From: Cellulosimicrobium cellulans
GTDB lineage: Bacteria; Actinomycetota; Actinomycetes; Actinomycetales; Cellulomonadaceae
DNA length: 64,000 nt
Assembly: GCF_006539945.1 (NCBI RefSeq)
Contig: NZ_BJNZ01000002.1
Coordinates: forward strand, 1 to 64,000
Direction of reading: 5' to 3'
Shown here: one piece after another, positions 1 through 64,000 of the stretch
Layout of the letters: every line of letters starts with the position of its first letter
Position numbering within the stretch: the stretch's first letter is position 1
The notes under the pieces: model-generated
The model's database searches: none
The model's input: the letters and a program-made list of their open reading frames with translations, nothing else
What the model was told of the DNA's origin: nothing
Made by a program: the position numbers and the translations under genes

Positions 1-260
1 ACGAACGACAGCAGGACGACGACCGCGAGCGCCATCCCGAGCCCGCCCCAGAGCACGTGCGCGACGTGCAGGTCTCCCCCGCCCACCTGCGGGTACCCGG
101 AGGCGGCGAGGAGGAAGCGCGTGACGAGCACGGTCGCGACGGTCACGACGAGGAACGTCACGAGGTGGCGTGTCGCGGCGGTGTCGCGCGCGACGCCCAG
201 GCGCAGCGCACGTCCCCGCCGGGTGACGCCGGCGGGGACGCGAGCAGCGCCGTCGCTCAC
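1..260 (-). CDS. Predicted membrane protein, 3' end outside the window
   Basis: I do not recognise the family. The visible 86 residues start at a GTG and hold a basic N-terminus (about 30 residues), a hydrophobic stretch near residues 33-52 ([19 protein letters not shown]) and a second one near 68-85, so it should be an inner-membrane protein with several helices. The GTG start overlaps the stop of der by four bases (GTGA), and a GGGAGAA lies about 10 bases upstream, so it is probably translated together with der. The gene runs off the left edge of the window; the call rests on hydropathy and coupling only. Confidence 0.6.
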
Positions 261-1801
261 CGCTTGCGCTTCTCCCGCACGCGGACGCTGATCTCGATGG
301 GCGTGCCCTCGAAACCGAACGTCTCGCGCAGACGGCGCTCGATGAACCGGCGGTAGCCGGCCTCGAGGAAGCCGGTCGCGAAGATCACGAACCGCGGCGG
401 CCGCGTGGACGCCTGGGTCGCGAAGAGGATGCGCGGCTGCTTGCCGCCGCGCAGCGGGTGCGGGTGGGCGGCGACGAGCTCGCCGAGGAACGCGTTGAGG
501 CGCCCGGTCGGGATGCGGGTGTCCCAGGACTCGAGCGAGCGCTGGATCGCGGGCACGAGCCGGTCGGTGTGCCAGCCGGTGCGCGCGGAGACGTTGACGC
601 GCGGCGCCCACTGCACCTGGACCAGGTCCTTCTCGATCTCGCGCTCGAGGAACGGGCGGCGGTCCTCGTCCATGAGGTCCCACTTGTTGTAGGCGATGAC
701 GAGGGCGCGGCCCGCGTCGACGACCTGCGAGATGACGCGCGTGTCCTGCTCGGTGAGCGGGACCGACGCGTCGACGAGCACGACCGCGAGCTCGGCCTTC
801 TCGATCGCGGCCTGCGTGCGCAGCGAGGCGTAGAAGTCGGCGCCCTTGGTCTGGTGCACGCGGCGGCGGATGCCGGCGGTGTCGACGAGGACGTAGGGCA
901 CGTCCTTGATCGTCACGAGCTCGTCGACGGGGTCGCGCGTGGTGCCGGCGGTCTCGTCCACGACGACGCGGTCGGCGCCGGCGATCTTGTTGAGCAGCGA
1001 CGACTTGCCGACGTTCGGCCGCCCGATGAGCGCGACGCGGCGCGGCCCCGTGGGTCGCACCTCGCCGTGCGCGGACTCGGTCGGCAGGGCGGCCATGGCG
1101 CCGTCGAGCAGGTCGCCGGTCCCGCGGCCGTGCAGCGCGGACACCGGGTACGGCTCGCCGAGCCCGAGGCTCCACAGGTACGCCGCGTCCGCCTCGCCGG
1201 ACTGTCCGTCGACCTTGTTGGCGCACAGCACGACCGGCTTGCCGGACTCCCGCAGGAGGCGCACGACGCGCTCGTCCGTCGACGTGGCACCGACCGTCGC
1301 GTCCACGACGAACAGCACGGCGTCCGCGAGGGAGATCGCGACCTCCGCCTGCTCGGCGACCTTCGACTCGATGCCCGCGACGTCGACCTCCCAGCCGCCG
1401 GTGTCGACGAGAGTGAACCGACGCCCGGCCCACTCCGCGGGGTAGCTGACGCGGTCGCGCGTGACGCCGGGCTTGTCCTCGACGACGGCCTCGCGGCGCC
1501 CGATGATGCGGTTGACGAGCGTCGACTTGCCGACGTTCGGGCGCCCCACCACGGCGAGGACGGGCAGCGCCGCCTCCGGCTCGTAGCCCTCGATCACCTC
1601 GCCGTCGGCGTCGAGGAGGACGAGGTCGGTGTCCTCGAGCTCGTAGTCCTCGAGGCCGGCGCGCAGCGCACGCTCGCGCGCCGCGTCGTCCGCCGAGTCC
1701 GCGGTGTCCGCGGTGTCCGCGGGCGCCAGGGGCTCCTCGGCCTGCCCGGCGTCGTCGATCTGTCCGGGCGTGCCGGGCTGGGCGGGGTCGGGTGTGGTCA
1801 T
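257..1801 (-). CDS. der: Ribosome-assembly GTPase Der (EngA)
   Basis: Der is an essential GTPase with two tandem G domains that acts in maturation of the 50S ribosomal subunit. Both P-loops are visible as GRPNVGKS near residues 86 and 259, with matching DTGGW/DTAG switch motifs, NKVD and NKWD base-recognition motifs and a C-terminal KH-like domain. An acidic, Ala/Asp-rich extension of about 75 residues precedes the first G domain, common in actinobacterial Der. I chose the ATG at 1801 because GGGAG lies 10 bases upstream; an ATG at 1810 would sit almost on top of that Shine-Dalgarno sequence. The stop overlaps the next gene. Confidence 0.96.
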
Positions 1802-1885
1802 GACGTCCATTCTCCCAGGCCGCGGGCCGGGCTCCGAACCGGGCCGTCCCGGCGCGGCGCGCGCGCCCTCGGCGAGCGGTCCGTG

Positions 1886-2257
1886 TCAGCCCGTCGCGCC
1901 GTCGCGGCGTGCGGCGAGACGCTCGACGACGGCGCGCACGACGTCGTCGGGCACGGGCTCGGCGAGCGGGAACCGCAGCGTGCCCTTGCCGTCCTGGTAG
2001 CGCGCGACGCGGCGCGCGAGCTCGTCGTCGACCTCCGGGACGGGGTACAGCGACACGTGGTGCGCCCACCCCGCGAGGTAGACGACGTACCGCCCGTCGC
2101 GCGTGAACGTCGGGATCCCGTAGCTGATGCGCTCGTCGAGGCCCGGCACCGTGTCGTGCACGACGGCGCGCAGGTGCGCGACGACCTCGCGCGCGTCCGG
2201 GGCGAGCGTCGCGAGGTACTCGTCGACGGTCGTGGGCTTGCCCGGAGCGTCCGTCAT
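1886..2257 (-). CDS. DUF1801 (YdhG-like) protein
   Basis: This small 123-residue protein matches the DUF1801/YdhG family, which has no settled biochemical role. Family-like features are the N-terminal TVDEYLATLAPDAREVVAHLR helix region, the ISYGIPTF segment, and the aromatic GRYVVYLAGWAHHVSLYPV core followed by KGTLRFPL. Start choice is clear: GGAGGAGAG stands 7 bases before the ATG. It lies between a transporter gene (78 bases upstream) and der (84 bases downstream) on the same strand, inside what is usually an uninterrupted cmk-plsC-der neighbourhood, so it looks like a local insertion of accessory genes. Confidence 0.8.
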   Translation of the reverse strand: MTDAPGKPTTVDEYLATLAPDAREVVAHLRAVVHDTVPGLDERISYGIPTFTRDGRYVVYLAGWAHHVSLYPVPEVDDELARRVARYQDGKGTLRFPLAEPVPDDVVRAVVERLAARRDGATG

Positions 2258-2335
2258 CCGCTCTCTCCTCCGCACGTGCTGGCCGGCGTCCGTGACCTCG
2301 CGTCGGCACGTCCTCCTGGCCGGCTACGCGCGAAC

Positions 2336-3304
2336 CTACCGCGCGGCGGGCGACCCCGCGAGGCGCACGAGCACCACGCCGGCGACGACGAGGACGCCGC
2401 CCGCGGCCTGCACGAGGGTGGGCACCTCGCCGAGCAGGAGCCAGGCGATGACGACGGCGAACAGCACCTCGGACAGGCCGACGAACGACGCGAAGCGCTC
2501 GCCCATGCGCACGGTGGCGGCCACGCCGGACACGTACGCGAACGCGGTCGCCACGAGCACGACGACGGCGAGCGGCACGTACCAGGGCGCGGGCGACCCG
2601 AGCAGCACGACGTCTACGAACGGCGCGGCGAACGGCAGCACGCCCACGAGCCCGGCGATGCCCAGCGCGAGCGCCCCGACGCCCAGTCCCGACGCGGCGA
2701 GCGCGACGGGCGGCAGCCGGGTCGGGCGGGCCGACAGCACGAAGTAGGCACCGAGGCCCACGGCCGCACCGAGGGCGAAGAGGACACCGAGGAGATCGGG
2801 GCGCGCGCCGGCGGGATCCACGACGAGCACGAGCCCGGCGACCGCGACCACGCAGCCCGCGAGCGTGAGCCGCGGCGGGACGTGCCGCGTACGCAGCCAC
2901 GCGAGTCCCACGAGCAGCACCGGGGCGAGGTACTCCACGAGCAGCGCGATGCCGACCGGCATCCGCGCGACGGCCGCGAAGTAGCAGAGCTGGGTCGCGG
3001 CGATCGCGAGGAGGCCGAACCCGAGGACGAGGCGCCACTCCTCGCGCAGCATCCGGTGGCTGCCCCGCAGCGCGACCGCCGCGACGGGGGCGAGGACGAG
3101 AGCCGAGCACAGGGCGCGCGCGAACACGGCGGCGCCGGGGGTCCACCCCGCCTCGAGCAGCGGCTTGACGAACGGACCGCTCGCGCCGAACGCGAGCGCG
3201 GACGCGAGGCCGACGAGGATGCCCGTGCCCGGGCGGTCGCCCACGACGTGCGCCGTCGTGGGTCCCGTCGGCCCGCCGAGCCTCCCCTCCGGCGAGGCGG
3301 TCAC
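2336..3304 (-). CDS. EamA/DMT-family transporter
   Basis: This 322-residue protein has about ten hydrophobic helices arranged as two EamA repeats, the hallmark of the drug/metabolite transporter superfamily (RhaT/YdcZ-like exporters). The first repeat carries GILVGLASALAFGASGP, the second starts near DLLGVLFALGAAVGLGAYF and ends with the conserved FVGLSEVLFAVVIAWLLLGE segment. The substrate cannot be told from sequence; amino-acid or metabolite export is typical. The GTG start overlaps the stop of the upstream acyltransferase gene by four bases, implying coupled translation although no strong Shine-Dalgarno is present. Confidence 0.85.
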   Translation of the reverse strand: MTASPEGRLGGPTGPTTAHVVGDRPGTGILVGLASALAFGASGPFVKPLLEAGWTPGAAVFARALCSALVLAPVAAVALRGSHRMLREEWRLVLGFGLLAIAATQLCYFAAVARMPVGIALLVEYLAPVLLVGLAWLRTRHVPPRLTLAGCVVAVAGLVLVVDPAGARPDLLGVLFALGAAVGLGAYFVLSARPTRLPPVALAASGLGVGALALGIAGLVGVLPFAAPFVDVVLLGSPAPWYVPLAVVVLVATAFAYVSGVAATVRMGERFASFVGLSEVLFAVVIAWLLLGEVPTLVQAAGGVLVVAGVVLVRLAGSPAAR

Positions 3305-4005
3305 GGCGTCGCCCGCCGCTCCCGGTTCGGGTCGTCCGTGGGCAGCGCCACGCCGGTCCGGGCGACGGTGTCCGCGACGAGGACCGCGAGGGCGGTGCGG
3401 ATGCTCTCGTTCGCGTCCTCGAGCGCCTGCTTGCCGCTCACCCCGGGCGCCCGCTCGACGGCGAACGGCTCGCCGAACCGGACCACGAGGCGCCGGCGCA
3501 GTCCCGGGATCCGGTTGACGCCCTCGCCCGTGCGGCGCGTGCCGAGCACGGCCACCGGCACGACACGGGCTCCCCCGTTGAGCGCGAGCCACGCGACTCC
3601 CGCGCGCGCCGACGTCGCATCGCCGCGCCCGCGGTTTCCCTCCGGGAACACGCCGACCGCGCCGTCGCGGCGCAGCACGCCCAGCCCCGTCGCGAGCGCG
3701 CGCCGCCCGCCGCTGCGGTCCACGGGGATCTGGCCCGCCGCGCGCAGGACCCACCCGACCGGCCCGACGAACATCTCCTCCTTGACGAGGACGTGCAGCG
3801 GGCGGGGCGCGACGCCGAGCACGATCGGCCCGTCGACCACGCCCGTGTGGTTCGCCGCGAGCACGACGGGGCCGTCGGCCGGCACGTTCTCCGCGCCGAT
3901 GACCTGGGTCGACCAGACGACGCGCGCGAGGAAGCGGCCGACCCAGCGCGACCAGGCCGGTCCCGCGGGCGACGGCACCCGCACGGCCGCCGAGCCCGTG
4001 CTCAC
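3301..4005 (-). CDS. PlsC-like lysophospholipid acyltransferase
   Basis: A 234-residue member of the 1-acyl-sn-glycerol-3-phosphate acyltransferase family, which transfers an acyl chain to a lysophospholipid at the membrane. The HX4D catalytic motif appears as NHTGVVD, the substrate-binding FPEG motif as FPEGNRGRGD, and VPVAVLGT is the fourth family block. The GTG start overlaps the stop of cmk by four bases (GTGA) with AGGG just upstream. Position between cmk and der is the standard actinobacterial arrangement. Whether it is the main PlsC or a specialised acyltransferase is not decidable here. Confidence 0.88.
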   Translation of the reverse strand: MSTGSAAVRVPSPAGPAWSRWVGRFLARVVWSTQVIGAENVPADGPVVLAANHTGVVDGPIVLGVAPRPLHVLVKEEMFVGPVGWVLRAAGQIPVDRSGGRRALATGLGVLRRDGAVGVFPEGNRGRGDATSARAGVAWLALNGGARVVPVAVLGTRRTGEGVNRIPGLRRRLVVRFGEPFAVERAPGVSGKQALEDANESIRTALAVLVADTVARTGVALPTDDPNRERRATP

Positions 4006-4754
4006 GAGCCCTGGCGCGGCCCGACCACCCGCCCGGTGACCTGCTCGACGACGGCGAGCACCGCGTCGATCGTCTGCTCGAGGTCGAGCTCGGAGGAGTC
4101 GACCGTCACGACCCCGTCCGCCGCGACCTGGAACTGCGAGACGGTCGCGTCGTCGCGGTCCCGGCGCAGCACCTGGTCCTTCGTCGCCTCGACGGCGGCG
4201 GCGTCGGCCGTGCCGTGCACGTCGAGGGAGCGGCGCGCCAGGCGCGCCTCCTCGCTCGCGGTGAGCAGGACGCGCGCGTCCGCGTCGGGCGCGACGACCG
4301 TCGTGATGTCCCGGCCCTCCGCGACCACGCCCCGACCGCCCGCGAAGCCCTCGGGCGTCCGCTCGACCTCGATCACCGCACGCTGGAGGCGGCGCAGCTC
4401 CGCGCGCACGTCGAGGTTGGTCGCGACCGCGCTCACGGCCGTGGAGATCTCCGTGGACCGGATCGCCTCGCCGACGTCGGTGCCGTCCACGTGGACCGTC
4501 GGGCCGGAGGGGTCCAGGCCCATGACCAGCGGCATGACGCGCACCGCGTGCGCGACCGCCGCCTGGTCGGCGAGGTCCTCGCCGCGGTGCAGGCACCACC
4601 ACGTCGCCGCCCGGTACATCGCGCCCGTGTCCAGGTACGCGAGACCGAGCCGGCGCGCGACGCCCTTGGACACGCTCGACTTGCCGGACCCCGAGGGTCC
4701 GTCGACCGCGATCGTCAGCGCGGCGCCCACGGCACCGGTCTCCCCCGCGCTCAC
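4002..4754 (-). CDS. cmk: Cytidylate kinase
   Basis: Cmk phosphorylates CMP and dCMP with ATP in pyrimidine nucleotide recycling. The 250-residue protein has the P-loop GPSGSGKS at residues 19-26, the YLDTGAMYR substrate motif, the EGRDITTVV segment and the LTAS/RR lid residues typical of the family. The GTG start overlaps the chorismate mutase stop (GTGA), with AAGGA 9 bases upstream. Its own stop overlaps the acyltransferase start, so three genes in a row are joined by four-base overlaps. Confidence 0.96.
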   Translation of the reverse strand: MSAGETGAVGAALTIAVDGPSGSGKSSVSKGVARRLGLAYLDTGAMYRAATWWCLHRGEDLADQAAVAHAVRVMPLVMGLDPSGPTVHVDGTDVGEAIRSTEISTAVSAVATNLDVRAELRRLQRAVIEVERTPEGFAGGRGVVAEGRDITTVVAPDADARVLLTASEEARLARRSLDVHGTADAAAVEATKDQVLRRDRDDATVSQFQVAADGVVTVDSSELDLEQTIDAVLAVVEQVTGRVVGPRQGS

Positions 4755-5113
4755 TGGGCCAGGTCCTTGCGCAGCGACGTGGCACCGTGCAGGTACACGT
4801 GCTGGACGGCGGACCGCTCCACGTCGAGGTCGGCGTGCGCCATGAGGCGCACGACGCGAGGCAACGCGTGCGGCACGGCGATCTCCGTCGCGCACATGAG
4901 CGGCACGTCGCCGAGCCCCATCTCGCGCGCCGCGGCCGCCGGGAAGTCGGCGACGAGATCGGGCGTGCACGTGAAGAGGATCGAGATGAGCGCGTCGGTG
5001 TCGACGGCGTTCGCGTCGAGCACCTCCTGGACGAGCTCGCGCGTGCGCTCGAAGAGGTGCTCGCGCTCGTCGACGTCGAGCTGGGTCGCGCCCCGGATCG
5101 CCCGGACCGGCAT
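4751..5113 (-). CDS. aroH: Monofunctional chorismate mutase, AroH class
   Basis: This 120-residue protein matches the trimeric AroH-class chorismate mutases, which convert chorismate to prephenate on the way to Phe and Tyr. Family features are the N-terminal VRAIRGATQLDVDE start with its active-site Arg, the LISILFTCTPDL segment, FPAAAAREMG, the conserved PLMCATEI, and the C-terminal VQHVYLHGA. Length agrees with the class (115-130). AAGGAG lies 8 bases before the ATG. It sits between the pseudouridine synthase and cmk genes. Confidence 0.93.
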   Translation of the reverse strand: MPVRAIRGATQLDVDEREHLFERTRELVQEVLDANAVDTDALISILFTCTPDLVADFPAAAAREMGLGDVPLMCATEIAVPHALPRVVRLMAHADLDVERSAVQHVYLHGATSLRKDLAQ

Positions 5114-5194
5114 GGGTGGTGCTCCTTCAGTGCGGGACGGCCCGCCTCACGGCGGTCCGTCGGGAGGGTGGTGCAGGTGAGGAGGGCTCGGGCC

Positions 5195-6220
5195 CTAGAG
5201 CCCGACGCTCGCCATGAGGCTGCCGAGCTCGGTCCGGCCGAGGACGCGCGTCGTCCCCGGGCGCAGGTTGCCCAGCGCGATGGGGCCGATGCGCGTGCGC
5301 ACGAGGCGCGTCACGGGGAAGCCGACCTCCTCGAACATGCGCCGCACCACGCGGTTGCGCCCCGAGTGCAGCACGACCTCGATCATCGTCTGGTCCGCGA
5401 CCTGGTCGACCACGCGGTAAGCGTCCGCGCGCACGACGCCGTCCTCGAGCTCGATGCCGTGCAGGAACTTGTTCGCGACGTTGCCGGGCACCTTCCCGCG
5501 CACTGTGACCAGGTAGGTCTTGGCGACCTCGTGCGACGGGTGGGCGAGGTGGTTCGCGAGCTCGCCGTCGTTCGTCAGCAGGAGCAGGCCCTCGCTGTCC
5601 GCGTCGAGCCGCCCGACGTGGAAGAGGCGCTCGGAGCGGTCCGCGACGAGCTCGGCGATGGACGGGCGACCGTCGGGGTCGTGCATCGTCGACACCACGC
5701 CGCGCGGCTTGTTCAGCGCGAGCGTCACGCGCGAGGAGTCGAGCTGCAGCCGCATCCCGTCGACGTGCACGACGGCGCGCTCCGGGTCGATCCGCACGCC
5801 CAGCTCGGTCACGCGGACGCCGTCGACCTCGACGCGCCCCTGGGAGATGAGCTCCTCGCACGCGCGACGCGACCCGAGACCCGCCGAGGCGAGCACCTTC
5901 TGGAGGCGCACGCCGTCCTCGACGTGCACGTCGCGCTGCGGCTCGGTGGGCTGCCCGCGGCCCGGACGGCGCGGCCGACCGGCCTGCTGCCCGCCGCGGG
6001 ACGGCGTCGTGCCGCGCCCCGCGCCCTGGCCACCCCGGCCGGCGCTCGCGCCACGAGCGCCGGACGCGCCCTTCGAGCCGGATCCGCCCCGCCCGGGCGC
6101 CCCGCCCGAGCGCGCGGCTCCCCCACCGCGGGGGCCGCCGCGACGCGCGTCGCCCGCCCCGTCGCGCGGGGAGCGCCCGCGCCCCCCGTCGCCGGGCTGG
6201 CGTCCGTCCTTCGAGCTCAT
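5195..6220 (-). CDS. rluB: RsuA/RluB-family rRNA pseudouridine synthase
   Basis: This enzyme isomerises a specific uridine to pseudouridine in 23S rRNA, most likely as RluB. After a Gly/Arg/Ser-rich disordered extension of about 95 residues comes an S4 RNA-binding domain (VRLQKVLASAGLGSRRACEELI) and the catalytic domain with GRLDADSEGLLLLTNDG, whose Asp is the catalytic residue, and the RNRVVRRMFE motif. The long basic low-complexity N-terminus is common in actinobacteria and may add RNA affinity. The ATG overlaps the scpB stop (ATGA), with AAGGA 5 bases upstream. The scpA-scpB-rluB order is widespread in Gram-positives. Confidence 0.93.
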   Translation of the reverse strand: MSSKDGRQPGDGGRGRSPRDGAGDARRGGPRGGGAARSGGAPGRGGSGSKGASGARGASAGRGGQGAGRGTTPSRGGQQAGRPRRPGRGQPTEPQRDVHVEDGVRLQKVLASAGLGSRRACEELISQGRVEVDGVRVTELGVRIDPERAVVHVDGMRLQLDSSRVTLALNKPRGVVSTMHDPDGRPSIAELVADRSERLFHVGRLDADSEGLLLLTNDGELANHLAHPSHEVAKTYLVTVRGKVPGNVANKFLHGIELEDGVVRADAYRVVDQVADQTMIEVVLHSGRNRVVRRMFEEVGFPVTRLVRTRIGPIALGNLRPGTTRVLGRTELGSLMASVGL

Positions 6221-6981
6221 GCGTGTCCTTCGTCCGTCGTGTCCTGCGTGGCGTCGTGCGGCGTCGGGGCCGGCGCCGGTGCGTCGTCCCCGCCGTCAGC
6301 CGCGCCGTCGGAGAGAACCGTCGCGGGCACGACGGCTGCTGCCCGCGCGGGTCCGCGCAGGTCGGCGAGCCCGTCCAGGCCCTCGAGGTCGTCCATGTCC
6401 GGCAGGTGCGGCGCGAGCGGGGGCAGCTCGTCGAGCGACGTGAAGCCCATGCGCTCGAGGAAGTAGCCCGTGGTGCCGAACAGGCCGGCGCCGGTGTGCG
6501 GGTCCTGACCGACCTCGGCCACGAGCCCGCGCGCCACGAGAGTGCGCACCACGCCGTCCACGTTGACCCCTCGCACCGCCGACACCTGGCCGCGGCTGAC
6601 CGGTTGACGGTACGCGATCACAGCCAGAGTCTCCAACGCCGCCTGCGTGAGCCGCGCCGTCTGGCCGCCCTGCACGAACCGTCCCACGACCTCCGCGTGC
6701 GCGGGCGCGGAGTAGACGCGCCAGCCGCCGCCCGCCTCGCGCAGCTCGAACCCGCGGGGTCGCCCGCCGTCGTCGCCACGGTACTCGGCGGCGAGGTCGT
6801 GCAGCGCGGTCAGCACGTCGTCGACCGGGACGGCGAGCGCCGTCGCGAGCTCGACCACGGGGATCGGCTCGTCCGCGACCATGAGCACGGCCTCCAGGGC
6901 GGCGGGCAGGCCGCCCGGGAGGTCGTGCACGGCCGGCGCGAGGACCTCGTCGAGGACGGGGGCGCCGTCGGGCTGCGTCAC
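6217..6981 (-). CDS. scpB: Segregation and condensation protein B
   Basis: ScpB is the winged-helix (kite) subunit that binds ScpA and SMC in the bacterial condensin complex. The 254-residue protein has the family core: ALEAVLMVADEPIPVVELA, the LTQAALETLAVIAYRQPVSRGQ motif, and GLVAEVGQDPHTGAGLFGTT leading to FLERMGFTSLDELPPL. An Asp/Ala/Pro-rich tail of roughly 60 residues follows. The GTG start overlaps the scpA stop (GTGA) with a strong AGGAGG 7 bases upstream. Confidence 0.95.
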   Translation of the reverse strand: MTQPDGAPVLDEVLAPAVHDLPGGLPAALEAVLMVADEPIPVVELATALAVPVDDVLTALHDLAAEYRGDDGGRPRGFELREAGGGWRVYSAPAHAEVVGRFVQGGQTARLTQAALETLAVIAYRQPVSRGQVSAVRGVNVDGVVRTLVARGLVAEVGQDPHTGAGLFGTTGYFLERMGFTSLDELPPLAPHLPDMDDLEGLDGLADLRGPARAAAVVPATVLSDGAADGGDDAPAPAPTPHDATQDTTDEGHA

Positions 6982-7913
6982 GCGGGGACCTCCTGAGCGG
7001 TGGGGTCGAGGGCGTCGGCAGGCTCGCCGTCGCCCTCGTCGAACTCGCTGCCGACGTCGGCGAGCGCGGGCTCGGGCGCGTCGTCGCCCGACCACCGCAC
7101 GGTGAGCTCGCCGAGCGGCGTCATCTGGTCGAACGCGACGAGCGCCTGGCGGAACAGCTCGAGCAGGGCGAGGAACCGGGCGACGACCACGGCGGTCTCC
7201 CCCGCGTCCGCGACGAGGGCGCGGAACGTCGTCGTGCCGTGGCTGCGGACGCGGTCCACGACGATGCCCGCCTGCTCGCGCACGCTCACCGCAGGCGCGT
7301 GCAGGTGGTCGAGCGAGACGCCGGGCGGGGGCGCCTTGGGCGCGAGCGCCCGGGCCGCGAGCGCGGCGAGCTGGTCGGGCCCCATGGTCCACACGAGCTC
7401 GGGCAGGAGCGCGGCGAGGTGCGGCTCGAGCTGCACGACGCGCGGGAAGCGGCGCCCCGCGCTCTCGAACCGCTCCGCGAGGACGCCCGACACGTCCTTG
7501 TACGCGCGGTACTGGAGGAGCCGGGCGAACAGGAGGTCGCGCGCCTCGAGCAGCGCGAGGTCCTCGTCGTCCTCGACGCTGCCCGTGGGCAGCAGTCGCG
7601 CGGCCTTGAGGTCGAGCAGCGTCGCCGCCACGACGAGGAACTCGCTCGCGGTCCCGAGGTCCCACCCGGGGTGGTCCTCCCCCGCGGCGCGGGCTGCGGC
7701 GGCCGCGCGCTCGGCGTCGCGGATGTACGCGATGAAGTCGTCCGTCACGCGCGCGAGCGCGACCTCGGTGATGTCGAGCTTGTGCTTGGTGATGAGCGAC
7801 AGCAGCAGGTCGAACGGGCCGCTGAAGTTGTCGAGGCGGACCTCGAAGCCGGTCCGTGCCGGCGAGGCCGAGCCGGGCGGTGACTCGGGCGGCGCGTCAG
7901 GCGGCGTCGCCAC
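6978..7913 (-). CDS. scpA: Segregation and condensation protein A
   Basis: ScpA is the kleisin subunit that bridges the SMC heads. The 311-residue sequence shows the conserved N-terminal FEVRLDNFSGPFDLLLSLI segment, KHKLDITEVALARVTDDFI, the LVVAATLLDLKAARLLP block, and a C-terminal winged-helix region (FLALLELFRQALVAFDQ) that contacts the SMC ATPase head. The start is GTG with GGGAG 9 bases upstream and lies 17 bases inside the end of the parA-like gene, so the two are translationally linked. Confidence 0.95.
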   Translation of the reverse strand: MATPPDAPPESPPGSASPARTGFEVRLDNFSGPFDLLLSLITKHKLDITEVALARVTDDFIAYIRDAERAAAAARAAGEDHPGWDLGTASEFLVVAATLLDLKAARLLPTGSVEDDEDLALLEARDLLFARLLQYRAYKDVSGVLAERFESAGRRFPRVVQLEPHLAALLPELVWTMGPDQLAALAARALAPKAPPPGVSLDHLHAPAVSVREQAGIVVDRVRSHGTTTFRALVADAGETAVVVARFLALLELFRQALVAFDQMTPLGELTVRWSGDDAPEPALADVGSEFDEGDGEPADALDPTAQEVPA

Positions 7914-8904
7914 GGGCGACCAGCTCCCGGGCGAGCTGCCGGTAGGCGACGGCGCCGGGGTGCGTCGGCGCGTAGACGGTGATGGGCTCGGCCGCGACGG
8001 ACGCGTCGGGGAACTTCACGGTGCGCCCGATGACGGTCTGGAGCAGCTTGTCCCCGAACGCCTCGTGCACGCGCGCCACGACCTCGCGCGAGTGCAGGGT
8101 GCGCGAGTCGAACATCGTCGCCAGGATGCCGTCGACCTCGAGGCGCGGGTTGAGCCGGTCACGCACCTTCTCGATCGTCTCGACGAGCAGGGCCACGCCG
8201 CGCAGCGCGAAGAACTCGCACTCGAGCGGGATGAGGACGCCGTGCGCGGCGGTGAGCGCGTTGACCGTGAGCAGGCCGAGCGAGGGCTGGCAGTCCACGA
8301 GGATGACGTCGTAGTCGTCGACCACGGGCCGCAGCACGCGCGACAGGACGGACTCGCGCGCCACCTCGCCGACGAGCTGGACCTCGGCGGCCGACAGGTC
8401 GATGTTGGCGGGCAGGAGGTCGAGGTTCTCGACCTCGGTCGGGACGAGCACGTCGTGGATGTCCGCGCCCCGCTCCATGAGCAGGTTGTAGACCGTGCGG
8501 TCGAGCTCGTGCGGGTTGACGCCGAGCCCGACGGACGCCGCCCCCTGCGGGTCGAAGTCGACGAGCAGGACCTTGCGGCCGTACTCGGCGAGCGTCGCGC
8601 CGAGGTTGATGGTGGTCGTCGTCTTGCCGACGCCGCCCTTCTGGTTGCACATCGCGATGATGCGTCCGGGGCCGTGCGACGCGAGCGGTGCGGGGACCGG
8701 GAACTCGGGCAGGGGGCGGCCGACCACGTCGGTGGGCCGCTCGGCCCGCTCGGCGCTCTCGCCGTTCGAGGCGTGCTCGGCGACGGGTGCGACGTCGCGC
8801 TCGGCGGAGGTCACGGGGGCGGCCGGACGGACGGCGTCGCCGTGCGAGCTCTGCGCGCCGCGCGTCTCGGGCTGGGTCTCGGCCTGGCTGCTCACGCTCG
8901 CCAC
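7897..8904 (-). CDS. ParA/Soj-family ATPase
   Basis: This is a ParA-type Walker ATPase of 335 residues. An unstructured Ala/Glu-rich N-terminus of about 78 residues precedes the deviant Walker A CNQKGGVGKTTTT (near 86-98), the Walker A-prime VDFDPQGAAS, and the Walker B VILVDCQPSLGLLT. No parB or parS-like sequence is seen next to it; the neighbours are xerD (78 bases upstream) and scpA (overlapping). In actinobacteria this orphan ParA beside scpAB is common and distinct from the origin-proximal parAB. Start is GTG with only a weak GAGG; a second GTG three codons in is possible. Confidence 0.9.
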   Translation of the reverse strand: MASVSSQAETQPETRGAQSSHGDAVRPAAPVTSAERDVAPVAEHASNGESAERAERPTDVVGRPLPEFPVPAPLASHGPGRIIAMCNQKGGVGKTTTTINLGATLAEYGRKVLLVDFDPQGAASVGLGVNPHELDRTVYNLLMERGADIHDVLVPTEVENLDLLPANIDLSAAEVQLVGEVARESVLSRVLRPVVDDYDVILVDCQPSLGLLTVNALTAAHGVLIPLECEFFALRGVALLVETIEKVRDRLNPRLEVDGILATMFDSRTLHSREVVARVHEAFGDKLLQTVIGRTVKFPDASVAAEPITVYAPTHPGAVAYRQLARELVARGDAA

Positions 8905-8983
8905 GGTATCGCAGGACCTCGCCCCCGCTCGTGCGCACGCGCCCGCGCGCCGCGTTCCCGCCCGTCGCTCGGGAACGGCTCCG

Positions 8984-9937
8984 TCAGCCCAGCGCGCGGG
9001 GGTGGGCGGCGGCGTACACCTCGCGCAGCGTGTCCGGGGTCACGAGCGTGTAGATCTGCGTCGTCGTGACGGATGCGTGCCCCAGGAGCTCCTGGACGAC
9101 GCGCACGTCGGCGCCGCCCGCGAGCAGGTGGGTCGCGAACGAGTGCCGCAGCGTGTGCGGCGAGATCCGCTCGGGGTGGTCGATGCCCGCCCGCTCCGCG
9201 GCGGTGCGCAGCACGGCCCAGGCGCTCTGCCGCGACAGCCGCGCGCCCCGCGTGTTGAGGAAGACGGCCGGCGTGCCACGCCCGTGCGCGGCGAGCGCCG
9301 CGCGGCCCCGCACCAGGTAGGCGTCGAGCGCGCGCCGCGCGAACGACCCGACGGGCACCACGCGCTCCTTGCCGCCCTTGCCGAGCAGGCGGACGGCGCC
9401 GGTGCCGAGGTCGAGGTCGTCGACGTCGAGGCTCACGGCCTCGGTGATGCGCGCGCCGGTCGAGTAGACGAGCTCGAGCAGCGCCCGGTCGCGCAGCGGG
9501 GCGGCGCCGTCGCCGACGCCGGAGGCCTCGAGGATCCGCGCCACCTCGTCGGTCGAGATCGCCTTGGGAAGCCGCTTGCCCTGGGCGGGCGGGCGCACGT
9601 CGGCCGACGCGTCGGCGTCGGCCAGGCCCTCCGCGGCGCAGAAGCGGTGCCAGCCGCGCACGGCGGCCACCGACCGCGCGGTGGACGACGGCGAGAGGCT
9701 CGCCCCGCCGTCGGCCCCGGTCCGCAGCGCGGTGACGTACGCCGCGACGTCGTCCGCCTCGACCTCGCGCACGGCGTGGTTGCCGCGCGCGGCGAGGAAC
9801 GCGACGTAGCGCGCGAGGTCGCGCCGGTAGGCGGAGACGGTGTTCGCGGACAGGCCGCGCTCGACGGCGAGGTGCGCGAGGTACTCGCGCGCGGCGCGGT
9901 CCAGCGCGTCGGGCACGTGCGCCTCGCCGGACCCCAT
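8984..9937 (-). CDS. xerD: Tyrosine recombinase XerD
   Basis: XerD acts with XerC to resolve chromosome dimers at dif sites. The 317-residue protein has the SAM-like N-terminal core-binding domain and a catalytic domain with all active-site residues: Arg in TGARITE (about 163), Lys in GKGGKER (190), [10 protein letters not shown] (His 261, Arg 264), His in LLGHASV (287) and nucleophile Tyr in TTTQIYT (296). Genomic context with parA-like, scpA and scpB is that of the chromosomal enzyme rather than a phage or integron integrase. Confidence 0.94.
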
Positions 9938-9967
9938 CGCCCTACCGCCCTCCCGGCACGGCCGGGC

Positions 9968-11062
9968 TCACAGCGGGAGGAAGACGTCGACCGCCACCGC
10001 GACGAAGAGCAGGGTGAGGTACGTGATCGAGGCGTGGAAGACCTTCATCTCCCCGACCTTGCCACCCTTGCCGTCGGCCTTGTCGCGCGCGCGGCGCAGC
10101 ATGGTCACGCACGAGGACAGGAACCAGACCCCGAGCACCGTGGCGACGACGCCGTAGACCCAGGTCATGCCGGCGAGCGGCCACAGCGCGAGCGACGAGG
10201 CGACCATCGCGACGCCGTAGACGATCATCTCGCGTGCGACCCTGCGGTCGTCCGCGACGACTGGGAGCATCGGCACGCCGGCGTCGGCGTAGTCGCGCTT
10301 GAACTTCATGGACAGCGGCCAGTAGTGCGGCGGCGTCCAGAAGAAGATGACGAGGAACAGCGCGAGCGCGGCCCAGCTCAGCGAGCCCGTCACGGCGGAC
10401 CAGCCGATGAGCACCGGCATGCAGCCCGCGATGCCGCCCCAGACGATGTTCTGCGGGGTGCGGCGCTTGAGGATCATCGTGTAGCCGACGACGTAGATCG
10501 CGATCGCGGCGAACGTCAGCCACGCCGAGACGACGTTGACCAGGAGCGCGAACCACACGAGCGACACGACACCCAGGACGGTCGCGAACACGAGCGCGGC
10601 CCGCGGCGTCACCTCGCCCGTGACGAGCGGGCGCCGCTTGGTGCGGTTCATGACCTCGTCGATGTCGCGGTCGAGGTAGCAGTTGTAGACGTTGGCCGAC
10701 GCGGCGGCGAGCGTGCCGCCCACGAGCGTCGCGAGGATCAGCCCGATGCCCGGCAGCCCACCCTGGGCCAGGATCATCGTCGGTACCGTGGTCACGAGGA
10801 GGAGCTCGATGATGCGGGGCTTGGTCAACGCGACGTAGGCACCGACGCGCTCACGCAGGGCGCGGGTGGCGCGGGCGGCCTCGGCCGTCGGCGCGACCGG
10901 GGTCGCGGGGCTCGTCGGCGAGGACGGCTGCTGGGTCGACGCGGCGCCAGACGGGCTTCCGGTCCCGTCGATCGGTGCCTGGCTCGTGGTGTGCACGCGC
11001 TTCGGTGTTCCGTTCTGAGGTGGGGGGCGAGCTGGGACGGACCGCCGGTCGTCCTCGCTCAT
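9968..11062 (-). CDS. ctaB: Protoheme IX farnesyltransferase (heme O synthase)
   Basis: CtaB (CyoE) is a UbiA-family prenyltransferase that adds a farnesyl group to heme B to give heme O for terminal oxidases. After an N-terminal polar extension of about 80 residues come the membrane helices with the Asp-rich motifs [18 protein letters not shown] and [10 protein letters not shown], plus [11 protein letters not shown]. Total length is 364 residues against about 300 for most homologues, the surplus being the extension. A downstream in-frame GTG (about residue 23) is an alternative start. It is transcribed divergently from tkt, the usual actinobacterial layout. Confidence 0.94.
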
Positions 11063-11349
11063 CGTACGTCCCCGCCTGCGCCGGGGCCGACCGGACGGGC
11101 CGGGCGATTGTGTGACATCCGACCGAAATCCAGCACGTGGTCACCGCCCGGGCACGAACCGCGTCCGCGTATAGGCTGGGTCTGCAACCGTCCCGCGTCG
11201 GACCGCCCGTCAAGACCTGTGGCCCGCGGACGACGTGACCGGCACCGGGCCGCCCCGCCCCCTGAGGCGTGAGGCCGGGAAATGTTCAACGGTTGTTTCG
11301 AGTTGTCGCGAGGATCCGGGGCGCGCGCTCCGGACGGGAATGAGGTTCG
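11063..11349. promoter_or_regulatory. Divergent ctaB/tkt intergenic region
   Basis: This 287-base region separates the divergent ctaB and tkt genes and must hold both promoters. A TATAGG at 11170-11175 on the plus strand looks like a -10 element, but no convincing -35 stands at the right distance. A less GC-rich patch (11283-11315) with TTCAAC and TTGTTT precedes tkt. No small ORF with a convincing start and no strong hairpin was seen. Confidence 0.4.
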
Positions 11350-13512
11350 GTGAACGCGTTGTCCCCTGCTCACACGCCCCTGGACTGGACGGACCTGGAC
11401 GACCGGGCCGTCAAGACGATCAAGGCGCTCGCCGCCGACGCGGTGGAGAAGGTGGGCAACGGCCACCCCGGCACCGCGATCTCGCTGGCCCCGGCCGCCT
11501 ACCTCCTGTTCCAGAAGGTCATGCGCCACGACCCGTCGGACGACCACTGGGTCGGCCGCGACCGGTTCGTGCTCTCGGCGGGCCACTCGTCGCTCACGAT
11601 CTACCTCCAGCTCTTCCTCGCCGGGTACGGCCTGGAGATGGCGGACATCGAGGCCCTGCGCACGTGGGGCTCCAAGACCCCCGGCCACCCGGAGTACAAG
11701 CACACCAAGGGCGTCGAGATCACGACCGGCCCGCTCGGCCAGGGCCTCGCGTCCTCCGTCGGCATGGCGTTCGCCGCCCGCCGCGAGCGTGGCCTGCTCG
11801 ACCCGTCGACCGCCCCGGGCGAGTCGCCGTTCGACCACCACGTCTACGTCATCGCGTCCGACGGCGACCTGCAGGAGGGCGTGACGAGCGAGGCCTCCTC
11901 GCTCGCCGGCCATCAGCAGCTCGGCAACCTCGTCGTCATCTGGGACGACAACAAGATCTCCATCGAGGACGACACGGACATCGCGTTCACCGAGGACGTC
12001 CTCGCGCGCTACGCGGCGTACGGCTGGCACACGCAGCGCGTCGACTGGACCAACGGCGGCACGGGCTACGGCGAGGACGTCGACGCGCTGCACGCCGCGA
12101 TCGAGGCCGCCAAGGCCGAGACCGGCAAGCCGTCGATCATCGCGCTGCGCACGATCATCGGCTACCCGTCCCCGACCAAGCAGAACACCGGCGGCATCCA
12201 CGGCTCGGCCATGGGCGCCGACGAGATCAGGGGCCTGAAGATCGAGCTCGGCCTCGACCCCGAGGCGAGCTTCGCGATCGACGACGAGGTGCTCGCGTAC
12301 ACGCGCGCCGTCGGCGAGCGCCAGAGCGACCGGCGCGGCGCGTGGGAGACCGCCTTCGCGGCCTGGAAGACCGCGAACCCGTCCGGCGCCGAGCTCCTCG
12401 GGCGCCTCGCGAACCGTGAGCTCCCCGCCGGCTGGGAGGACGCGCTGCCGACGTTCGAGGCGGGCAAGGCCGTCGCGACGCGCTCCGCGTCCGGCAAGGT
12501 CCTCACTGCGCTCAAGGACGTGCTGCCGGAGCTGTGGGGCGGCTCCGCCGACCTGGCCGGCTCGAACAACACGACCATGGACGGCGAGCCGTCGTTCGTC
12601 CCGGTCGAGCACGCGACCAAGAAGTTCCCGGGCCACGAGTACGGCCGCACGCTGCACTTCGGCATCCGCGAGCACGCCATGGGCGCGATCCTCAACGGCA
12701 TCGTCCTGCACGGCGGCACGCGCGCCTACGGCGGCACGTTCCTCCAGTTCAGCGACTACATGCGCCCCGCTGTGCGCCTCGCCGCGCTCATGGAGATCCC
12801 GACGACGTTCGTGTGGACGCACGACTCGATCGGCCTCGGTGAGGACGGCCCGACGCACCAGCCCGTCGAGCACCTCGCCGCGCTGCGCGCCATCCCCGGC
12901 CTCGACGTCGTCCGGCCGGCCGACGCCAACGAGACGTCGTGGGCGTGGCGCACGATCCTCGAGAACACCGACCGCCCGGCGGGCATCATCCTCACGCGCC
13001 AGAACGTCCCGACGTTCCCGCGCGGCACCGAGGGCTACGCCGACGCGTCGGGCACCGCCCGCGGCGGCTACGTGCTGCTCGACACCGAGGGCACGCCCGA
13101 CGTCATCCTCATCGGCACCGGCTCCGAGGTGCAGCTCGCCGTCGAGGCGCGCGAGATCCTCGCGGGCGAGGGCGTGCAGGCGCGCGTCGTCTCCCTCCCG
13201 AGCCGCGAGTGGTTCGACGGCCAGGACGCCGCCTACCGCGAGTCGGTCCTGCCGTCCGCCGTCCGCGCGCGCGTCTCGGTCGAGGCGGGCGTGGCGCAGG
13301 GCTGGCGCGAGCTCGTCGGCGACGCCGGCCGCACCGTGAGCCTCGAGCACTACGGCGCCTCGGCGGACTACCAGGTGCTGTACCGCGAGTTCGGCATCAC
13401 GTCCGAGGCGGTCGCCTCGGCGGCGCGCGAGTCGATCGCGGCCGCGCGCGGTGGCGATACCCCGGGTGCCGCGCCGACGCCGTCGGAGGGCGGCACTGGC
13501 GACCAGCGCTGA
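11350..13512 (+). CDS. tkt: Transketolase
   Basis: Transketolase moves two-carbon units between sugar phosphates in the non-oxidative pentose phosphate pathway, using thiamine diphosphate. The 720-residue protein has the GNGHPGTAISLAP motif, the cofactor-binding block around ASDGDLQEG, the pyrimidine domain with the catalytic Glu in HFGIREHAMGA, and the WTHDSIGLGEDGPTHQP motif. Start is GTG with GAGG 6 bases before it. It opens the tkt-tal-zwf-opcA-pgl cluster, but a strong hairpin follows it, so tal may depend on read-through or its own promoter. Confidence 0.97.
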   Translation: MNALSPAHTPLDWTDLDDRAVKTIKALAADAVEKVGNGHPGTAISLAPAAYLLFQKVMRHDPSDDHWVGRDRFVLSAGHSSLTIYLQLFLAGYGLEMADIEALRTWGSKTPGHPEYKHTKGVEITTGPLGQGLASSVGMAFAARRERGLLDPSTAPGESPFDHHVYVIASDGDLQEGVTSEASSLAGHQQLGNLVVIWDDNKISIEDDTDIAFTEDVLARYAAYGWHTQRVDWTNGGTGYGEDVDALHAAIEAAKAETGKPSIIALRTIIGYPSPTKQNTGGIHGSAMGADEIRGLKIELGLDPEASFAIDDEVLAYTRAVGERQSDRRGAWETAFAAWKTANPSGAELLGRLANRELPAGWEDALPTFEAGKAVATRSASGKVLTALKDVLPELWGGSADLAGSNNTTMDGEPSFVPVEHATKKFPGHEYGRTLHFGIREHAMGAILNGIVLHGGTRAYGGTFLQFSDYMRPAVRLAALMEIPTTFVWTHDSIGLGEDGPTHQPVEHLAALRAIPGLDVVRPADANETSWAWRTILENTDRPAGIILTRQNVPTFPRGTEGYADASGTARGGYVLLDTEGTPDVILIGTGSEVQLAVEAREILAGEGVQARVVSLPSREWFDGQDAAYRESVLPSAVRARVSVEAGVAQGWRELVGDAGRTVSLEHYGASADYQVLYREFGITSEAVASAARESIAAARGGDTPGAAPTPSEGGTGDQR

Positions 13513-13525
13513 CCCTTCGTAGATT

Positions 13526-13557
13526 CCGAGGTGGGGCCGTGCGCGGCCCCACCTCGG
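13526..13557 (+). terminator. Hairpin terminator after tkt
   Basis: A perfect 14-base-pair inverted repeat (13526-13539 with 13544-13557, loop TGCG) lies 13 bases past the tkt stop. No T-run follows, as is usual in very GC-rich actinobacteria. It could equally act as an mRNA 3'-end stabiliser between tkt and tal. Confidence 0.7.
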
Positions 13558-13636
13558 GACTGCCCCGGGAACCGGCCGCCGTGCGCGACCGCCGGGGAGC
13601 ACGCCCGCAGCGAGAGCACCACCGAGAGGAAGTCCG

Positions 13637-14776
13637 ATGACGCAGTCCCCCACCGTCCCCGGCCCCATCGAGCAGCTCACGGGAGCGGGCGTGTCCATCT
13701 GGCTCGACGACCTCTCGCGAGAACGGCTGCGCACCGGCAACCTCGCCGACCTCGTCGCGACGCGCGGCGTGGTCGGGGTCACGACGAACCCCACGATCTT
13801 CGCGTCCGCGCTCTCGAAGGGCGACGCCTACGACGCGCAGCTCGCCGAGCTCGCGCCCGCCGGCGTGGACGACGCCGCGGTCGAGGCCGCCGTCGAGCGG
13901 ATCACGACGGACGACGTGCGCGCCGCCGCCGACCTGCTGCGCCCCGTGTACGACGCGACGGACGGCGTCGACGGTCGCGTGTCGATCGAGGTGGACCCGC
14001 GCCTCGCGCACGACGCCGACAAGACGGTCGTCACGGCCGAGCGCCTCTGGGCCACCATCGACCGGCCCAACGTCTACATCAAGATCCCCGCGACCGTCGC
14101 GGGACTCGACGCGATCTCCCGCACCCTGGCGCAGGGCATCAGCGTCAACGTGACGCTCATCTTCTCGCTCGCGCGCTACCGCGCGGTCATGGAGGCGTTC
14201 GCGATCGGGCTCGAGCAGGCGCGCGCGGACGGCATCGACGTCGCGCCGGTGGGTTCCGTCGCGTCGTTCTTCGTCTCGCGCGTGGACACCGCGGTGGACG
14301 CCGCGCTCGAGAAGGTCGGCACCCCGGAGGCGCTCGACCTGCGCGGCCAGGCCGCGATCGCCAACGCGCGCCTCGCGTTCGAGGCCTACGAGGAGTTCCG
14401 CCAGACCGACCGGTGGCGCTCGCTCGCCGCGTCCGGCGCGCACCCGCAGCGCCCGCTCTGGGCGTCGACCGGCGTGAAGAACCCGGAGTACCGCGACACG
14501 ATGTACGTCGACGAGCTCGTGACCGACGGCATCGTCAACACCATGCCCGAGGCGACCCTGCAGGCGTTCGCCGACCACGGCGTCGTGACGGGCGACACGA
14601 TCACCGGCACGGCGGCCGCGTCCCGCCGCACGCTCGAGACCGTCGAGTCCTTCGGCGTCTCGCTCGTCGAGGTCACGGACCGCCTCGAGGAGGAGGGCGT
14701 GCGCAAGTTCGAGGACAGCTGGACCGAGCTCCTCGCGACGACGCGCGACAACCTGCGGCGCATCGCCTCCTCCTGA
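13637..14776 (+). CDS. tal: Transaldolase
   Basis: Transaldolase transfers dihydroxyacetone units between sugar phosphates. The 379-residue length is that of the longer actinobacterial-type enzyme. The Schiff-base Lys is at about residue 149 in NVYIKIPAT, with [12 protein letters not shown] and the [20 protein letters not shown] block also present. GAGAGGAAG precedes the ATG by 4 bases. It follows tkt by 124 bases, with a hairpin in the gap, and another hairpin follows tal. Confidence 0.96.
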
Positions 14777-14785
14777 CCCCGGCGC

Positions 14786-14811
14786 GCCTGACCGCCGTGC
14801 CGCGGTCAGGC
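14786..14811 (+). terminator. Hairpin after tal
   Basis: A 10-base-pair perfect stem (GCCTGACCGC at 14786-14795 with 14802-14811, 6-base loop) lies 10 bases after the tal stop. It probably terminates or processes the tal transcript. A TATCAT at 14855-14860 further on may be a -10 for zwf. Confidence 0.6.
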
Positions 14812-14924
14812 GTCCGACCTGCGGGAACGACGACGCGACGACGCTCGCCGCCCGTATCATCCGCAGACGCCTCAGCCTTCTGCAGTCCTCCCGACCCCTC
14901 CTCGAAACGGAACGGTGCCACCAG

Positions 14925-16466
14925 GTGAGACCGGCCAAGATCACGCCAGAGCACAACCCGCTGCGCGACCCCCTCGACCTGCGCCTGCCGCGGATCGCGG
15001 GCCCCTGCGGGCTCGTCATCTTCGGCGTCACGGGCGACCTCGCCCGCAAGAAGCTCATGCCTGCGGTGTACGACCTGGCCAACCGCGGCCTGCTCCCCCC
15101 GGGCTTCGCGCTCACGGGCTTCGCGCGCCGTGACTGGGAGGACCAGGACTTCGCGCAGGTGGTCCACGACGCCGTCAAGGAGCACGCGCGCACGCCGTTC
15201 CGCGAGGCCACGTGGCGGCAGCTCGCCGAGGGGATCCGGTTCGTCCAGGGCACGTTCGACGACGAGGACGCCTTCGAGCGGCTGCGCGAGACCGTCGAGA
15301 CCCTGGACGCCGAGCGCGGCACGGGCGGCAACCACGCCTTCTACCTCTCGGTGCCGCCGAGCGCGTTCCCGGTCGTGTGCCGGCAGCTCTCCCGCTCCGG
15401 GCTCTCCCGCTCCGAAGAAGACGCCTGGCGCCGCGTCGTCATCGAGAAGCCGTTCGGGCACGACCTCGAGAGCGCTCGCGAGCTCGACGCCGTCGTGTCG
15501 GAGGTCTTCCCGCCCGACTCGGTGTTCCGCATCGACCACTACCTCGGCAAGGAGACGGTCCAGAACCTCCTCGCCCTGCGGTTCGCCAACCAGATGTTCG
15601 AGCCGATCTGGAACGCGAACTACGTGGACCACGTGCAGATCACGATGGCCGAGGACATCGGCATCGGTGGCCGCGCGGGCTACTACGACGGGATCGGCGC
15701 CGCACGCGACGTCATCCAGAACCATCTGCTCCAGCTCCTCGCGCTCGTCGCGATGGAGGAGCCGGTGTCGTTCGACGCCCCGTCGCTGCGCGCCGAGAAG
15801 ATCAAGGCGCTGTCGGCCGTGCGCCTGCCGCGCGAGCTGTCGAAGCACACCGCGCGCGGCCAGTACGCGGCCGGGTGGCAGGGCGGCGAGGAGGTCATCG
15901 GCTTCCTCGACGAGGACGGCATCCCTGCCGACTCGACGACCGAGACCTACGCCGCGATCCGCGTGGACATCGACAACCGCCGCTGGGCGGGCGTCCCGTT
16001 CTACCTGCGCACCGGCAAGCGCCTCGGGCGCCGCGTGACCGAGGTCGCCGTCGTGTTCAAGAAGGCCCCGCACCTGCCCTTCGAGACCTCGCAGGCCTCC
16101 GACCTGGGCAACAACGCGCTCGTCATCCGCGTCCAGCCCGACGAGGGCGTCACGATGCGCTTCGGCGCGAAGGTCCCGGGCACCGCGATGGAGGTCCGCG
16201 ACGTCACGATGGACTTCGGGTACGGGCACGCGTTCACGGAGTCCTCCCCCGAGGCCTACGAGCGCCTCATCCTCGACGTCCTGCTCGGCGACCCGCCGCT
16301 CTTCCCGACGCGCGAGGAGGTCGAGCTCTCGTGGAAGATCCTCGACCCGATCACCGCGCACTGGGCGGCCAAGGGCACGCCCGACAAGTACCGGTCCGGC
16401 ACGTGGGGCCCGGAGTCGGCCGACGCGATGCTGGCGCGCGACGGCCGCTCGTGGCGGCGCCCGTGA
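14925..16466 (+). CDS. zwf: Glucose-6-phosphate 1-dehydrogenase
   Basis: Zwf oxidises glucose 6-phosphate to 6-phosphogluconolactone with reduction of NADP+, opening the oxidative pentose phosphate branch. The 513-residue protein has the GVTGDLARKKLMPA dinucleotide fold near residue 34 and the signature RIDHYLGKE at about 202-210 with the catalytic His. Start is GTG within CCAGGTGAGA. It stands upstream of its assembly partner opcA and of pgl, so three consecutive genes serve the same two-step conversion. Confidence 0.97.
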   Translation: MRPAKITPEHNPLRDPLDLRLPRIAGPCGLVIFGVTGDLARKKLMPAVYDLANRGLLPPGFALTGFARRDWEDQDFAQVVHDAVKEHARTPFREATWRQLAEGIRFVQGTFDDEDAFERLRETVETLDAERGTGGNHAFYLSVPPSAFPVVCRQLSRSGLSRSEEDAWRRVVIEKPFGHDLESARELDAVVSEVFPPDSVFRIDHYLGKETVQNLLALRFANQMFEPIWNANYVDHVQITMAEDIGIGGRAGYYDGIGAARDVIQNHLLQLLALVAMEEPVSFDAPSLRAEKIKALSAVRLPRELSKHTARGQYAAGWQGGEEVIGFLDEDGIPADSTTETYAAIRVDIDNRRWAGVPFYLRTGKRLGRRVTEVAVVFKKAPHLPFETSQASDLGNNALVIRVQPDEGVTMRFGAKVPGTAMEVRDVTMDFGYGHAFTESSPEAYERLILDVLLGDPPLFPTREEVELSWKILDPITAHWAAKGTPDKYRSGTWGPESADAMLARDGRSWRRP

Positions 16467-16529
16467 CGACCGTCGTGCCGGCGTCGGCCCCGCGGAGCGC
16501 GGCGCCCCACCCAGAGAACCCCCGACCCC

Positions 16530-16554
16530 GTCGTGCCCCGCAGGGCGGCACGAC
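16530..16554 (+). repeat. Inverted repeat between zwf and opcA
   Basis: GTCGTGCC (16530-16537) pairs with GGCACGAC (16547-16554) across a 9-base loop, 24 bases before the opcA start. It is a plausible weak terminator or mRNA processing hairpin. Nothing else is seen in the 112-base gap. Confidence 0.4.
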
Positions 16555-16578
16555 CCTCCGACCGGCGAGGACCCCGCG

Positions 16579-17496
16579 ATGATCATCGACCTGCCCGACA
16601 CGACGACGAACGCGGTGAACAAGCGCCTCGTGCGCCTGCGCGACGAGGGGGGCGCGATCGCGCTCGGCCGCGTCCTCACGCTCGTCGTCATCGCGCGCGA
16701 GTCCGACGTCGAGACGTCGATCGAGGCGGCGAACGACGCGAGCCGCGAGCACCCGTGCCGCGTCATCGTCGTGGCGCCGTCCGGCCGGAGGACCGTCCCG
16801 CACCTCGACGCCCAGATCCGGGTCGGGGGCGACGCCGGTGCGTCCGAGGTCGTCGTGCTGCGCACGGCGGGGCCCCTGCTCGAGCACGCGGACACGCTCG
16901 TCATGCCGCTCCTGCTCCCGGACGCGCCGATCGTGGTGTGGTGGCCCGGGCAGCCGCCCGCGTCGCCGGACGACGACCCCGTCGGGGCGATGGCGCAGCG
17001 ACGCATCACGGACTCGATCACGTCCAAGGACCCCGAGGCGACGCTCGCGCAGCTCGCGACGACGTACGGCCCGGGCGACTCCGACCTGGCGTGGGCACGC
17101 GTCACGCTCTGGCGCGGCCTCATCGCCGCCGCGCTCGACCAGCCGCCGTACGAGCCCGTGACGAACGTCCTGGTCGAGGGTCAGGCGAAGCACACCTCCC
17201 TCGACCTGCTCGCGGCATGGCTCGGGTCCCGCCTGCGCTGCCCCACGCAGGTCGTGCGCCGTCGCGGGGCAGAGGCGATCACGCGCGTCACGCTCGAGCG
17301 CAAGAGCGGACCGATCATCCTCGACCGCCCGGACGGGCGCATCGTGACGATCAGCCAGCCGGGCAAGCCCGACCGCCGTGTCGCGCTGCCCATCCGGACG
17401 CTGAGCGAGGCCCTCATCGAGGAGCTGCGCCGCCTGGACCCGGACGAGATCTACGGCGAGGTGCTCACCAAGGGGCTGCAGAAGGTGGGCGCGTGA
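16579..17496 (+). CDS. opcA: Glucose-6-phosphate dehydrogenase assembly protein OpcA
   Basis: OpcA is an actinobacterial and cyanobacterial partner needed for active Zwf. The 305-residue sequence matches the family throughout: the MIIDLPDTTTNAVNKRLVRL start, PCRVIVVAPSG, PLLLPDAPIVVWWPGQPP, and LDLLAAWLGSRL. It has no catalytic motif of its own. GAGGA stands 7 bases before the ATG. The stop overlaps the GTG of pgl by four bases. Confidence 0.95.
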   Translation: MIIDLPDTTTNAVNKRLVRLRDEGGAIALGRVLTLVVIARESDVETSIEAANDASREHPCRVIVVAPSGRRTVPHLDAQIRVGGDAGASEVVVLRTAGPLLEHADTLVMPLLLPDAPIVVWWPGQPPASPDDDPVGAMAQRRITDSITSKDPEATLAQLATTYGPGDSDLAWARVTLWRGLIAAALDQPPYEPVTNVLVEGQAKHTSLDLLAAWLGSRLRCPTQVVRRRGAEAITRVTLERKSGPIILDRPDGRIVTISQPGKPDRRVALPIRTLSEALIEELRRLDPDEIYGEVLTKGLQKVGA

Positions 17497-18281
17497 GCGC
17501 CGCCCAGCCCGGGGGCGCGCACGCGTCCCACGGGCGCCTCGTGGTGGTCCACCCCGACGCCGGCGTCCTCGCCGAGGCGGTCGCGTCGCGGCTCGTGACG
17601 CGCCTGCTCGACGTGCAGTCCGTGCGCAGCCCCGTGCACGTCGTGCTCACCGGCGGCACCGTCGGCATCGCGAGCCTCGCGGCGCTCGAGCGCCACCCGG
17701 CGCGCGACGCCGTCGACTGGTCGGGCGTGCACGTGTGGTGGGGCGACGAGCGATTCCTCCCCGAGGGCGACCCCGACCGCAACGAGACGCAGGCGCGCGA
17801 CGCGCTGCTCGCCCACCTGCCTCAGCTCCCGGCCGAGAACGTGCACCCGATGCCCGGGGCGGACGTCGTGGCGACCCCCGAGGAGTCCGCCACGGCGTAC
17901 GCGGCGACCCTCGCCGAGCACGCCCCGGACGGCGTCGAGGTGCCCGAGTTCGACATGCTCCTGCTCGGGATGGGTCCCGACGGCCACGTCGCGTCGCTCT
18001 TCCCCGGGCACCCCGGGCTCGACGTGACGGGCGTCCCGACCGCCGGGGTCCACGGTTCGCCCAAGCCCCCGCCGGAGCGCGTGACGCTGACCTTCGAGGC
18101 CATCGCGCGCGCCCGTCAGGTGTGGGTCGTCGCCGCGGGCGCCGAGAAGGCCCCCGCCGTCGCCTCGGCGCTCGGCGGGGCCCCCGCGGCCGAGACCCCG
18201 GCGGCCGCGGTCACCGGCACCGAGCGCACGCTGTGGCTCGTCGACGCCGCGGCGGCGAGCACGCGGGACGCCGACCGATGA
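17493..18281 (+). CDS. pgl: 6-phosphogluconolactonase
   Basis: Pgl hydrolyses 6-phosphogluconolactone, the product of Zwf. The 262-residue protein is of the DevB/glucosamine-6-phosphate-isomerase-like family, with LTGGTVGIASLAAL, WWGDERFLPEGDPDRNE, and LLGMGPDGHVASLFPG carrying the catalytic residues. The GTG start overlaps the opcA stop with AAGG 7 bases upstream, and its own stop overlaps the ATG of the next gene. Confidence 0.95.
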   Translation: MSAAQPGGAHASHGRLVVVHPDAGVLAEAVASRLVTRLLDVQSVRSPVHVVLTGGTVGIASLAALERHPARDAVDWSGVHVWWGDERFLPEGDPDRNETQARDALLAHLPQLPAENVHPMPGADVVATPEESATAYAATLAEHAPDGVEVPEFDMLLLGMGPDGHVASLFPGHPGLDVTGVPTAGVHGSPKPPPERVTLTFEAIARARQVWVVAAGAEKAPAVASALGGAPAAETPAAAVTGTERTLWLVDAAAASTRDADR

Positions 18282-18964
18282 CGCCGGGCGGCGAGCACCT
18301 CGACCCCGCCGTGACGTGGGACGCGGTCGACGCGTACTTCGCTCCGCTCGTGGGCGAGGACGACGTGCTCGCCGCCGCCAGCGCCAGGGCGCGGGCCGCG
18401 GGCCTGCCGGAGATCCAGGTCTCGCCCGCGCAGGGCCGTCTCCTGCAGCTCCTCGCGCTCGCGGCCGGCGCGCGCCGCGTGCTGGAGGTCGGCACGCTCG
18501 GCGGCTACTCGACGATCTGGCTCGCGCGTGCGCTGCCTCCCGGGGGCGCGCTCGTCACGTGCGAGATCGACGCCGCGCACGCCACGGTGGCCCGGGAGTC
18601 ACTGGCAGAGGCCGGTCTCACGGACGTCGTCGACGTCGTGCTCGGCCCGGCCGCGGACACCCTGCGGCACCTCGTCGACGCGGGCGTCGAGCCGTTCGAC
18701 CTCGTGTTCGTCGACGCGGACAAGCCGTCCAACCCGGTCTACCTCGACCTGGCGATCCGGCTCGCGCGCCCGGGCACGCTCGTCGTCGTCGACAACACCG
18801 TCCGCGGCGGGGCCGTCGCCGACGCGACCAGCACCGACCCCGACGTTCTCGGGGTCCGGGAGATGGTCGACCGCGTCGTCGCGGAGCCGCGGCTCGACGC
18901 CACGGCCGTGCAGACCGTGGGGTCGAAGGGCTACGACGGGTTCGTGCTCGCGCGCGTTCGCTGA
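18278..18964 (+). CDS. Class I SAM-dependent O-methyltransferase
   Basis: This 228-residue protein belongs to the catechol/caffeoyl-CoA O-methyltransferase-like family (Methyltransf_3). The SAM-binding motif is VLEVGTLGGYSTIWLA near residue 68, followed by ALVTCEID and the metal-binding Asp region FDLVFVDADKPSN and VVVDNTVRGG. The substrate is unknown. The ATG overlaps the pgl stop (ATGA), so it is the last cistron of the pentose phosphate transcript, a position with no obvious metabolic logic. Confidence 0.9.
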   Translation: MTPGGEHLDPAVTWDAVDAYFAPLVGEDDVLAAASARARAAGLPEIQVSPAQGRLLQLLALAAGARRVLEVGTLGGYSTIWLARALPPGGALVTCEIDAAHATVARESLAEAGLTDVVDVVLGPAADTLRHLVDAGVEPFDLVFVDADKPSNPVYLDLAIRLARPGTLVVVDNTVRGGAVADATSTDPDVLGVREMVDRVVAEPRLDATAVQTVGSKGYDGFVLARVR

Positions 18965-18976
18965 CCCGCGGACGAG

Positions 18977-19002
18977 GTCCGGCCTCCTCGCCGGGCCCGG
19001 AC
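18977..19002. terminator. Short hairpin between convergent genes
   Basis: GTCCGG (18977-18982) and CCGGAC (18997-19002) form a six-base stem in the 40-base gap between the methyltransferase and the convergent rbpA. It may serve both transcripts; the short stem and absence of T-runs keep confidence low. Confidence 0.4.
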
Positions 19003-19004
19003 GG

Positions 19005-19352
19005 TCAGCGACCGCGGCGGGCCCGCAGCGCGGCGAGCGCCTCGTCGAGGATCGCGACGCCGTCCTCGTCGCTGCGCCGCTCCTTCACGTACGCGAGGTG
19101 CGTCTTGTACGGCTCGTTGCGCGACGGCGTCGGCGGGTGCTCCCGGTCCTGCCCGGCGGGGAACCCGCACCGTGGGCAGTCCCAGGTCTCGGGCGCCTCG
19201 ATCTCCGCCTCCGAGGAAAAGCTGGGCCGCGTCTCGTGGCCGTTCGCGCACCAGTAGGACACCCAGAAGCGCGGTGCGATCTCGCCGCGCTCGGACTCCC
19301 CGAGCGGTCCCGCCCCGACGCGCGACCCGCGGATCGCGTTACCACCTGCCAC
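19005..19352 (-). CDS. rbpA: RNA polymerase-binding protein RbpA
   Basis: RbpA is an actinobacteria-specific transcription factor that binds the principal sigma factor and stabilises the open complex. The 115-residue protein has the N-terminal GGNAIRGSRVGAG tail, a central domain with Cys/His ligands (WCANGH and WDCPRCG), so it is of the zinc-binding type, and the C-terminal sigma-interaction helix THLAYVKERR followed by DEALAALRARR. GTG was chosen because homologues start at this point and GGGGGAGAG lies 3 to 5 bases upstream. Confidence 0.93.
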   Translation of the reverse strand: MAGGNAIRGSRVGAGPLGESERGEIAPRFWVSYWCANGHETRPSFSSEAEIEAPETWDCPRCGFPAGQDREHPPTPSRNEPYKTHLAYVKERRSDEDGVAILDEALAALRARRGR

Positions 19353-19482
19353 GTGCTCTCCCCCGTCCGTGCCGTCGTCGGCACTCGATCCTGCCCGTAC
19401 CGCGCCGTCCGGCGCGGCTGCCCCCTGCCGACTCCTCAAGCCCTGCTCGACCGCGTGACGCCCCGTGCGGGACGCCTGCGGG

Positions 19483-19725
19483 TCAGCTCACCTTCTGGAG
19501 GAGCCCCAGGAGCACGATGACGACAGCCCAGACGAGAGCGAACGCCACGGTGATCCGGTTGAGGTTGCGCTCGGCGACGCCGGAGCTGCCCACCGAGCTC
19601 GAGATCCCGCCGCCGAACATGTCGGAGAGGCCGCCGCCCTTGCCCTTGTGCATGAGCACGAGCAGGGTGAGGAAGCCGCTGGTGAGGACCAGCAGGATCT
19701 GGAGGATGATGCGCAGCACGTCCAC
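19483..19725 (-). CDS. secG: Preprotein translocase subunit SecG
   Basis: SecG is the small membrane subunit of the SecYEG channel. The 80-residue protein has two hydrophobic helices separated by the family signature HKGKGGGLSDMFGGG. The start is not the longest possible: the GTG at 19725 has AAGGA 7 bases upstream and gives the normal 75-80 residue length, whereas the upstream GTG at 19779 would add 18 polar residues. Location beside the gap-pgk-tpiA operon and rbpA is typical for the phylum. Confidence 0.93.
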   Translation of the reverse strand: MDVLRIILQILLVLTSGFLTLLVLMHKGKGGGLSDMFGGGISSSVGSSGVAERNLNRITVAFALVWAVVIVLLGLLQKVS

Positions 19726-19878
19726 GAGTACGTCCTTGAGGCTCAGGGCCGTCCCGACCGATGTCGAGTGCGACCGCACGGTTGTCGTGCGCAGGCGTGA
19801 CCTGCCGCACAGGGGACAAGAGTAGGCGACGGGAGGCCGCTGCGGCCAACCCCGGTCGCCGTCGTCTCACGTCAGCGA

Positions 19879-19913
19879 CCGACGGCCCCGGGATCCGCTC
19901 CCGGGGCCATCGG
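19879..19913 (-). terminator. Terminator of the gap-pgk-tpiA operon
   Basis: A 15-base stem with one mismatch (19879-19893 with 19899-19913, 5-base loop) stands 20 bases past the tpiA stop on the minus strand, separating the glycolytic operon from secG. Confidence 0.75.
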
Positions 19914-19932
19914 TGCGAGGGTCTCGCGGAGG

Positions 19933-20730
19933 TCAGGCCCCGGTCGCGTGCGACTGGTAGCGCGCGATCTTCGCGAACTCCTCGGGGTCGAGGCTGGCGC
20001 CACCGACGAGCGCGCCGTCGACGTCGGGCTGCGCCATGATCGCGGCGACGTTGGACGACTTCACCGAGCCGCCGTACAGGATGCGCGTCGCGTCCGCGAG
20101 GTCCGCGTCGTACAGGTCGCCCAGGGCGCCGCGGATCGCACCGCAGACCTCCTGCGCGTCCTCCGGCGTCGCGACCTCGCCCGTGCCGATGGCCCAGACG
20201 GGCTCGTACGCGATGACGAGCGTCGCGAGCTGGGCGGCGGGGATGCCCGCGAGGGCGCCCTCGACCTGGGCGAGGGTGTAGGAGATCTGCTCGCCGGCCT
20301 TGCGGACGTCCAGGCCCTCGCCCACGCACAGGATCGGGGCGACGCCCTGACCCACGGCGGCGACGATCTTCTCGTTGACCTGCGCGTCCGTCTCGCCGTG
20401 GTACTGGCGGCGCTCGGAGTGGCCGATCGCGACGTAGCTCACGCCGAGCTTGGCGAGCATCGTCGCCGAGATCTCGCCCGTGTACGCGCCCTCGGCGTGC
20501 GCCGAGACGTCCTGTGCGCCGTACTTGAGCTCGAGCTTGTCCGCGTCGACGAGCGTCTGCACCGACCGGAGGTCGGTGAAGGGCGGCAGCACGGCGACCT
20601 CGACGGCCGCGTAGTCGTGCTTCGCGTCCTTGAGGGTCCACGCGAGCTTCTGCACGGTGTGCGTCGCCTGGTGGTGGTCCAGGTTCATCTTCCAGTTGCC
20701 CGCCATGAGCGGGGTACGGCTGTTCGCCAC
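19933..20730 (-). CDS. tpiA: Triosephosphate isomerase
   Basis: TpiA interconverts dihydroxyacetone phosphate and glyceraldehyde 3-phosphate. The 265-residue barrel enzyme has the catalytic Lys in AGNWKMN, the electrophilic His in AIGHSERR, the catalytic Glu in [11 protein letters not shown] and the phosphate-binding YGGSVK. Start is GTG with AGAAGGA just upstream. It is the third gene of gap-pgk-tpiA; a hairpin lies between pgk and tpiA. Confidence 0.97.
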
Positions 20731-20755
20731 GGTCCTTCTTCTCTCTGTGGGGGTC

Positions 20756-20791
20756 GCACCGCCCGCGCGCACGGCGTGCCGCGGGCGGTGC
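20756..20791 (-). repeat. Intercistronic hairpin between pgk and tpiA
   Basis: GCACCGCCCGCG (20756-20767) pairs perfectly with 20780-20791 over a 12-base loop, 26 bases before the tpiA start. Such a strong hairpin inside an operon may mark an attenuator or a processing site that sets unequal levels of the glycolytic enzymes. Confidence 0.6.
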
Positions 20792-20815
20792 GTGAGGATG
20801 GTTCGGGAGGGGCGC

Positions 20816-22015
20816 TCAGCCCTCGAGGACGGAGATCCCCGGGAGGTCCTTGCCCTCGAGGAACTCGAGGCTCGCGCCACCACCGGTCGAGATGTGGCTG
20901 AAGCCGGCCTCGTCGAAGCCGAGGATGCGGACCGCGGCGGCCGAGTCGCCGCCACCCACGATCGTGAACGCGCCGTTCGCGGTCGCGTCGACGAGCGCCT
21001 GGGCCACGGCACGCGTGCCGCCCGAGAACGCCTCGAACTCGAACACGCCCGCGGGGCCGTTCCACACGACCGTCTTCGCGTCGACGATCTTGCTCGCGAA
21101 GAGCTGCGCCGACTCGGGGCCGATGTCGAGACCGATCTTGTCGGCCGGGATCGCGTCCGCGGCGACGACCTCGTGCGGAGAGTCGGCGGCGAACGCGTCG
21201 GCGACCACGATGTCGGTCGGCAGGACGATCTCGACGCCGTTCTTCTCGGCGTCCGCGAGGTAGCCCTTGACGGTGTCGATCTGGTCCTCCTCGAGGAGGG
21301 ACTTGCCGACGCCGTAGCCCTTGGCGGCGAGGAACGTGAACACCATGCCGCCGCCGATGAGCAGGCGGTCCGCCTTGGTGAGCAGGTTCGCGATGACGCC
21401 GAGCTTGTCCGAGACCTTCGACCCGCCGAGCACGACCGCGTACGGGCGCGCGGGGTCCTCGGTCGCCTTGCGCAGGGAGTCGACCTCCTTGAGGACGAGC
21501 TCGCCGACCGCGGAGGGAAGCACCTGCGCGACGTCGTAGACCGAGGCCTGCTTGCGGTGCACGACGCCGAAGCCGTCGGAGACGAACACGTCCGCGAGCT
21601 GCGCGAGGTCGTGCGCGAGCGACTGGCGCTCCGCGTCGTCCTTGGAGGTCTCGCGCGCGTCGAAGCGGATGTTCTCCAGGAGCGCGACCTCACCCTCGCC
21701 GAGCGCGGCCACGGTCTCGCGCGCCGAGTCGCCGACGACGTCCTGCGCGAGGTGGACCGGCACGCCGAGCAGCTCGCCGAGGCGTGCCGCCACGGGCGCG
21801 AGCGAGTACTTCGCGTCGGGCTCGCCCTTGGGGCGGCCCAGGTGCGCGGTGACGATCACCTTCGCGCCCGCGTCGGTGAGCTTCTTCAGCGTCGGGAGCG
21901 CGGCGCGGATGCGGCCGTCGTCCGTGATGGTCGTCCCGTCGAGCGGGACGTTGAAGTCGGAGCGGACGAGGACGCGCTTGCCGCGCAGGTCGCCCAGGGA
22001 GTCGATGGTGTTCAT
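20816..22015 (-). CDS. pgk: Phosphoglycerate kinase
   Basis: Pgk makes ATP from 1,3-bisphosphoglycerate. The 399-residue protein carries the N-terminal [13 protein letters not shown] signature, the substrate-binding HLGRPKG, the [16 protein letters not shown] region and the nucleotide-binding GGGDSAAAV near the C-terminus. The ATG has TAGGAG about 6 bases upstream. It is the middle gene of the gap-pgk-tpiA operon and is flanked on both sides by long intercistronic hairpins. Confidence 0.97.
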
Positions 22016-22086
22016 GCGGTCTCCTACGGTTCGGTCGCCGTCGTACGGGGCGCCTGCCGAGGACCGGCCGGGCCCGCACATGAGGA

Positions 22087-22133
22087 CGTCCGCGTGCGCG
22101 TCACCGGGCGGTGCCGGGACGCGCACGCGGACG
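22087..22133 (-). repeat. Intercistronic hairpin between gap and pgk
   Basis: CGTCCGCGTGCGCGT (22087-22101) is perfectly complementary to 22119-22133, a 15-base-pair stem with a 17-base loop, 40 bases after the gap stop. Together with the pgk-tpiA hairpin it suggests graded expression along the operon. Confidence 0.65.
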
Positions 22134-22173
22134 CATGGTTGCTACGCAGGGTCGTGCTGCGTCAGCAGGTGGC

Positions 22174-23507
<1,334 letters not shown>

Positions 23508-24488
23508 TCAGAGGTCGAGCAGCTCCGGGCTCAGGCCCGCCTCGGTGTCGGGGATGCCGAGCTCGGCCGCGCGCTTGTCCGCCGTCGACAGCAGGCGCCG
23601 GATGCGGCCCGCGACCGCGTCCTTGGTCAGCGGCGGGTCTGCGAGCTGCCCCAGCTCCTCCAGCGAGGCCTGCTTGTGGGCGAGCCGGAGCTCGCCGGCC
23701 TCGCGCAGGTGGTCGGGCAGGTCCGGGCCGAGGATCTCGAAGGCCCGCTCGACGCGCGCCCCCGCCGCGACGGCGGCCCGGGCCGAGCGGCGCAGGTTCG
23801 CGTCGTCGAAGTTCGCCAGCCGGTTCGCGGTCCCGCGCACCTCGCGCCGGGCGCGTCGCTCCTCCCAGACCAGGACCGCCTCGTGCGCGCCCAGGCGCGT
23901 GAGGAGCGCGCTGATCGCATCCCCGTCCCGGATCACGACGCGGTCGACCCCGCGCACCTCGCGCGACTTCGCGGAGACACCCAGGCGGCGGGCCGCGCCG
24001 ACCAGGGCGAGCGCAGCCTCCGGACCGGGGCAGGTGATCTCGAGCGCCGACGACCGGCCCGGCTCGGTGAGCGACCCGTGCGCCAGGAACGCGCCGCGCC
24101 ACGCCGCCTCGGCCTCCTCCACCCCGCCGGAGACGACCTGCGGCGGGAGCCCTCGCACGGGCCGCCCGCGCTGGTCCAGGAGGCCCGTCTGGCGGGCCAG
24201 CGACTCGCCGTCGCGCACGACGCGCACGACGTACCGGCTGCTCTTGCGCAGCCCGCCCGCCGACACCACGATCAGCTCGCTGGTGTGCCCGTAGACGTCC
24301 GCGATGGTCTCGCGCAGGCGGCGCGCCGCGATCGCGGTGTCGAGCTCGGCCTCGATGACGACGCGGCCCGAGATGAGGTGCAGCCCGCCCGAGAAGCGGA
24401 GCATCGCCGAGACCTCCGCCTTGCGGCACGAGGTCTTGTCCACCCGCAGTCGAGCCAGCTCGTCCTTCACCTGTGCCGTGAGCGCCAT
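23508..24488 (-). CDS. whiA: WhiA-family transcription factor
   Basis: WhiA couples an inactive LAGLIDADG homing-endonuclease-like domain to a C-terminal helix-turn-helix. It is a sporulation and cell-division regulator in Streptomyces and is conserved in non-sporulating Gram-positives. Recognisable segments are [57 protein letters not shown], and the helix region [21 protein letters not shown]. The ATG at 24488 has AGGA 8 to 9 bases upstream; an ATG three codons earlier would be too close to it. It follows yvcK, the standard rapZ-yvcK-whiA order. Confidence 0.96.
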
Positions 24489-24572
24489 GCGGGACATCCT
24501 GCCACCGATGCCGTGGCGTCGCGGCGGCGGACCGGGCGCCCGCGGGCCGTCGGGGGCCCGCGTCCGGCAGGC

Positions 24573-25538
24573 TCAGCGCGCGGGCGAGCCGACGTCGCCG
24601 AGGAAGTCGTCGAACACGTCCCGGTACGCCGCCGCCAGGCGCAGCGCGTCGTGCCGCGGGGTGCCGTCCCCGCGTCGCACCTGCCGCAGGAGGAGGCGCG
24701 CACCCATGCGTGCGGACGCCTCCGCGAGCTGCTCCGTGTCCTCGACCGCGGACGGGTCCGCGACGACGGCGTCGATCCGGAGACCGGGCGCGTGCTTGTG
24801 CAGCGCCTCGAGGTGGTCCGTCGCCGACAGCCCGTAGGTCTCCCCCGTCTCGCTCGACAGGTTGAGCGTCACGCAGCGGCGCGCGGAGGTCTCGTGCAGG
24901 GCGCGCGCGAGGTCGGGCACGAGCAGGTGGGGCATCACCGAGGAGAACCACGATCCCGGGCCGAGCACGACCCAGTCCGCCTCCTCGACGGCCTGCACCG
25001 CCTCCGCGCACGCGGGCGGGTCCGCCGGCACGAGCCGGAGCTGCTCGATGCGGCCGTGCGTGACGGCCACGTGGCTCTGCCCGACGACGGTCTCCAGATG
25101 GTCCCCGGTCCGCACGTCGGCCTCGATCCCGAGCGGCACCGACGCCATGGGCAGCACGCGCCCGCGGGCGCCGAGGAGCTTGCCCACCCAGTCGAGACCG
25201 GCGACCGGGTCGTCGAGCAGCTCCCACAGCGCGACGATGAGCAGGTTGCCCACCGCGTGGTTGTCGAGGTCCCCCTCCGACGTGAACCGGTGCTGGAGGA
25301 GCGCGCTCCACGTGCGGCCCCACTCCGAGTCGTCGCACAGGGCCGCGAGCGCCATGCGCAGGTCCCCCGGGGGCAGGACGCCGAGCTCGGTGCGCAGGCG
25401 ACCGGACGACCCGCCGTCGTCGGCCACGGTCACGACGGCGGTCAGCCGGTCGGACATGAGGCGCAGCGCGGAAAGGCTCGCGGACAGGCCGTGGCCGCCG
25501 CCCAGGGCGACGACGGCAGGGTTGCGCTGGGCGACCAC
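24573..25538 (-). CDS. yvcK: Gluconeogenesis factor YvcK (CofD-like)
   Basis: YvcK is a UDP-sugar-binding protein of the CofD-like fold, linked to growth on gluconeogenic carbon sources and to cell-wall synthesis in Bacillus and mycobacteria (CuvA). The roughly 321-residue sequence has the N-terminal VVALGGGHGLSASLSALR motif, TVADDGGSSGRLR, and DNHAVGNLLIVALWE. I chose the GTG at 25538 because AAGGAG stands 5 bases upstream; the GTG at 25544 overlaps the rapZ stop but is too close to that site. Neighbours rapZ and whiA are the conserved ones. Confidence 0.93.
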   Translation of the reverse strand: MVAQRNPAVVALGGGHGLSASLSALRLMSDRLTAVVTVADDGGSSGRLRTELGVLPPGDLRMALAALCDDSEWGRTWSALLQHRFTSEGDLDNHAVGNLLIVALWELLDDPVAGLDWVGKLLGARGRVLPMASVPLGIEADVRTGDHLETVVGQSHVAVTHGRIEQLRLVPADPPACAEAVQAVEEADWVVLGPGSWFSSVMPHLLVPDLARALHETSARRCVTLNLSSETGETYGLSATDHLEALHKHAPGLRIDAVVADPSAVEDTEQLAEASARMGARLLLRQVRRGDGTPRHDALRLAAAYRDVFDDFLGDVGSPAR

Positions 25539-25540
25539 GG

Positions 25541-26527
25541 TCACTCCTTGCCGAGGTCGCGTGCGGTGACGATGACGCGCTGGCCCTGCGCGCGCAGGCG
25601 CGCGGCGATCGCCTCGCTGATCGCGACGGAACGATGCTTGCCCCCGGTGCAGCCCACGGCGATCGTCACGTAGCGCTTCTCCTCGCCCAGGTAGCCGGCC
25701 AGGACCGGCTCGAGCGCGTTCACGTAGCGGTCGACGAACTCGAGCGCGCCGGGTCGCCCGAGCACGTAGTCCCGCACCGGGGCGTCCCGCCCGGTGAGGT
25801 GACGCAGCTCGGTGATCCAGTACGGGTTCGCGAGGAACCGCACGTCGACCACGTGGTCGGCGTCGAGCGGCAGCCCGTACTTGAACCCGAACGAGACGAC
25901 GTTGATCCGCAGCGTCTCGGGCGTCCCGTCCGCCACGGCGGCACGGACCTCGCGCGCGAGGTCGTGCACCGTGAGCTCGGACGTGTCGATGACGACGTCG
26001 GAGCGCTCCTCGAGGCTCGCGAGCAGACGTCGCTCCTCGGCCAGGCCGTCGAGGATGCGCCCCTCCCCCTGGAGCGGGTGCGGGCGCCGGACCTGCTCGT
26101 ACCGGCGCACGAGCACCTCGTCGGACGCGTCGAGGAACAGGATCCGGTAGAAGACCCCGCTCTGGCGGAGGTGGTCGAGCACCTCGACGAGGTCGGTGAA
26201 GAACTCGCGTCCGCGCACGTCGACGACCGCCGCGATGCGCTCGAGCGTCGAGCCGGACCGGGTCATGAGGTCCACGAGCGGGACGATCATGCGCGGCGGC
26301 AGGTTGTCGACGACGTACCAGTCGAGGTCCTCCAGGACCGCAGCCGCGCGGGTGCGGCCGGCGCCCGACATGCCCGTGATGATGAGCACCTCGGCCTCGC
26401 TCGGCTCGGGGGCGTGGGTCGCGGCCTCGATCGCGGGGATGCCGCTGGGGACGGTGGTCGGGGAGGGCTCGGGCACGCGGGCGGGCTGGCCCTGCGGGCT
26501 GAGGTCCGGGGTCGGCTCCGAGGTCAT
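25541..26527 (-). CDS. rapZ: RNase adapter/nucleotide-binding protein RapZ
   Basis: RapZ (YvcJ) is a P-loop protein. In E. coli it controls GlcN6P synthesis by delivering an sRNA to RNase E; the role in actinobacteria is not established. An N-terminal Pro/Ser-rich tail precedes the P-loop ITGMSGAGRT, then WYVVDNLPP, the RRYEQVRRPHPL segment, and the C-terminal GCTGGKHRSV basic domain. The ATG at 26527 gives a normal product; a GTG at 26551 that overlaps the uvrC stop would add eight residues and cannot be excluded. Confidence 0.92.
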   Translation of the reverse strand: MTSEPTPDLSPQGQPARVPEPSPTTVPSGIPAIEAATHAPEPSEAEVLIITGMSGAGRTRAAAVLEDLDWYVVDNLPPRMIVPLVDLMTRSGSTLERIAAVVDVRGREFFTDLVEVLDHLRQSGVFYRILFLDASDEVLVRRYEQVRRPHPLQGEGRILDGLAEERRLLASLEERSDVVIDTSELTVHDLAREVRAAVADGTPETLRINVVSFGFKYGLPLDADHVVDVRFLANPYWITELRHLTGRDAPVRDYVLGRPGALEFVDRYVNALEPVLAGYLGEEKRYVTIAVGCTGGKHRSVAISEAIAARLRAQGQRVIVTARDLGKE

Positions 26528-26547
26528 GGCACCAGCATGCCAGCCGC

Positions 26548-28740
26548 TCACGCCCGGGCCGTGGCCCCGTCACGCACCGGAGTGTCCCCGGCGCGCTCGG
26601 GCATGCCCTCCGGGCGCGGGGCGCCGTCGTCGGGCGCCGGCCCCTCGGGCGCCGGCCCCTCGGGGGCCGCGCCCGGGGACGGCTCGGCACCTCCGCCGAG
26701 GGCGGCGACCACCGCGCGCGCCGTGCGCTCGCCCATGCCCCGCACGGTCGCGATCTCCTCGACGCTCGCCGCGCGCAGGCGCTTGAGCGAGCCGAAGTGC
26801 TTGAGGAGCGCGGTGCGACGCGCCGGACCGAGGCCCGGTACGTCGTCGAGCGCGGACGCGGTCATGCCCTTGCTGCGCTGCTTGCGGTGCTGGGCGATGG
26901 CGAACCGGTGCGCCTCGTCGCGCACGCGCTGGAGCAGGTAGAGACCCTCCGACGAGCGCTGGAGGATCACCGGGTAGTCGTCCCCCGGGACCCACACCTC
27001 CTCGAGGCGCTTGGCGAGGCCGCACAGCGCGACGTCGTCGATCCCGAGGTCGGCCAGAGCCCGGGCGGCAGCTGCGACCTGCGGGGGGCCGCCGTCGACC
27101 ACGACGAGGTTCGGCGGGTAGGCGAACCGCGCTCGCTTGTCCACGGGGGCGTCGGCGTCGACCTCGCCGCTGCGCGGCACGTACCCCGCCGCCTCCGCGG
27201 CCCGCTCCGCCCGGCGGCCCGCGGCATCGGATCCGGTCGCGACGTCGTCGGCCTCGAGGTCCAGCTCGACCTCGCCCGAGCGCGAGCGGTCGGACAGGTA
27301 TCGCTTGAACCGGCGCGTGATGACCTCGTACATCGCGGCGGTGTCGTCCGCGGCCCCGTCGCCGTCGGGCCCGCGCACGGTGAAGTGGCGGTACTCGCTC
27401 TTGCGCGCGAGCCCGTCCTCGAACACGACCATCGACGCGACCTGGTAGGTGCCCTGGTTGTGCGAGACGTCGTAGCACTCGATCCGCAGCGGGGCGGTGT
27501 CGAGGTCGAGGGCCTCCTGGATCTCGCGCAGCGCCTGGCTACGTGTCGTGAGGTCGCCCGCACGGCGCGTGCGGTGCAGGGCGAGAGCGTGCTCCGCGTT
27601 CGCCCGCACGGTCGCTGCGAGCTCCTTCTTGTCGCCGCGCTGCGGCACGCGGACGTCGACGCGAGCGCCGCGCAGCCCCGAGAGCCAGGTCGTGACCTGC
27701 TCGGTGTCCGGCGGCAGGACGGGGACGAGCACCTCGCGCGGGACCACGTCGCGCGCGCCGGCCCGGCCCTGACCGGTCCCCGGGTCGGCCGCCGCGGCCT
27801 CCTCGGCCGCACCGTAGACCTGCTGGAGCAGGTGCTCGACCAGCTCCGCGTCGGTCACGTCCTCGACCTTCTCGACGATCCAGCCGCGCTGACCGCGGAT
27901 CCGCCCGCCACGCACGTGGAACACCTGGACGGCCGCCTCGAGCTCGTCGCCGACGAGCGCGAACACGTCGGCGTCGGTGCCGTCGCCGAGCACCACCGCG
28001 TTCTTCTCGGTCGCGCGCTGGAGGGCGACGATGTCGTCGCGCAGGCGCGCCGCGGCCTCGTACTCCATCGCTGCGGCGGCCTCGTTCATCTTGCGCTCGA
28101 GCCGGCGGACGAACCGCTGCGTGTCGCCCGCCATGAAGTCGCAGAAGTCCTCGGCGAGAGCCTTGTGGTCCTCGGGCGTGATGCGCCCGACGCACGGTGC
28201 CGAGCACTTGTCGATGTACCCCAGAAGGCAGGGGCGGCCCGTCTGGTGGGCCCGCTTGAAGACGCCCGTCGAGCACGTGCGGACGGGGAACACGCGCAGG
28301 AGGAGGTCGAGCGTCTCGCGGATCGCCCACGCGTGCCCGTAGGGCCCGAAGTACCGGGTGCCGGGCCGCTTGGCGCCCCGCATCACCTGGGCGCGGGGGA
28401 ACTCCTCCCCCATCGTCACCGCGAGGTAGGGGTAGGACTTGTCGTCGCGGTACTTGACGTTGAACCGCGGGTCGAACTCCTTGATCCAGGAGTACTCGAG
28501 CGCGAGCGCCTCGACCTCGGTGCCGACGACGGTCCACTCGACGGATGCCGCGGTCGTCACCATCGTCTGCGTGCGGTGGTGCAGGTTCGCGACGTCCTGG
28601 AAGTAGTTCGACAGGCGAGCACGCAGGTTCTTGGCCTTGCCGACGTAGATCACGCGCCCGTGGTCGTCGCGGAACCGGTAGACGCCTGGCGAGGTGGGGA
28701 TCTCCCCCGGCGCCGGGCGGTACGTCGCGGGATCAGCCAT
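26548..28740 (-). CDS. uvrC: Excinuclease ABC subunit C
   Basis: UvrC makes the dual incisions in nucleotide excision repair. The 730-residue protein has the N-terminal GIY-YIG nuclease domain ([20 protein letters not shown]), a Cys cluster near 155-190, the UVR domain that binds UvrB, the RNase H-like nuclease half ([12 protein letters not shown] and VVDGGPPQ) and C-terminal helix-hairpin-helix motifs ([16 protein letters not shown]). A Pro/Gly/Ala-rich tail of about 50 residues with [12 protein letters not shown] repeats extends beyond the usual end. It leads the uvrC-rapZ-yvcK-whiA string. Confidence 0.97.
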
Positions 28741-28856
28741 GTTCTCCAGCCTAGGTCAGGCCACCGACGGTCCGGTGGCAGGGGACGTGCGAGGGCCGCG
28801 GCGGCCTCGGCCAAGACGTGGTGTGACCTGCACCACCGCCCGCTAGGGTGGCCGCC

Positions 28857-29342
28857 ATGAGCGCACACCACGGGTATGCCGCCACGGTCCGCTGGACGGG
28901 CGCGGGCGACAGGGGCACCGCCTCCTACACGGCCTACGGCCGGGACCACGACGTGCTTCTCGAGGGGAGGCCGCCGCTGCCCGGGTCCGCGGACCCGGCG
29001 TTCCGGGGCGACCCGACGCGCTACAGCCCCGAGGAGCTGTTCGTCGTGAGCCTCTCGCAGTGCCACATGCTGTGGTTCCTCCACGTCGCCGCGGCGGCGG
29101 GCGTCGTCGTGCGGGAGTACGTGGACGACGTCACCGGCACCATGCGCGTCGAGTCCGGCGGCGAGGGGCAGTTCACGGACGTCACGCTGCACCCCCGCGT
29201 CGTGGTCGACGACGGCCCGGGGACCGACGAGGAGTCGCTGGCCGCGCTCCACCAGCGCGCGCACGACCACTGCTTCATCGCGCGCTCGGTGAACTTCCGC
29301 GTGCTCGTCGAGCCTGCGCCCGCGCGGCGGGCGGCAGCCTGA
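28857..29342 (+). CDS. OsmC family protein
   Basis: A 161-residue OsmC/Ohr-fold protein; members reduce organic hydroperoxides with a reactive Cys pair. Both Cys are present, in LSQCHMLWFL (about 69) and HDHCFIARS (about 139), which supports peroxidase activity, with the family Glu-rich start NPEE-like segment seen as YSPEELFVVSL. AGGG lies 8 bases before the chosen ATG; an in-frame ATG three codons earlier is less well placed. It stands alone, divergent from uvrC and convergent with uvrA. Confidence 0.9.
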   Translation: MSAHHGYAATVRWTGAGDRGTASYTAYGRDHDVLLEGRPPLPGSADPAFRGDPTRYSPEELFVVSLSQCHMLWFLHVAAAAGVVVREYVDDVTGTMRVESGGEGQFTDVTLHPRVVVDDGPGTDEESLAALHQRAHDHCFIARSVNFRVLVEPAPARRAAA

Positions 29343-29393
29343 GCACTCCGTCCGTGGTCGGCGACGCGCCGGGGCTCCCCCGCCGGGTCGCGG

Positions 29394-32378
<2,985 letters not shown>

Positions 32379-32384
32379 CGCAGC

Positions 32385-32423
32385 ATCGTACGACCGACCA
32401 CCCACATTCGCACAGGTGTTCGA
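32385..32423 (-). promoter_or_regulatory. uvrA promoter with LexA/SOS box
   Basis: On the minus strand TCGAACACCTGTGCGA (32408-32423) matches the Gram-positive LexA site TCGAAC-N4-GTTCGA at 11 of 12 fixed positions. Its last six bases coincide with the -35 position (32408-32413), 17 bases from a TACGAT -10 (32385-32390) that sits 6 bases before the GTG. Binding of LexA here would block RNA polymerase, as expected for an SOS gene. Confidence 0.75.
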
Positions 32424-32507
32424 CGTCACCTTCGCGCGTCCTCCGACGAACGCTCACCGCGGGCGCACCCGTCCCCGACACGGTCCCCACCGCGGCGGAC
32501 TGACGGC

Positions 32508-33215
32508 ATGGTGTACACGGGACGGGTCGTCGTGGGAGGGCCGAGCGACGGGCGCCGCCTCGACGAGGTCGAGATCCGCAAGCTCGCCGTCGGGCCGCTC
32601 GCGAACGACGTCTACCTCCTCACCTGCCGGCGCACGGGTGCCCAGGTCCTGATCGACGCCGCGGACGCGCCCGACGACGTCCTCGCGCTCGTCCGCGAGG
32701 GGTCGCCGACCGCGCGTCTCGACGTCGTCGTCACGACGCACCGCCACACGGACCACCTGCGAGCGCTCGCCTCGATCGTCGCGGTCACCGGCGCGACGAC
32801 GGCCGTCGGCGACCCCGATGCCGACGCGGTCGCGGCTGCCGCGGACGTGCACGTCACCCGCCGTCTCCGTCACGGCGATGTCGTCCGCGCCGGCGACCTC
32901 GCGCTCGAGGTCGTGGCGCTGCGCGGCCACACGCCGGGATCCGTCGCGCTGGCCTACCGCGAACCGGACGTCGTCCACGAGCCCGAGGCGGCGGCGGGCC
33001 GGGTGCACCTCTTCACGGGCGACTCGCTGTTCCCGGGCGGCGTCGGGAACACCCAGCGCGACCCGTCCCGCTTCGAGCGGTTGCTCACGGACGTCACGGA
33101 GCGCGTCTTCGACCGGTTCGACGACGCGACCTGGATCTACCCCGGCCACGGCGCGGACACGACCCTCGGCGCCGAGCGCCCGCACCTCGACGAGTGGCGC
33201 GAGCGCGGCTGGTAG
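32508..33215 (+). CDS. MBL-fold metallo-hydrolase
   Basis: A 235-residue metallo-beta-lactamase fold protein of the glyoxalase II-like group. The metal-binding residues are visible: THRHTDHL (His 78, His 80, Asp 82, His 83), GHTPGS, FTGDSLF and YPGHG. The substrate is unknown; thioester or lactone hydrolysis is typical. No Shine-Dalgarno is seen; the 12 bases ending in the ATG (ACTGACGGCATG) recur exactly at the start of the next gene. It is divergent from uvrA. Confidence 0.9.
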
Positions 33216-33307
33216 CGGAGGGCGGACCAGCCCGGGACGGCACTGCGGTGACGACCGAGGCGCGGACCCGACCGCGGGCCGTCGCGCCGTCCTGGTTCAC
33301 TGACGGC

Positions 33308-33607
33308 ATGCCGATCCACGCCGTCACCTACGTCTACGCAGACCGCGCCGCCGAGCTCGACGCCCTGCGTCCGGAGCACCGCGCGTTCCTGGGCGATCTG
33401 TACACCCGGGGGACGCTCCTCGCGTCCGGCCCGCTGCCCGCGCACGAGGGCGCGCCCGCCGGGGCGCTGCTCGTGCTCGACGGGGACACGCCCGACGCCG
33501 TCGCCGCGGTCCTCGACGAGGACCCGTTCGGGAGGGCGGGTCTCGTCGCCGAGCGCACCGTCCGCCCGTGGGCGCCGGTCATCGGCGACTGGGCGGACCG
33601 CGCCTGA
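33308..33607 (+). CDS. YciI family protein
   Basis: A 99-residue YciI-like protein (dimeric alpha-beta barrel, related to muconolactone isomerases), with the family pattern of RPEHRAFLGDLYTRGTLLASGPL followed by GALLVLDGDTPDAVAAVLDEDPF. Biochemical roles in the family are poorly defined. The ATG was chosen by homology because the upstream in-frame sequence is not conserved. It lies 92 bases after the MBL-fold gene and shares the same 12-base sequence at its start codon. Confidence 0.85.
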   Translation: MPIHAVTYVYADRAAELDALRPEHRAFLGDLYTRGTLLASGPLPAHEGAPAGALLVLDGDTPDAVAAVLDEDPFGRAGLVAERTVRPWAPVIGDWADRA

Positions 33608-33640
33608 CCGGGGGCTCACCGTCCCCTCCACGTGCCCTCG

Positions 33641-33666
33641 CCCGGGGCGGGAGCCCACTCCCCGGG
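33641..33666. terminator. Hairpin between convergent yciI-like and kinase-like genes
   Basis: CCCGGGG (33641-33647) and CCCCGGG (33660-33666) form a 7-base stem with a 12-base loop in the 64-base gap between the converging genes. It probably ends one or both transcripts. Confidence 0.45.
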
Positions 33667-33671
33667 ACGGC

Positions 33672-34796
33672 TCACCGCGTGCGGTCGCGCCGTGACTGGT
33701 GCTCCCGGCCGAGCCGACGGATCGCCTCCCACGGGTAGGGCGTCGACCGGCTCTCCCGCTGGAACGCTCGGTAGAAGTCCCCGACCACCGCCGCGACCGG
33801 GGCGTGCCGGGACAGCGTCGCCGCGACTGCCGAGGTGGCGCCCGTCGGGAGGCTGCCCTGAGCCCAGGAGCGCACGAGCGCGCGACGCTCGTCGGGACCG
33901 CACCCGTACAGGGCGACGGCCAGCCAGCTCACCAGGTGGGTGACGCTGTAGCAGTCGTCGTACTCCTGGTGCGCGGCGACGAAGTCGACCTCGTCGGGCG
34001 AGAGGTCGAAGCGGGAGGAGATCGCGAGGCCGAAGTCGGCGAGAAAGAGCCGCTCGCCGTCGGTCAGGACGTTCTCGAAGTGCGTGTCGAAGTGCAGCAG
34101 GCCCCGTGACCTCATGAACGAGATCCCGGCGCTCAGCCCGTCCTCCACCAGCGCGCAGGCGCGCTCGGCGGTCTCGCCACCGGCCTCGACCTGTGCGCCG
34201 AGCCAGTCGTGCAGCGTCTGCGGGACGTGCTCCAGGAACAGCACGATGCTCGCCGAGGAGTCGCGCAGGGCCTCGATCCGGCGACGCACCGCCGTACCGC
34301 CGCCCCAGTACTCGACGGCACGCTCGACGTCGGCCAGCTCGTCGGGCAGGGGCCGGCCCGCGTCGGGGAGCACCCGCCAGTGGTGCATCAGCGGAAAGCC
34401 CTCGTGGTCCCCCGCGATCACCCAGCCCGTCGTCATGACGTGCACGGCCAGCTCCCGCCAGGCCCCGAACCCCGGGGCGCCGATGGTGCCGACGCCGTAG
34501 TGGCAGAACGTCGGGAGGTCGAACAGGTTCGCCGTGGAGCGGACGTTCTCCGCCTGTCGCTCGAGGTCGGTGAGTCGTACGTGCTTGACGAACACGGGTG
34601 CGCCGTCGACGTCGAGCAGCATCGTCTCCCCGCCGATGCCCGCACCGACCCGCGGGGCGGCGTCCAGGAGCTCGCGGAGCCGGCGGTCGCTGTGCAGCGA
34701 CAGCGCGGTGCCGACCGCCGCGTGCCTGGCCAGGCGGGAAGCGCGGGACCTGTCGGGCAGGGCTGGCACCGTCTCGCTCCGCGGCTCGTCGGGCAC
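33672..34796 (-). CDS. Protein kinase-fold protein of unknown role
   Basis: This 374-residue protein shows a degenerate protein-kinase/aminoglycoside-phosphotransferase core: a candidate ATP-binding Lys at about 71 (VFVKHV), a hinge-like LFLEHVPQTLHDWL, the catalytic-loop pattern HFDTHFENVL (His 235, Asp 237, Asn 242) and the metal-binding DFG at 254-256 in LADFGLAI. A clear glycine-rich loop is missing (GAGIGGE near 51 is the best candidate). No membrane segment. The GTG start is 3 bases after the stop of a terC gene with no Shine-Dalgarno, so it appears to be the third gene of a riboswitch-controlled operon. Substrate, protein or small molecule, is unknown. Confidence 0.75.
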   Translation of the reverse strand: MPDEPRSETVPALPDRSRASRLARHAAVGTALSLHSDRRLRELLDAAPRVGAGIGGETMLLDVDGAPVFVKHVRLTDLERQAENVRSTANLFDLPTFCHYGVGTIGAPGFGAWRELAVHVMTTGWVIAGDHEGFPLMHHWRVLPDAGRPLPDELADVERAVEYWGGGTAVRRRIEALRDSSASIVLFLEHVPQTLHDWLGAQVEAGGETAERACALVEDGLSAGISFMRSRGLLHFDTHFENVLTDGERLFLADFGLAISSRFDLSPDEVDFVAAHQEYDDCYSVTHLVSWLAVALYGCGPDERRALVRSWAQGSLPTGATSAVAATLSRHAPVAAVVGDFYRAFQRESRSTPYPWEAIRRLGREHQSRRDRTR

Positions 34797-34799
34797 GCG

Positions 34800-35927
34800 C
34801 TATCGCGCGGCGCCGTCCTGCGGGCCCGTGCCCCACGGCGGTGTCTCGCCGACCGGCGCGCCCCCGTCCACGGACTCGACCTCGGGGTCCTGGACCGCGT
34901 CCTCCACGACGGCGGCAGCACCGCCCGTCGCGGCCACCTCGGAGTCGTCCTGGGCGTGCAGCGCCCGTGTGCGCAGGAGGCTCGCGACCGTCGTGACGGC
35001 GAGCGCGCCGACGATCACGACGAGCGACAGCCAGATCGGGACCGTCGGCACGGCGTCGAGGTGCTCGCCGCCGTTGATGAACGGCAGCGTGTTCTCGTGC
35101 AGCGCCTCGAGGATGAGCTTCACGCCGATGAATCCGAGGATCACCGCGAGACCGATCGGCAGGTAGACCAGCCGCTCGAGCAGGCCACCCAGGAGGAAGT
35201 AGAGCTGACGCAGGCCCATGAGCGCGAAGACGTTCGTCGTGAAGACGATGAACGGGTCCTGGGTGAGCCCGAAGATCGCGGGGATCGAGTCGAACGCGAA
35301 GAGCAGGTCGGTGCTGCCGATCGCGAGGAACACGATGACGAGCGGGGTGAAGACCCGCTTGCCGTCCTCGACCGTGCGCAGCCGGCCGCCGTCGTACTGC
35401 GTGCCCAGCGGCAGCACCTTCCGCAGCGCCCGGACGGCACGGTTCTCGTGGTACTCCTCCGGCTCGTCCCCACCGGCCACGAGCTTGATCGCCGTGTAGA
35501 TGAGGAACGCGCCGAACAGGTAGAACACCCACACGAACTGCGCGATGATCGCCGCGCCCGCCAGGATGAACGCCCCGCGCAGGACGAGCGCGACGATGAT
35601 GCCGACCATCAGCACACGCTGCTGCTGGTCCCGCGGCACCGCGAACCTGGCCATGATGATGACGAACACGAAGAGGTTGTCCACGGAGAGGCTGTACTCC
35701 GTGAGCCATCCCGCGTAGAACTCCCCGGCCGGTGCCGCCCCGCCGACCGCGCCCACGATCGCCCCGAAGACGAGGGCGAGCGCGACGTAGAAGCCGACCC
35801 ACAGCGCGCTCTCGCGCATCGAGGGGACGTGCGGGCGGCGCCCCACGACGAACAGGTCGACGAGGAGCAGCACCGCGAGCGCCGACAGCGACGCCCACTC
35901 GAACCAGACGGGGAGCTCGTGAACCAT
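34800..35927 (-). CDS. TerC family membrane protein (second copy)
   Basis: A 375-residue integral membrane protein of the TerC/Alx family, linked to Mn2+ export or metal loading of secreted proteins. Two family motifs with acidic residues lie in helices: YSLSVDNLFVFVI and FAFDSIPAIFGLTQD, and INGGEH near the C-terminal helix. A hydrophilic, acidic tail of about 55 residues follows the last helix. Its ATG overlaps the stop of the upstream terC gene by one base (TGATG). The two copies are clearly paralogous, so they probably arose by tandem duplication. Confidence 0.93.
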   Translation of the reverse strand: MVHELPVWFEWASLSALAVLLLVDLFVVGRRPHVPSMRESALWVGFYVALALVFGAIVGAVGGAAPAGEFYAGWLTEYSLSVDNLFVFVIIMARFAVPRDQQQRVLMVGIIVALVLRGAFILAGAAIIAQFVWVFYLFGAFLIYTAIKLVAGGDEPEEYHENRAVRALRKVLPLGTQYDGGRLRTVEDGKRVFTPLVIVFLAIGSTDLLFAFDSIPAIFGLTQDPFIVFTTNVFALMGLRQLYFLLGGLLERLVYLPIGLAVILGFIGVKLILEALHENTLPFINGGEHLDAVPTVPIWLSLVVIVGALAVTTVASLLRTRALHAQDDSEVAATGGAAAVVEDAVQDPEVESVDGGAPVGETPPWGTGPQDGAAR

Positions 35928-36931
35928 CAGCGTGAGCCCTCCGAGCTCTCGACGGAGCGCCGACGGTCGGCGCGGTCCTTGGCGAGGCTCGCGACCGTGG
36001 TGATCGTGAGCACGACGACGATGAACCCGAGGGACAGCGCGGTCGGGATCTCCGGGATGACGGTGATGTGCTCACCGCCGTTGATGAACGGCACCTCGTT
36101 CTTGTGCAGCGCGTGGATGAGCAGCTTGACGCCGATGAAGCCGAGGATCGCCGCGAGGCCGTACGCGAGGTAGACGAGGCGGTCGAGGAGGCCGTCGATG
36201 AGGAAGTAGAGCTGGCGCAGGCCGAGCAGCGAGAACGCGTTGGCGGCGAAGACCAGGTAGGTCTCCTGCGTGAGGCCGAAGATCGCCGGGATCGAGTCGA
36301 CCGCGAAGAGGAGGTCGGCGCTGCCGATCGCGATCATCACGATGAGCATCGGGGTGATGTAGCGCTTGCCGTCGATCCTCGCCGTCATCTTGTCCTCGAC
36401 GTACGTCTCCGTCGTCGGGAACAGGCGGCGGGTCAGCTTCAGCGCGCCGTTCTCGTGGAACTCCTCGTCGTGACCCGAGCCCGCCTTGACCTGCGTCCAC
36501 GCGGTGTAGAGCAGGAACGCGCCGAAGACGTAGAAGATCCAGCTGAAGTTCTCGATGAGGGCCGCGCCGAGCAAGATGAAGATCGTCCGCAGGACCAGCG
36601 CGATCGTGATGCCGATGAGCAGCACCTTCTGCTGGTAGAGCCGCGGGACGCGGAAGCTCGTCATGATGAGGACGAACACGAAGAGGTTGTCGACCGACAG
36701 GCTCTTCTCGGTGATGTAGCCGGCGAAGTACTCGCCGCCGTACGTCGAGCCCCAGACGGCCCAGACGATCCCTCCGAAGGCGACCGCGACCGCGACGTAG
36801 CCGGCGGACCACCAGGTCGCCTCGCGCAGGCTCGGTGCGTGCGGGGTCCGCACGTGCCCGACGTAGTCGACGGCGAGCATCGCGAGGATCACGCCGATGG
36901 TGACGAGCCAGGCCCAGACAGGCACATCCAT
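35927..36931 (-). CDS. TerC family membrane protein (first copy)
   Basis: A 334-residue TerC/Alx-family protein with about eight to nine helices and the acidic motifs KSLSVDNLFVFVL and FAVDSIPAIFGLTQE. Family members are Mn2+ exporters or support metal insertion during secretion. The start is the ATG at 36931 with GGAGGAA 5 bases upstream; this Shine-Dalgarno can be sequestered by the riboswitch described at 36939-37104. The cytoplasmic loop carries HDEEFHENGALKLTRR. It leads a terC-terC-kinase-like operon. Confidence 0.95.
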   Translation of the reverse strand: MDVPVWAWLVTIGVILAMLAVDYVGHVRTPHAPSLREATWWSAGYVAVAVAFGGIVWAVWGSTYGGEYFAGYITEKSLSVDNLFVFVLIMTSFRVPRLYQQKVLLIGITIALVLRTIFILLGAALIENFSWIFYVFGAFLLYTAWTQVKAGSGHDEEFHENGALKLTRRLFPTTETYVEDKMTARIDGKRYITPMLIVMIAIGSADLLFAVDSIPAIFGLTQETYLVFAANAFSLLGLRQLYFLIDGLLDRLVYLAYGLAAILGFIGVKLLIHALHKNEVPFINGGEHITVIPEIPTALSLGFIVVVLTITTVASLAKDRADRRRSVESSEGSR

Positions 36932-36938
36932 GAAGATT

Positions 36939-37104
36939 CCTCCGGTACGTGGGGAGCACTGTGTACCGAAGGTCTCTTCCGCCACGCACCGCCACGCGCA
37001 CCCGCGCGGGACGCGGGCTGGTGGTTGCGGGACCGGTGACACCGGGCCGACGACTGCGCCGACCGTGATGACGACATCACCGCGGAGGAATACTCCCCTT
37101 CAAC
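36939..37104 (-). promoter_or_regulatory. yybP-ykoY (Mn2+) riboswitch with translational switch
   Basis: The leader has the conserved yybP-ykoY parts in order: GAAGGGGAGTA (37091-37101), GTCGTCA (37069-37075) and GAGACCTTC (36968-36976). P1 forms between GAAGG (37097-37101) and CCTTC (36968-36972), extendable by two G-U pairs. The 3' strand of P1, CCTTCGGTAC (36963-36972), is also complementary over 10 bases (one G-U) to GTACCGGAGG (36939-36948), which contains the terC Shine-Dalgarno. Ligand-bound P1 should free the ribosome site; without ligand the alternative stem should hide it. The switch mechanism is inferred from pairing. Confidence 0.87.
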
Positions 37105-37112
37105 GAGGAGCC

Positions 37113-37118
37113 AGCATA
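37113..37118 (-). promoter_or_regulatory. -10 element of the terC operon
   Basis: TATGCT on the minus strand stands about 9 bases before the first riboswitch base, so transcription would start just ahead of the aptamer. A TTGCCA lies 20 bases further upstream, too far for an ideal -35. Confidence 0.45.
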
Positions 37119-37212
37119 GGCCATCGCTCCTCCTGACGTGGCAACACCACGCCACCGTGGACTGTTCCTCGGTGGCCCGTGGGCGGTGCGCACGTCGCCC
37201 AGCGGCGACCCG

Positions 37213-39321
37213 TCAGGCGGTCGCGGCCTGCATCTGCCGCAGCTCCTTCTTGAGCCCCGAGATCTCGTCGCGCAGCCGGGCGGCGAGCTCGAACTGCAGC
37301 TCGCCCGCGGCCGCGTGCATCTGGTCGCTCAGCTCCTGGATGAGCTGGGCCAGGTCGCTCGCCGCGGCGCCCGCGAGCCGGTTGCCCGACGACGCGCCCT
37401 CCTTGGGCCCGCCCGGCACCGGCGCCTTGCCCTTCGCGCCCTTGCCCGGCTGCCGGTACCCGCCTGCCAGGAGCTCGGCCGTGTCGACGTCCTCGCGCGC
37501 GAGCATGTCCGTCACGTCGGAGATCCGCTTGCGCAGCGGGGTCGGGTCGACCCCGTGCTCCGTGTTGTACGCGATCTGCCGCTCGCGACGGCGCTCGGTC
37601 TCCTCGATCGCCGCGGCCATGGCCGGCGTGATCTTGTCCGCGTACATGTGCACCTGACCCGACACGTTGCGGGCCGCACGACCGATCGTCTGGATGAGCG
37701 ACTTGGGCGACCGCAGGAAGCCCTCCTTGTCCGCGTCGAGGATCGCGACGAGCGACACCTCGGGCAGGTCGAGGCCCTCGCGCAGGAGGTTGATCCCGAC
37801 GAGGACGTCGTACTCGCCGAGGCGCAGCTCGCGCAGCAGCTCGACGCGCCGCAGCGTGTCGACCTCGGAGTGCAGGTACCGCACCCGCACGTCCTTCTCG
37901 AGCAGGTAGTCGGTGAGGTCCTCCGCCATCTTCTTGGTGAGGGTCGTGACGAGAACGCGCTCGTTCCGTTCGACCCGCTCACGGATCTCGTGCAGCAGGT
38001 CGTCGATCTGCCCCGTGGTGGGCTTGACGAGCACCTCCGGGTCGACGAGGCCGGTCGGGCGGATGATCTGCTCGACGACGCCGTCCGCCATCGAGAGCTC
38101 GTAGTCGCCGGGGGTCGCCGACAGGTACACGGTCTGACCGATCCGCTCGACGAACTCCTCCCAGCGCAGGGGCCGGTTGTCCATCGCGCTCGGCAGGCGG
38201 AACCCGTGGTCGACGAGGCTGCGCTTGCGCGACATGTCGCCCTCGAACATCGCGCCGATCTGCGGCACGGTCACGTGCGACTCGTCGATGACGAGGAGGA
38301 AGTCCTCCGGGAAGTAGTCGAGCAGCGTGTTCGGCGCCGATCCCGCCTCGCGGCCGTCGATGTGCCGCGAGTAGTTCTCGATGCCGGACGCGGTGCCGAT
38401 CTGGCGCATCATCTCGATGTCGTACGTGGTGCGCATGCGCAGCCGCTGCGCCTCGAGCAGCTTGTTCTGCCGCTCGAGCTCGTCGAGCCGCTCGGCGAGC
38501 TCGGCCTCGATCGAGGAGATCGCGCGCTCCATGCGCTCCGGCCCCGCGACATAGTGCGTCGCGGGGAACACGTGGATGCTCGGCTCGGACCGGATCACGT
38601 CACCCGTGAGCGGGTGCAGGGTCTGGATGCTCTCGATCTCGTCGCCGAAGAACTCGATGCGGACCGCGAGCTCCTCGTACACCGGGATGATCTCGACCGT
38701 GTCCCCGCGCACGCGGAACGTGCCGCGCGTGAACGCCATGTCGTTGCGCGTGTACTGCATGGTCACGAACTGCCGCAGCAGGTCGTCGCGCTCGACCTGC
38801 ATGCCGACGTCGAGCCGGACCATGCGGTCGACGTACTCCTGCGGCGTGCCGAGTCCGTAGATGCACGACACGGAGGCGACCACGACGACGTCCCGACGGG
38901 TGAGGAGGGAGCTCGTGGCGGAGTGCCGCAGCCGCTCGACCTCGTCGTTGATCGACGAGTCCTTCTCGATGTAGGTGTCCGTCTGCGCGATGTACGCCTC
39001 GGGCTGGTAGTAGTCGTAGTACGAGACGAAGTACTCGACCGCGTTGTTGGGCAGCAGCTCCCGGAACTCCGTCGCGAGCTGCGCCGCGAGGGTCTTGTTG
39101 GGCGCCATGACCAGCGTCGGGCGCTGGAGCTCCTCGATGAGCCACGCCGTCGTGGCGGACTTACCCGTCCCGGTCGCGCCGAGGAGCACGACGTCCTTCT
39201 CCCCCGCGCGGATGCGCTGCGAGAGGTCCGCGATCGCCGTCGGCTGGTCGCCGGACGGCTGGTACTCGGAGATGACCTCGAACGGGGTGGTCGCACGCTG
39301 GAGATCGGTCACGGGACGCAT
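37213..39321 (-). CDS. uvrB: Excinuclease ABC subunit B
   Basis: UvrB is the helicase-like damage-verification subunit. The 702-residue protein has Walker [14 protein letters not shown], the beta-hairpin region [20 protein letters not shown], the DESHVTVPQ motif II, the C-terminal helicase block [16 protein letters not shown] and QTIGRAARN, and a UVR motif at the end ([18 protein letters not shown]) that binds UvrC. The ATG at 39321 (MRPVTDLQR) matches homologues; upstream in-frame codons are not conserved. No LexA-type box is seen upstream, unlike uvrA. Confidence 0.97.
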
Positions 39322-39566
39322 GACTCCACGGTACGTCGAGCCACCCACACGGACCCTTCCGCGCGTGGTCGACGCACTCTCGGAGCCGTGCGCGGACATC
39401 ACCCCGACATAATTTGGAAGGCGTCATGCGGAACCTCTAGGGTCACCTCGACCCTGCAGCGCTCCCCGACGCCCGTGGAGCAGCTCGACAGCACAGACAA
39501 CGGGCGACGGAGTCCGTCCGCAGTAAGTCAGCGCCGCTAGCGAACCCTCGATCTGGAGCCGACACC
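39322..39566. promoter_or_regulatory. Divergent uvrB/surface-protein intergenic region
   Basis: This 245-base gap separates uvrB from the surface-protein gene. It has an unusually AT-rich patch with CATAAT at 39408-39413 (plus strand), a plausible -10, and a small hairpin AGGGTC/GACCCT (39439-39444 with 39450-39455). GACGGAGTCCGTC further on is a perfect short palindrome. No ORF is convincing. Confidence 0.4.
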
Positions 39567-40928
39567 ATGCGCCTTCACCCCGCGCGCCCCCGCGGAATCC
39601 CTCTGCTCGCGCTCACCGCGCTCGCCCTGACGACCGTCGGCCTCGCCGCGCCCGCGACCGCCGCGCCGCTGGCTGCCGCGCCGACGCTCACCGCCGACGA
39701 CGTCTGCACAGCGGACCCGTCCACGCGACCGGTCGGCGTGTACGAGCTCACCGCCGTGGAGGACGCGGGCGTCGGCATCTGGGCAGGGGGCGGGCTCACC
39801 GTCACGACGGCGACCGAGCTCGAGGGCCGTGTCGTCGTGGGCGGGGACGCCGACCTCTCCGGGGCCGGGAGCCTCGACGTCGGGACCGCGGGGGGCGGCG
39901 GCTCGGCCATCACCCCGGCCGGCGGGACCGACATGCTCGTCGTCGGCGGCGACCTCGCGACCGCGACGAACACCCAGGTGGGCTTCCACGCGTCGAGCGG
40001 CGGCAACGTCGTCGTCGGCGGCGAGATCACCGGCGCGACCCCGAGCACCGAGAACCGCAACGCCCCGGGTCGCCCGGGGACCGTCACGCAGGGCGTCGGC
40101 CACGAGGCCGCGCTGCGCCCCTACACCGCGCTCCCCGGGCTCGTCACGGGCATGGCGGCCGACGCCGCCGACGGTGCCGTCGCCGCCACGCCCCGCGACG
40201 GCGTCCTGACGGTCGAGGCAGGCGCGCGGTACACGCTCACGGCCGCCCAGGCCTCCTCCCTGACGACGCTGTACGTCACCGGGAGCGGTCCGGTGCTCCT
40301 CACCGTCACCGGCACCTCCGTCGACGTGCCGCGGCTCCAGCACGTCGAGTACGGGGGCGTGCGCGTCTACCAGGCCGCCCAGCACCTGTCGGCGCACTTC
40401 CTGTGGAGCTTCCCGGACGCTACGCAGGTGACCCTCGGCACGAACGACCAGTTCCCCGGAACGGTCGTCGTCCCTCGCACGGACGCGACCCTCACCGTCG
40501 CGACCTCGACCAACGGGCGCATCCTGTCGAACGGCGCCGTCTCCTACACCGGCGGCGCCGGGATCGAGCACCACAACTACCCGTTCGCCGGCCCGTGCGA
40601 GACGACGCCCTTGGTCGAGGAGCCCAAGCCCGAGCCGTCGCCGGAGGGCCCGAACCCGGGCGAGGGCGTGACCGCGCCGCCGACGTCCGAGGAGACCCCG
40701 GCCACCGAGGTGCCGGGAGAACCGTCATCGGAGTCGACCCCGGCGGCCGAGTCGTCGGCGGCGCCGAGTCCTGAGACGCCCGCCGCGTCCGCCGAGCCGG
40801 GCGACACGCCGGAGGGCGGCCTCGCGACGACGGGCGCCTCGGTCGTCGTGCTCGCCGTGGTGGCGGCGCTGCTGCTCGCCGGGGGCGCGACGATCCTCGT
40901 CGTGGCACGTCGGCGCGCGACGAGCTGA
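39567..40928 (+). CDS. LATTG-anchored surface protein with choice-of-anchor A domain
   Basis: This 453-residue secreted protein starts with a signal peptide (basic RLHPARPRG, hydrophobic core, likely cleavage after APATAA near 32). The body is a choice-of-anchor A-type beta-rich domain with repeated GGD/GGE turns such as RVVVGGDADL, MLVVGGDLA and NVVVGGEITG. A Pro/Glu/Ser/Thr stalk (about 355-415) leads to LATTG (419-423), a hydrophobic helix and a basic tail, the sorting signal form used by class E sortases. It should be covalently fixed to the wall. Ligand unknown. GGAG lies 8 bases before the ATG. Confidence 0.88.
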   Translation: MRLHPARPRGIPLLALTALALTTVGLAAPATAAPLAAAPTLTADDVCTADPSTRPVGVYELTAVEDAGVGIWAGGGLTVTTATELEGRVVVGGDADLSGAGSLDVGTAGGGGSAITPAGGTDMLVVGGDLATATNTQVGFHASSGGNVVVGGEITGATPSTENRNAPGRPGTVTQGVGHEAALRPYTALPGLVTGMAADAADGAVAATPRDGVLTVEAGARYTLTAAQASSLTTLYVTGSGPVLLTVTGTSVDVPRLQHVEYGGVRVYQAAQHLSAHFLWSFPDATQVTLGTNDQFPGTVVVPRTDATLTVATSTNGRILSNGAVSYTGGAGIEHHNYPFAGPCETTPLVEEPKPEPSPEGPNPGEGVTAPPTSEETPATEVPGEPSSESTPAAESSAAPSPETPAASAEPGDTPEGGLATTGASVVVLAVVAALLLAGGATILVVARRRATS

Positions 40929-40943
40929 CGCTCCCAGCACGCA

Positions 40944-40979
40944 CCGAGGGCCCGGCAGGACGGCCTGCCGGGCCCTCGG
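40944..40979. terminator. Bidirectional terminator
   Basis: A perfect 16-base-pair stem (40944-40959 with 40964-40979, loop ACGG) lies between the convergent surface-protein gene and pcp, 15 bases from either stop. It likely ends both transcripts. Confidence 0.85.
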
Positions 40980-40995
40980 CGTCCCTGCGCCGCGC

Positions 40996-41613
40996 TCAGC
41001 TCTCCGTGCCGCCCGCGAGGACCGGCTCGGGGGTACCGAGGAGCGCGTGCCGCACGACGGCGGCCACGGCGGAGACCTGATCCTCGATGGGGACGACGTC
41101 GGCCCCGGGGACGTGGACGAACCCGGCACGCCGCCCCGGCCCGAGACCCCAGTGGTGCATGAGGGCGTAGAAGACGTCGTTGCACACGTAGGTTCCCGCC
41201 GTGCTCGACACCGCCACCGGCACACCCGCCGCGCGGATCTCTGCGAGCGACGCCTTGAGCGGGAGAGTCGACCAGTACCCGACCGGACCTCCCTCCGCGA
41301 CGGGGACGTCCACAGGACGGTTGCCCGCGTTGTCGGGGATGCGCGCGTCGCGCACGTTCACCGCGACCCGTTCGAGGCGCACGCCCGGCGCACCGTCCGC
41401 CAGGCCGAGCGCCACGACGACGTCGGGGCCGTGCTCACGGATCGCGGCGTCGAGCACCGGCCACGCCCCGGCGAAGGTCACGGGGAGCCGGACGGCGACC
41501 ACCCGGTCGCCCACGAGCTCTTCCCCGCGCTCGGCGAGGCGCGCGGCCGTCTCCCACGACGGGTTCGTGAGGGCGCCGTCGAACGGCTCGAACCCGCTGA
41601 CGACGACGGTCAC
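40996..41613 (-). CDS. pcp: Pyroglutamyl-peptidase I
   Basis: Pcp removes N-terminal pyroglutamate from peptides. The 205-residue protein shows the start VVVSGFEPFDGALTNPSW and the Glu-Cys-His catalytic set: Glu in GVRLERVAVN (about 81), Cys in GTYVCNDVFY (144) and His in GFVHVP (167). The GTG start overlaps the coaE stop (GTGA), an odd pairing of a peptidase with coenzyme A synthesis that has no obvious functional meaning. Confidence 0.94.
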   Translation of the reverse strand: MTVVVSGFEPFDGALTNPSWETAARLAERGEELVGDRVVAVRLPVTFAGAWPVLDAAIREHGPDVVVALGLADGAPGVRLERVAVNVRDARIPDNAGNRPVDVPVAEGGPVGYWSTLPLKASLAEIRAAGVPVAVSSTAGTYVCNDVFYALMHHWGLGPGRRAGFVHVPGADVVPIEDQVSAVAAVVRHALLGTPEPVLAGGTES

Positions 41614-42251
41614 GCCTCGTGCTCCTCGATCTCGGCCTGGACCTCGGCGTCGACCTCGGCGCGGACCCGCACCCAGAGCTCGTCGACCTGCTCGCGCAGC
41701 GCCTCCGGCGAGCCGGAACCGTCGAGGGTCACGTCCGCCGCGGCGAGCCGCGCCGCGTCGTCCGCCTGCGCGGCGAGGCGCGCACGGGCCTCGTCCTCGC
41801 TCAGCCCCCGCCCCCTGACGAGCCGTCCCACCCGCACGTCCGCGGGCGTGTGCACGACCACGACGCAGTGAAAGCGCGCGGGGTCGCTCGTCTCGACGAG
41901 GAGCGGGATGTCGTGCACGACGACGGCCCGCGGGTCGGCCGCGCCGGCCGCCGCCTCGTGCTCGGCCGCGAGTCGGCGCACCTCCGGGTGGACGATCGCG
42001 TTGAGGCGTTCGCGCGCGGTGTCGTCGCCGAACACGACGCGACCGAGCGCGGCGCGGTCGAGCGCGCCGTCGGCGTCGAGGACGCCCGGCCCGAACGCCT
42101 CGACGACCTGGTCGAGGCCGACCGTCCCGGGCGCGACCGCGTCGCGGGAGAGCGCGTCGTAGTCCACGACGACGGCGCCGAGCTCGGCGAAGCGTGCGAG
42201 CGCGACGGACTTTCCCGCCGCGATTCCTCCGGTCAGGCCGATGCGAAACAT
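41610..42251 (-). CDS. coaE: Dephospho-CoA kinase
   Basis: CoaE phosphorylates dephospho-CoA in the last step of coenzyme A synthesis. The 213-residue protein has the P-loop GLTGGIAAGKS at residues 5-15, the VVVDYDALSRD motif, VVHDIPLLVE and the DEARARLAAQ lid region. The ATG at 42251 has AGGA 8 bases upstream; an ATG three codons earlier overlaps that site. The C-terminus is an acidic tail. It follows marR by 61 bases and overlaps pcp. Confidence 0.94.
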   Translation of the reverse strand: MFRIGLTGGIAAGKSVALARFAELGAVVVDYDALSRDAVAPGTVGLDQVVEAFGPGVLDADGALDRAALGRVVFGDDTARERLNAIVHPEVRRLAAEHEAAAGAADPRAVVVHDIPLLVETSDPARFHCVVVVHTPADVRVGRLVRGRGLSEDEARARLAAQADDAARLAAADVTLDGSGSPEALREQVDELWVRVRAEVDAEVQAEIEEHEA

Positions 42252-42312
42252 GCGCCCCATCCTGCCAGCCGGTGGGCGACCTCGCGCCGGGACGCCCGAC
42301 CCCCCGGGGGGC

Positions 42313-42855
42313 TCACCCGTGCGCACCCCGCGGCTCGCCCGCGCCGTCCGCCGGCCGGTCGCCGTCGCGCGCGTCGTCCTGCCGCTCGCCCGCGACGGCA
42401 CGCAGGAGCCGCAGGAGCTCGGCGCGCTCGGCGGCGTCGAGGCGCGCGAGGAGCGTGCCGGCGCTCGACGAACGCTCCGCTCCCACCTGCGCGACGACCT
42501 CACGTCCCCGCGGGGTGAGCTCCACGAGCGTCGCTCGCCGGTCGTGCGGGTCGGGGGTGCGCCGGACGAGACCGGCCTGCTCGGCGTCGTCGACCTTGGA
42601 CGTCACCGAGCGAGGGGCGACGTCCAGCGCGGACGCGACCGCACCGAGCCGACAGGGCTCGTCGCAGCGGGCGAGGAACCGCAGCATCCGGTACTGGCCG
42701 GGGGTGGTCCCCGCCGGCTGGGCACGCTCGCTCGCCTCGCGTCGCACGCGCCGGAGCGCTGCGTGCAGGAGGGCGAGGAACTCCCCCGCCTCGTCCGTCG
42801 AGGCCGGGTCGCCCACCACGCCCGGTGCGGGGCGCGCGCTCGCATCGCTCGTCAC
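42313..42855 (-). CDS. MarR family transcriptional regulator
   Basis: A MarR-type winged helix-turn-helix repressor of about 180 residues: GQYRMLRFLARC, then the recognition-helix region LGAVASALDVAPRSVTSKVDDAE and the wing GLVRRTPDPHDRRATLVELT. The GTG at 42855 gives a normal product; upstream codons would run through the promoter. It is divergent from an ABC exporter gene with a palindromic operator between them, so autorepression plus control of the exporter is the natural reading. The inducer is unknown. Confidence 0.9.
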   Translation of the reverse strand: MTSDASARPAPGVVGDPASTDEAGEFLALLHAALRRVRREASERAQPAGTTPGQYRMLRFLARCDEPCRLGAVASALDVAPRSVTSKVDDAEQAGLVRRTPDPHDRRATLVELTPRGREVVAQVGAERSSSAGTLLARLDAAERAELLRLLRAVAGERQDDARDGDRPADGAGEPRGAHG

Positions 42856-42885
42856 GAGGCCGAGCGTACCCGGCAGGACGGGGTC

Positions 42886-42918
42886 TTGTTGAGAACACTC
42901 ATTGTGAGTTAGACTCAC
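42886..42918 (+). promoter_or_regulatory. ABC exporter promoter with triple half-site operator
   Basis: TTGTTG (42886-42891) and TTAGAC (42909-42914) are 17 bases apart and read toward the exporter. Overlapping them are three alternating half-sites: ACTCA (42897-42901), TGAGT (42905-42909) and ACTCA (42913-42917), with 3-base spacers TTG and TAG. GTGAGT-TAG-ACTCAC is a 15-base palindrome over the -10, a likely MarR site. Confidence 0.7.
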
Positions 42919-43013
42919 TATCGTCCTCGCGCGAGCGGTCCACACGACCGCGCCCGCCGGCCGGCGCCACGCCCCCGCGGACGACCACGCTCCTCCCCCA
43001 CCCCGGAGGCCCC

Positions 43014-44966
43014 ATGTCTTTCACCTCACCTCTCCCCGGCTCCGGCGGCGGGCGCGGCATGCGCTCGTTCCGCCAGGACTCCTCCGTCGCGTCCCGTCGG
43101 CTGCACCGCGGCACGATCCGACGCGTCCTCACGTTCGCCCGGCCCTACCGCCGCCAGCTCGCGGCCTTCCTCGTGCTCATCTCGATCGACGCCGCCGCGG
43201 GCGCGGCCACGCCGCTGCTGTTCCAGCGGATCATCGACGACGGCATCACCGCGGGCGACGTCGGCGTCGTCGTCGCGCTCTCGCTCGTCGCCGCAGGGCT
43301 CGCGATCCTCTCCGGCGTGCTCGGCGTCGCCCAGCGCTGGTTCTCCTCGCGCATCGGCGAGGGCCTCATCGTCGACCTGCGCACCGCCGTCTTCGACCAC
43401 GTGCAGCGCATGCCGCTCGCCTTCTTCAGCCGGACCCGCACCGGCGCACTCGTCCAACGGCTCAACGGCGACGTCCTCGGCGCGCAGCAGGCCTTCACGT
43501 CGACGCTCTCCAACGTCTTCTCGAACCTCCTCACCGTCGTGTTCGTCCTCGCCGCCATGCTCTCCATGTCCTGGCAGCTCACGCTCCTCGCCCTGACCCT
43601 GCTGCCCGCGTTCGTGCTCCCGGCCCGCTGGGTCGGCAAGCGCCTCGCCGCGATCACGCGTGAGAGCTACGAGCTCAACGCCGAGGCGGCACAGACCATG
43701 AACGAGCGCTTCAACGTCGCGGGCGCCCACCTCGTCAAGGTCTTCGGCGACCCGGCGCGCGAGTCGTCCCGGTTCTCCGCCCAGGCCGGGCGCGTCCGCG
43801 ACATCGGCGTGAGGCAGGCCATGTACGGCACGGTCTTCCGCGTCGGGCTCACCGTCGTCGCCTCCGTCGCGGTCGCGATCGTCTACGGGCTGGGCGGCGT
43901 CATGGCGATCTCGGGCTCGCTGACGGTCGGCACCGTCGTCGCGCTCACCGCCTACCTCGGGCGCCTCTACGGCCCGCTGACCGCCATGTCCAACGTCCAG
44001 GTCGACGTCATGACCGCGCTCGTGAGCTTCGAGCGCGTGCTCGAGGTGCTCGACCTCGAGCCGACCGTCACGGACGCGCCCGACGCCGACGACCTCGGCG
44101 ACGACCTCGAGAAGGACGGCGCGAGCCTGGAGCTCGACGGCGTGACGTTCCGCTACCCGGGCGCCGCCGAGGTCTCCCTCGCCTCGCTCGAGTCGGTCGC
44201 CGTCGAGGGGGCCGACCCCACGACCGACACCCTGCGCGACGTCTCGTTCTCCGTCCCCGCCGGGGCGATGGTCGCGCTCGTCGGCTCGTCCGGCGCGGGC
44301 AAGACGACCGTGTCGCAGCTCGTCACGCGCATGTACGACCCGACCTCCGGGCACGTGCGGATCGCGGGGCGAGACCTGCGCGAGGTCACGCAGGCGAGCC
44401 TGCACGACGCCGTCGGCGTGGTCACGCAGGAGGCCCACCTCTTCCACGACTCCATCGCCGAGAACCTCCGGTACGCCAAGCCCGACGCGACCGACGCCGA
44501 GCTCGAGGCCGCGCTGCGGCGCGCGCACGTGTGGGACGTCGTCGCGGCGCTGCCGTCGGGGATGGACACCGTGGTCGGCGACCGTGGCTACCGGATGTCC
44601 GGCGGGGAGCGCCAGCGCCTGGCCATCGCGCGCGTGTTCCTCAAGGCCCCGCGGCTCGTCGTCCTCGACGAGGCGACGGCGCACCTCGACTCCGGCTCGG
44701 AGGCGGCGGTCCAGGCCGCGCTCGCCGAGGCGCTGCGCGGGCGCACGTCGCTCGTCATCGCGCACCGGCTCTCGACCGTGCGCGAGGCGGACCTCATCGT
44801 GGTGCTCGACGCCGGGCAGGTCGTCGAGACGGGCACCCACACCGAGCTGCTCGCGCGCGGCGGGCGCTACGCCGCGCTCTACCGGACGCAGTTCGCGGAC
44901 TCGCCCACGCCGTCGGACTCTGAACCGGCCGCGGCGCCAGCCGAGCCGGCGACCGCCACGGCCTGA
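43014..44966 (+). CDS. ABC exporter, fused permease and ATPase
   Basis: A 650-residue half-type ABC exporter: six membrane helices (about 45-330) then an ATPase domain with Walker A VGSSGAGKTT, Q-loop VTQEAHLFHD, signature MSGGERQRLAIA, Walker B LVVLDEATAHLD and switch His in VIAHRLSTV. The nucleotide-binding domain has an insertion of about 20 residues (AAEVSLASLESVAVEGAD) after the A-loop FRYPG, common in one actinobacterial subgroup. GGAGG precedes the ATG by 4 bases. Only one half-transporter gene is present, so a homodimer is likely. Multidrug-type export is inferred from the MarR partner. Confidence 0.93.
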   Translation: MSFTSPLPGSGGGRGMRSFRQDSSVASRRLHRGTIRRVLTFARPYRRQLAAFLVLISIDAAAGAATPLLFQRIIDDGITAGDVGVVVALSLVAAGLAILSGVLGVAQRWFSSRIGEGLIVDLRTAVFDHVQRMPLAFFSRTRTGALVQRLNGDVLGAQQAFTSTLSNVFSNLLTVVFVLAAMLSMSWQLTLLALTLLPAFVLPARWVGKRLAAITRESYELNAEAAQTMNERFNVAGAHLVKVFGDPARESSRFSAQAGRVRDIGVRQAMYGTVFRVGLTVVASVAVAIVYGLGGVMAISGSLTVGTVVALTAYLGRLYGPLTAMSNVQVDVMTALVSFERVLEVLDLEPTVTDAPDADDLGDDLEKDGASLELDGVTFRYPGAAEVSLASLESVAVEGADPTTDTLRDVSFSVPAGAMVALVGSSGAGKTTVSQLVTRMYDPTSGHVRIAGRDLREVTQASLHDAVGVVTQEAHLFHDSIAENLRYAKPDATDAELEAALRRAHVWDVVAALPSGMDTVVGDRGYRMSGGERQRLAIARVFLKAPRLVVLDEATAHLDSGSEAAVQAALAEALRGRTSLVIAHRLSTVREADLIVVLDAGQVVETGTHTELLARGGRYAALYRTQFADSPTPSDSEPAAAPAEPATATA

Positions 44967-45016
44967 CGGCCGGACCGCCGGACCGCCGGACCGTCGAGCA
45001 GGGCGATCCTGGACCG

Positions 45017-45077
45017 CCGAACAGGTGGGTCCGGCGGCTCGTCCGCGGCCACCGGCGGACCAGGACGACCTGTTCGG
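45017..45077. repeat. Long inverted repeat after the ABC exporter
   Basis: CCGAACAGGT (45017-45026) is perfectly complementary to ACCTGTTCGG (45068-45077), with a second nested pair GGTCC/GGACC (45028-45032 and 45057-45061), giving a 61-base hairpin. Just upstream CCGGACCG-like units repeat three times (about 44970-44993). The function is unknown; it could be a repeated chromosomal element or an added terminator. Confidence 0.6.
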
Positions 45078-45103
45078 AACCATGCGCGCCTGCCGGGCAC
45101 GGC

Positions 45104-45137
45104 GAAGGCCCGCCACCCCTCGGGGTGGCGGGCCTTC
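45104..45137. terminator. Bidirectional terminator between ABC exporter and rpsA
   Basis: GAAGGCCCGCCACCCC (45104-45119) is perfectly complementary to 45122-45137. Base pairs next to the two-base centre must open to form the loop, leaving a stem of about 15. It lies 44 bases from the rpsA stop and serves converging transcripts. Confidence 0.8.
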
Positions 45138-45181
45138 GTGCGACCTGCGACGGTTCCGCCGGGTGGCGGGGCGTCAGGAGA

Positions 45182-46666
45182 TCAGTTGCCGGTGAGCTTC
45201 TCGCGGAGCGCGGCGAGCGCCTCGTCCGACGCGAGCGTGCCCGTGGCCTCGGCGGCCGGGGCCGACGAGTAGGACGTGCTGCTCGAGGACGACGACGAGC
45301 TCGAGGAGCCCGAGTCGCCCGACGCGGCGTCGATGTCGGCCTTGACGGCCTCGGCGACCTGCTTGCGGTGCGCCTCCCAGCGCTCGTGCGCCTTGGCGTA
45401 CTCCGCCTCCCAGGCCTCGCGCTGCGTCTCGAAGCCCTCGAGCCACTCGTTGGTCTCCGGGTCGAAGCCCTCGGGGTACTTGTAGTTCCCCTGCTCGTCG
45501 TACTCGGCGGCCATGCCGTAGAGCGCGGGGTCGAAGTCGTCCGACTCCGGGTCCACGCCCTCGTTGGCCTGCTTGAGCGAGAGCGAGATGCGGCGACGCT
45601 CGAGGTCGATGTCGATGACCTTGACGAAGACCTCGTCACCGACGTTGACGACCTGCTCCGGCAGCTCGACGTGGCGCACGGCCAGCTCCGAGATGTGCAC
45701 GAGGCCCTCGATGCCGTCCTCGACGCGCACGAACGCACCGAACGGGACGAGCTTGGTGACCTTGCCCGGCACGACCTGACCGATCGCGTGGGTCCGGGCG
45801 AACGTCTGCCACGGGTCCTCCTGCGTCGCCTTCAGCGACAGCGAGACGCGCTCGCGGTCGAAGTCGACGTCCAGGACCTCGACCGTGACCTCCTGGCCGA
45901 CCTCGACGACCTCGGAGGGGTGGTCGATGTGCTTCCAGGAGAGCTCGGAGACGTGCACGAGGCCGTCGACGCCGCCGAGGTCCACGAACGCACCGAAGTT
46001 GACGATCGAGGAGACGACACCGGGGCGCACCTGGCCCTTCTGCAGCGTCTGCAGGAAGGTGGAGCGAACCTCGGACTGCGTCTGCTCGAGCCAGGCACGG
46101 CGCGAGAGGACGACGTTGTTGCGGTTCTTGTCGAGCTCGATGATCTTCGCCTCGATCTCCTTGCCGACGTACGGCTGGAGGTCGCGGACGCGACGCATCT
46201 CCACGAGGGAGGCCGGGAGGAAGCCACGGAGGCCGATGTCGAGGATGAGACCACCCTTGACGACCTCGATGACGGTGCCGGTGACGACGCCGTCCTCCTC
46301 CTTGATCTTCTCGATCGTGCCCCAGGCGCGCTCGTACTGCGCACGCTTCTTGGACAGGATCAGACGGCCTTCCTTGTCCTCCTTCTGGAGGACGAGGGCC
46401 TCGACCGCGTCGCCGACGTTGACGACCTCACCGGGGTCCACGTCGTGCTTGATGGACAGCTCGCGGGAGGGGATGACGCCCTCGGTCTTGTAGCCGATGT
46501 CGAGGAGGACCTCGTCGCGGTCCACCTTGACGATCGTGCCTTCGACGATGTCGCCGTCGTTGAAGTACTTGATGGTCGCGTCAACGGCGGCGAGGAAGTC
46601 CTCCTCGGTGCCGATGTCGTTGACGGCAACCTGGGGTGCGGACTTCGCGGGGGTAGAGATGGTCAT
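45182..46666 (-). CDS. rpsA: 30S ribosomal protein S1
   Basis: S1 helps recruit mRNA to the small subunit. The 494-residue protein has four S1 RNA-binding domains at roughly 37-106, 124-189, 210-278 and 295-364, recognisable by repeated blocks such as FGAFVDLGGVDGLVHVSEL and FGAFVRVEDGIEGLVHISEL. An acidic region rich in aromatic residues (PALYGMAAEYDEQGNYKYP) and a tail with ten consecutive Ser residues follow. The first domains are divergent, usual for actinobacterial S1. GGAG lies 11 bases before the ATG. A strong promoter sits about 130 bases upstream. Confidence 0.97.
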   Translation of the reverse strand: MTISTPAKSAPQVAVNDIGTEEDFLAAVDATIKYFNDGDIVEGTIVKVDRDEVLLDIGYKTEGVIPSRELSIKHDVDPGEVVNVGDAVEALVLQKEDKEGRLILSKKRAQYERAWGTIEKIKEEDGVVTGTVIEVVKGGLILDIGLRGFLPASLVEMRRVRDLQPYVGKEIEAKIIELDKNRNNVVLSRRAWLEQTQSEVRSTFLQTLQKGQVRPGVVSSIVNFGAFVDLGGVDGLVHVSELSWKHIDHPSEVVEVGQEVTVEVLDVDFDRERVSLSLKATQEDPWQTFARTHAIGQVVPGKVTKLVPFGAFVRVEDGIEGLVHISELAVRHVELPEQVVNVGDEVFVKVIDIDLERRRISLSLKQANEGVDPESDDFDPALYGMAAEYDEQGNYKYPEGFDPETNEWLEGFETQREAWEAEYAKAHERWEAHRKQVAEAVKADIDAASGDSGSSSSSSSSSSTSYSSAPAAEATGTLASDEALAALREKLTGN

Positions 46667-46797
46667 TGAGTTCGATGCTCCGATGCGGACAGGTGTAGTC
46701 GAGCGGGTAGGGTTCTCGGCGCGCCGCCGCCCCTGGCCCGTGGACGTCATGGTTGGCGTCGTCTGGGGACGAAGGCAGGCGCAACGCACCGCCGTCC

Positions 46798-46827
46798 ACC
46801 TTATCCGGGTGTCACCCCGGTGGTCAA
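46798..46827 (-). promoter_or_regulatory. rpsA promoter
   Basis: On the minus strand TTGACC (46822-46827) and TAAGGT (46798-46803) are 18 bases apart, one of the best promoter matches in the window. The spacer contains an imperfect palindrome CCGGGGTGACACCCGG. A leader of roughly 120 to 130 bases would result. Confidence 0.65.
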
Positions 46828-46863
46828 CGCGGGATCTGGGGCCGCGCGGGCTCCACCCGATCG

Positions 46864-47889
46864 TCAGGCGAGCACGCGCGCGACGCGCAGCAGCTCCTCG
46901 GGGACGCGCTTGGGCCGACCGGCCACATCGGCCAGCGACACGAGCTCGACGCGCTCCCCGCGCAGCGCGGTCATGACCCCCGACGTCCCCGCGCTCACGG
47001 CGTCGACGGCCGCGACGCCGAACCGGCTGCCGAGGATGCGGTCGGTGGGCGTGGGCTCGCCGCCGCGCTGCACGTGCCCCAGGACGGTCAGGCGCGTGTC
47101 GAACCCCGTGCGCTCCGCGATCTCCGCGCTCACGCGCTCGCCGATCGACCCCGCGACGATCTCGCCGAAGCGGCCCAGCTGCTGCGTGAACTCCATCGAC
47201 GACCCCTCGCGCGGCACGGCGCCCTCGGCGACGACGACGATCGAGAAGTTCGCGTGCGCGCGGTGCCGGTGCCGCAGGAACTTCACGACCTGGTCGATGT
47301 CGAACGGCTGCTCCGGCGCGAGAACCACCTCCGCGCCGCCCGCGATGCCGGAGTTCACCGCGATCCACCCTGCATGCCGCCCCATGACCTCGACGACCAT
47401 GACGCGGTTGTGGCTCTCCGCCGTCGTGTGGACGCGGTCGAGCGCCTCCGTCGCGATGTTCACCGCCGTGTGGAACCCGATGGACAGGTCCGTGCCCTCG
47501 ACGTCGTTGTCGATCGTCTTGGGGATCGCGACGATCTTGACGCCCGCCTCGGCCACCCGGCTCGCGGCGTGCAGCGTGCCGTCGCCGCCGATGCAGATGA
47601 GGGCGTCGAGGCGCTCCGCCTCGACCGTCGCGAGGACGGCGTCCATGCTGCCGTCCTCCTGGCGGGGGTGGAACCGCGCCGTGCCCAGCAGCGTCCCGCC
47701 CACCGGCAGCACGTTGCGGATGTCCTGGCGCCCGAGCGGGTGCACGTCGCCGTCGACGACGCCGCGCCACCCGTTGCGGAAGCCGATGATGGTGTGCCCG
47801 TACTCCCCCGTCCCCTGCTTGACCACAGCCCGGATCGCCGCGTTCAGGCCGGGGCAGTCGCCTCCGCCGGTGAGAAGTCCGATGCGCAC
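46864..47889 (-). CDS. pfkA: 6-phosphofructokinase
   Basis: PfkA phosphorylates fructose 6-phosphate. The 341-residue protein has the GLLTGGGDCPGLNA start, ICIGGDGTLHAA, the catalytic IPKTIDNDVEGTD, and VVEVMGRHAGWIA. It is the mixed-substrate group III type found in actinobacteria. The Gly after GGD argues for ATP rather than pyrophosphate as donor, while the Lys in PKTIDND is a feature also seen in PPi-dependent relatives, so donor choice is not fully certain. GTG start with GGAGGAA 3 bases upstream. Confidence 0.94.
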   Translation of the reverse strand: MRIGLLTGGGDCPGLNAAIRAVVKQGTGEYGHTIIGFRNGWRGVVDGDVHPLGRQDIRNVLPVGGTLLGTARFHPRQEDGSMDAVLATVEAERLDALICIGGDGTLHAASRVAEAGVKIVAIPKTIDNDVEGTDLSIGFHTAVNIATEALDRVHTTAESHNRVMVVEVMGRHAGWIAVNSGIAGGAEVVLAPEQPFDIDQVVKFLRHRHRAHANFSIVVVAEGAVPREGSSMEFTQQLGRFGEIVAGSIGERVSAEIAERTGFDTRLTVLGHVQRGGEPTPTDRILGSRFGVAAVDAVSAGTSGVMTALRGERVELVSLADVAGRPKRVPEELLRVARVLA

Positions 47890-47984
47890 CTGTTCCTCCG
47901 TCTTTCGTCGTCGCCTCGCGGTTCCCCGCGCGCGTACCCGGCGTCGACGGAGGTGCCGACCTCCGCGGCACCGCGTCGCCCTCA

Positions 47985-48013
47985 ACCCTAGTCAACCCGG
48001 CGCCGTGGGTCAC
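47985..48013 (-). promoter_or_regulatory. Probable pfkA promoter
   Basis: GTGACC (48008-48013) and TAGGGT (47985-47990) on the minus strand are 17 bases apart, upstream of pfkA with a leader of about 90 bases. The leader contains a short hairpin GGAGGT/ACCTCC around 47949-47964. Confidence 0.45.
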
Positions 48014-48117
48014 CGTCCGTCCCGGTCCTCGGGCACGCCGACGACCAAGGTCCCGAGCCTGCGGGCCGTGCGGCGCGCGACGGTGCCTCGGACCGGTGCG
48101 CCCGGGAGAATGGCCGC

Positions 48118-48981
48118 ATGAGCGCGACCCTTCCCCCCGTGCCGCCGCAGGTCCCCGCCGTGGACGACGTCGCCCCGCCCGGTCCGACGGCCGACGCCGG
48201 TTATCGGGACGTGCCCGCCACCGAGGGCGGCCGCGCCGGGCGCGGCTGGTGGGACGCGAACGCGGCCGAGTACCTCGACGAGCACGGGGCGTTCCTCGGC
48301 GCGGAGGACTTCTGCTGGTGCCCCGAGGGGCTGCGCGAGCGAGACGCCCGGCTGCTCGGCGACGTGGCGGGCCTCCGCGTGCTCGAGGTCGGCGCGGGGG
48401 CCGCGCAGTGCTCGCGCTGGCTCGTCACGCAGGGAGCCGAGGTCGTCGCGACCGACGTCTCCCGGGGGATGCTCGCCGCAGGGCGGGCGCTCGACCGGGC
48501 CACCGGGGTGCGGGTACCCGTCGTCCAGGCCGACGCGCGCCGTCTGCCGTTCGCGGACGGCGCCTTCGACGTCGCGTTCACGTCGTTCGGCGCGATCCCG
48601 TTCGTCCCGGACGCGGACGCGATCCACCGCGAGGTCGCGCGCGTGCTGCGGCCCGGCGGCACGTGGACGTTCTCCGTCACGCACCCCACCCGCTGGGCGT
48701 TCCCCGACGACCCGAGCGCGCGCGGGCTGACCGCGAACCGCTCCTACTTCGATCGGCGCCCTTACGTCGAGACGGACGACGCCGGCCGCGTCGTCTACGC
48801 GGAGTACCACCGCACGCTGGGCGACCACGTGCGCGAGGTGGTCGCCGCCGGGCTGGAGGTGCGCGACGTCGTCGAGCCGGAGTGGCCCGCCGACAGCACG
48901 GAGGTGTGGGGCGGCTGGGGCCCGGTGCGCGGCACCTACCTGCCCGGGACGGCGATCTTCCGCACGCGACTCCCGGGCTGA
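48118..48981 (+). CDS. Class I SAM-dependent methyltransferase
   Basis: A 287-residue Methyltransf_11-type protein. The SAM-binding motif is VLEVGAGAAQCSRWL near residue 92, followed by VVATDVSRGML, ADARRLPFADGAFDVAF and the post-motif ARVLRPGGTW. A Pro-rich N-terminus of about 35 residues precedes the domain. Substrate unknown. GGGAGA precedes the ATG by about 9 bases. It converges on polA with only 10 bases between the stops. Confidence 0.88.
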   Translation: MSATLPPVPPQVPAVDDVAPPGPTADAGYRDVPATEGGRAGRGWWDANAAEYLDEHGAFLGAEDFCWCPEGLRERDARLLGDVAGLRVLEVGAGAAQCSRWLVTQGAEVVATDVSRGMLAAGRALDRATGVRVPVVQADARRLPFADGAFDVAFTSFGAIPFVPDADAIHREVARVLRPGGTWTFSVTHPTRWAFPDDPSARGLTANRSYFDRRPYVETDDAGRVVYAEYHRTLGDHVREVVAAGLEVRDVVEPEWPADSTEVWGGWGPVRGTYLPGTAIFRTRLPG

Positions 48982-48991
48982 CGCCGCGGGG

Positions 48992-51676
48992 TCAGTGCCC
49001 CGCGTCGTGCCACGTCGCGCCGACGCCGACCGAGACGTCGAGCGGCACGTCGAGGTCCGCCGCCGCGCCCATCTGCGTCCGCAGCACCTCCTCGACGGCG
49101 TCGCGCTCGCCCGGTGCGACCTCGACCACGAGCTCGTCGTGCACCTGGAGGAGCAGCCGCGAGGCGAGCCCGCGCTCGTCGATCGCGCGCTGGACGCCCA
49201 GCATCGCGACCTTGATGATGTCGGCCGCGCTGCCCTGGATGGGGGCGTTGAGGGCCATGCGCTCGGCCATCTGCCGACGCTGTCGGTTGTCGCTCGTGAG
49301 GTCGGGCAGGTAGCGGCGCCGACCGAGGATCGTCGCCGTGTACCCCGTGGCGCGCGCCTCGTCGACGACACCCGTCAGGTAGTCGCGGACGCCGCCGAAG
49401 CGCTCGAAGTAGTCGTCCATGAGCTTCTGCGCCTCGCCCACCTCGATGGTGAGCTGCTGCGAGAGACCGAAGGCCGAGAGTCCGTACGCCAGCCCGTAGG
49501 ACATCGCCTTGATCTTCGACCGCATCGCGGGCGTCACCTCGGCCGCCGGCACCTCGAACACCCGCGACCCGACGTAGGAGTGCAGGTCCTCGCCCGAGCG
49601 GAAGGCCTCGATGAGCCCCTCGTCACCGGAGAGGTGCGCCATGATGCGCATCTCGATCTGGCTGTAGTCGGCGGTCATGAGCGTCTCGTAGCCCTCGCCG
49701 ACGACGAACGCGCGCCGGATGCGCCGACCCGCCTCCGTGCGGATCGGGATGTTCTGGAGGTTCGGGTCGGTCGAGCTGAGGCGTCCCGTCGCCGCGATGG
49801 TCTGCTGGAACGTCGTGTGGATGCGGCCGTCGTCCGCGACCGACTTGAGCAGGCCCTCGACCGTCTGGCGCAGGCGCGAGGCGTCACGGTGCGCGAGCAG
49901 GTGCTCGAGGAACGGGTGCTGCGTCTTGACGAACAGGTCCGCGAGCGCCGACGCGTCGGTCGTGTACCCCGTCTTGATCTTCTTCGTCTTGGGCATGCCG
50001 AGCTGGTCGAACAGGACCTCCTGGAGCTGCTTGGGCGAGCCCAGGTTCACCTCGCGCCCGATGACCGCGTAGGCCTCGGCCGCGGCCGTCGCGACGAGGT
50101 CGCCGAAGTGCTGCTCGAGCTCGCGCAGGTACTCGACGTCCGCCGCGATACCGCGCTGCTCCATGCGCGCGAGCACCTGGGAGAGCGGCAGCTCGAGGTC
50201 GGTGAGGAGCGTGGCGGCGCCGCGGTCCTCGAGCTCACCCACGAGGACGTCGCCGAGCTGGGCGACGGCGAGCGCACGCACCGCGTCCCGCTCCTGCTCG
50301 CCGCTGCCGTCGAGCGAGAGGTCGAGCGCGCCCTGCGCGTCGTTGCCGGCCTCGGTGTCGGGGCGCAGCTCGCGGTGCAGGTGCCGCACGACGAGGTCGC
50401 CGAGGTCGTAGCCGCGCTGGTCGGGGTGGCACAGGTAGGCCGCGAGCTCGGTGTCGAACGTGACGCCCGCGAGGTCGTAGCCGCGTGCCGCGAGCTCGTG
50501 CCACGCGGCCTTGGCGCCGTGCACGACCTTGGGCCGCTCCGGGTCGGCGAGCCATGCGGCGAGCGCCTCGTCGTCGGCGCCCGCCACGTCGGCGAGCTCC
50601 AGCGCGACGGCCGCCCCGGCGTCGTCGGAGACCGCGAGGCCCCACGCGTCCCCGCCGCCCGGCACGGCCTTGCCGGCCACCTCGACGCCGAGCGGGCGCG
50701 TACCGTGCTCGGCCAGCCAGGCGCCAAGACCCCCCGGCAGGACGTCGGCGAGCTCGACGTCGAACCCCGCCTCGGCCTCGACCTCGCCCTCCGGGGCGAT
50801 CGCGAAGAGCCGGTCGCGCAGGGCGCGGAACTCGAGCGCGTCGAGGACGCGGTGCGCGGCCTCGCGGTCCCACGGGCGCGTCGCGAGGTCGTCGGGGCCG
50901 ACGGGCAGCTCGAGGTCGCGCAGGAGCGCGTTGAGCTGCCGGTTGAGCCGCACCTGGTCGAGGTGCGCGCGCAGGTTCTCCCCCGCCTTGCCCTTGATCT
51001 CGTCGGCGTGGTCCAGAAGGCCGTCGAGGTCGCCGTACGCCGTGATCCACTTCGCGGCGGTCTTGGGGCCGACACCCGGGATGCCCGGCAGGTTGTCCGA
51101 GGTCTCGCCCACGAGGGCGGCGAGGTCCGGGTAGCGCTCGGGCGGCACGCCGTACTTCTCGACGACGGCGGCGCTGTCCATGCGCGCGAGCTCGGAGACG
51201 CCCTTCTTGGGGTAGAGCACGGTGACGTCGGGGCCGACGAGCTGGAACGAGTCGCGGTCGCCCGAGCAGACGAGGACCTCCATCCCGGCCGCCGCGCCCT
51301 GCGTGGCGAGCGTCGCGAAGATGTCGTCCGCCTCGTACCCCTCGCGCTCGAGCGTCGGGATGTGCAGCGTCTCGAGGATCTCCTTGATGAGCGGGACCTG
51401 GCCGCGGAACGGCTCGGGCGAGGACTCGCGCGTCCCCTTGTAGCTCGGGAGGATCTCGGTGCGGAACGACTGACGACCCGCGTCGAACGCGACCGCGACG
51501 TGCGTCGGCTCCTCGTCCCGCAGGAGGTTGATGAGCATCGACGTGAACCCGTACACCGCGTTCGTGTGCTGCCCCGTGGTCGTCGAGAAGTTCTCCGCCG
51601 GGAGCGCGAAGAACGCGCGGTAGGCCATGGAGTGTCCGTCGATGAGCAGGAGGCGAGGTCGCGCGGAGGTCGTCAC
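48992..51676 (-). CDS. polA: DNA polymerase I
   Basis: Pol I fills gaps in repair and Okazaki processing. The 894-residue protein has the 5'-3' exonuclease domain (LLLIDGHSMAYRAFFAL, GDRDSFQLV), a middle domain in the 3'-5' exonuclease position that lacks a clear DxE motif and is probably inactive, as in other actinobacteria, and the polymerase domain with motif A DYSQIEMRIMAHLSGD, motif B RSKIKAMSYGLAYGLSAFG and motif C LQVHDELVVE. Start is GTG, with TAGGTT ending 7 bases upstream, which suggests a leaderless mRNA. Confidence 0.97.
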   Translation of the reverse strand: MTTSARPRLLLIDGHSMAYRAFFALPAENFSTTTGQHTNAVYGFTSMLINLLRDEEPTHVAVAFDAGRQSFRTEILPSYKGTRESSPEPFRGQVPLIKEILETLHIPTLEREGYEADDIFATLATQGAAAGMEVLVCSGDRDSFQLVGPDVTVLYPKKGVSELARMDSAAVVEKYGVPPERYPDLAALVGETSDNLPGIPGVGPKTAAKWITAYGDLDGLLDHADEIKGKAGENLRAHLDQVRLNRQLNALLRDLELPVGPDDLATRPWDREAAHRVLDALEFRALRDRLFAIAPEGEVEAEAGFDVELADVLPGGLGAWLAEHGTRPLGVEVAGKAVPGGGDAWGLAVSDDAGAAVALELADVAGADDEALAAWLADPERPKVVHGAKAAWHELAARGYDLAGVTFDTELAAYLCHPDQRGYDLGDLVVRHLHRELRPDTEAGNDAQGALDLSLDGSGEQERDAVRALAVAQLGDVLVGELEDRGAATLLTDLELPLSQVLARMEQRGIAADVEYLRELEQHFGDLVATAAAEAYAVIGREVNLGSPKQLQEVLFDQLGMPKTKKIKTGYTTDASALADLFVKTQHPFLEHLLAHRDASRLRQTVEGLLKSVADDGRIHTTFQQTIAATGRLSSTDPNLQNIPIRTEAGRRIRRAFVVGEGYETLMTADYSQIEMRIMAHLSGDEGLIEAFRSGEDLHSYVGSRVFEVPAAEVTPAMRSKIKAMSYGLAYGLSAFGLSQQLTIEVGEAQKLMDDYFERFGGVRDYLTGVVDEARATGYTATILGRRRYLPDLTSDNRQRRQMAERMALNAPIQGSAADIIKVAMLGVQRAIDERGLASRLLLQVHDELVVEVAPGERDAVEEVLRTQMGAAADLDVPLDVSVGVGATWHDAGH

Positions 51677-51695
51677 GGGTGCCAACCTACAGTCC
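51677..51695. promoter_or_regulatory. Minimal divergent polA/thioesterase start region
   Basis: Only 19 bases separate the two divergent start codons. A -10-like TAGGTT (51684-51689, minus) ends 7 bases before the polA GTG, placing the RNA start at the start codon. CAACCT (51683-51688, plus) has the same 7-base spacing to the thioesterase ATG. Neither gene has a Shine-Dalgarno, so both mRNAs may be leaderless with overlapping promoters. Confidence 0.5.
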
Positions 51696-52178
51696 ATGAC
51701 CGACACGCACGGCCCCGACCGGACCACCGACCCCACCGCGCCCGCGCCCGCCGCGACGGGCGGCCCCGACGCTCCGCGCCACGCCTACGAGGCCATGGGC
51801 CTGCGCACCGCGGGCACGCTCATCGAGCGCATGGGCATCGAGCTGGACGAGGTGGGCGCAGACCGCGTCACCGCCCGCATGCCGGTCGCGGGCAACACGC
51901 AGCCCGCCGGGCTGCTGCACGGTGGCGCGTCGGTGGTGCTCGCCGAGACGCTCGGGTCGATCGCCGCCCAGCTCCACGGCGGACCCGGGCGCGCCGCGGT
52001 GGGGATCGAGGTCAACGCGACGCACCACCGGGGGGTGCGCGACGGCTGGGTCCACGGTGAGGCCGTCGCGGTCCACCGCGGCCGCACGACGGCGAGCTAC
52101 GAGATCGTGGTGTCCGACGACGAGGGGCGTCGCGTGTGCACGGCACGCCTGACGTGCATGATCCTCAGCCTGGACTGA
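51696..52178 (+). CDS. Hotdog-fold thioesterase (PaaI-like)
   Basis: A 160-residue PaaI/4HBT-type acyl-CoA thioesterase. The hotdog signature is visible as NTQPAGLLHGGASVVLAETLGS, with the catalytic acidic residue in AETLGS, and VGIEVNATHHRGVRDGWVHGEA. Aryl- or acyl-CoA esters are the usual substrates; a menaquinone-pathway DHNA-CoA thioesterase role is possible but not shown. It starts 19 bases from polA in the opposite direction. Confidence 0.9.
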   Translation: MTDTHGPDRTTDPTAPAPAATGGPDAPRHAYEAMGLRTAGTLIERMGIELDEVGADRVTARMPVAGNTQPAGLLHGGASVVLAETLGSIAAQLHGGPGRAAVGIEVNATHHRGVRDGWVHGEAVAVHRGRTTASYEIVVSDDEGRRVCTARLTCMILSLD

Positions 52179-52193
52179 CCAGGACGTCACGGA

Positions 52194-52220
52194 GCCCGCC
52201 GGCCGCTCTGGCCGGCGGGC
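52194..52220. terminator. Bidirectional terminator
   Basis: GCCCGCCGGCC (52194-52204) is perfectly complementary to GGCCGGCGGGC (52210-52220) with a 5-base loop. It lies between the convergent thioesterase and acetyltransferase genes, about 10 bases from each stop. Confidence 0.8.
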
Positions 52221-52230
52221 GGCCGCCGGC

Positions 52231-52896
52231 TCAGCCGGGCAGCGTCTCGCGGGCCTCGACCGGTGTCACCACGCCGCTGCGGCTGCGGTACTCCGCCTGG
52301 AACTCGCGCAGGTCGACGGGACCGGACATCGTCTCGGTCCGGGCGCGACGGCGGCGCGCGATGAGATCTTCGAGGGACCGGGTGCCCCGGCGGGTGGGCG
52401 TGAGGTCGGCCGCGAGGCGGCGCTGGAGCACCGCCGTCGACACGACGCGGTGGCCCGCGACCGGGCCGAAGCCGAGCCGCGCCAGGAAGCGCTGGACGCC
52501 GCGCGAGCCGGGGATCGGCACCGAGTAGACGTGCGTCGCACCCGAGGTGGCGGCGAGGTCGGCGGTGGCGCTGAGCAGCGCATGGCCCACGCCGCGGCGG
52601 CGCGCCTCCTCGCCGACGTAGACGGCCTCGACGTACAGGCTGGGCTCGTCGGCGAACAGGTGCGGGTCGAGCACGCGCGCCAGCACGAACCCGACGGGGC
52701 GGCCGTCGTGCAGGGCGACGAGGACGTTGCCGCCGGGCAGCGTCAGCAGCACCGACAGGTGCCGGACCAGCCGGTCCTCGTCGGGCGCGCAGATCTGGGC
52801 GCCGGACGCCGACTCGCGCCGGGCCTCCGAGCACAGCACAGCGATTCCCGGCAGGTCGTCACCGACCGCGGGCCTGACCTCCACTGCTGGGCGCAC
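52231..52896 (-). CDS. GNAT family N-acetyltransferase
   Basis: A 221-residue GNAT protein. The acetyl-CoA-binding motif A is VEAVYVGEEARRRGVGHALL, with the preceding strand GFVLARV and the later segment RGVQRFLARLGFG. About 60 basic residues ([20 protein letters not shown]) follow the domain. The GTG at 52896 was chosen since GAGGAGG is well placed upstream; earlier in-frame codons lack such a site. Target unknown. It follows the ANTAR regulator gene on the same strand by 235 bases. Confidence 0.86.
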   Translation of the reverse strand: MRPAVEVRPAVGDDLPGIAVLCSEARRESASGAQICAPDEDRLVRHLSVLLTLPGGNVLVALHDGRPVGFVLARVLDPHLFADEPSLYVEAVYVGEEARRRGVGHALLSATADLAATSGATHVYSVPIPGSRGVQRFLARLGFGPVAGHRVVSTAVLQRRLAADLTPTRRGTRSLEDLIARRRRARTETMSGPVDLREFQAEYRSRSGVVTPVEARETLPG

Positions 52897-53036
52897 TGCG
52901 CTCCTCCTCGTTCGCACCGTAGGACCGACGGCACCGAGGGACGTGGGGCGTGAGATGGTTCCACGTCGCTCGGACGGCGCCGTCGGCCGTCGACTGAGCA
53001 CTACGTGGCGACCGCGTGTCCACCGCCCCGGGAACT

Positions 53037-53052
53037 ACTGGACGCCAGTCCA
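53037..53052. promoter_or_regulatory. Overlapping palindromes upstream of the GNAT gene
   Basis: TGGAC-GCCA-GTCCA (53039-53052) and ACTGG-ACG-CCAGT (53037-53049) overlap each other about 140 bases before the acetyltransferase start. Such nested inverted repeats suit an operator, but no cognate regulator is identified. Confidence 0.35.
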
Positions 53053-53131
53053 AGACGATAGCCCGCCCGGGGCGCCGTGACAAAGGTCCTGCTCAGGACC
53101 CCGGCCACGGCCGATCGGTCGCCGGTGCGGC

Positions 53132-53806
53132 TCAGGCGCCGCCGACCTGCTCGATGACGGCGTCCGCGACCTCGCGCATGGTGAGGCGGCGGTCCATCGA
53201 CGTCTTCTGGATCCAGCGGAACGACTCCGGCTCCGACAGGCCCATCTTCGTCATGAGCAGACCCTTGGCGCGGTCCACGCGCTTGCGCGTCTCGAAGCGC
53301 TCCGCGAGGTCGGCCACCTCGGACTCGAGCGCCGTGATCTGCGAGTAGCGCGAGATCGCGATCTCGACCGCGGGCAGCAGGTCCGCCGGCGTGAACGGCT
53401 TGACGACGTAGGCCATGGCCCCCGCGTCACGCGCCCGCTCGACGAGCTCCGCCTGCGAGAACGCCGTCAGCAGGACGACGGGCGCAGCGTGCGCCTTGCC
53501 GATCTGCTCCGCGGCGGAGATGCCGTCGAGCTCGGGCATCTTCACGTCCATGACGACGACGTCGGGCTTGAGCTCGAGCGCCAGCTTCACCGCCGTGGCG
53601 CCGTCGCCGGCCTCGCCGACGACGTCGAACCCGGCATCGCGCAGCGTCTCGACCACGTCGAGACGGATCAGGGCCTCGTCCTCGGCGACGACCGCGCGGC
53701 GCGCGGGGCGGCCCGACGGGGCGGGGGTCGCGGCGGGCTCGGGCTCGATCATCGGGGGCAGGTCGAGCGGCTGCTTGTCCTCGGGCTGCGCTGTCTGGTC
53801 ACTCAC
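53132..53806 (-). CDS. pdtaR: ANTAR-domain response regulator (PdtaR type)
   Basis: A 224-residue two-domain regulator: a receiver (about 37-150) with phospho-acceptor Asp at 87 in VVMDVKMPELDG, Thr in LLTAFS and Lys in VVKPFTP, then an RNA-binding ANTAR domain (RVDRAKGLLMTKMGLSEPE with a C-terminal MREVADAVIEQV helix). It resembles mycobacterial PdtaR, which acts as an antiterminator on target mRNAs. A partner histidine kinase is not in the window. TACAGT (53814-53819) ends 7 bases before the GTG and no Shine-Dalgarno is seen, so the mRNA is probably leaderless. Confidence 0.93.
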   Translation of the reverse strand: MSDQTAQPEDKQPLDLPPMIEPEPAATPAPSGRPARRAVVAEDEALIRLDVVETLRDAGFDVVGEAGDGATAVKLALELKPDVVVMDVKMPELDGISAAEQIGKAHAAPVVLLTAFSQAELVERARDAGAMAYVVKPFTPADLLPAVEIAISRYSQITALESEVADLAERFETRKRVDRAKGLLMTKMGLSEPESFRWIQKTSMDRRLTMREVADAVIEQVGGA

Positions 53807-53943
53807 GGGGTTCACTGTAGTGCGCCGCACCCCCTGCCGCCCCCGCGTTTCGCCCTCGGAGGAGTGTGATTCTCGTGAAGGCACGCGCGTGTGGTTCGAT
53901 GGTGCACGCGCTGCGGACCCGGTGACCGACCCCGCCGCGCACC

Positions 53944-54017
53944 GCCCCGGTAGCCCAACCGGCAGAGGCGTTCGGCTCAAACCCGATCCAGTGTGGGTTC
54001 GAATCCCACCCGGGGCA
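53944..54017 (+). tRNA. tRNA with CAA anticodon (Leu), short variable loop
   Basis: A full cloverleaf folds: acceptor GCCCCGG with CCGGGGC, D arm GCC/GGC with a GGCAGA loop like tRNA-Leu, anticodon stem TTCGG/CCGAT (terminal U-U mismatch), loop CTCAAAC with anticodon CAA at 53978-53980, variable loop CCAGT, T arm GTGGG-TTCGAAT-CCCAC, discriminator A. CCA is not encoded. CAA and A73 indicate leucine (UUG), but leucine tRNAs normally carry a long variable arm; here it is only 5 bases, giving a 74-base class I form. Identity is therefore provisional. Confidence 0.88.
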
Positions 54018-54142
54018 CCCTCTACCTCCTGGCCTCGTCCCGGCGTCGTGACGCGCAGGAAACCGCAGGAAACACCCTCGACACACCTCGCTCGTACCGT
54101 CCCGAGCAGGGCACGTTCCTCGCGCCCGGGACGGAGGTGACG

Positions 54143-56386
54143 GTGCTCGAGCACGTGGACCCGTTCGTGGGGACGGGTGTGACCGATCTCCCGACGCCGA
54201 CCGGCCTCGCCGCGACGTGGTGGTCCCCCAAGCCGCTCGTCGGCAACACCCACCCCGGGGCCACGCACCCGCTCGGCATGGTCTCGGCGTGCGCCTACTC
54301 GGGCGCGTACCCGACGGGGTACGGCCGGTACGACCTCGGCACCGAGGGCGTGCCTCCCACCCTGTTCGACCACCCGGTCGCGTCGGGCTTCACGCACTTC
54401 CAGCAGTCCGGCACGGGGGCGATCCGCAAGTACTACAACTACGTGCGCGTGACGCCCATGCTCGAGCCGCTCGACGCGCTCGGCCGGCGATGGGACCTCC
54501 TCGACGAGGACGCCTCCCCCGGCTACTACGCCGCCACGCTCGGCAACGGGGTCCGGTGCGAGGTCACGGTCGGGCCCAAGAGCGCCGTCCACCGCTACAC
54601 GTTCCCCGCGCACCCCGACGCGCGCCTCGTCGTCGACCTCTCGCTCGGCGGCCTGGCGATCCCGTACGGCACGACCGTCCCGCTCCGCGCCCACCTCGCG
54701 ACGCTCGGGCCGGGGACGGCCGCCGGCAAGATCGTCGTCGAGGGCGCGCCGCTCGCCGTCCACCTCGAGTGCGACGCGCACCCGTGGCGGCAGATGCTCT
54801 GGTACGACCGCCGCCTCATGCCGGGCAGCACCCGCCTGGACTTCGCGGACATCCGGCCGACGACTCTGCGCCCCTTCGGACTCCTCTGGGCGGGCCCGAC
54901 GACGGCCGGTCAGGTCGTCGAGGTCCGTCTCGGCTTCTCGCTGCGCGGGCCCGAGCAGGCGCGCGCGAACCTCCGCGCGGACTGCGGCCCCGGCCCCGCG
55001 GCCTTCGCCACCCGGCACGAGGGCACCACGACGACGTGGGCGCAGCACCTCGACCTGGTCGAGGTCGGGTGCCCGGACCCGGCACGCCGCACGGTCTTCT
55101 CGACGGCCCTGTACCACGCGCTGCTCAAGCCCTGCCTCGCCCCGGGCGAGAGCCCGTTCTGGCCCGGCGACACGCCGTTCGCGTTCGACGTGTCGACGAT
55201 GTGGGACATCTACAGGACCCAGCTCCCGCTCCTCACGACCTTCTGGCCCGACCGCGCCGTCGAGCTCGCGACCGCGCTCCTGCACGTCTGCGAGGAGGAA
55301 GGGAACTTCCCGATCGGGTACCGGATGGCCCGCGGGGCCGACCGGTTCTCACGCCAGGCGAGCGCGCTCGCGCACACGTTCCTCGCCGACCTGTGCGCCC
55401 TCGACGTCCCCGGCATCGACTGGGACTGGGCGCTCGTGCACCTGCACGCCGACCTGCGCCGGACCTACGGCGAGGAGTACCTCCTGCACGGCGTCGCGCA
55501 CCCGATCAGCCACACGCTCGACCTCGCGTTCGGCTACTGGTGCACCGCGCGCGTGGCGCGCCGCGTCGGAGACCGCGCACTCGCCGAGGAGCTCGCGCTG
55601 CGCGCGCAGGGCTGGACCGCGGCGTTCGACCCCGCGACCGGACTCCTGCGCGACTCCACCTTCTACGAGGGCGGCCGGTGGAACTACTCCTTCCGCCTGG
55701 TGCACGACATGGCGGCCAGGATCGCGCTCGCGGGCGGCGACGACGCGTTCGTCGCGCTGCTCGACCGGTTCTTCGGGTTCGGCGCCCCGCCCGTCACCCA
55801 GCCCGGGAGACGGCCGGGCGTTGCCGAGATGGCCGCCGGGTACGCGCTGAACCGGTTCGAGGGCCTCAACAACGAGCCCGACATGGACGCCCCGTGGGCG
55901 TACCACTACGCGGGCCGCCCGGACCGCACCGCCGAGGTGGTGCACGCCGCGGTCCACCAGCGCTTCGGCACGGGCCCCGGTGGCCTCCCGGGCAACGACG
56001 ACTCGGGAGCGCTCAGCTCGTGGTACGTCTGGGCCTCGCTCGGACTCTTCCCCGTCGCCGGGCAGGGCATCTTCCTCGTGAACGCGCCGTCGTTCGCCGA
56101 GTCCCGTCTCCGCCTGCCGGGCGGCGTGCTGACCGTCGAGACGACCGGTTTCGTCGAGCCGGGGCCGACCACCGGGCCGCAGTACGTGCGCGCCGCGTGG
56201 CTCGACGGGCAGCCGCTCGACCGCACCTGGCTCCCTGCGACGCGCGTGCGCCGCGGCGGGCGGCTCCTGCTCGAGCTCGGGCCCGAGCCCGCCGGGTGGG
56301 GCACCGCGCCCGAGCACCGACCGCCGTCGTACCCCGACGGAAGCACGACGCCCCACGCCCCCGACCAGATCCCGGAGACGTCATGA
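54143..56386 (+). CDS. GH92-family glycosidase (alpha-mannosidase-like)
   Basis: A 747-residue protein of glycoside hydrolase family 92, mostly Ca2+-dependent exo-alpha-mannosidases. Family features are the N-terminal EHVDPFVGTG, FSTALYHALL, STMWDIYRTQLPLL, EGLNNEPDMDAPWAYHYAGRP and the signature GNDDSGALSSWYVWASLGLFP. No signal peptide is present, unlike most GH92 enzymes, so it should be cytoplasmic. The GTG at 54143 has GGAGG 5 bases upstream; the GTG at 54137 is an alternative. Its stop overlaps the start of a glycosyltransferase gene. Confidence 0.88.
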   Translation: MLEHVDPFVGTGVTDLPTPTGLAATWWSPKPLVGNTHPGATHPLGMVSACAYSGAYPTGYGRYDLGTEGVPPTLFDHPVASGFTHFQQSGTGAIRKYYNYVRVTPMLEPLDALGRRWDLLDEDASPGYYAATLGNGVRCEVTVGPKSAVHRYTFPAHPDARLVVDLSLGGLAIPYGTTVPLRAHLATLGPGTAAGKIVVEGAPLAVHLECDAHPWRQMLWYDRRLMPGSTRLDFADIRPTTLRPFGLLWAGPTTAGQVVEVRLGFSLRGPEQARANLRADCGPGPAAFATRHEGTTTTWAQHLDLVEVGCPDPARRTVFSTALYHALLKPCLAPGESPFWPGDTPFAFDVSTMWDIYRTQLPLLTTFWPDRAVELATALLHVCEEEGNFPIGYRMARGADRFSRQASALAHTFLADLCALDVPGIDWDWALVHLHADLRRTYGEEYLLHGVAHPISHTLDLAFGYWCTARVARRVGDRALAEELALRAQGWTAAFDPATGLLRDSTFYEGGRWNYSFRLVHDMAARIALAGGDDAFVALLDRFFGFGAPPVTQPGRRPGVAEMAAGYALNRFEGLNNEPDMDAPWAYHYAGRPDRTAEVVHAAVHQRFGTGPGGLPGNDDSGALSSWYVWASLGLFPVAGQGIFLVNAPSFAESRLRLPGGVLTVETTGFVEPGPTTGPQYVRAAWLDGQPLDRTWLPATRVRRGGRLLLELGPEPAGWGTAPEHRPPSYPDGSTTPHAPDQIPETS

Positions 56387-57711
56387 CCACCACCCCGCGC
56401 CCGACGCCCGCCCGCCGCCTCGTCGTCGTGGTGCGCGCCGACCCCGTGATCTGCGGCCACTCGGGCGAGGCCCGCAACCTCGCCGAGGCCGCGCTGGACC
56501 GCGGGTTCACGGACGTGCGGATCGTGACCTGGCCCGTCGAGCGCCTCGAGGCCGCAGGGCTCCCGCTCAAGCCGCTCGACACCGTCCTGCCCTACAGCGC
56601 GGGCATCACGGTCGAGCGGCCGGGTCCCGTCGGCGACTACAAGGTGCCCGACGGCCGATACCTCGCCGGGCTCACCGGCCGCCTCGTCGAGCTCTTCACC
56701 GACGGCGTGCCCACGGTCTGCCTCTCGCTCTACCTCAGTCCGCACACGACCGCGGTGACCGACGCCGTGCGCGTGGCTCGCAGCACCGGGCTCCCCGTCG
56801 AGGTCGCCACGATCGCCGAGGCGGTCGGATCCGACGTGACGAACGTCGTCCGCTCGTGCGTCGAGGACGGCCGCTTCGGGGCCGCCGCGCACGTCCTGTC
56901 CGGGTACCTGGCGAGCGACCTGTGCGTCGCCGTCTCCCGATACACGCGCGACCTCGTGGTGGCGTGCGCCCAGGAGATCGACGACCGGCACGGGACCTTC
57001 TTCGCCGAGCAGTGCGCCGAGCGCGTGGAGGTCTCCTACCCGGCGATCGACACCAGCGCGTACACCGGTCTCGACCCGGCGGTCACGCGGGACGTGCTCG
57101 CCGCCCGCGGCCTGGACGACCGCCCGTACGTGCTCTTCCTGTCCCGCCTCGCCGCCGCGAAGGGCGTCGACGACCTGATCGACGGGTTCGCACTGTCCAC
57201 CCGCGCCGCCGGCGCCCGCCTCGTCGTCGCGGGCCGTGGTCCGGCCGAGGTCGCCCTGCGCGCCCGGGCCGCAGCGAGCCCGGCCGCCGACCGGATCGTC
57301 TTCCTCGACGACGTCGACGATGCCGGCAAGCCACACCTCATGGCCGGCAGCGCCGCGTTCGTCCTCCCGAGCAAGCCACGCCCCGAGTTCGTCGAGACGT
57401 TCGGCATCGCGCTCGCCGAGGCGATGCTCTCCGGCGGGGGGCCGGTGATCACCACGGACACCGGCGGCATCGGCGAGGCTGTCGGCCCGCACGCGACGAT
57501 CGTCCCGACGCACTCCCCTGCCGCGGTCGCGCACGCGCTCGACGAGGCGCTCTCCCTCGACACCCCGGCGCGACGGGCGCGCGCCGACGCGGCCCGGACG
57601 TACGCGCTGCAGTTCGACCGGGCCGCCGTCCTCGACGCGATGCTCGCCCGTCTCGTGACGTCGCCCACCGCCCCGCGCTGGGTCAGCGGCCTGCGGCCGG
57701 TGCGGGCCTGA
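56383..57711 (+). CDS. GT4-family glycosyltransferase
   Basis: A 442-residue retaining glycosyltransferase of GT-B fold. The C-terminal domain shows YVLFLSRLAAAKGVDDLIDGF, LVVAGRGP and the EX7E motif in ETFGIALAEAM, typical of GT4 (sucrose-phosphate-synthase-like and mannosyl transferases). The N-terminal GHSGEARNLAEAALDRGF resembles other sugar-phosphate-type GT4 enzymes. The ATG overlaps the GH92 stop (ATGA), so a transferase and a hydrolase are made from one message. Product unknown. Confidence 0.88.
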   Translation: MTTTPRPTPARRLVVVVRADPVICGHSGEARNLAEAALDRGFTDVRIVTWPVERLEAAGLPLKPLDTVLPYSAGITVERPGPVGDYKVPDGRYLAGLTGRLVELFTDGVPTVCLSLYLSPHTTAVTDAVRVARSTGLPVEVATIAEAVGSDVTNVVRSCVEDGRFGAAAHVLSGYLASDLCVAVSRYTRDLVVACAQEIDDRHGTFFAEQCAERVEVSYPAIDTSAYTGLDPAVTRDVLAARGLDDRPYVLFLSRLAAAKGVDDLIDGFALSTRAAGARLVVAGRGPAEVALRARAAASPAADRIVFLDDVDDAGKPHLMAGSAAFVLPSKPRPEFVETFGIALAEAMLSGGGPVITTDTGGIGEAVGPHATIVPTHSPAAVAHALDEALSLDTPARRARADAARTYALQFDRAAVLDAMLARLVTSPTAPRWVSGLRPVRA

Positions 57712-58549
57712 GAGCTGCACCTGGCCCGGGGGCGGCGTCCGGCGGGCCGTACCGCTCGACGAGGTCCCGGAAGGACGCGGCGGCGACCGCCCGCGCGGCC
57801 GCACGGTCGCCGTCATGCCGGTCCCCTGCCGCGGACGCGAGGGACAGCTCCTCGGACACGAACCGCGAGAGCGGAACCGGCACCGCTCCCGCGCCCATCT
57901 CGCGCGAGACCGCCTTGCGCGCGACCAGGTCCGACGCCGCGCGCACCACGTCGTCCGGCACCTCACCCTCCACGAGCAGGGTGGCGAGGTCCATCGGCGG
58001 CACCGCGTCGTCCCGACGAACGCGCAACCATCGCGACGTCGCCGCGGGGCGCACGGCGTAGAAGACCTTCTTGAGCGGCACCTCGCGGTCCGTCCACCAC
58101 CGGTCCCGCTGACCGAGCGCGACGTGCAGGTAGTGCCTCCGCAGCGCGTCGCGGTCGACCACCCGCCCCGCGAGCGCGAGCAGGTCGGCCCGGAACTCGG
58201 CGTCCCCCCGGTACACGATCGGCGACCGCAGCCACTCGAGCAGCGTCGCGTTGCCGCGCACGAGCAGGCGCACCGCCTTGATCAGGTCCCAGCCGTTCAC
58301 GTCGAGCACCGCGTCCAGCGGCGTCTCGACGACGTCGCGCCGCGGCCACGGGTCCAGGTAGTCCGCCACCGGCCGCACGTAGACGAACCGGCAGTCGTAG
58401 TCCGAGTCCGGCGAAGGGAACCCCCAGGCACGGCTCCCGCTCTCCACCGCGAGCGGCATGGCGACCTGCTCGTCGCGCACGACCGCGTCCAGCCGTGCGT
58501 CGACCCGACGCACGACCGCAGGTTCCAGGGAGTCCGGCACGGCACGCAT
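57683..58549 (-). CDS. COG3541-type predicted nucleotidyltransferase
   Basis: A 288-residue protein of the polymerase-beta-like nucleotidyltransferase superfamily, COG3541 group. The catalytic pattern is ESGSRAWGFPSPDSDYDCRFVYVRP (Gly-Ser and two Asp), followed by an alpha-helical domain with LIKAVRLLVRGNATLLEWL and KKVFYAVRPA. Known relatives occur in cellular and phage genomes; the substrate is unknown. Its 3' end overlaps the convergent GT4 gene by 29 bases. TACCGT ends 6 bases before the ATG, so a leaderless message is possible. Confidence 0.82.
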   Translation of the reverse strand: MRAVPDSLEPAVVRRVDARLDAVVRDEQVAMPLAVESGSRAWGFPSPDSDYDCRFVYVRPVADYLDPWPRRDVVETPLDAVLDVNGWDLIKAVRLLVRGNATLLEWLRSPIVYRGDAEFRADLLALAGRVVDRDALRRHYLHVALGQRDRWWTDREVPLKKVFYAVRPAATSRWLRVRRDDAVPPMDLATLLVEGEVPDDVVRAASDLVARKAVSREMGAGAVPVPLSRFVSEELSLASAAGDRHDGDRAAARAVAAASFRDLVERYGPPDAAPGPGAALRPAPAAGR

Positions 58550-58687
58550 CCCGCGACGGTAGGGCCGCGACGAGCTCCGTGTCGCGCGCTTTCCGTGCCC
58601 GGCGACGCACCGGAGGCGACGGCCCGGGCCTCCTCCTCGGGGCGACCCGCCGGGGCGGCTCGACGACACTGCCGGACCGGGAGACGA

Positions 58688-58725
58688 CCGACGGCGGCGC
58701 CCCCGGGAAGGGGCGCCGCCGTCGG
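58688..58725 (-). terminator. pyk terminator
   Basis: A perfect 16-base-pair stem (58688-58703 with 58710-58725, 6-base loop) lies 38 bases past the pyk stop on the minus strand. It separates pyk from the nucleotidyltransferase gene. Confidence 0.8.
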
Positions 58726-58763
58726 GCTCTGCGCGAAGACGCGCCCTCACGGGCGCGACCGCG

Positions 58764-60194
58764 TCAGGCGCGCGTGTCGGAGTGGTCGCCGATCTTGTGC
58801 ACGAGGATCGAGTTCGTCGTGCCCGGCTGGCCCACGGGGGCGCCGGAGACGACGACCACGAGGTCGCCGACCTCGGCGAGGCCGTTGGCCTGGAGGGTCG
58901 TGTCGACCTGGCCGACCATCGCGTCCGTGTTCTCCACCTCGGGCACCTGGTACGTCTGGGTGCCCCACGTGAGCGACAGGACGTTGCGCACGTGCTCGCG
59001 CGGCGTGAAGGCGAGCAGCGGGATGGACGAGCGCAGGCGCGACATGCGGCGCGCGGAGTCGCCCGACTGCGTGAACGTCGCGAGGTACTTCGCGCCCAGG
59101 ATCTCGCCGATCTCGGCAGCGGCACGCGTGATGGCGCCACCGCGCGTGTGCGGGGTCGAGCCGAGCGGCGCGATGCGCTCGCGGCCGGCCTCCTCCGTCG
59201 CCTCGATGATGCGGGCCATCGTCTGGACCGTGAGGATCGGGTACTCGCCCACGCTGGTCTCGCCCGAGAGCATGACCGCGTCGGCGCCGTCGAGGACGGC
59301 GTTGGCGCAGTCGGACGCCTCGGCGCGCGTCGGGCGCGGCGAGTTCGTCATGGACTCGAGCACCTGCGTCGCGACGATGACGGGCTTGGCGTTGCGACGC
59401 GCGAGCTCGACGATGCGCTTCTGGACGAGCGGGACCTGCTCGAGCGGGAGCTCGACCGCGAGGTCGCCGCGGGCGACCATGACGCCGTCGAACGCGTCGA
59501 CGATCTCGGCGAGGTTGTCGACGGCCTGCGGCTTCTCGATCTTGGCGACGACGGGGACCGTGCGGCCCTCCTCGTCCATGATCCGCTTGACGTCCTCGAA
59601 GTCCTTCGCGGACCGCACGAACGACAGCGCGATGATGTCGGCACCGAGCTTGAGCGCCCAGCGCAGGTCGTCCTGGTCCTTCTCGGACAGCGCCGGCACG
59701 GAGACGGCGACGCCCGGGAGGTTCAGGCCCTTGTTGTTCGACACCGGGCCGGCGACCTCGACGCGCGTCACGACGCGCGGGCCCTCGACGGCGGTGACGC
59801 GGACGAGCACCTTGCCGTCGTCGATGAGGATCGGGTCGCCGACGCGCGCGTCGCCGGGCAGGCCCTTGTGCGTCGTGGAGACGAGCTCCTTGGTGCCGAC
59901 GACGTCCTCGGTCGTGATCGTGAAGGTGTCACCCTCCTCGAGCCAGTGCTTCTCGTCGCCCGCGAAGCGGCCCAGACGGATCTTCGGCCCCTGGAGGTCG
60001 ACGAGGACCGCCACGGAGCGGCCCGACTCGGCGGCGGCCTCGCGCACGCCGTGGTAGACGGCCGCGTGCTCCTCGGCGCTGCCGTGGCTGCGGTTGATCC
60101 GCGCCACGTCCATGCCCGCGTCGACGAGCGCGCGGAGCTGCTCCTTCGACTCGGTCGCGGGTCCGATGGTGCAGACGATCTTTGCTCTGCGCAT
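58764..60194 (-). CDS. pyk: Pyruvate kinase
   Basis: Pyk converts phosphoenolpyruvate to pyruvate with ATP synthesis. The 476-residue protein has the N-terminal RRAKIVCTIGPAT, LVDLQGPKIRLG, the catalytic Lys region PVVAKIEKPQAV, MVARGDLAVELP and the MLSGETSVGEYP motif. The segment usually written NFSHG or NLSHG reads NRSHG here. The ATG has GGAGAT directly before it, with AGAGG at a better 8-base spacing. It stands upstream of no other glycolytic gene and is preceded on the same strand by gltBD. Confidence 0.97.
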   Translation of the reverse strand: MRRAKIVCTIGPATESKEQLRALVDAGMDVARINRSHGSAEEHAAVYHGVREAAAESGRSVAVLVDLQGPKIRLGRFAGDEKHWLEEGDTFTITTEDVVGTKELVSTTHKGLPGDARVGDPILIDDGKVLVRVTAVEGPRVVTRVEVAGPVSNNKGLNLPGVAVSVPALSEKDQDDLRWALKLGADIIALSFVRSAKDFEDVKRIMDEEGRTVPVVAKIEKPQAVDNLAEIVDAFDGVMVARGDLAVELPLEQVPLVQKRIVELARRNAKPVIVATQVLESMTNSPRPTRAEASDCANAVLDGADAVMLSGETSVGEYPILTVQTMARIIEATEEAGRERIAPLGSTPHTRGGAITRAAAEIGEILGAKYLATFTQSGDSARRMSRLRSSIPLLAFTPREHVRNVLSLTWGTQTYQVPEVENTDAMVGQVDTTLQANGLAEVGDLVVVVSGAPVGQPGTTNSILVHKIGDHSDTRA

Positions 60195-60214
60195 ATCTCC
60201 AGCCTCTAGTCTTC

Positions 60215-60235
60215 CGACCGGCCGGGAGCCGGTCG
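60215..60235 (-). terminator. Hairpin between gltD and pyk
   Basis: CGACCGGC (60215-60222) pairs with GCCGGTCG (60228-60235) over a 5-base loop, 72 bases after the gltD stop and 20 bases before the pyk start. It may end the gltBD transcript or lie in the pyk leader. Confidence 0.45.
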
Positions 60236-60306
60236 TCGCGGGGTGCCCCTCCCTAGGATGCCCCGCTCATCGTCCCGGCGCCGGACACCCGACGTCGGGG
60301 TGCACG

Positions 60307-61773
60307 TCAAGCGCGCAAGGACACGGTGTTCGCGCGCACGGGCGCGGGCAGCTCGGTCCCTCCCTGAAGGTAGGCGTCGACGGAAGCCGCCGCCGCCCGA
60401 CCCTCGGCGATCGCCCACACGATCAGCGACTGCCCACGACCCGCGTCGCCGGCCACGAAGACCCCCGGCAGCGACGACGCGAAGTCGTCGCCGCGCGCCA
60501 CGAGGCCGCGGCTCGTGAGGTCCGTGCCGGCCTGGGTCGTGATGGTCGCCGTCTCCGGCCCGGTGAAGCCCATCGCGACGAGCACGAGGTCCGCGGGGAT
60601 CTCGCGCTCGGTGCCCTCCTTGGGCACGCGACGGCCGTCGGGCAGGTACTCGGTCTCCGCGACGCGCAGCGCGCGCACGGCTCCGTCCTCGTCGCCCAGG
60701 AACTCGACGGTCGACGCGAGGAACTCGCGCTCGCCGCCCTCCTCGTGGGACGAGGACACCTCGAACAGGATCGGGTCCGTCGGCCACGGCTGGGTCGCGG
60801 ACCGCTCGAGCGGCGGCTGCTTGCCGATCGCGAGCGTCGTCACGCTCGCCGCGCCCTGGCGCAGCGAGGTGCCGAGGCAGTCCGACCCGGTGTCGCCGCC
60901 ACCGATGACGATGACGTGCTTGCCGGTGGCCGTGATCTGGTCGGCCACCTCGCGACCGGCCACGACGGCGTTCGCCTGGTGCAGGAAGTCCATGGCGAAG
61001 TGGATGCCGTCGAGCTCGCGACCGGGGATCGACAGGTCGCGCGGGACGGTCGCGCCCGTGGCGACCACGACGGCGTCGTACCGTGCGCGCAGGTCGTCCC
61101 ACGTGATGTCGACGCCGATCTCGACGCCCGGGCGGAAGCGCGTTCCCTCGGCCTCCATCTGCGCGACGCGTCGGTCGATGTGCAGCTTCTCGAGCTTGAA
61201 GTCGGGGATGCCGTAGCGCAGCAGCCCGCCGATCGCGTCGTCCCGCTCGTACACGGCGACCGTGTGGCCGGCGCGCGTGAGCTGCTGCGCCGCGGCGAGC
61301 CCGGCGGGACCGGAACCCACGACGGCGACGGTCGACCCCGTGAGGCGCTGCGGCACCTGCGGCGTGACGTAGCCGCGGGCGAACGCCTCGTCGATGATCG
61401 AGACCTCGACGTTCTTGATGGTGACGGCCGGCTGGTTGATGCCGAGCACGCAGCTCGACTCGCACGGTGCCGGGCACACGCGACCGGTGAACTCCGGGAA
61501 GTTGTTCGTCTCGTGCAGGCGGTCGATCGCGTCCGCCCACTGGTCGCGGTAGACGAGGTCGTTCCACTCCGGGATGAGGTTGCCGAGCGGGCACCCCTGG
61601 TGGCAGAACGGGATGCCGCAGTCCATGCAGCGTCCCGCCTGCTCCTTGAGGAAGACCTGGCCCTCCTCGAGGTGCGCGTGCACGTCCTTCCAGTCCCGCA
61701 GGCGCACGGCCACCGGGCGGTTGGGCGGGAGCTCACGCTCCCGCACCTTCAGGAATCCGCGGGGGTCAGCCAC
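60307..61773 (-). CDS. gltD: Glutamate synthase small subunit
   Basis: GltD is the NAD(P)H-oxidising flavoprotein subunit of glutamate synthase and passes electrons to GltB. The 488-residue protein has two Cys clusters for 4Fe-4S centres ([17 protein letters not shown] and [12 protein letters not shown]), the FAD motif [12 protein letters not shown], and the NADPH motif [11 protein letters not shown]. Start is GTG with GGAGG 6 bases upstream and lies 8 bases inside the end of gltB, so the two subunits are translated together. Confidence 0.96.
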
Positions 61774-64000
61774 GGGCCACCTCCAAGATCTGGTCCCACA
61801 CACCCGGAGCCGCGGGGTCGAGCCCGGCCGACTCGGCCTTCTCGAGCGCCGAGCGCATGCGGGCGAAGTCGGTCGGCAGCACGCGCGTGAAGCGCTGGAC
61901 AGCCGCGGGGAAGTCCTCGAGGAGCTCGGCCGCGAGCGGCGACCGGGTCTCCTCGTGGTGACGACGCACGAGCTGCTCGACGAGCGCCACCTCGGCGTCC
62001 TCGAGCGGGCTCAGACCGAGCTCGCCCGTCGCGAGCGCGCTCGTGTTCACGGCACCCTCCCGCAGGTCGAGCACGTACGCGGTGCCGCCGGACATGCCGG
62101 CGCCGAAGTTGCGCCCGGTCGGGCCGAGCACGACCACCGTGCCGCCCGTCATGTACTCGCAGCCGTGGTCGCCCACGCCCTCGACGACGAGGGTCGCGCC
62201 CGAGTTGCGGACGCCGAAGCGCTCCCCGACGCGACCGCGCAGGAAGATCTCGCCGGATGTCGCGCCGTAGCCGATGACGTTGCCCGCCACGACGTTGCTC
62301 GACCCGGTGAGGACCGCGTTGCGGTCCGGGCGCACGACGATCCGCCCGCCCGACAGGCCCTTGCCGACGTAGTCGTTCGCGTCGCCGAACAGGCGCAGCG
62401 TGACGCCGCGCGGGAGGAACGCGCCGAGCGACTGGCCGGCGGACCCGGTGAGGGTCACGTCGATCGTGTCGTCGGGCAGGCCCTCACCGCGGAACCGCTT
62501 GGTCACCTCGTGACCGAGCATCGTGCCCACGGTGCGGTTGACGTTGCGCACCGGCAGCGAGATCCGCACCGGCTCGCGCCGCTCGAGCGCGTCCTCGGCC
62601 AGCGCGACGAGCTGGTTGTCGAGCGCCTTCTCCAGGCCGTGGTCCTGCGTCGTGGTGTTCCGCAGCGACGCGCCCTCGACGGGGACGGGCTTCTCGAGGA
62701 TGGGCGCGAGGTCGAGACCCTGCGCCTTCCAGTGGTCGATCGCCTGCCGCGTGTCGAGGTACTCGACGTGGCCGATCGCCTCCTCGATGCTCCGGAACCC
62801 GAGGCGCGCCAGGTACTCGCGCACCTCCTCCGCGATGAACTCGAAGAAGTTCACGACGAACTCCGGCTTACCCGTGAACCGCGCCCGCAGCTCGGGGTTC
62901 TGCGTCGCGACGCCGACCGGGCACGTGTCCAGGTGGCAGACGCGCATCATGACGCAGCCCGAGACGACCATGGGGGCGGTGGCGAAGCCGAACTCCTCGG
63001 CGCCGAGCAGCGCCGCCACGACGACGTCGCGGCCGGTCTTCATCTGGCCGTCGACCTGGACGACGATGCGGTCGCGCAGGTTGTTGAGCACGAGGGTCTG
63101 CTGGGTCTCGGCGAGGCCGATCTCCCACGGCGTGCCCGCGTGCTTGAGCGACGTCAGCGGGCTCGCGCCCGTGCCGCCGTCGTGGCCCGAGATGAGGACG
63201 ACGTCCGCGTGCGCCTTGGACACGCCCGTCGCGACCGTCCCGACGCCGAACTCGGAGACGAGCTTGACGTGGATGCGCGCCGCCGGGTTCGCGTTCTTCG
63301 CGTCGTGGATGAGCTGCGCGAGGTCCTCGATCGAGTAGATGTCGTGGTGCGGCGGCGGCGAGATGAGCCCGACGCCCGGCGTCGAGTGCCGGGTCTTGGC
63401 GACCCACGGGTACACCTTGTGGCCCGGGAGCTGACCGCCCTCGCCGGGCTTGGCGCCCTGGGCGAGCTTGATCTGGATGTCGTCCGCGTTCGTCAGGTAC
63501 TCGCTCGTGACGCCGAAGCGCCCCGACGCGATCTGCTTCACCTTGGAGCGACGCTCCGGGTCGTACAGGCGCTCCGGGTCCTCGCCGCCCTCGCCGGTGT
63601 TCGACCGGCCGCCCAGACGGTTCATCGCGATCGCGAGGGTCTCGTGCGCCTCCGCGGAGATCGACCCGTAGGACATGGCGCCCGTGTTGAAGCGCTTGAC
63701 GATCTCGCTCACGGGCTCGACCTCGTCGAGCGGGACCGCGGGGCGCTCGCCCTCCCGCAGCGCGAGGAGGCCACGCAGCGTCATGAGCCGCGAGGACTGC
63801 TCGTCCACGCGGTGCGTGTACTGGCGGAAGATGTCGAACCGGCGCTCGCGCGTCGAGTGCTGGAGGCGGAACACCGTCTCCGGGTCGAACAGGTGCTCCT
63901 CGCTGTCCCGGCGCCACTGGTACTCGCCGCCCGTCGTGAGGCGCACGTGCGGGCGGTGGTTGCCGGACTTGGGGTACGCGTCGACGTGGCGCGCCGCGAC
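61766..64000 (-). CDS. gltB: Glutamate synthase large subunit, C-terminal part
   Basis: The visible 744 residues are the C-terminal half of GltB, which makes two glutamates from glutamine and 2-oxoglutarate. The frame is open to the window edge, beginning in [15 protein letters not shown]. The FMN-barrel ([46 protein letters not shown]) and the 3Fe-4S cysteines [15 protein letters not shown] are present, followed by the GXGXG structural domain ([11 protein letters not shown]). The N-terminal glutaminase domain lies outside the window. gltD overlaps its 3' end. Confidence 0.97.

Follow-up and report, generated by a model that had tools for sequence, protein, structure and literature searches.

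The closest described relatives of the element discussed here are the leaders of the Escherichia coli alx and mntP genes, reporters of which are described as manganese-induced, and more so at alkaline pH (PMC9603457), while in another member of the same yybP-ykoY class Mn2+ is reported to stabilize the helix P1.1 (PMC6754395). A three-way member without the P2 hairpin has been reported for Streptococcus mgtA (PMC9495176). The class is already on record in actinobacteria: yybP-ykoY is named among the motifs present in >75% of a set of groups to which Corynebacteriaceae and Mycobacteriaceae belong (PMC3766115), and the 5′-UTR of Corynebacterium glutamicum cg2157 (terC), seen in RNA-seq, was annotated as yybP-ykoY by Rfam at 49.13 bits (PMC3890552). 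In the titles and the opening parts of abstracts that we searched, a coverage outside which most subscription journals lie, we found no description of an alx-type Mn2+ riboswitch across actinobacteria, nor any record in that literature of its spread in actinomycetes or of its being missed by the standard model.

The window, by which we mean the whole 64,000-nucleotide stretch of Cellulosimicrobium cellulans DNA analysed (contig NZ_BJNZ01000002.1), carries a leader on the minus strand, between uvrB and two terC genes (Table 1), that is very probably a translation-controlling yybP-ykoY (Mn2+) riboswitch of the alx type. Both TerC proteins score well above the curated cut-off (246.4 bits) of TIGR03718, a family that NCBI names ‘R_switched_Alx’, which confirms the tandem terC pair of the preliminary description. 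The ATG of the first gene begins at 36931, and the start codon of the second overlaps the stop codon of the first by one base. Three bases past terC 2 lies a further minus-strand ORF (33672–34796) with a weak, sub-cut-off, protein-kinase-like Pfam match and no NCBIfam match, which may be an additional member of the operon. Upstream of the leader, a −10-like hexamer of the form TANNNT starts 17–24 nt before GGGGAGTA, a sequence common to the E. coli alx and mntP leaders, in 69 of the 70 family leaders described below, and from its position we expect transcription to start near 37107–37104, at the 5′ edge of P1. A simple sigma-70 scan returned no two-hexamer promoter.

Table 1. Coordinates of the genes, helices and loops of the terC leader region, as positions in the window.
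Feature	Position	Strand	Evidence or remark
uvrB	39402-37213	minus	upstream neighbour of the leader
−10-like hexamer TATGCT	37113..37118	minus	TANNNT in 69/70 family leaders
P1 (P1.1 of the crystal papers), 5′ strand; switch helix	37097..37104	minus	pairs with 36972-36965; GC/AU compensatory change in core
L1, GGAGUA of GGGGAGUA	37091..37096	minus	GGGAGTA invariant in 48/48 aligned leaders
P1.2, 5′ strand (UUCC)	37087..37090	minus	pairs with 36980-36977; UA/CG/GC pairs covary
P3+L3+P3.1	37034..37082	minus	two-sided changes in 12/12 P3/P3.1 pairs
P3 helix	37082-37077/37039-37034	minus	covariation
L3 (CGUCAUCACG...CCGG)	37076-37064 and 37045-37040	minus	CGUCA invariant 48/48, in E. coli alx too
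P3.1 helix	37063-37058/37051-37046	minus	covariation
P4 arm	36981..37033	minus	length and sequence vary among relatives (alignment A1); three basal pairs predicted
P1.2, 3′ strand GGAA (36980-36977), and GAGA, 3′ side of L1 (36976-36973)	36973..36980	minus	alignment
P1, 3′ strand = anti-SD; shared switching strand CCUUCGGUAC	36963..36972	minus	pairs with 37104-37097 or 36948-36939; both conserved
GUACCGGAGG, contains the terC Shine-Dalgarno (SD)	36939..36948	minus	95.6% of cells paired with anti-SD strand, 48 leaders
terC 1 (TerC/Alx family, 334 aa)	35927..36931	minus	PF03741 174 bits; TIGR03718 378.8 bits
terC 2 (375 aa)	34800..35927	minus	PF03741 171 bits; TIGR03718 379.7 bits; ORF list

The leader runs in the order GUUGAAGG-GGAGUA-UUCC...CGGUGA-UGUCGUCAUCACG-GUCGGC...GUCGGC-CCGGUG-UCACCG...GGAA-GAGA-CCUUCGGUAC...GUACCGGAGG...AUG, and so carries, between P1.1 and P1.2, the L1 motif faced by GAGA, as well as a P3 internal loop L3 with an invariant adenosine, in the window A37069, which is presumably the one that binds the metal in the crystal structures. 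A P2 hairpin or four-way junction is absent from both of our alignments (A1 and A2, below). The preliminary description had all conserved yybP-ykoY elements present; this holds for the alx subtype only, as E. coli mntP has a P2 hairpin without counterpart here.

Relatives of the leader were sought at the DNA level in 150 family genomes, 94 of which gave matches, the weakest of them probably due to chance. The 70 leaders taken are the top of the BLAST list, and thus a non-random set, and in all 70 a script allowing mismatches recognized the L1 motif, the L3 motif and GAGACC; a start codon could also be placed in 69, the remaining one (L011) ending at a contig edge. A filter at 90% identity left 49 leaders, which without L011 form the 48 of alignment A1. 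A second alignment, A2, and the covariance model R1 derive from 40 of these; as they omit eight leaders (L021, L022, L052, L058, L060, L063, L064 and L067, of which L052, L063 and L067 form 15–16 of the 20 aptamer pairs), percentages from A2 are flattering, whereas A1 covers all 48. In A1, other core positions besides GGGAGUA and CGUCA are also invariant, and P1, P3 and P3.1 are paired in 92.8% of cells as against 83.7% in shuffles and 25–49% in slid registers, with 95 two-sided cells as against 26 in shuffles, a number that none of 500 shuffles reached. RNAalifold, unprompted, added a four-pair helix of UUCC (after L1) with GGAA (before GAGACC) that shows strong compensatory change and that we take as P1.2 of the crystal papers, so that the covarying helices of the leader are P1, P1.2, P3 and P3.1.

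The R1 model ends six bases into the 3′ strand of P1 and therefore carries no information on the Shine-Dalgarno sequence. It nevertheless finds the E. coli alx leader (L081) over model positions 1–110 with 52.5 bits and an E-value, rough due to a shortened calibration, of 6.4e-11, so that the homology extends over the whole aptamer and a chance resemblance to yybP-ykoY is rejected. An actinobacterial leader positive for RF00080 (L071) scores 33 bits and E. coli mntP just 13.6 bits (E 0.18), and the high score on alx with a low one on mntP places our leader on the alx side of the class. The assignment to the yybP-ykoY class made in the preliminary description is thus upheld by the alx homology together with the helix covariation, and on these sequence comparisons an alx-type yybP-ykoY element without P2 appears well supported. 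Within its own genome the window leader is the sole strong R1 match; a second copy was considered and rejected, the four other matches lying at E 0.35–7.4. No plasmid relatives were found at E 1e-5.

In contrast, the covariance check proposed with the preliminary description went against it: the Rfam model RF00080 (gathering cut-off 45 bits) does not match the leader at its gathering score, nor region 36800–37250 at E up to 10, nor any place in the genome at E ≤ 0.001. This miss does not decide membership, because with the same library (Rfam 15) E. coli mntP (L080) scores 41.6 bits, itself under the cut-off, and E. coli alx does not appear among the matches at E ≤ 0.01. The RF00080 model under-detects known members of the class.

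The 3′ strand of P1 has two possible partners. Towards 37104–37097 its bases 36972–36965 form eight pairs, including three G-U, with a conserved core of five (37101–37097/36972–36968). Towards the SD stretch (36972–36963 with 36948–36939) it forms ten pairs with one G-U (36969/36942), as a script working on the coordinates verified, and the ten-base complementarity of the preliminary description stands. When the downstream stretch was shuffled 5000 times, the observed anti-SD/SD score was never reached, and nine of 3000 random places on the minus strand of the window attained it. Within the family, this helix is paired in A1 far more often than in slid registers (25–47%), although its covariation is modest: seven two-sided cells, with the observed number of pair types reached by 34 of 500 shuffles and that of two-sided pairs by five of 500. 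Few two-sided changes are to be expected where one partner has to stay a Shine-Dalgarno sequence. For example, at A1 column 153 the P1 pair changes from GC to AU in 19 of 48 leaders, while 45 of the 47 paired cells keep a G on the SD side, the U being tolerated by wobble. A stronger test than covariation in A1 is the exchange of partners across the class. Over 59 distinct terC leaders (the 66 described below minus five whose start lies >65 nt away and two duplicates), own partners score 19.8 as against 17.0 ± 0.34 for exchanged ones (best exchange 17.9, n = 200), with start codons assigned by script and just 30 of the 59 helices spanning at least four bases of the −13 to −5 stretch. Judged from these comparisons, the P1/SD alternative put forward earlier is conserved and covarying across the class.

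How such a switch might operate is less plainly read from folding energies. In the lowest-energy fold predicted for the window leader the SD is buried, as in the OFF form. Nearest-neighbour energies, from a model without metal and without the L1–L3 contact, favour OFF over the aptamer form in all 48 leaders by a median of 11.5 kcal/mol, the aptamer state costing 14.3 kcal/mol in the window leader. Given this gap, switching at equilibrium lacks computational support. Enforcing the aptamer does lower the cost of opening the SD in every one of the 48 leaders (mean 9.0 to 2.7 kcal/mol). In the window leader this cost falls from 6.5 to 2.5 kcal/mol, and there the SD stays mostly paired, albeit weakly, with UCCCC in the loop (unpaired probability 0.03–0.28 per base). 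The preliminary claim that P1 and sequestration of the ribosome site cannot coexist is therefore correct for the ten-base-pair helix, which excludes P1, and goes too far for the site itself, most of the GGAGG remaining weakly paired with the loop UCCCC when the aptamer is formed. As the energies favour the OFF form and the SD is weakly paired in the modelled ON form, switching must rely on metal and tertiary contacts and on co-transcriptional folding; folding during transcription, which allows P1 to form while the SD is still untranscribed, is the likely way of switching. If transcription began early, upstream of 37107, the RNA would also contain a CUCCUC able to pair with the SD.

We infer Mn2+ as the ligand, and the ON direction, from E. 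coli alx and mntP, and by that analogy a translational ON switch is the most likely arrangement. In the absence of the metal, the 3′ strand of P1 would pair with the SD stretch and block translation of terC 1, and that of terC 2, given the one-base overlap, is probably coupled to it. Mn2+ bridging L1 and L3 would stabilize P1, and the stabilized P1 would withdraw its 3′ strand from the SD, such that terC translation rises and TerC proteins would be made at high manganese. The coupling and the role of TerC in transport are both inferred, and the ‘Mn2+ efflux operon’ of the preliminary description may be too narrow a term, since the B. subtilis TerC proteins are reported to have minor manganese efflux activity and to serve in metalating exported enzymes (PMC10550928).

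Beyond the family, the alx-type leader appears to be widespread. R1 matches 136 of the 150 family genomes (those used in training included). In a class-wide draw of 246 genomes, which comprises, among the rows listed, the own genome and otherwise other families, it matches 145. In the same draw RF00080 matches seven genomes at E ≤ 0.001, none over its cut-off, and in a draw from the phylum eight of 246, one over the cut-off; searches over 40 genomes ran under stricter filters with few candidates scored, so that the R1 and RF00080 counts may both be low. We read 87 of the class-wide places (best matches, extra copies in multi-copy genomes and some single ones, with L166 and L107, the same place as L119, excluded) and assigned the downstream genes by motif: 66 precede TerC, 17 UPF0016 and three another protein without assignment, while one is ambiguous. 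An exact pattern search in named genomes gave at least 119 stretches, and the genera among the matches listed include Streptomyces, Mycolicibacterium, Microbacterium, Nocardioides, Actinomyces, Cutibacterium and others, with two that are by name non-actinobacterial, a Larsenimonas (L242) and a Thermomicrobiales MAG (L287). Among the matches listed, tblastn places TerC downstream in 106 of 115 judgeable stretches, superseding an earlier motif test that was too strict (64 of 119).

Several leaders precede other genes. Two pattern matches (L209 and L221, Kribbella sindirgiensis) have no TerC downstream; the latter lies ahead of a short ORF, in a genome where another copy (L215) precedes TerC. A large P-type ATPase (PF00122 and PF00702, by Pfam on L187 and L279) follows the aptamer in genomes of Mycolicibacter and Mycolicibacillus, an arrangement also seen by eye in L263, L276 and L282, which suggests a role in manganese for these ATPases. 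In Microbacterium (L176; L233:4750–5595) and three genomes of the taxonomic order to which the window belongs (L132, L137, L168), the aptamer lies before a protein of about 280 aa. These Microbacteriaceae-like proteins share the piece RAAIARYDYLL, matched no Pfam or NCBIfam family where tested, and are candidates for a manganese-related function.

The leaders of the UPF0016/GDT1 genes (e.g. L142, L144, L146, L148, L121, L157) have a longer expression platform than the terC leaders, which we analysed in 16 of the 17 loci, omitting L126 for its wrong start. In 15 of the 16 the 3′ strand of P1 pairs with a segment B over 8–12 bp, own partners scoring 26.6 as against 21.5 ± 1.1 for exchanged ones (best 25.2). 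Segment B can in turn pair with a later segment C (22.9 as against 19.05 ± 0.8, best 21.75), weakly in L140, L154 and L156. The final step, from C to the SD, was not above controls (18.7 as against 17.9 ± 0.8). The platform thus looks like a relay toward the SD, of which two of three pairings exceed exchanged controls. We consider it an even call whether the Actinomycetota hold a phylum-wide and largely unannotated branch of alx-type Mn2+ riboswitches, in which the platform was built twice, as a direct P1/terC-SD swap and as a UPF0016 relay, and which also precedes the P-type ATPases of Mycolicibacter and Mycolicibacillus and the unassigned Microbacteriaceae-like protein.

Other explanations of the window leader differ in what they would change. 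It is very improbable that there is no riboswitch at all, but merely a conserved SD stem-loop with upstream conservation of some other cause: RF00080 misses the leader and the predicted lowest-energy form contains the SD helix, yet R1 finds E. coli alx, P1.2, P3 and P3.1 covary, 83 of the 87 class-wide matches read precede TerC or UPF0016, and in at least two of the seven genomes with sub-threshold RF00080 matches (G411, G495:C69) these coincide with R1 places. A real aptamer that exerts its control mainly on transcription, through Rho or pausing, with the SD helix secondary, is a good deal less improbable, though we think it unlikely; ligand-dependent recruitment of Rho by riboswitch leaders is mentioned for riboswitches generally (PMC11087558). 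The partner of the switching strand, however, is the SD itself, in a conserved pairing, and no terminator-like site was found in 36800–37260, which speaks against an intrinsic terminator, in agreement with the translational rather than termination control proposed earlier.

Somewhat likelier than control of transcription, although still improbable, is that the same aptamer architecture answers to a changed or additional signal, either a divalent metal other than Mn2+ or, as in alx, a combination of Mn2+ with pH. A pH of 8.5 is described as sufficient to induce the alx reporter, with the strongest induction by manganese at this pH (PMC9603457), variants of the class with other metals as ligands are suspected (PMC7266159), and L3 differs from that of mntP. 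That loop is nonetheless alx-like (CGUCA, ACG), and alx responds to manganese; moreover, the window genes belong to the alx/TerC subfamily, and TerC lies downstream in most of the relatives counted above (66 of 87 and 106 of 115), all of which speaks against such a change of signal.

The leader itself is of a known riboswitch class, and its interest lies in the annotation gap: the standard model misses a type of Mn2+ riboswitch that is seemingly common in actinomycetes (seven as against 145 of 246 genomes). Once recognized, the type would suggest that many TerC and UPF0016 transporters, some P-type ATPases and one uncharacterized family are under the control of manganese. In addition, translational control by this riboswitch class could be tested in a simple system, the very short P1/SD switch.

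Among known systems, the cg2157 leader of C. glutamicum is, like ours, an actinobacterial terC 5′-UTR of the yybP-ykoY class, but its reported score exceeds the present RF00080 cut-off, which the window leader does not reach. With E. coli mntP and the RF00080 consensus our leader shares L1, P1.2, GAGACC and a metal exporter downstream, whereas mntP has a P2 hairpin and the L3 sequence GUCAACAUACU in place of CGUCAUCACG. The resemblance to E. coli alx is closer, comprising the L1 sequence GGGGAGUA, an L3 of the form CGUCAUYACG...CCGG, P1.2, a variable P4, the lack of P2 (alx as aligned to R1), GAGACC before the 3′ strand of P1, and downstream genes of the ‘R_switched_Alx’ subfamily. The two differ in their platforms: in the window leader the SD is itself the partner of the P1 3′ strand, and 36 nt separate the model match from the start codon, as against about 80 nt in alx, so that in our reading the link between P1 and the SD is less direct in alx.
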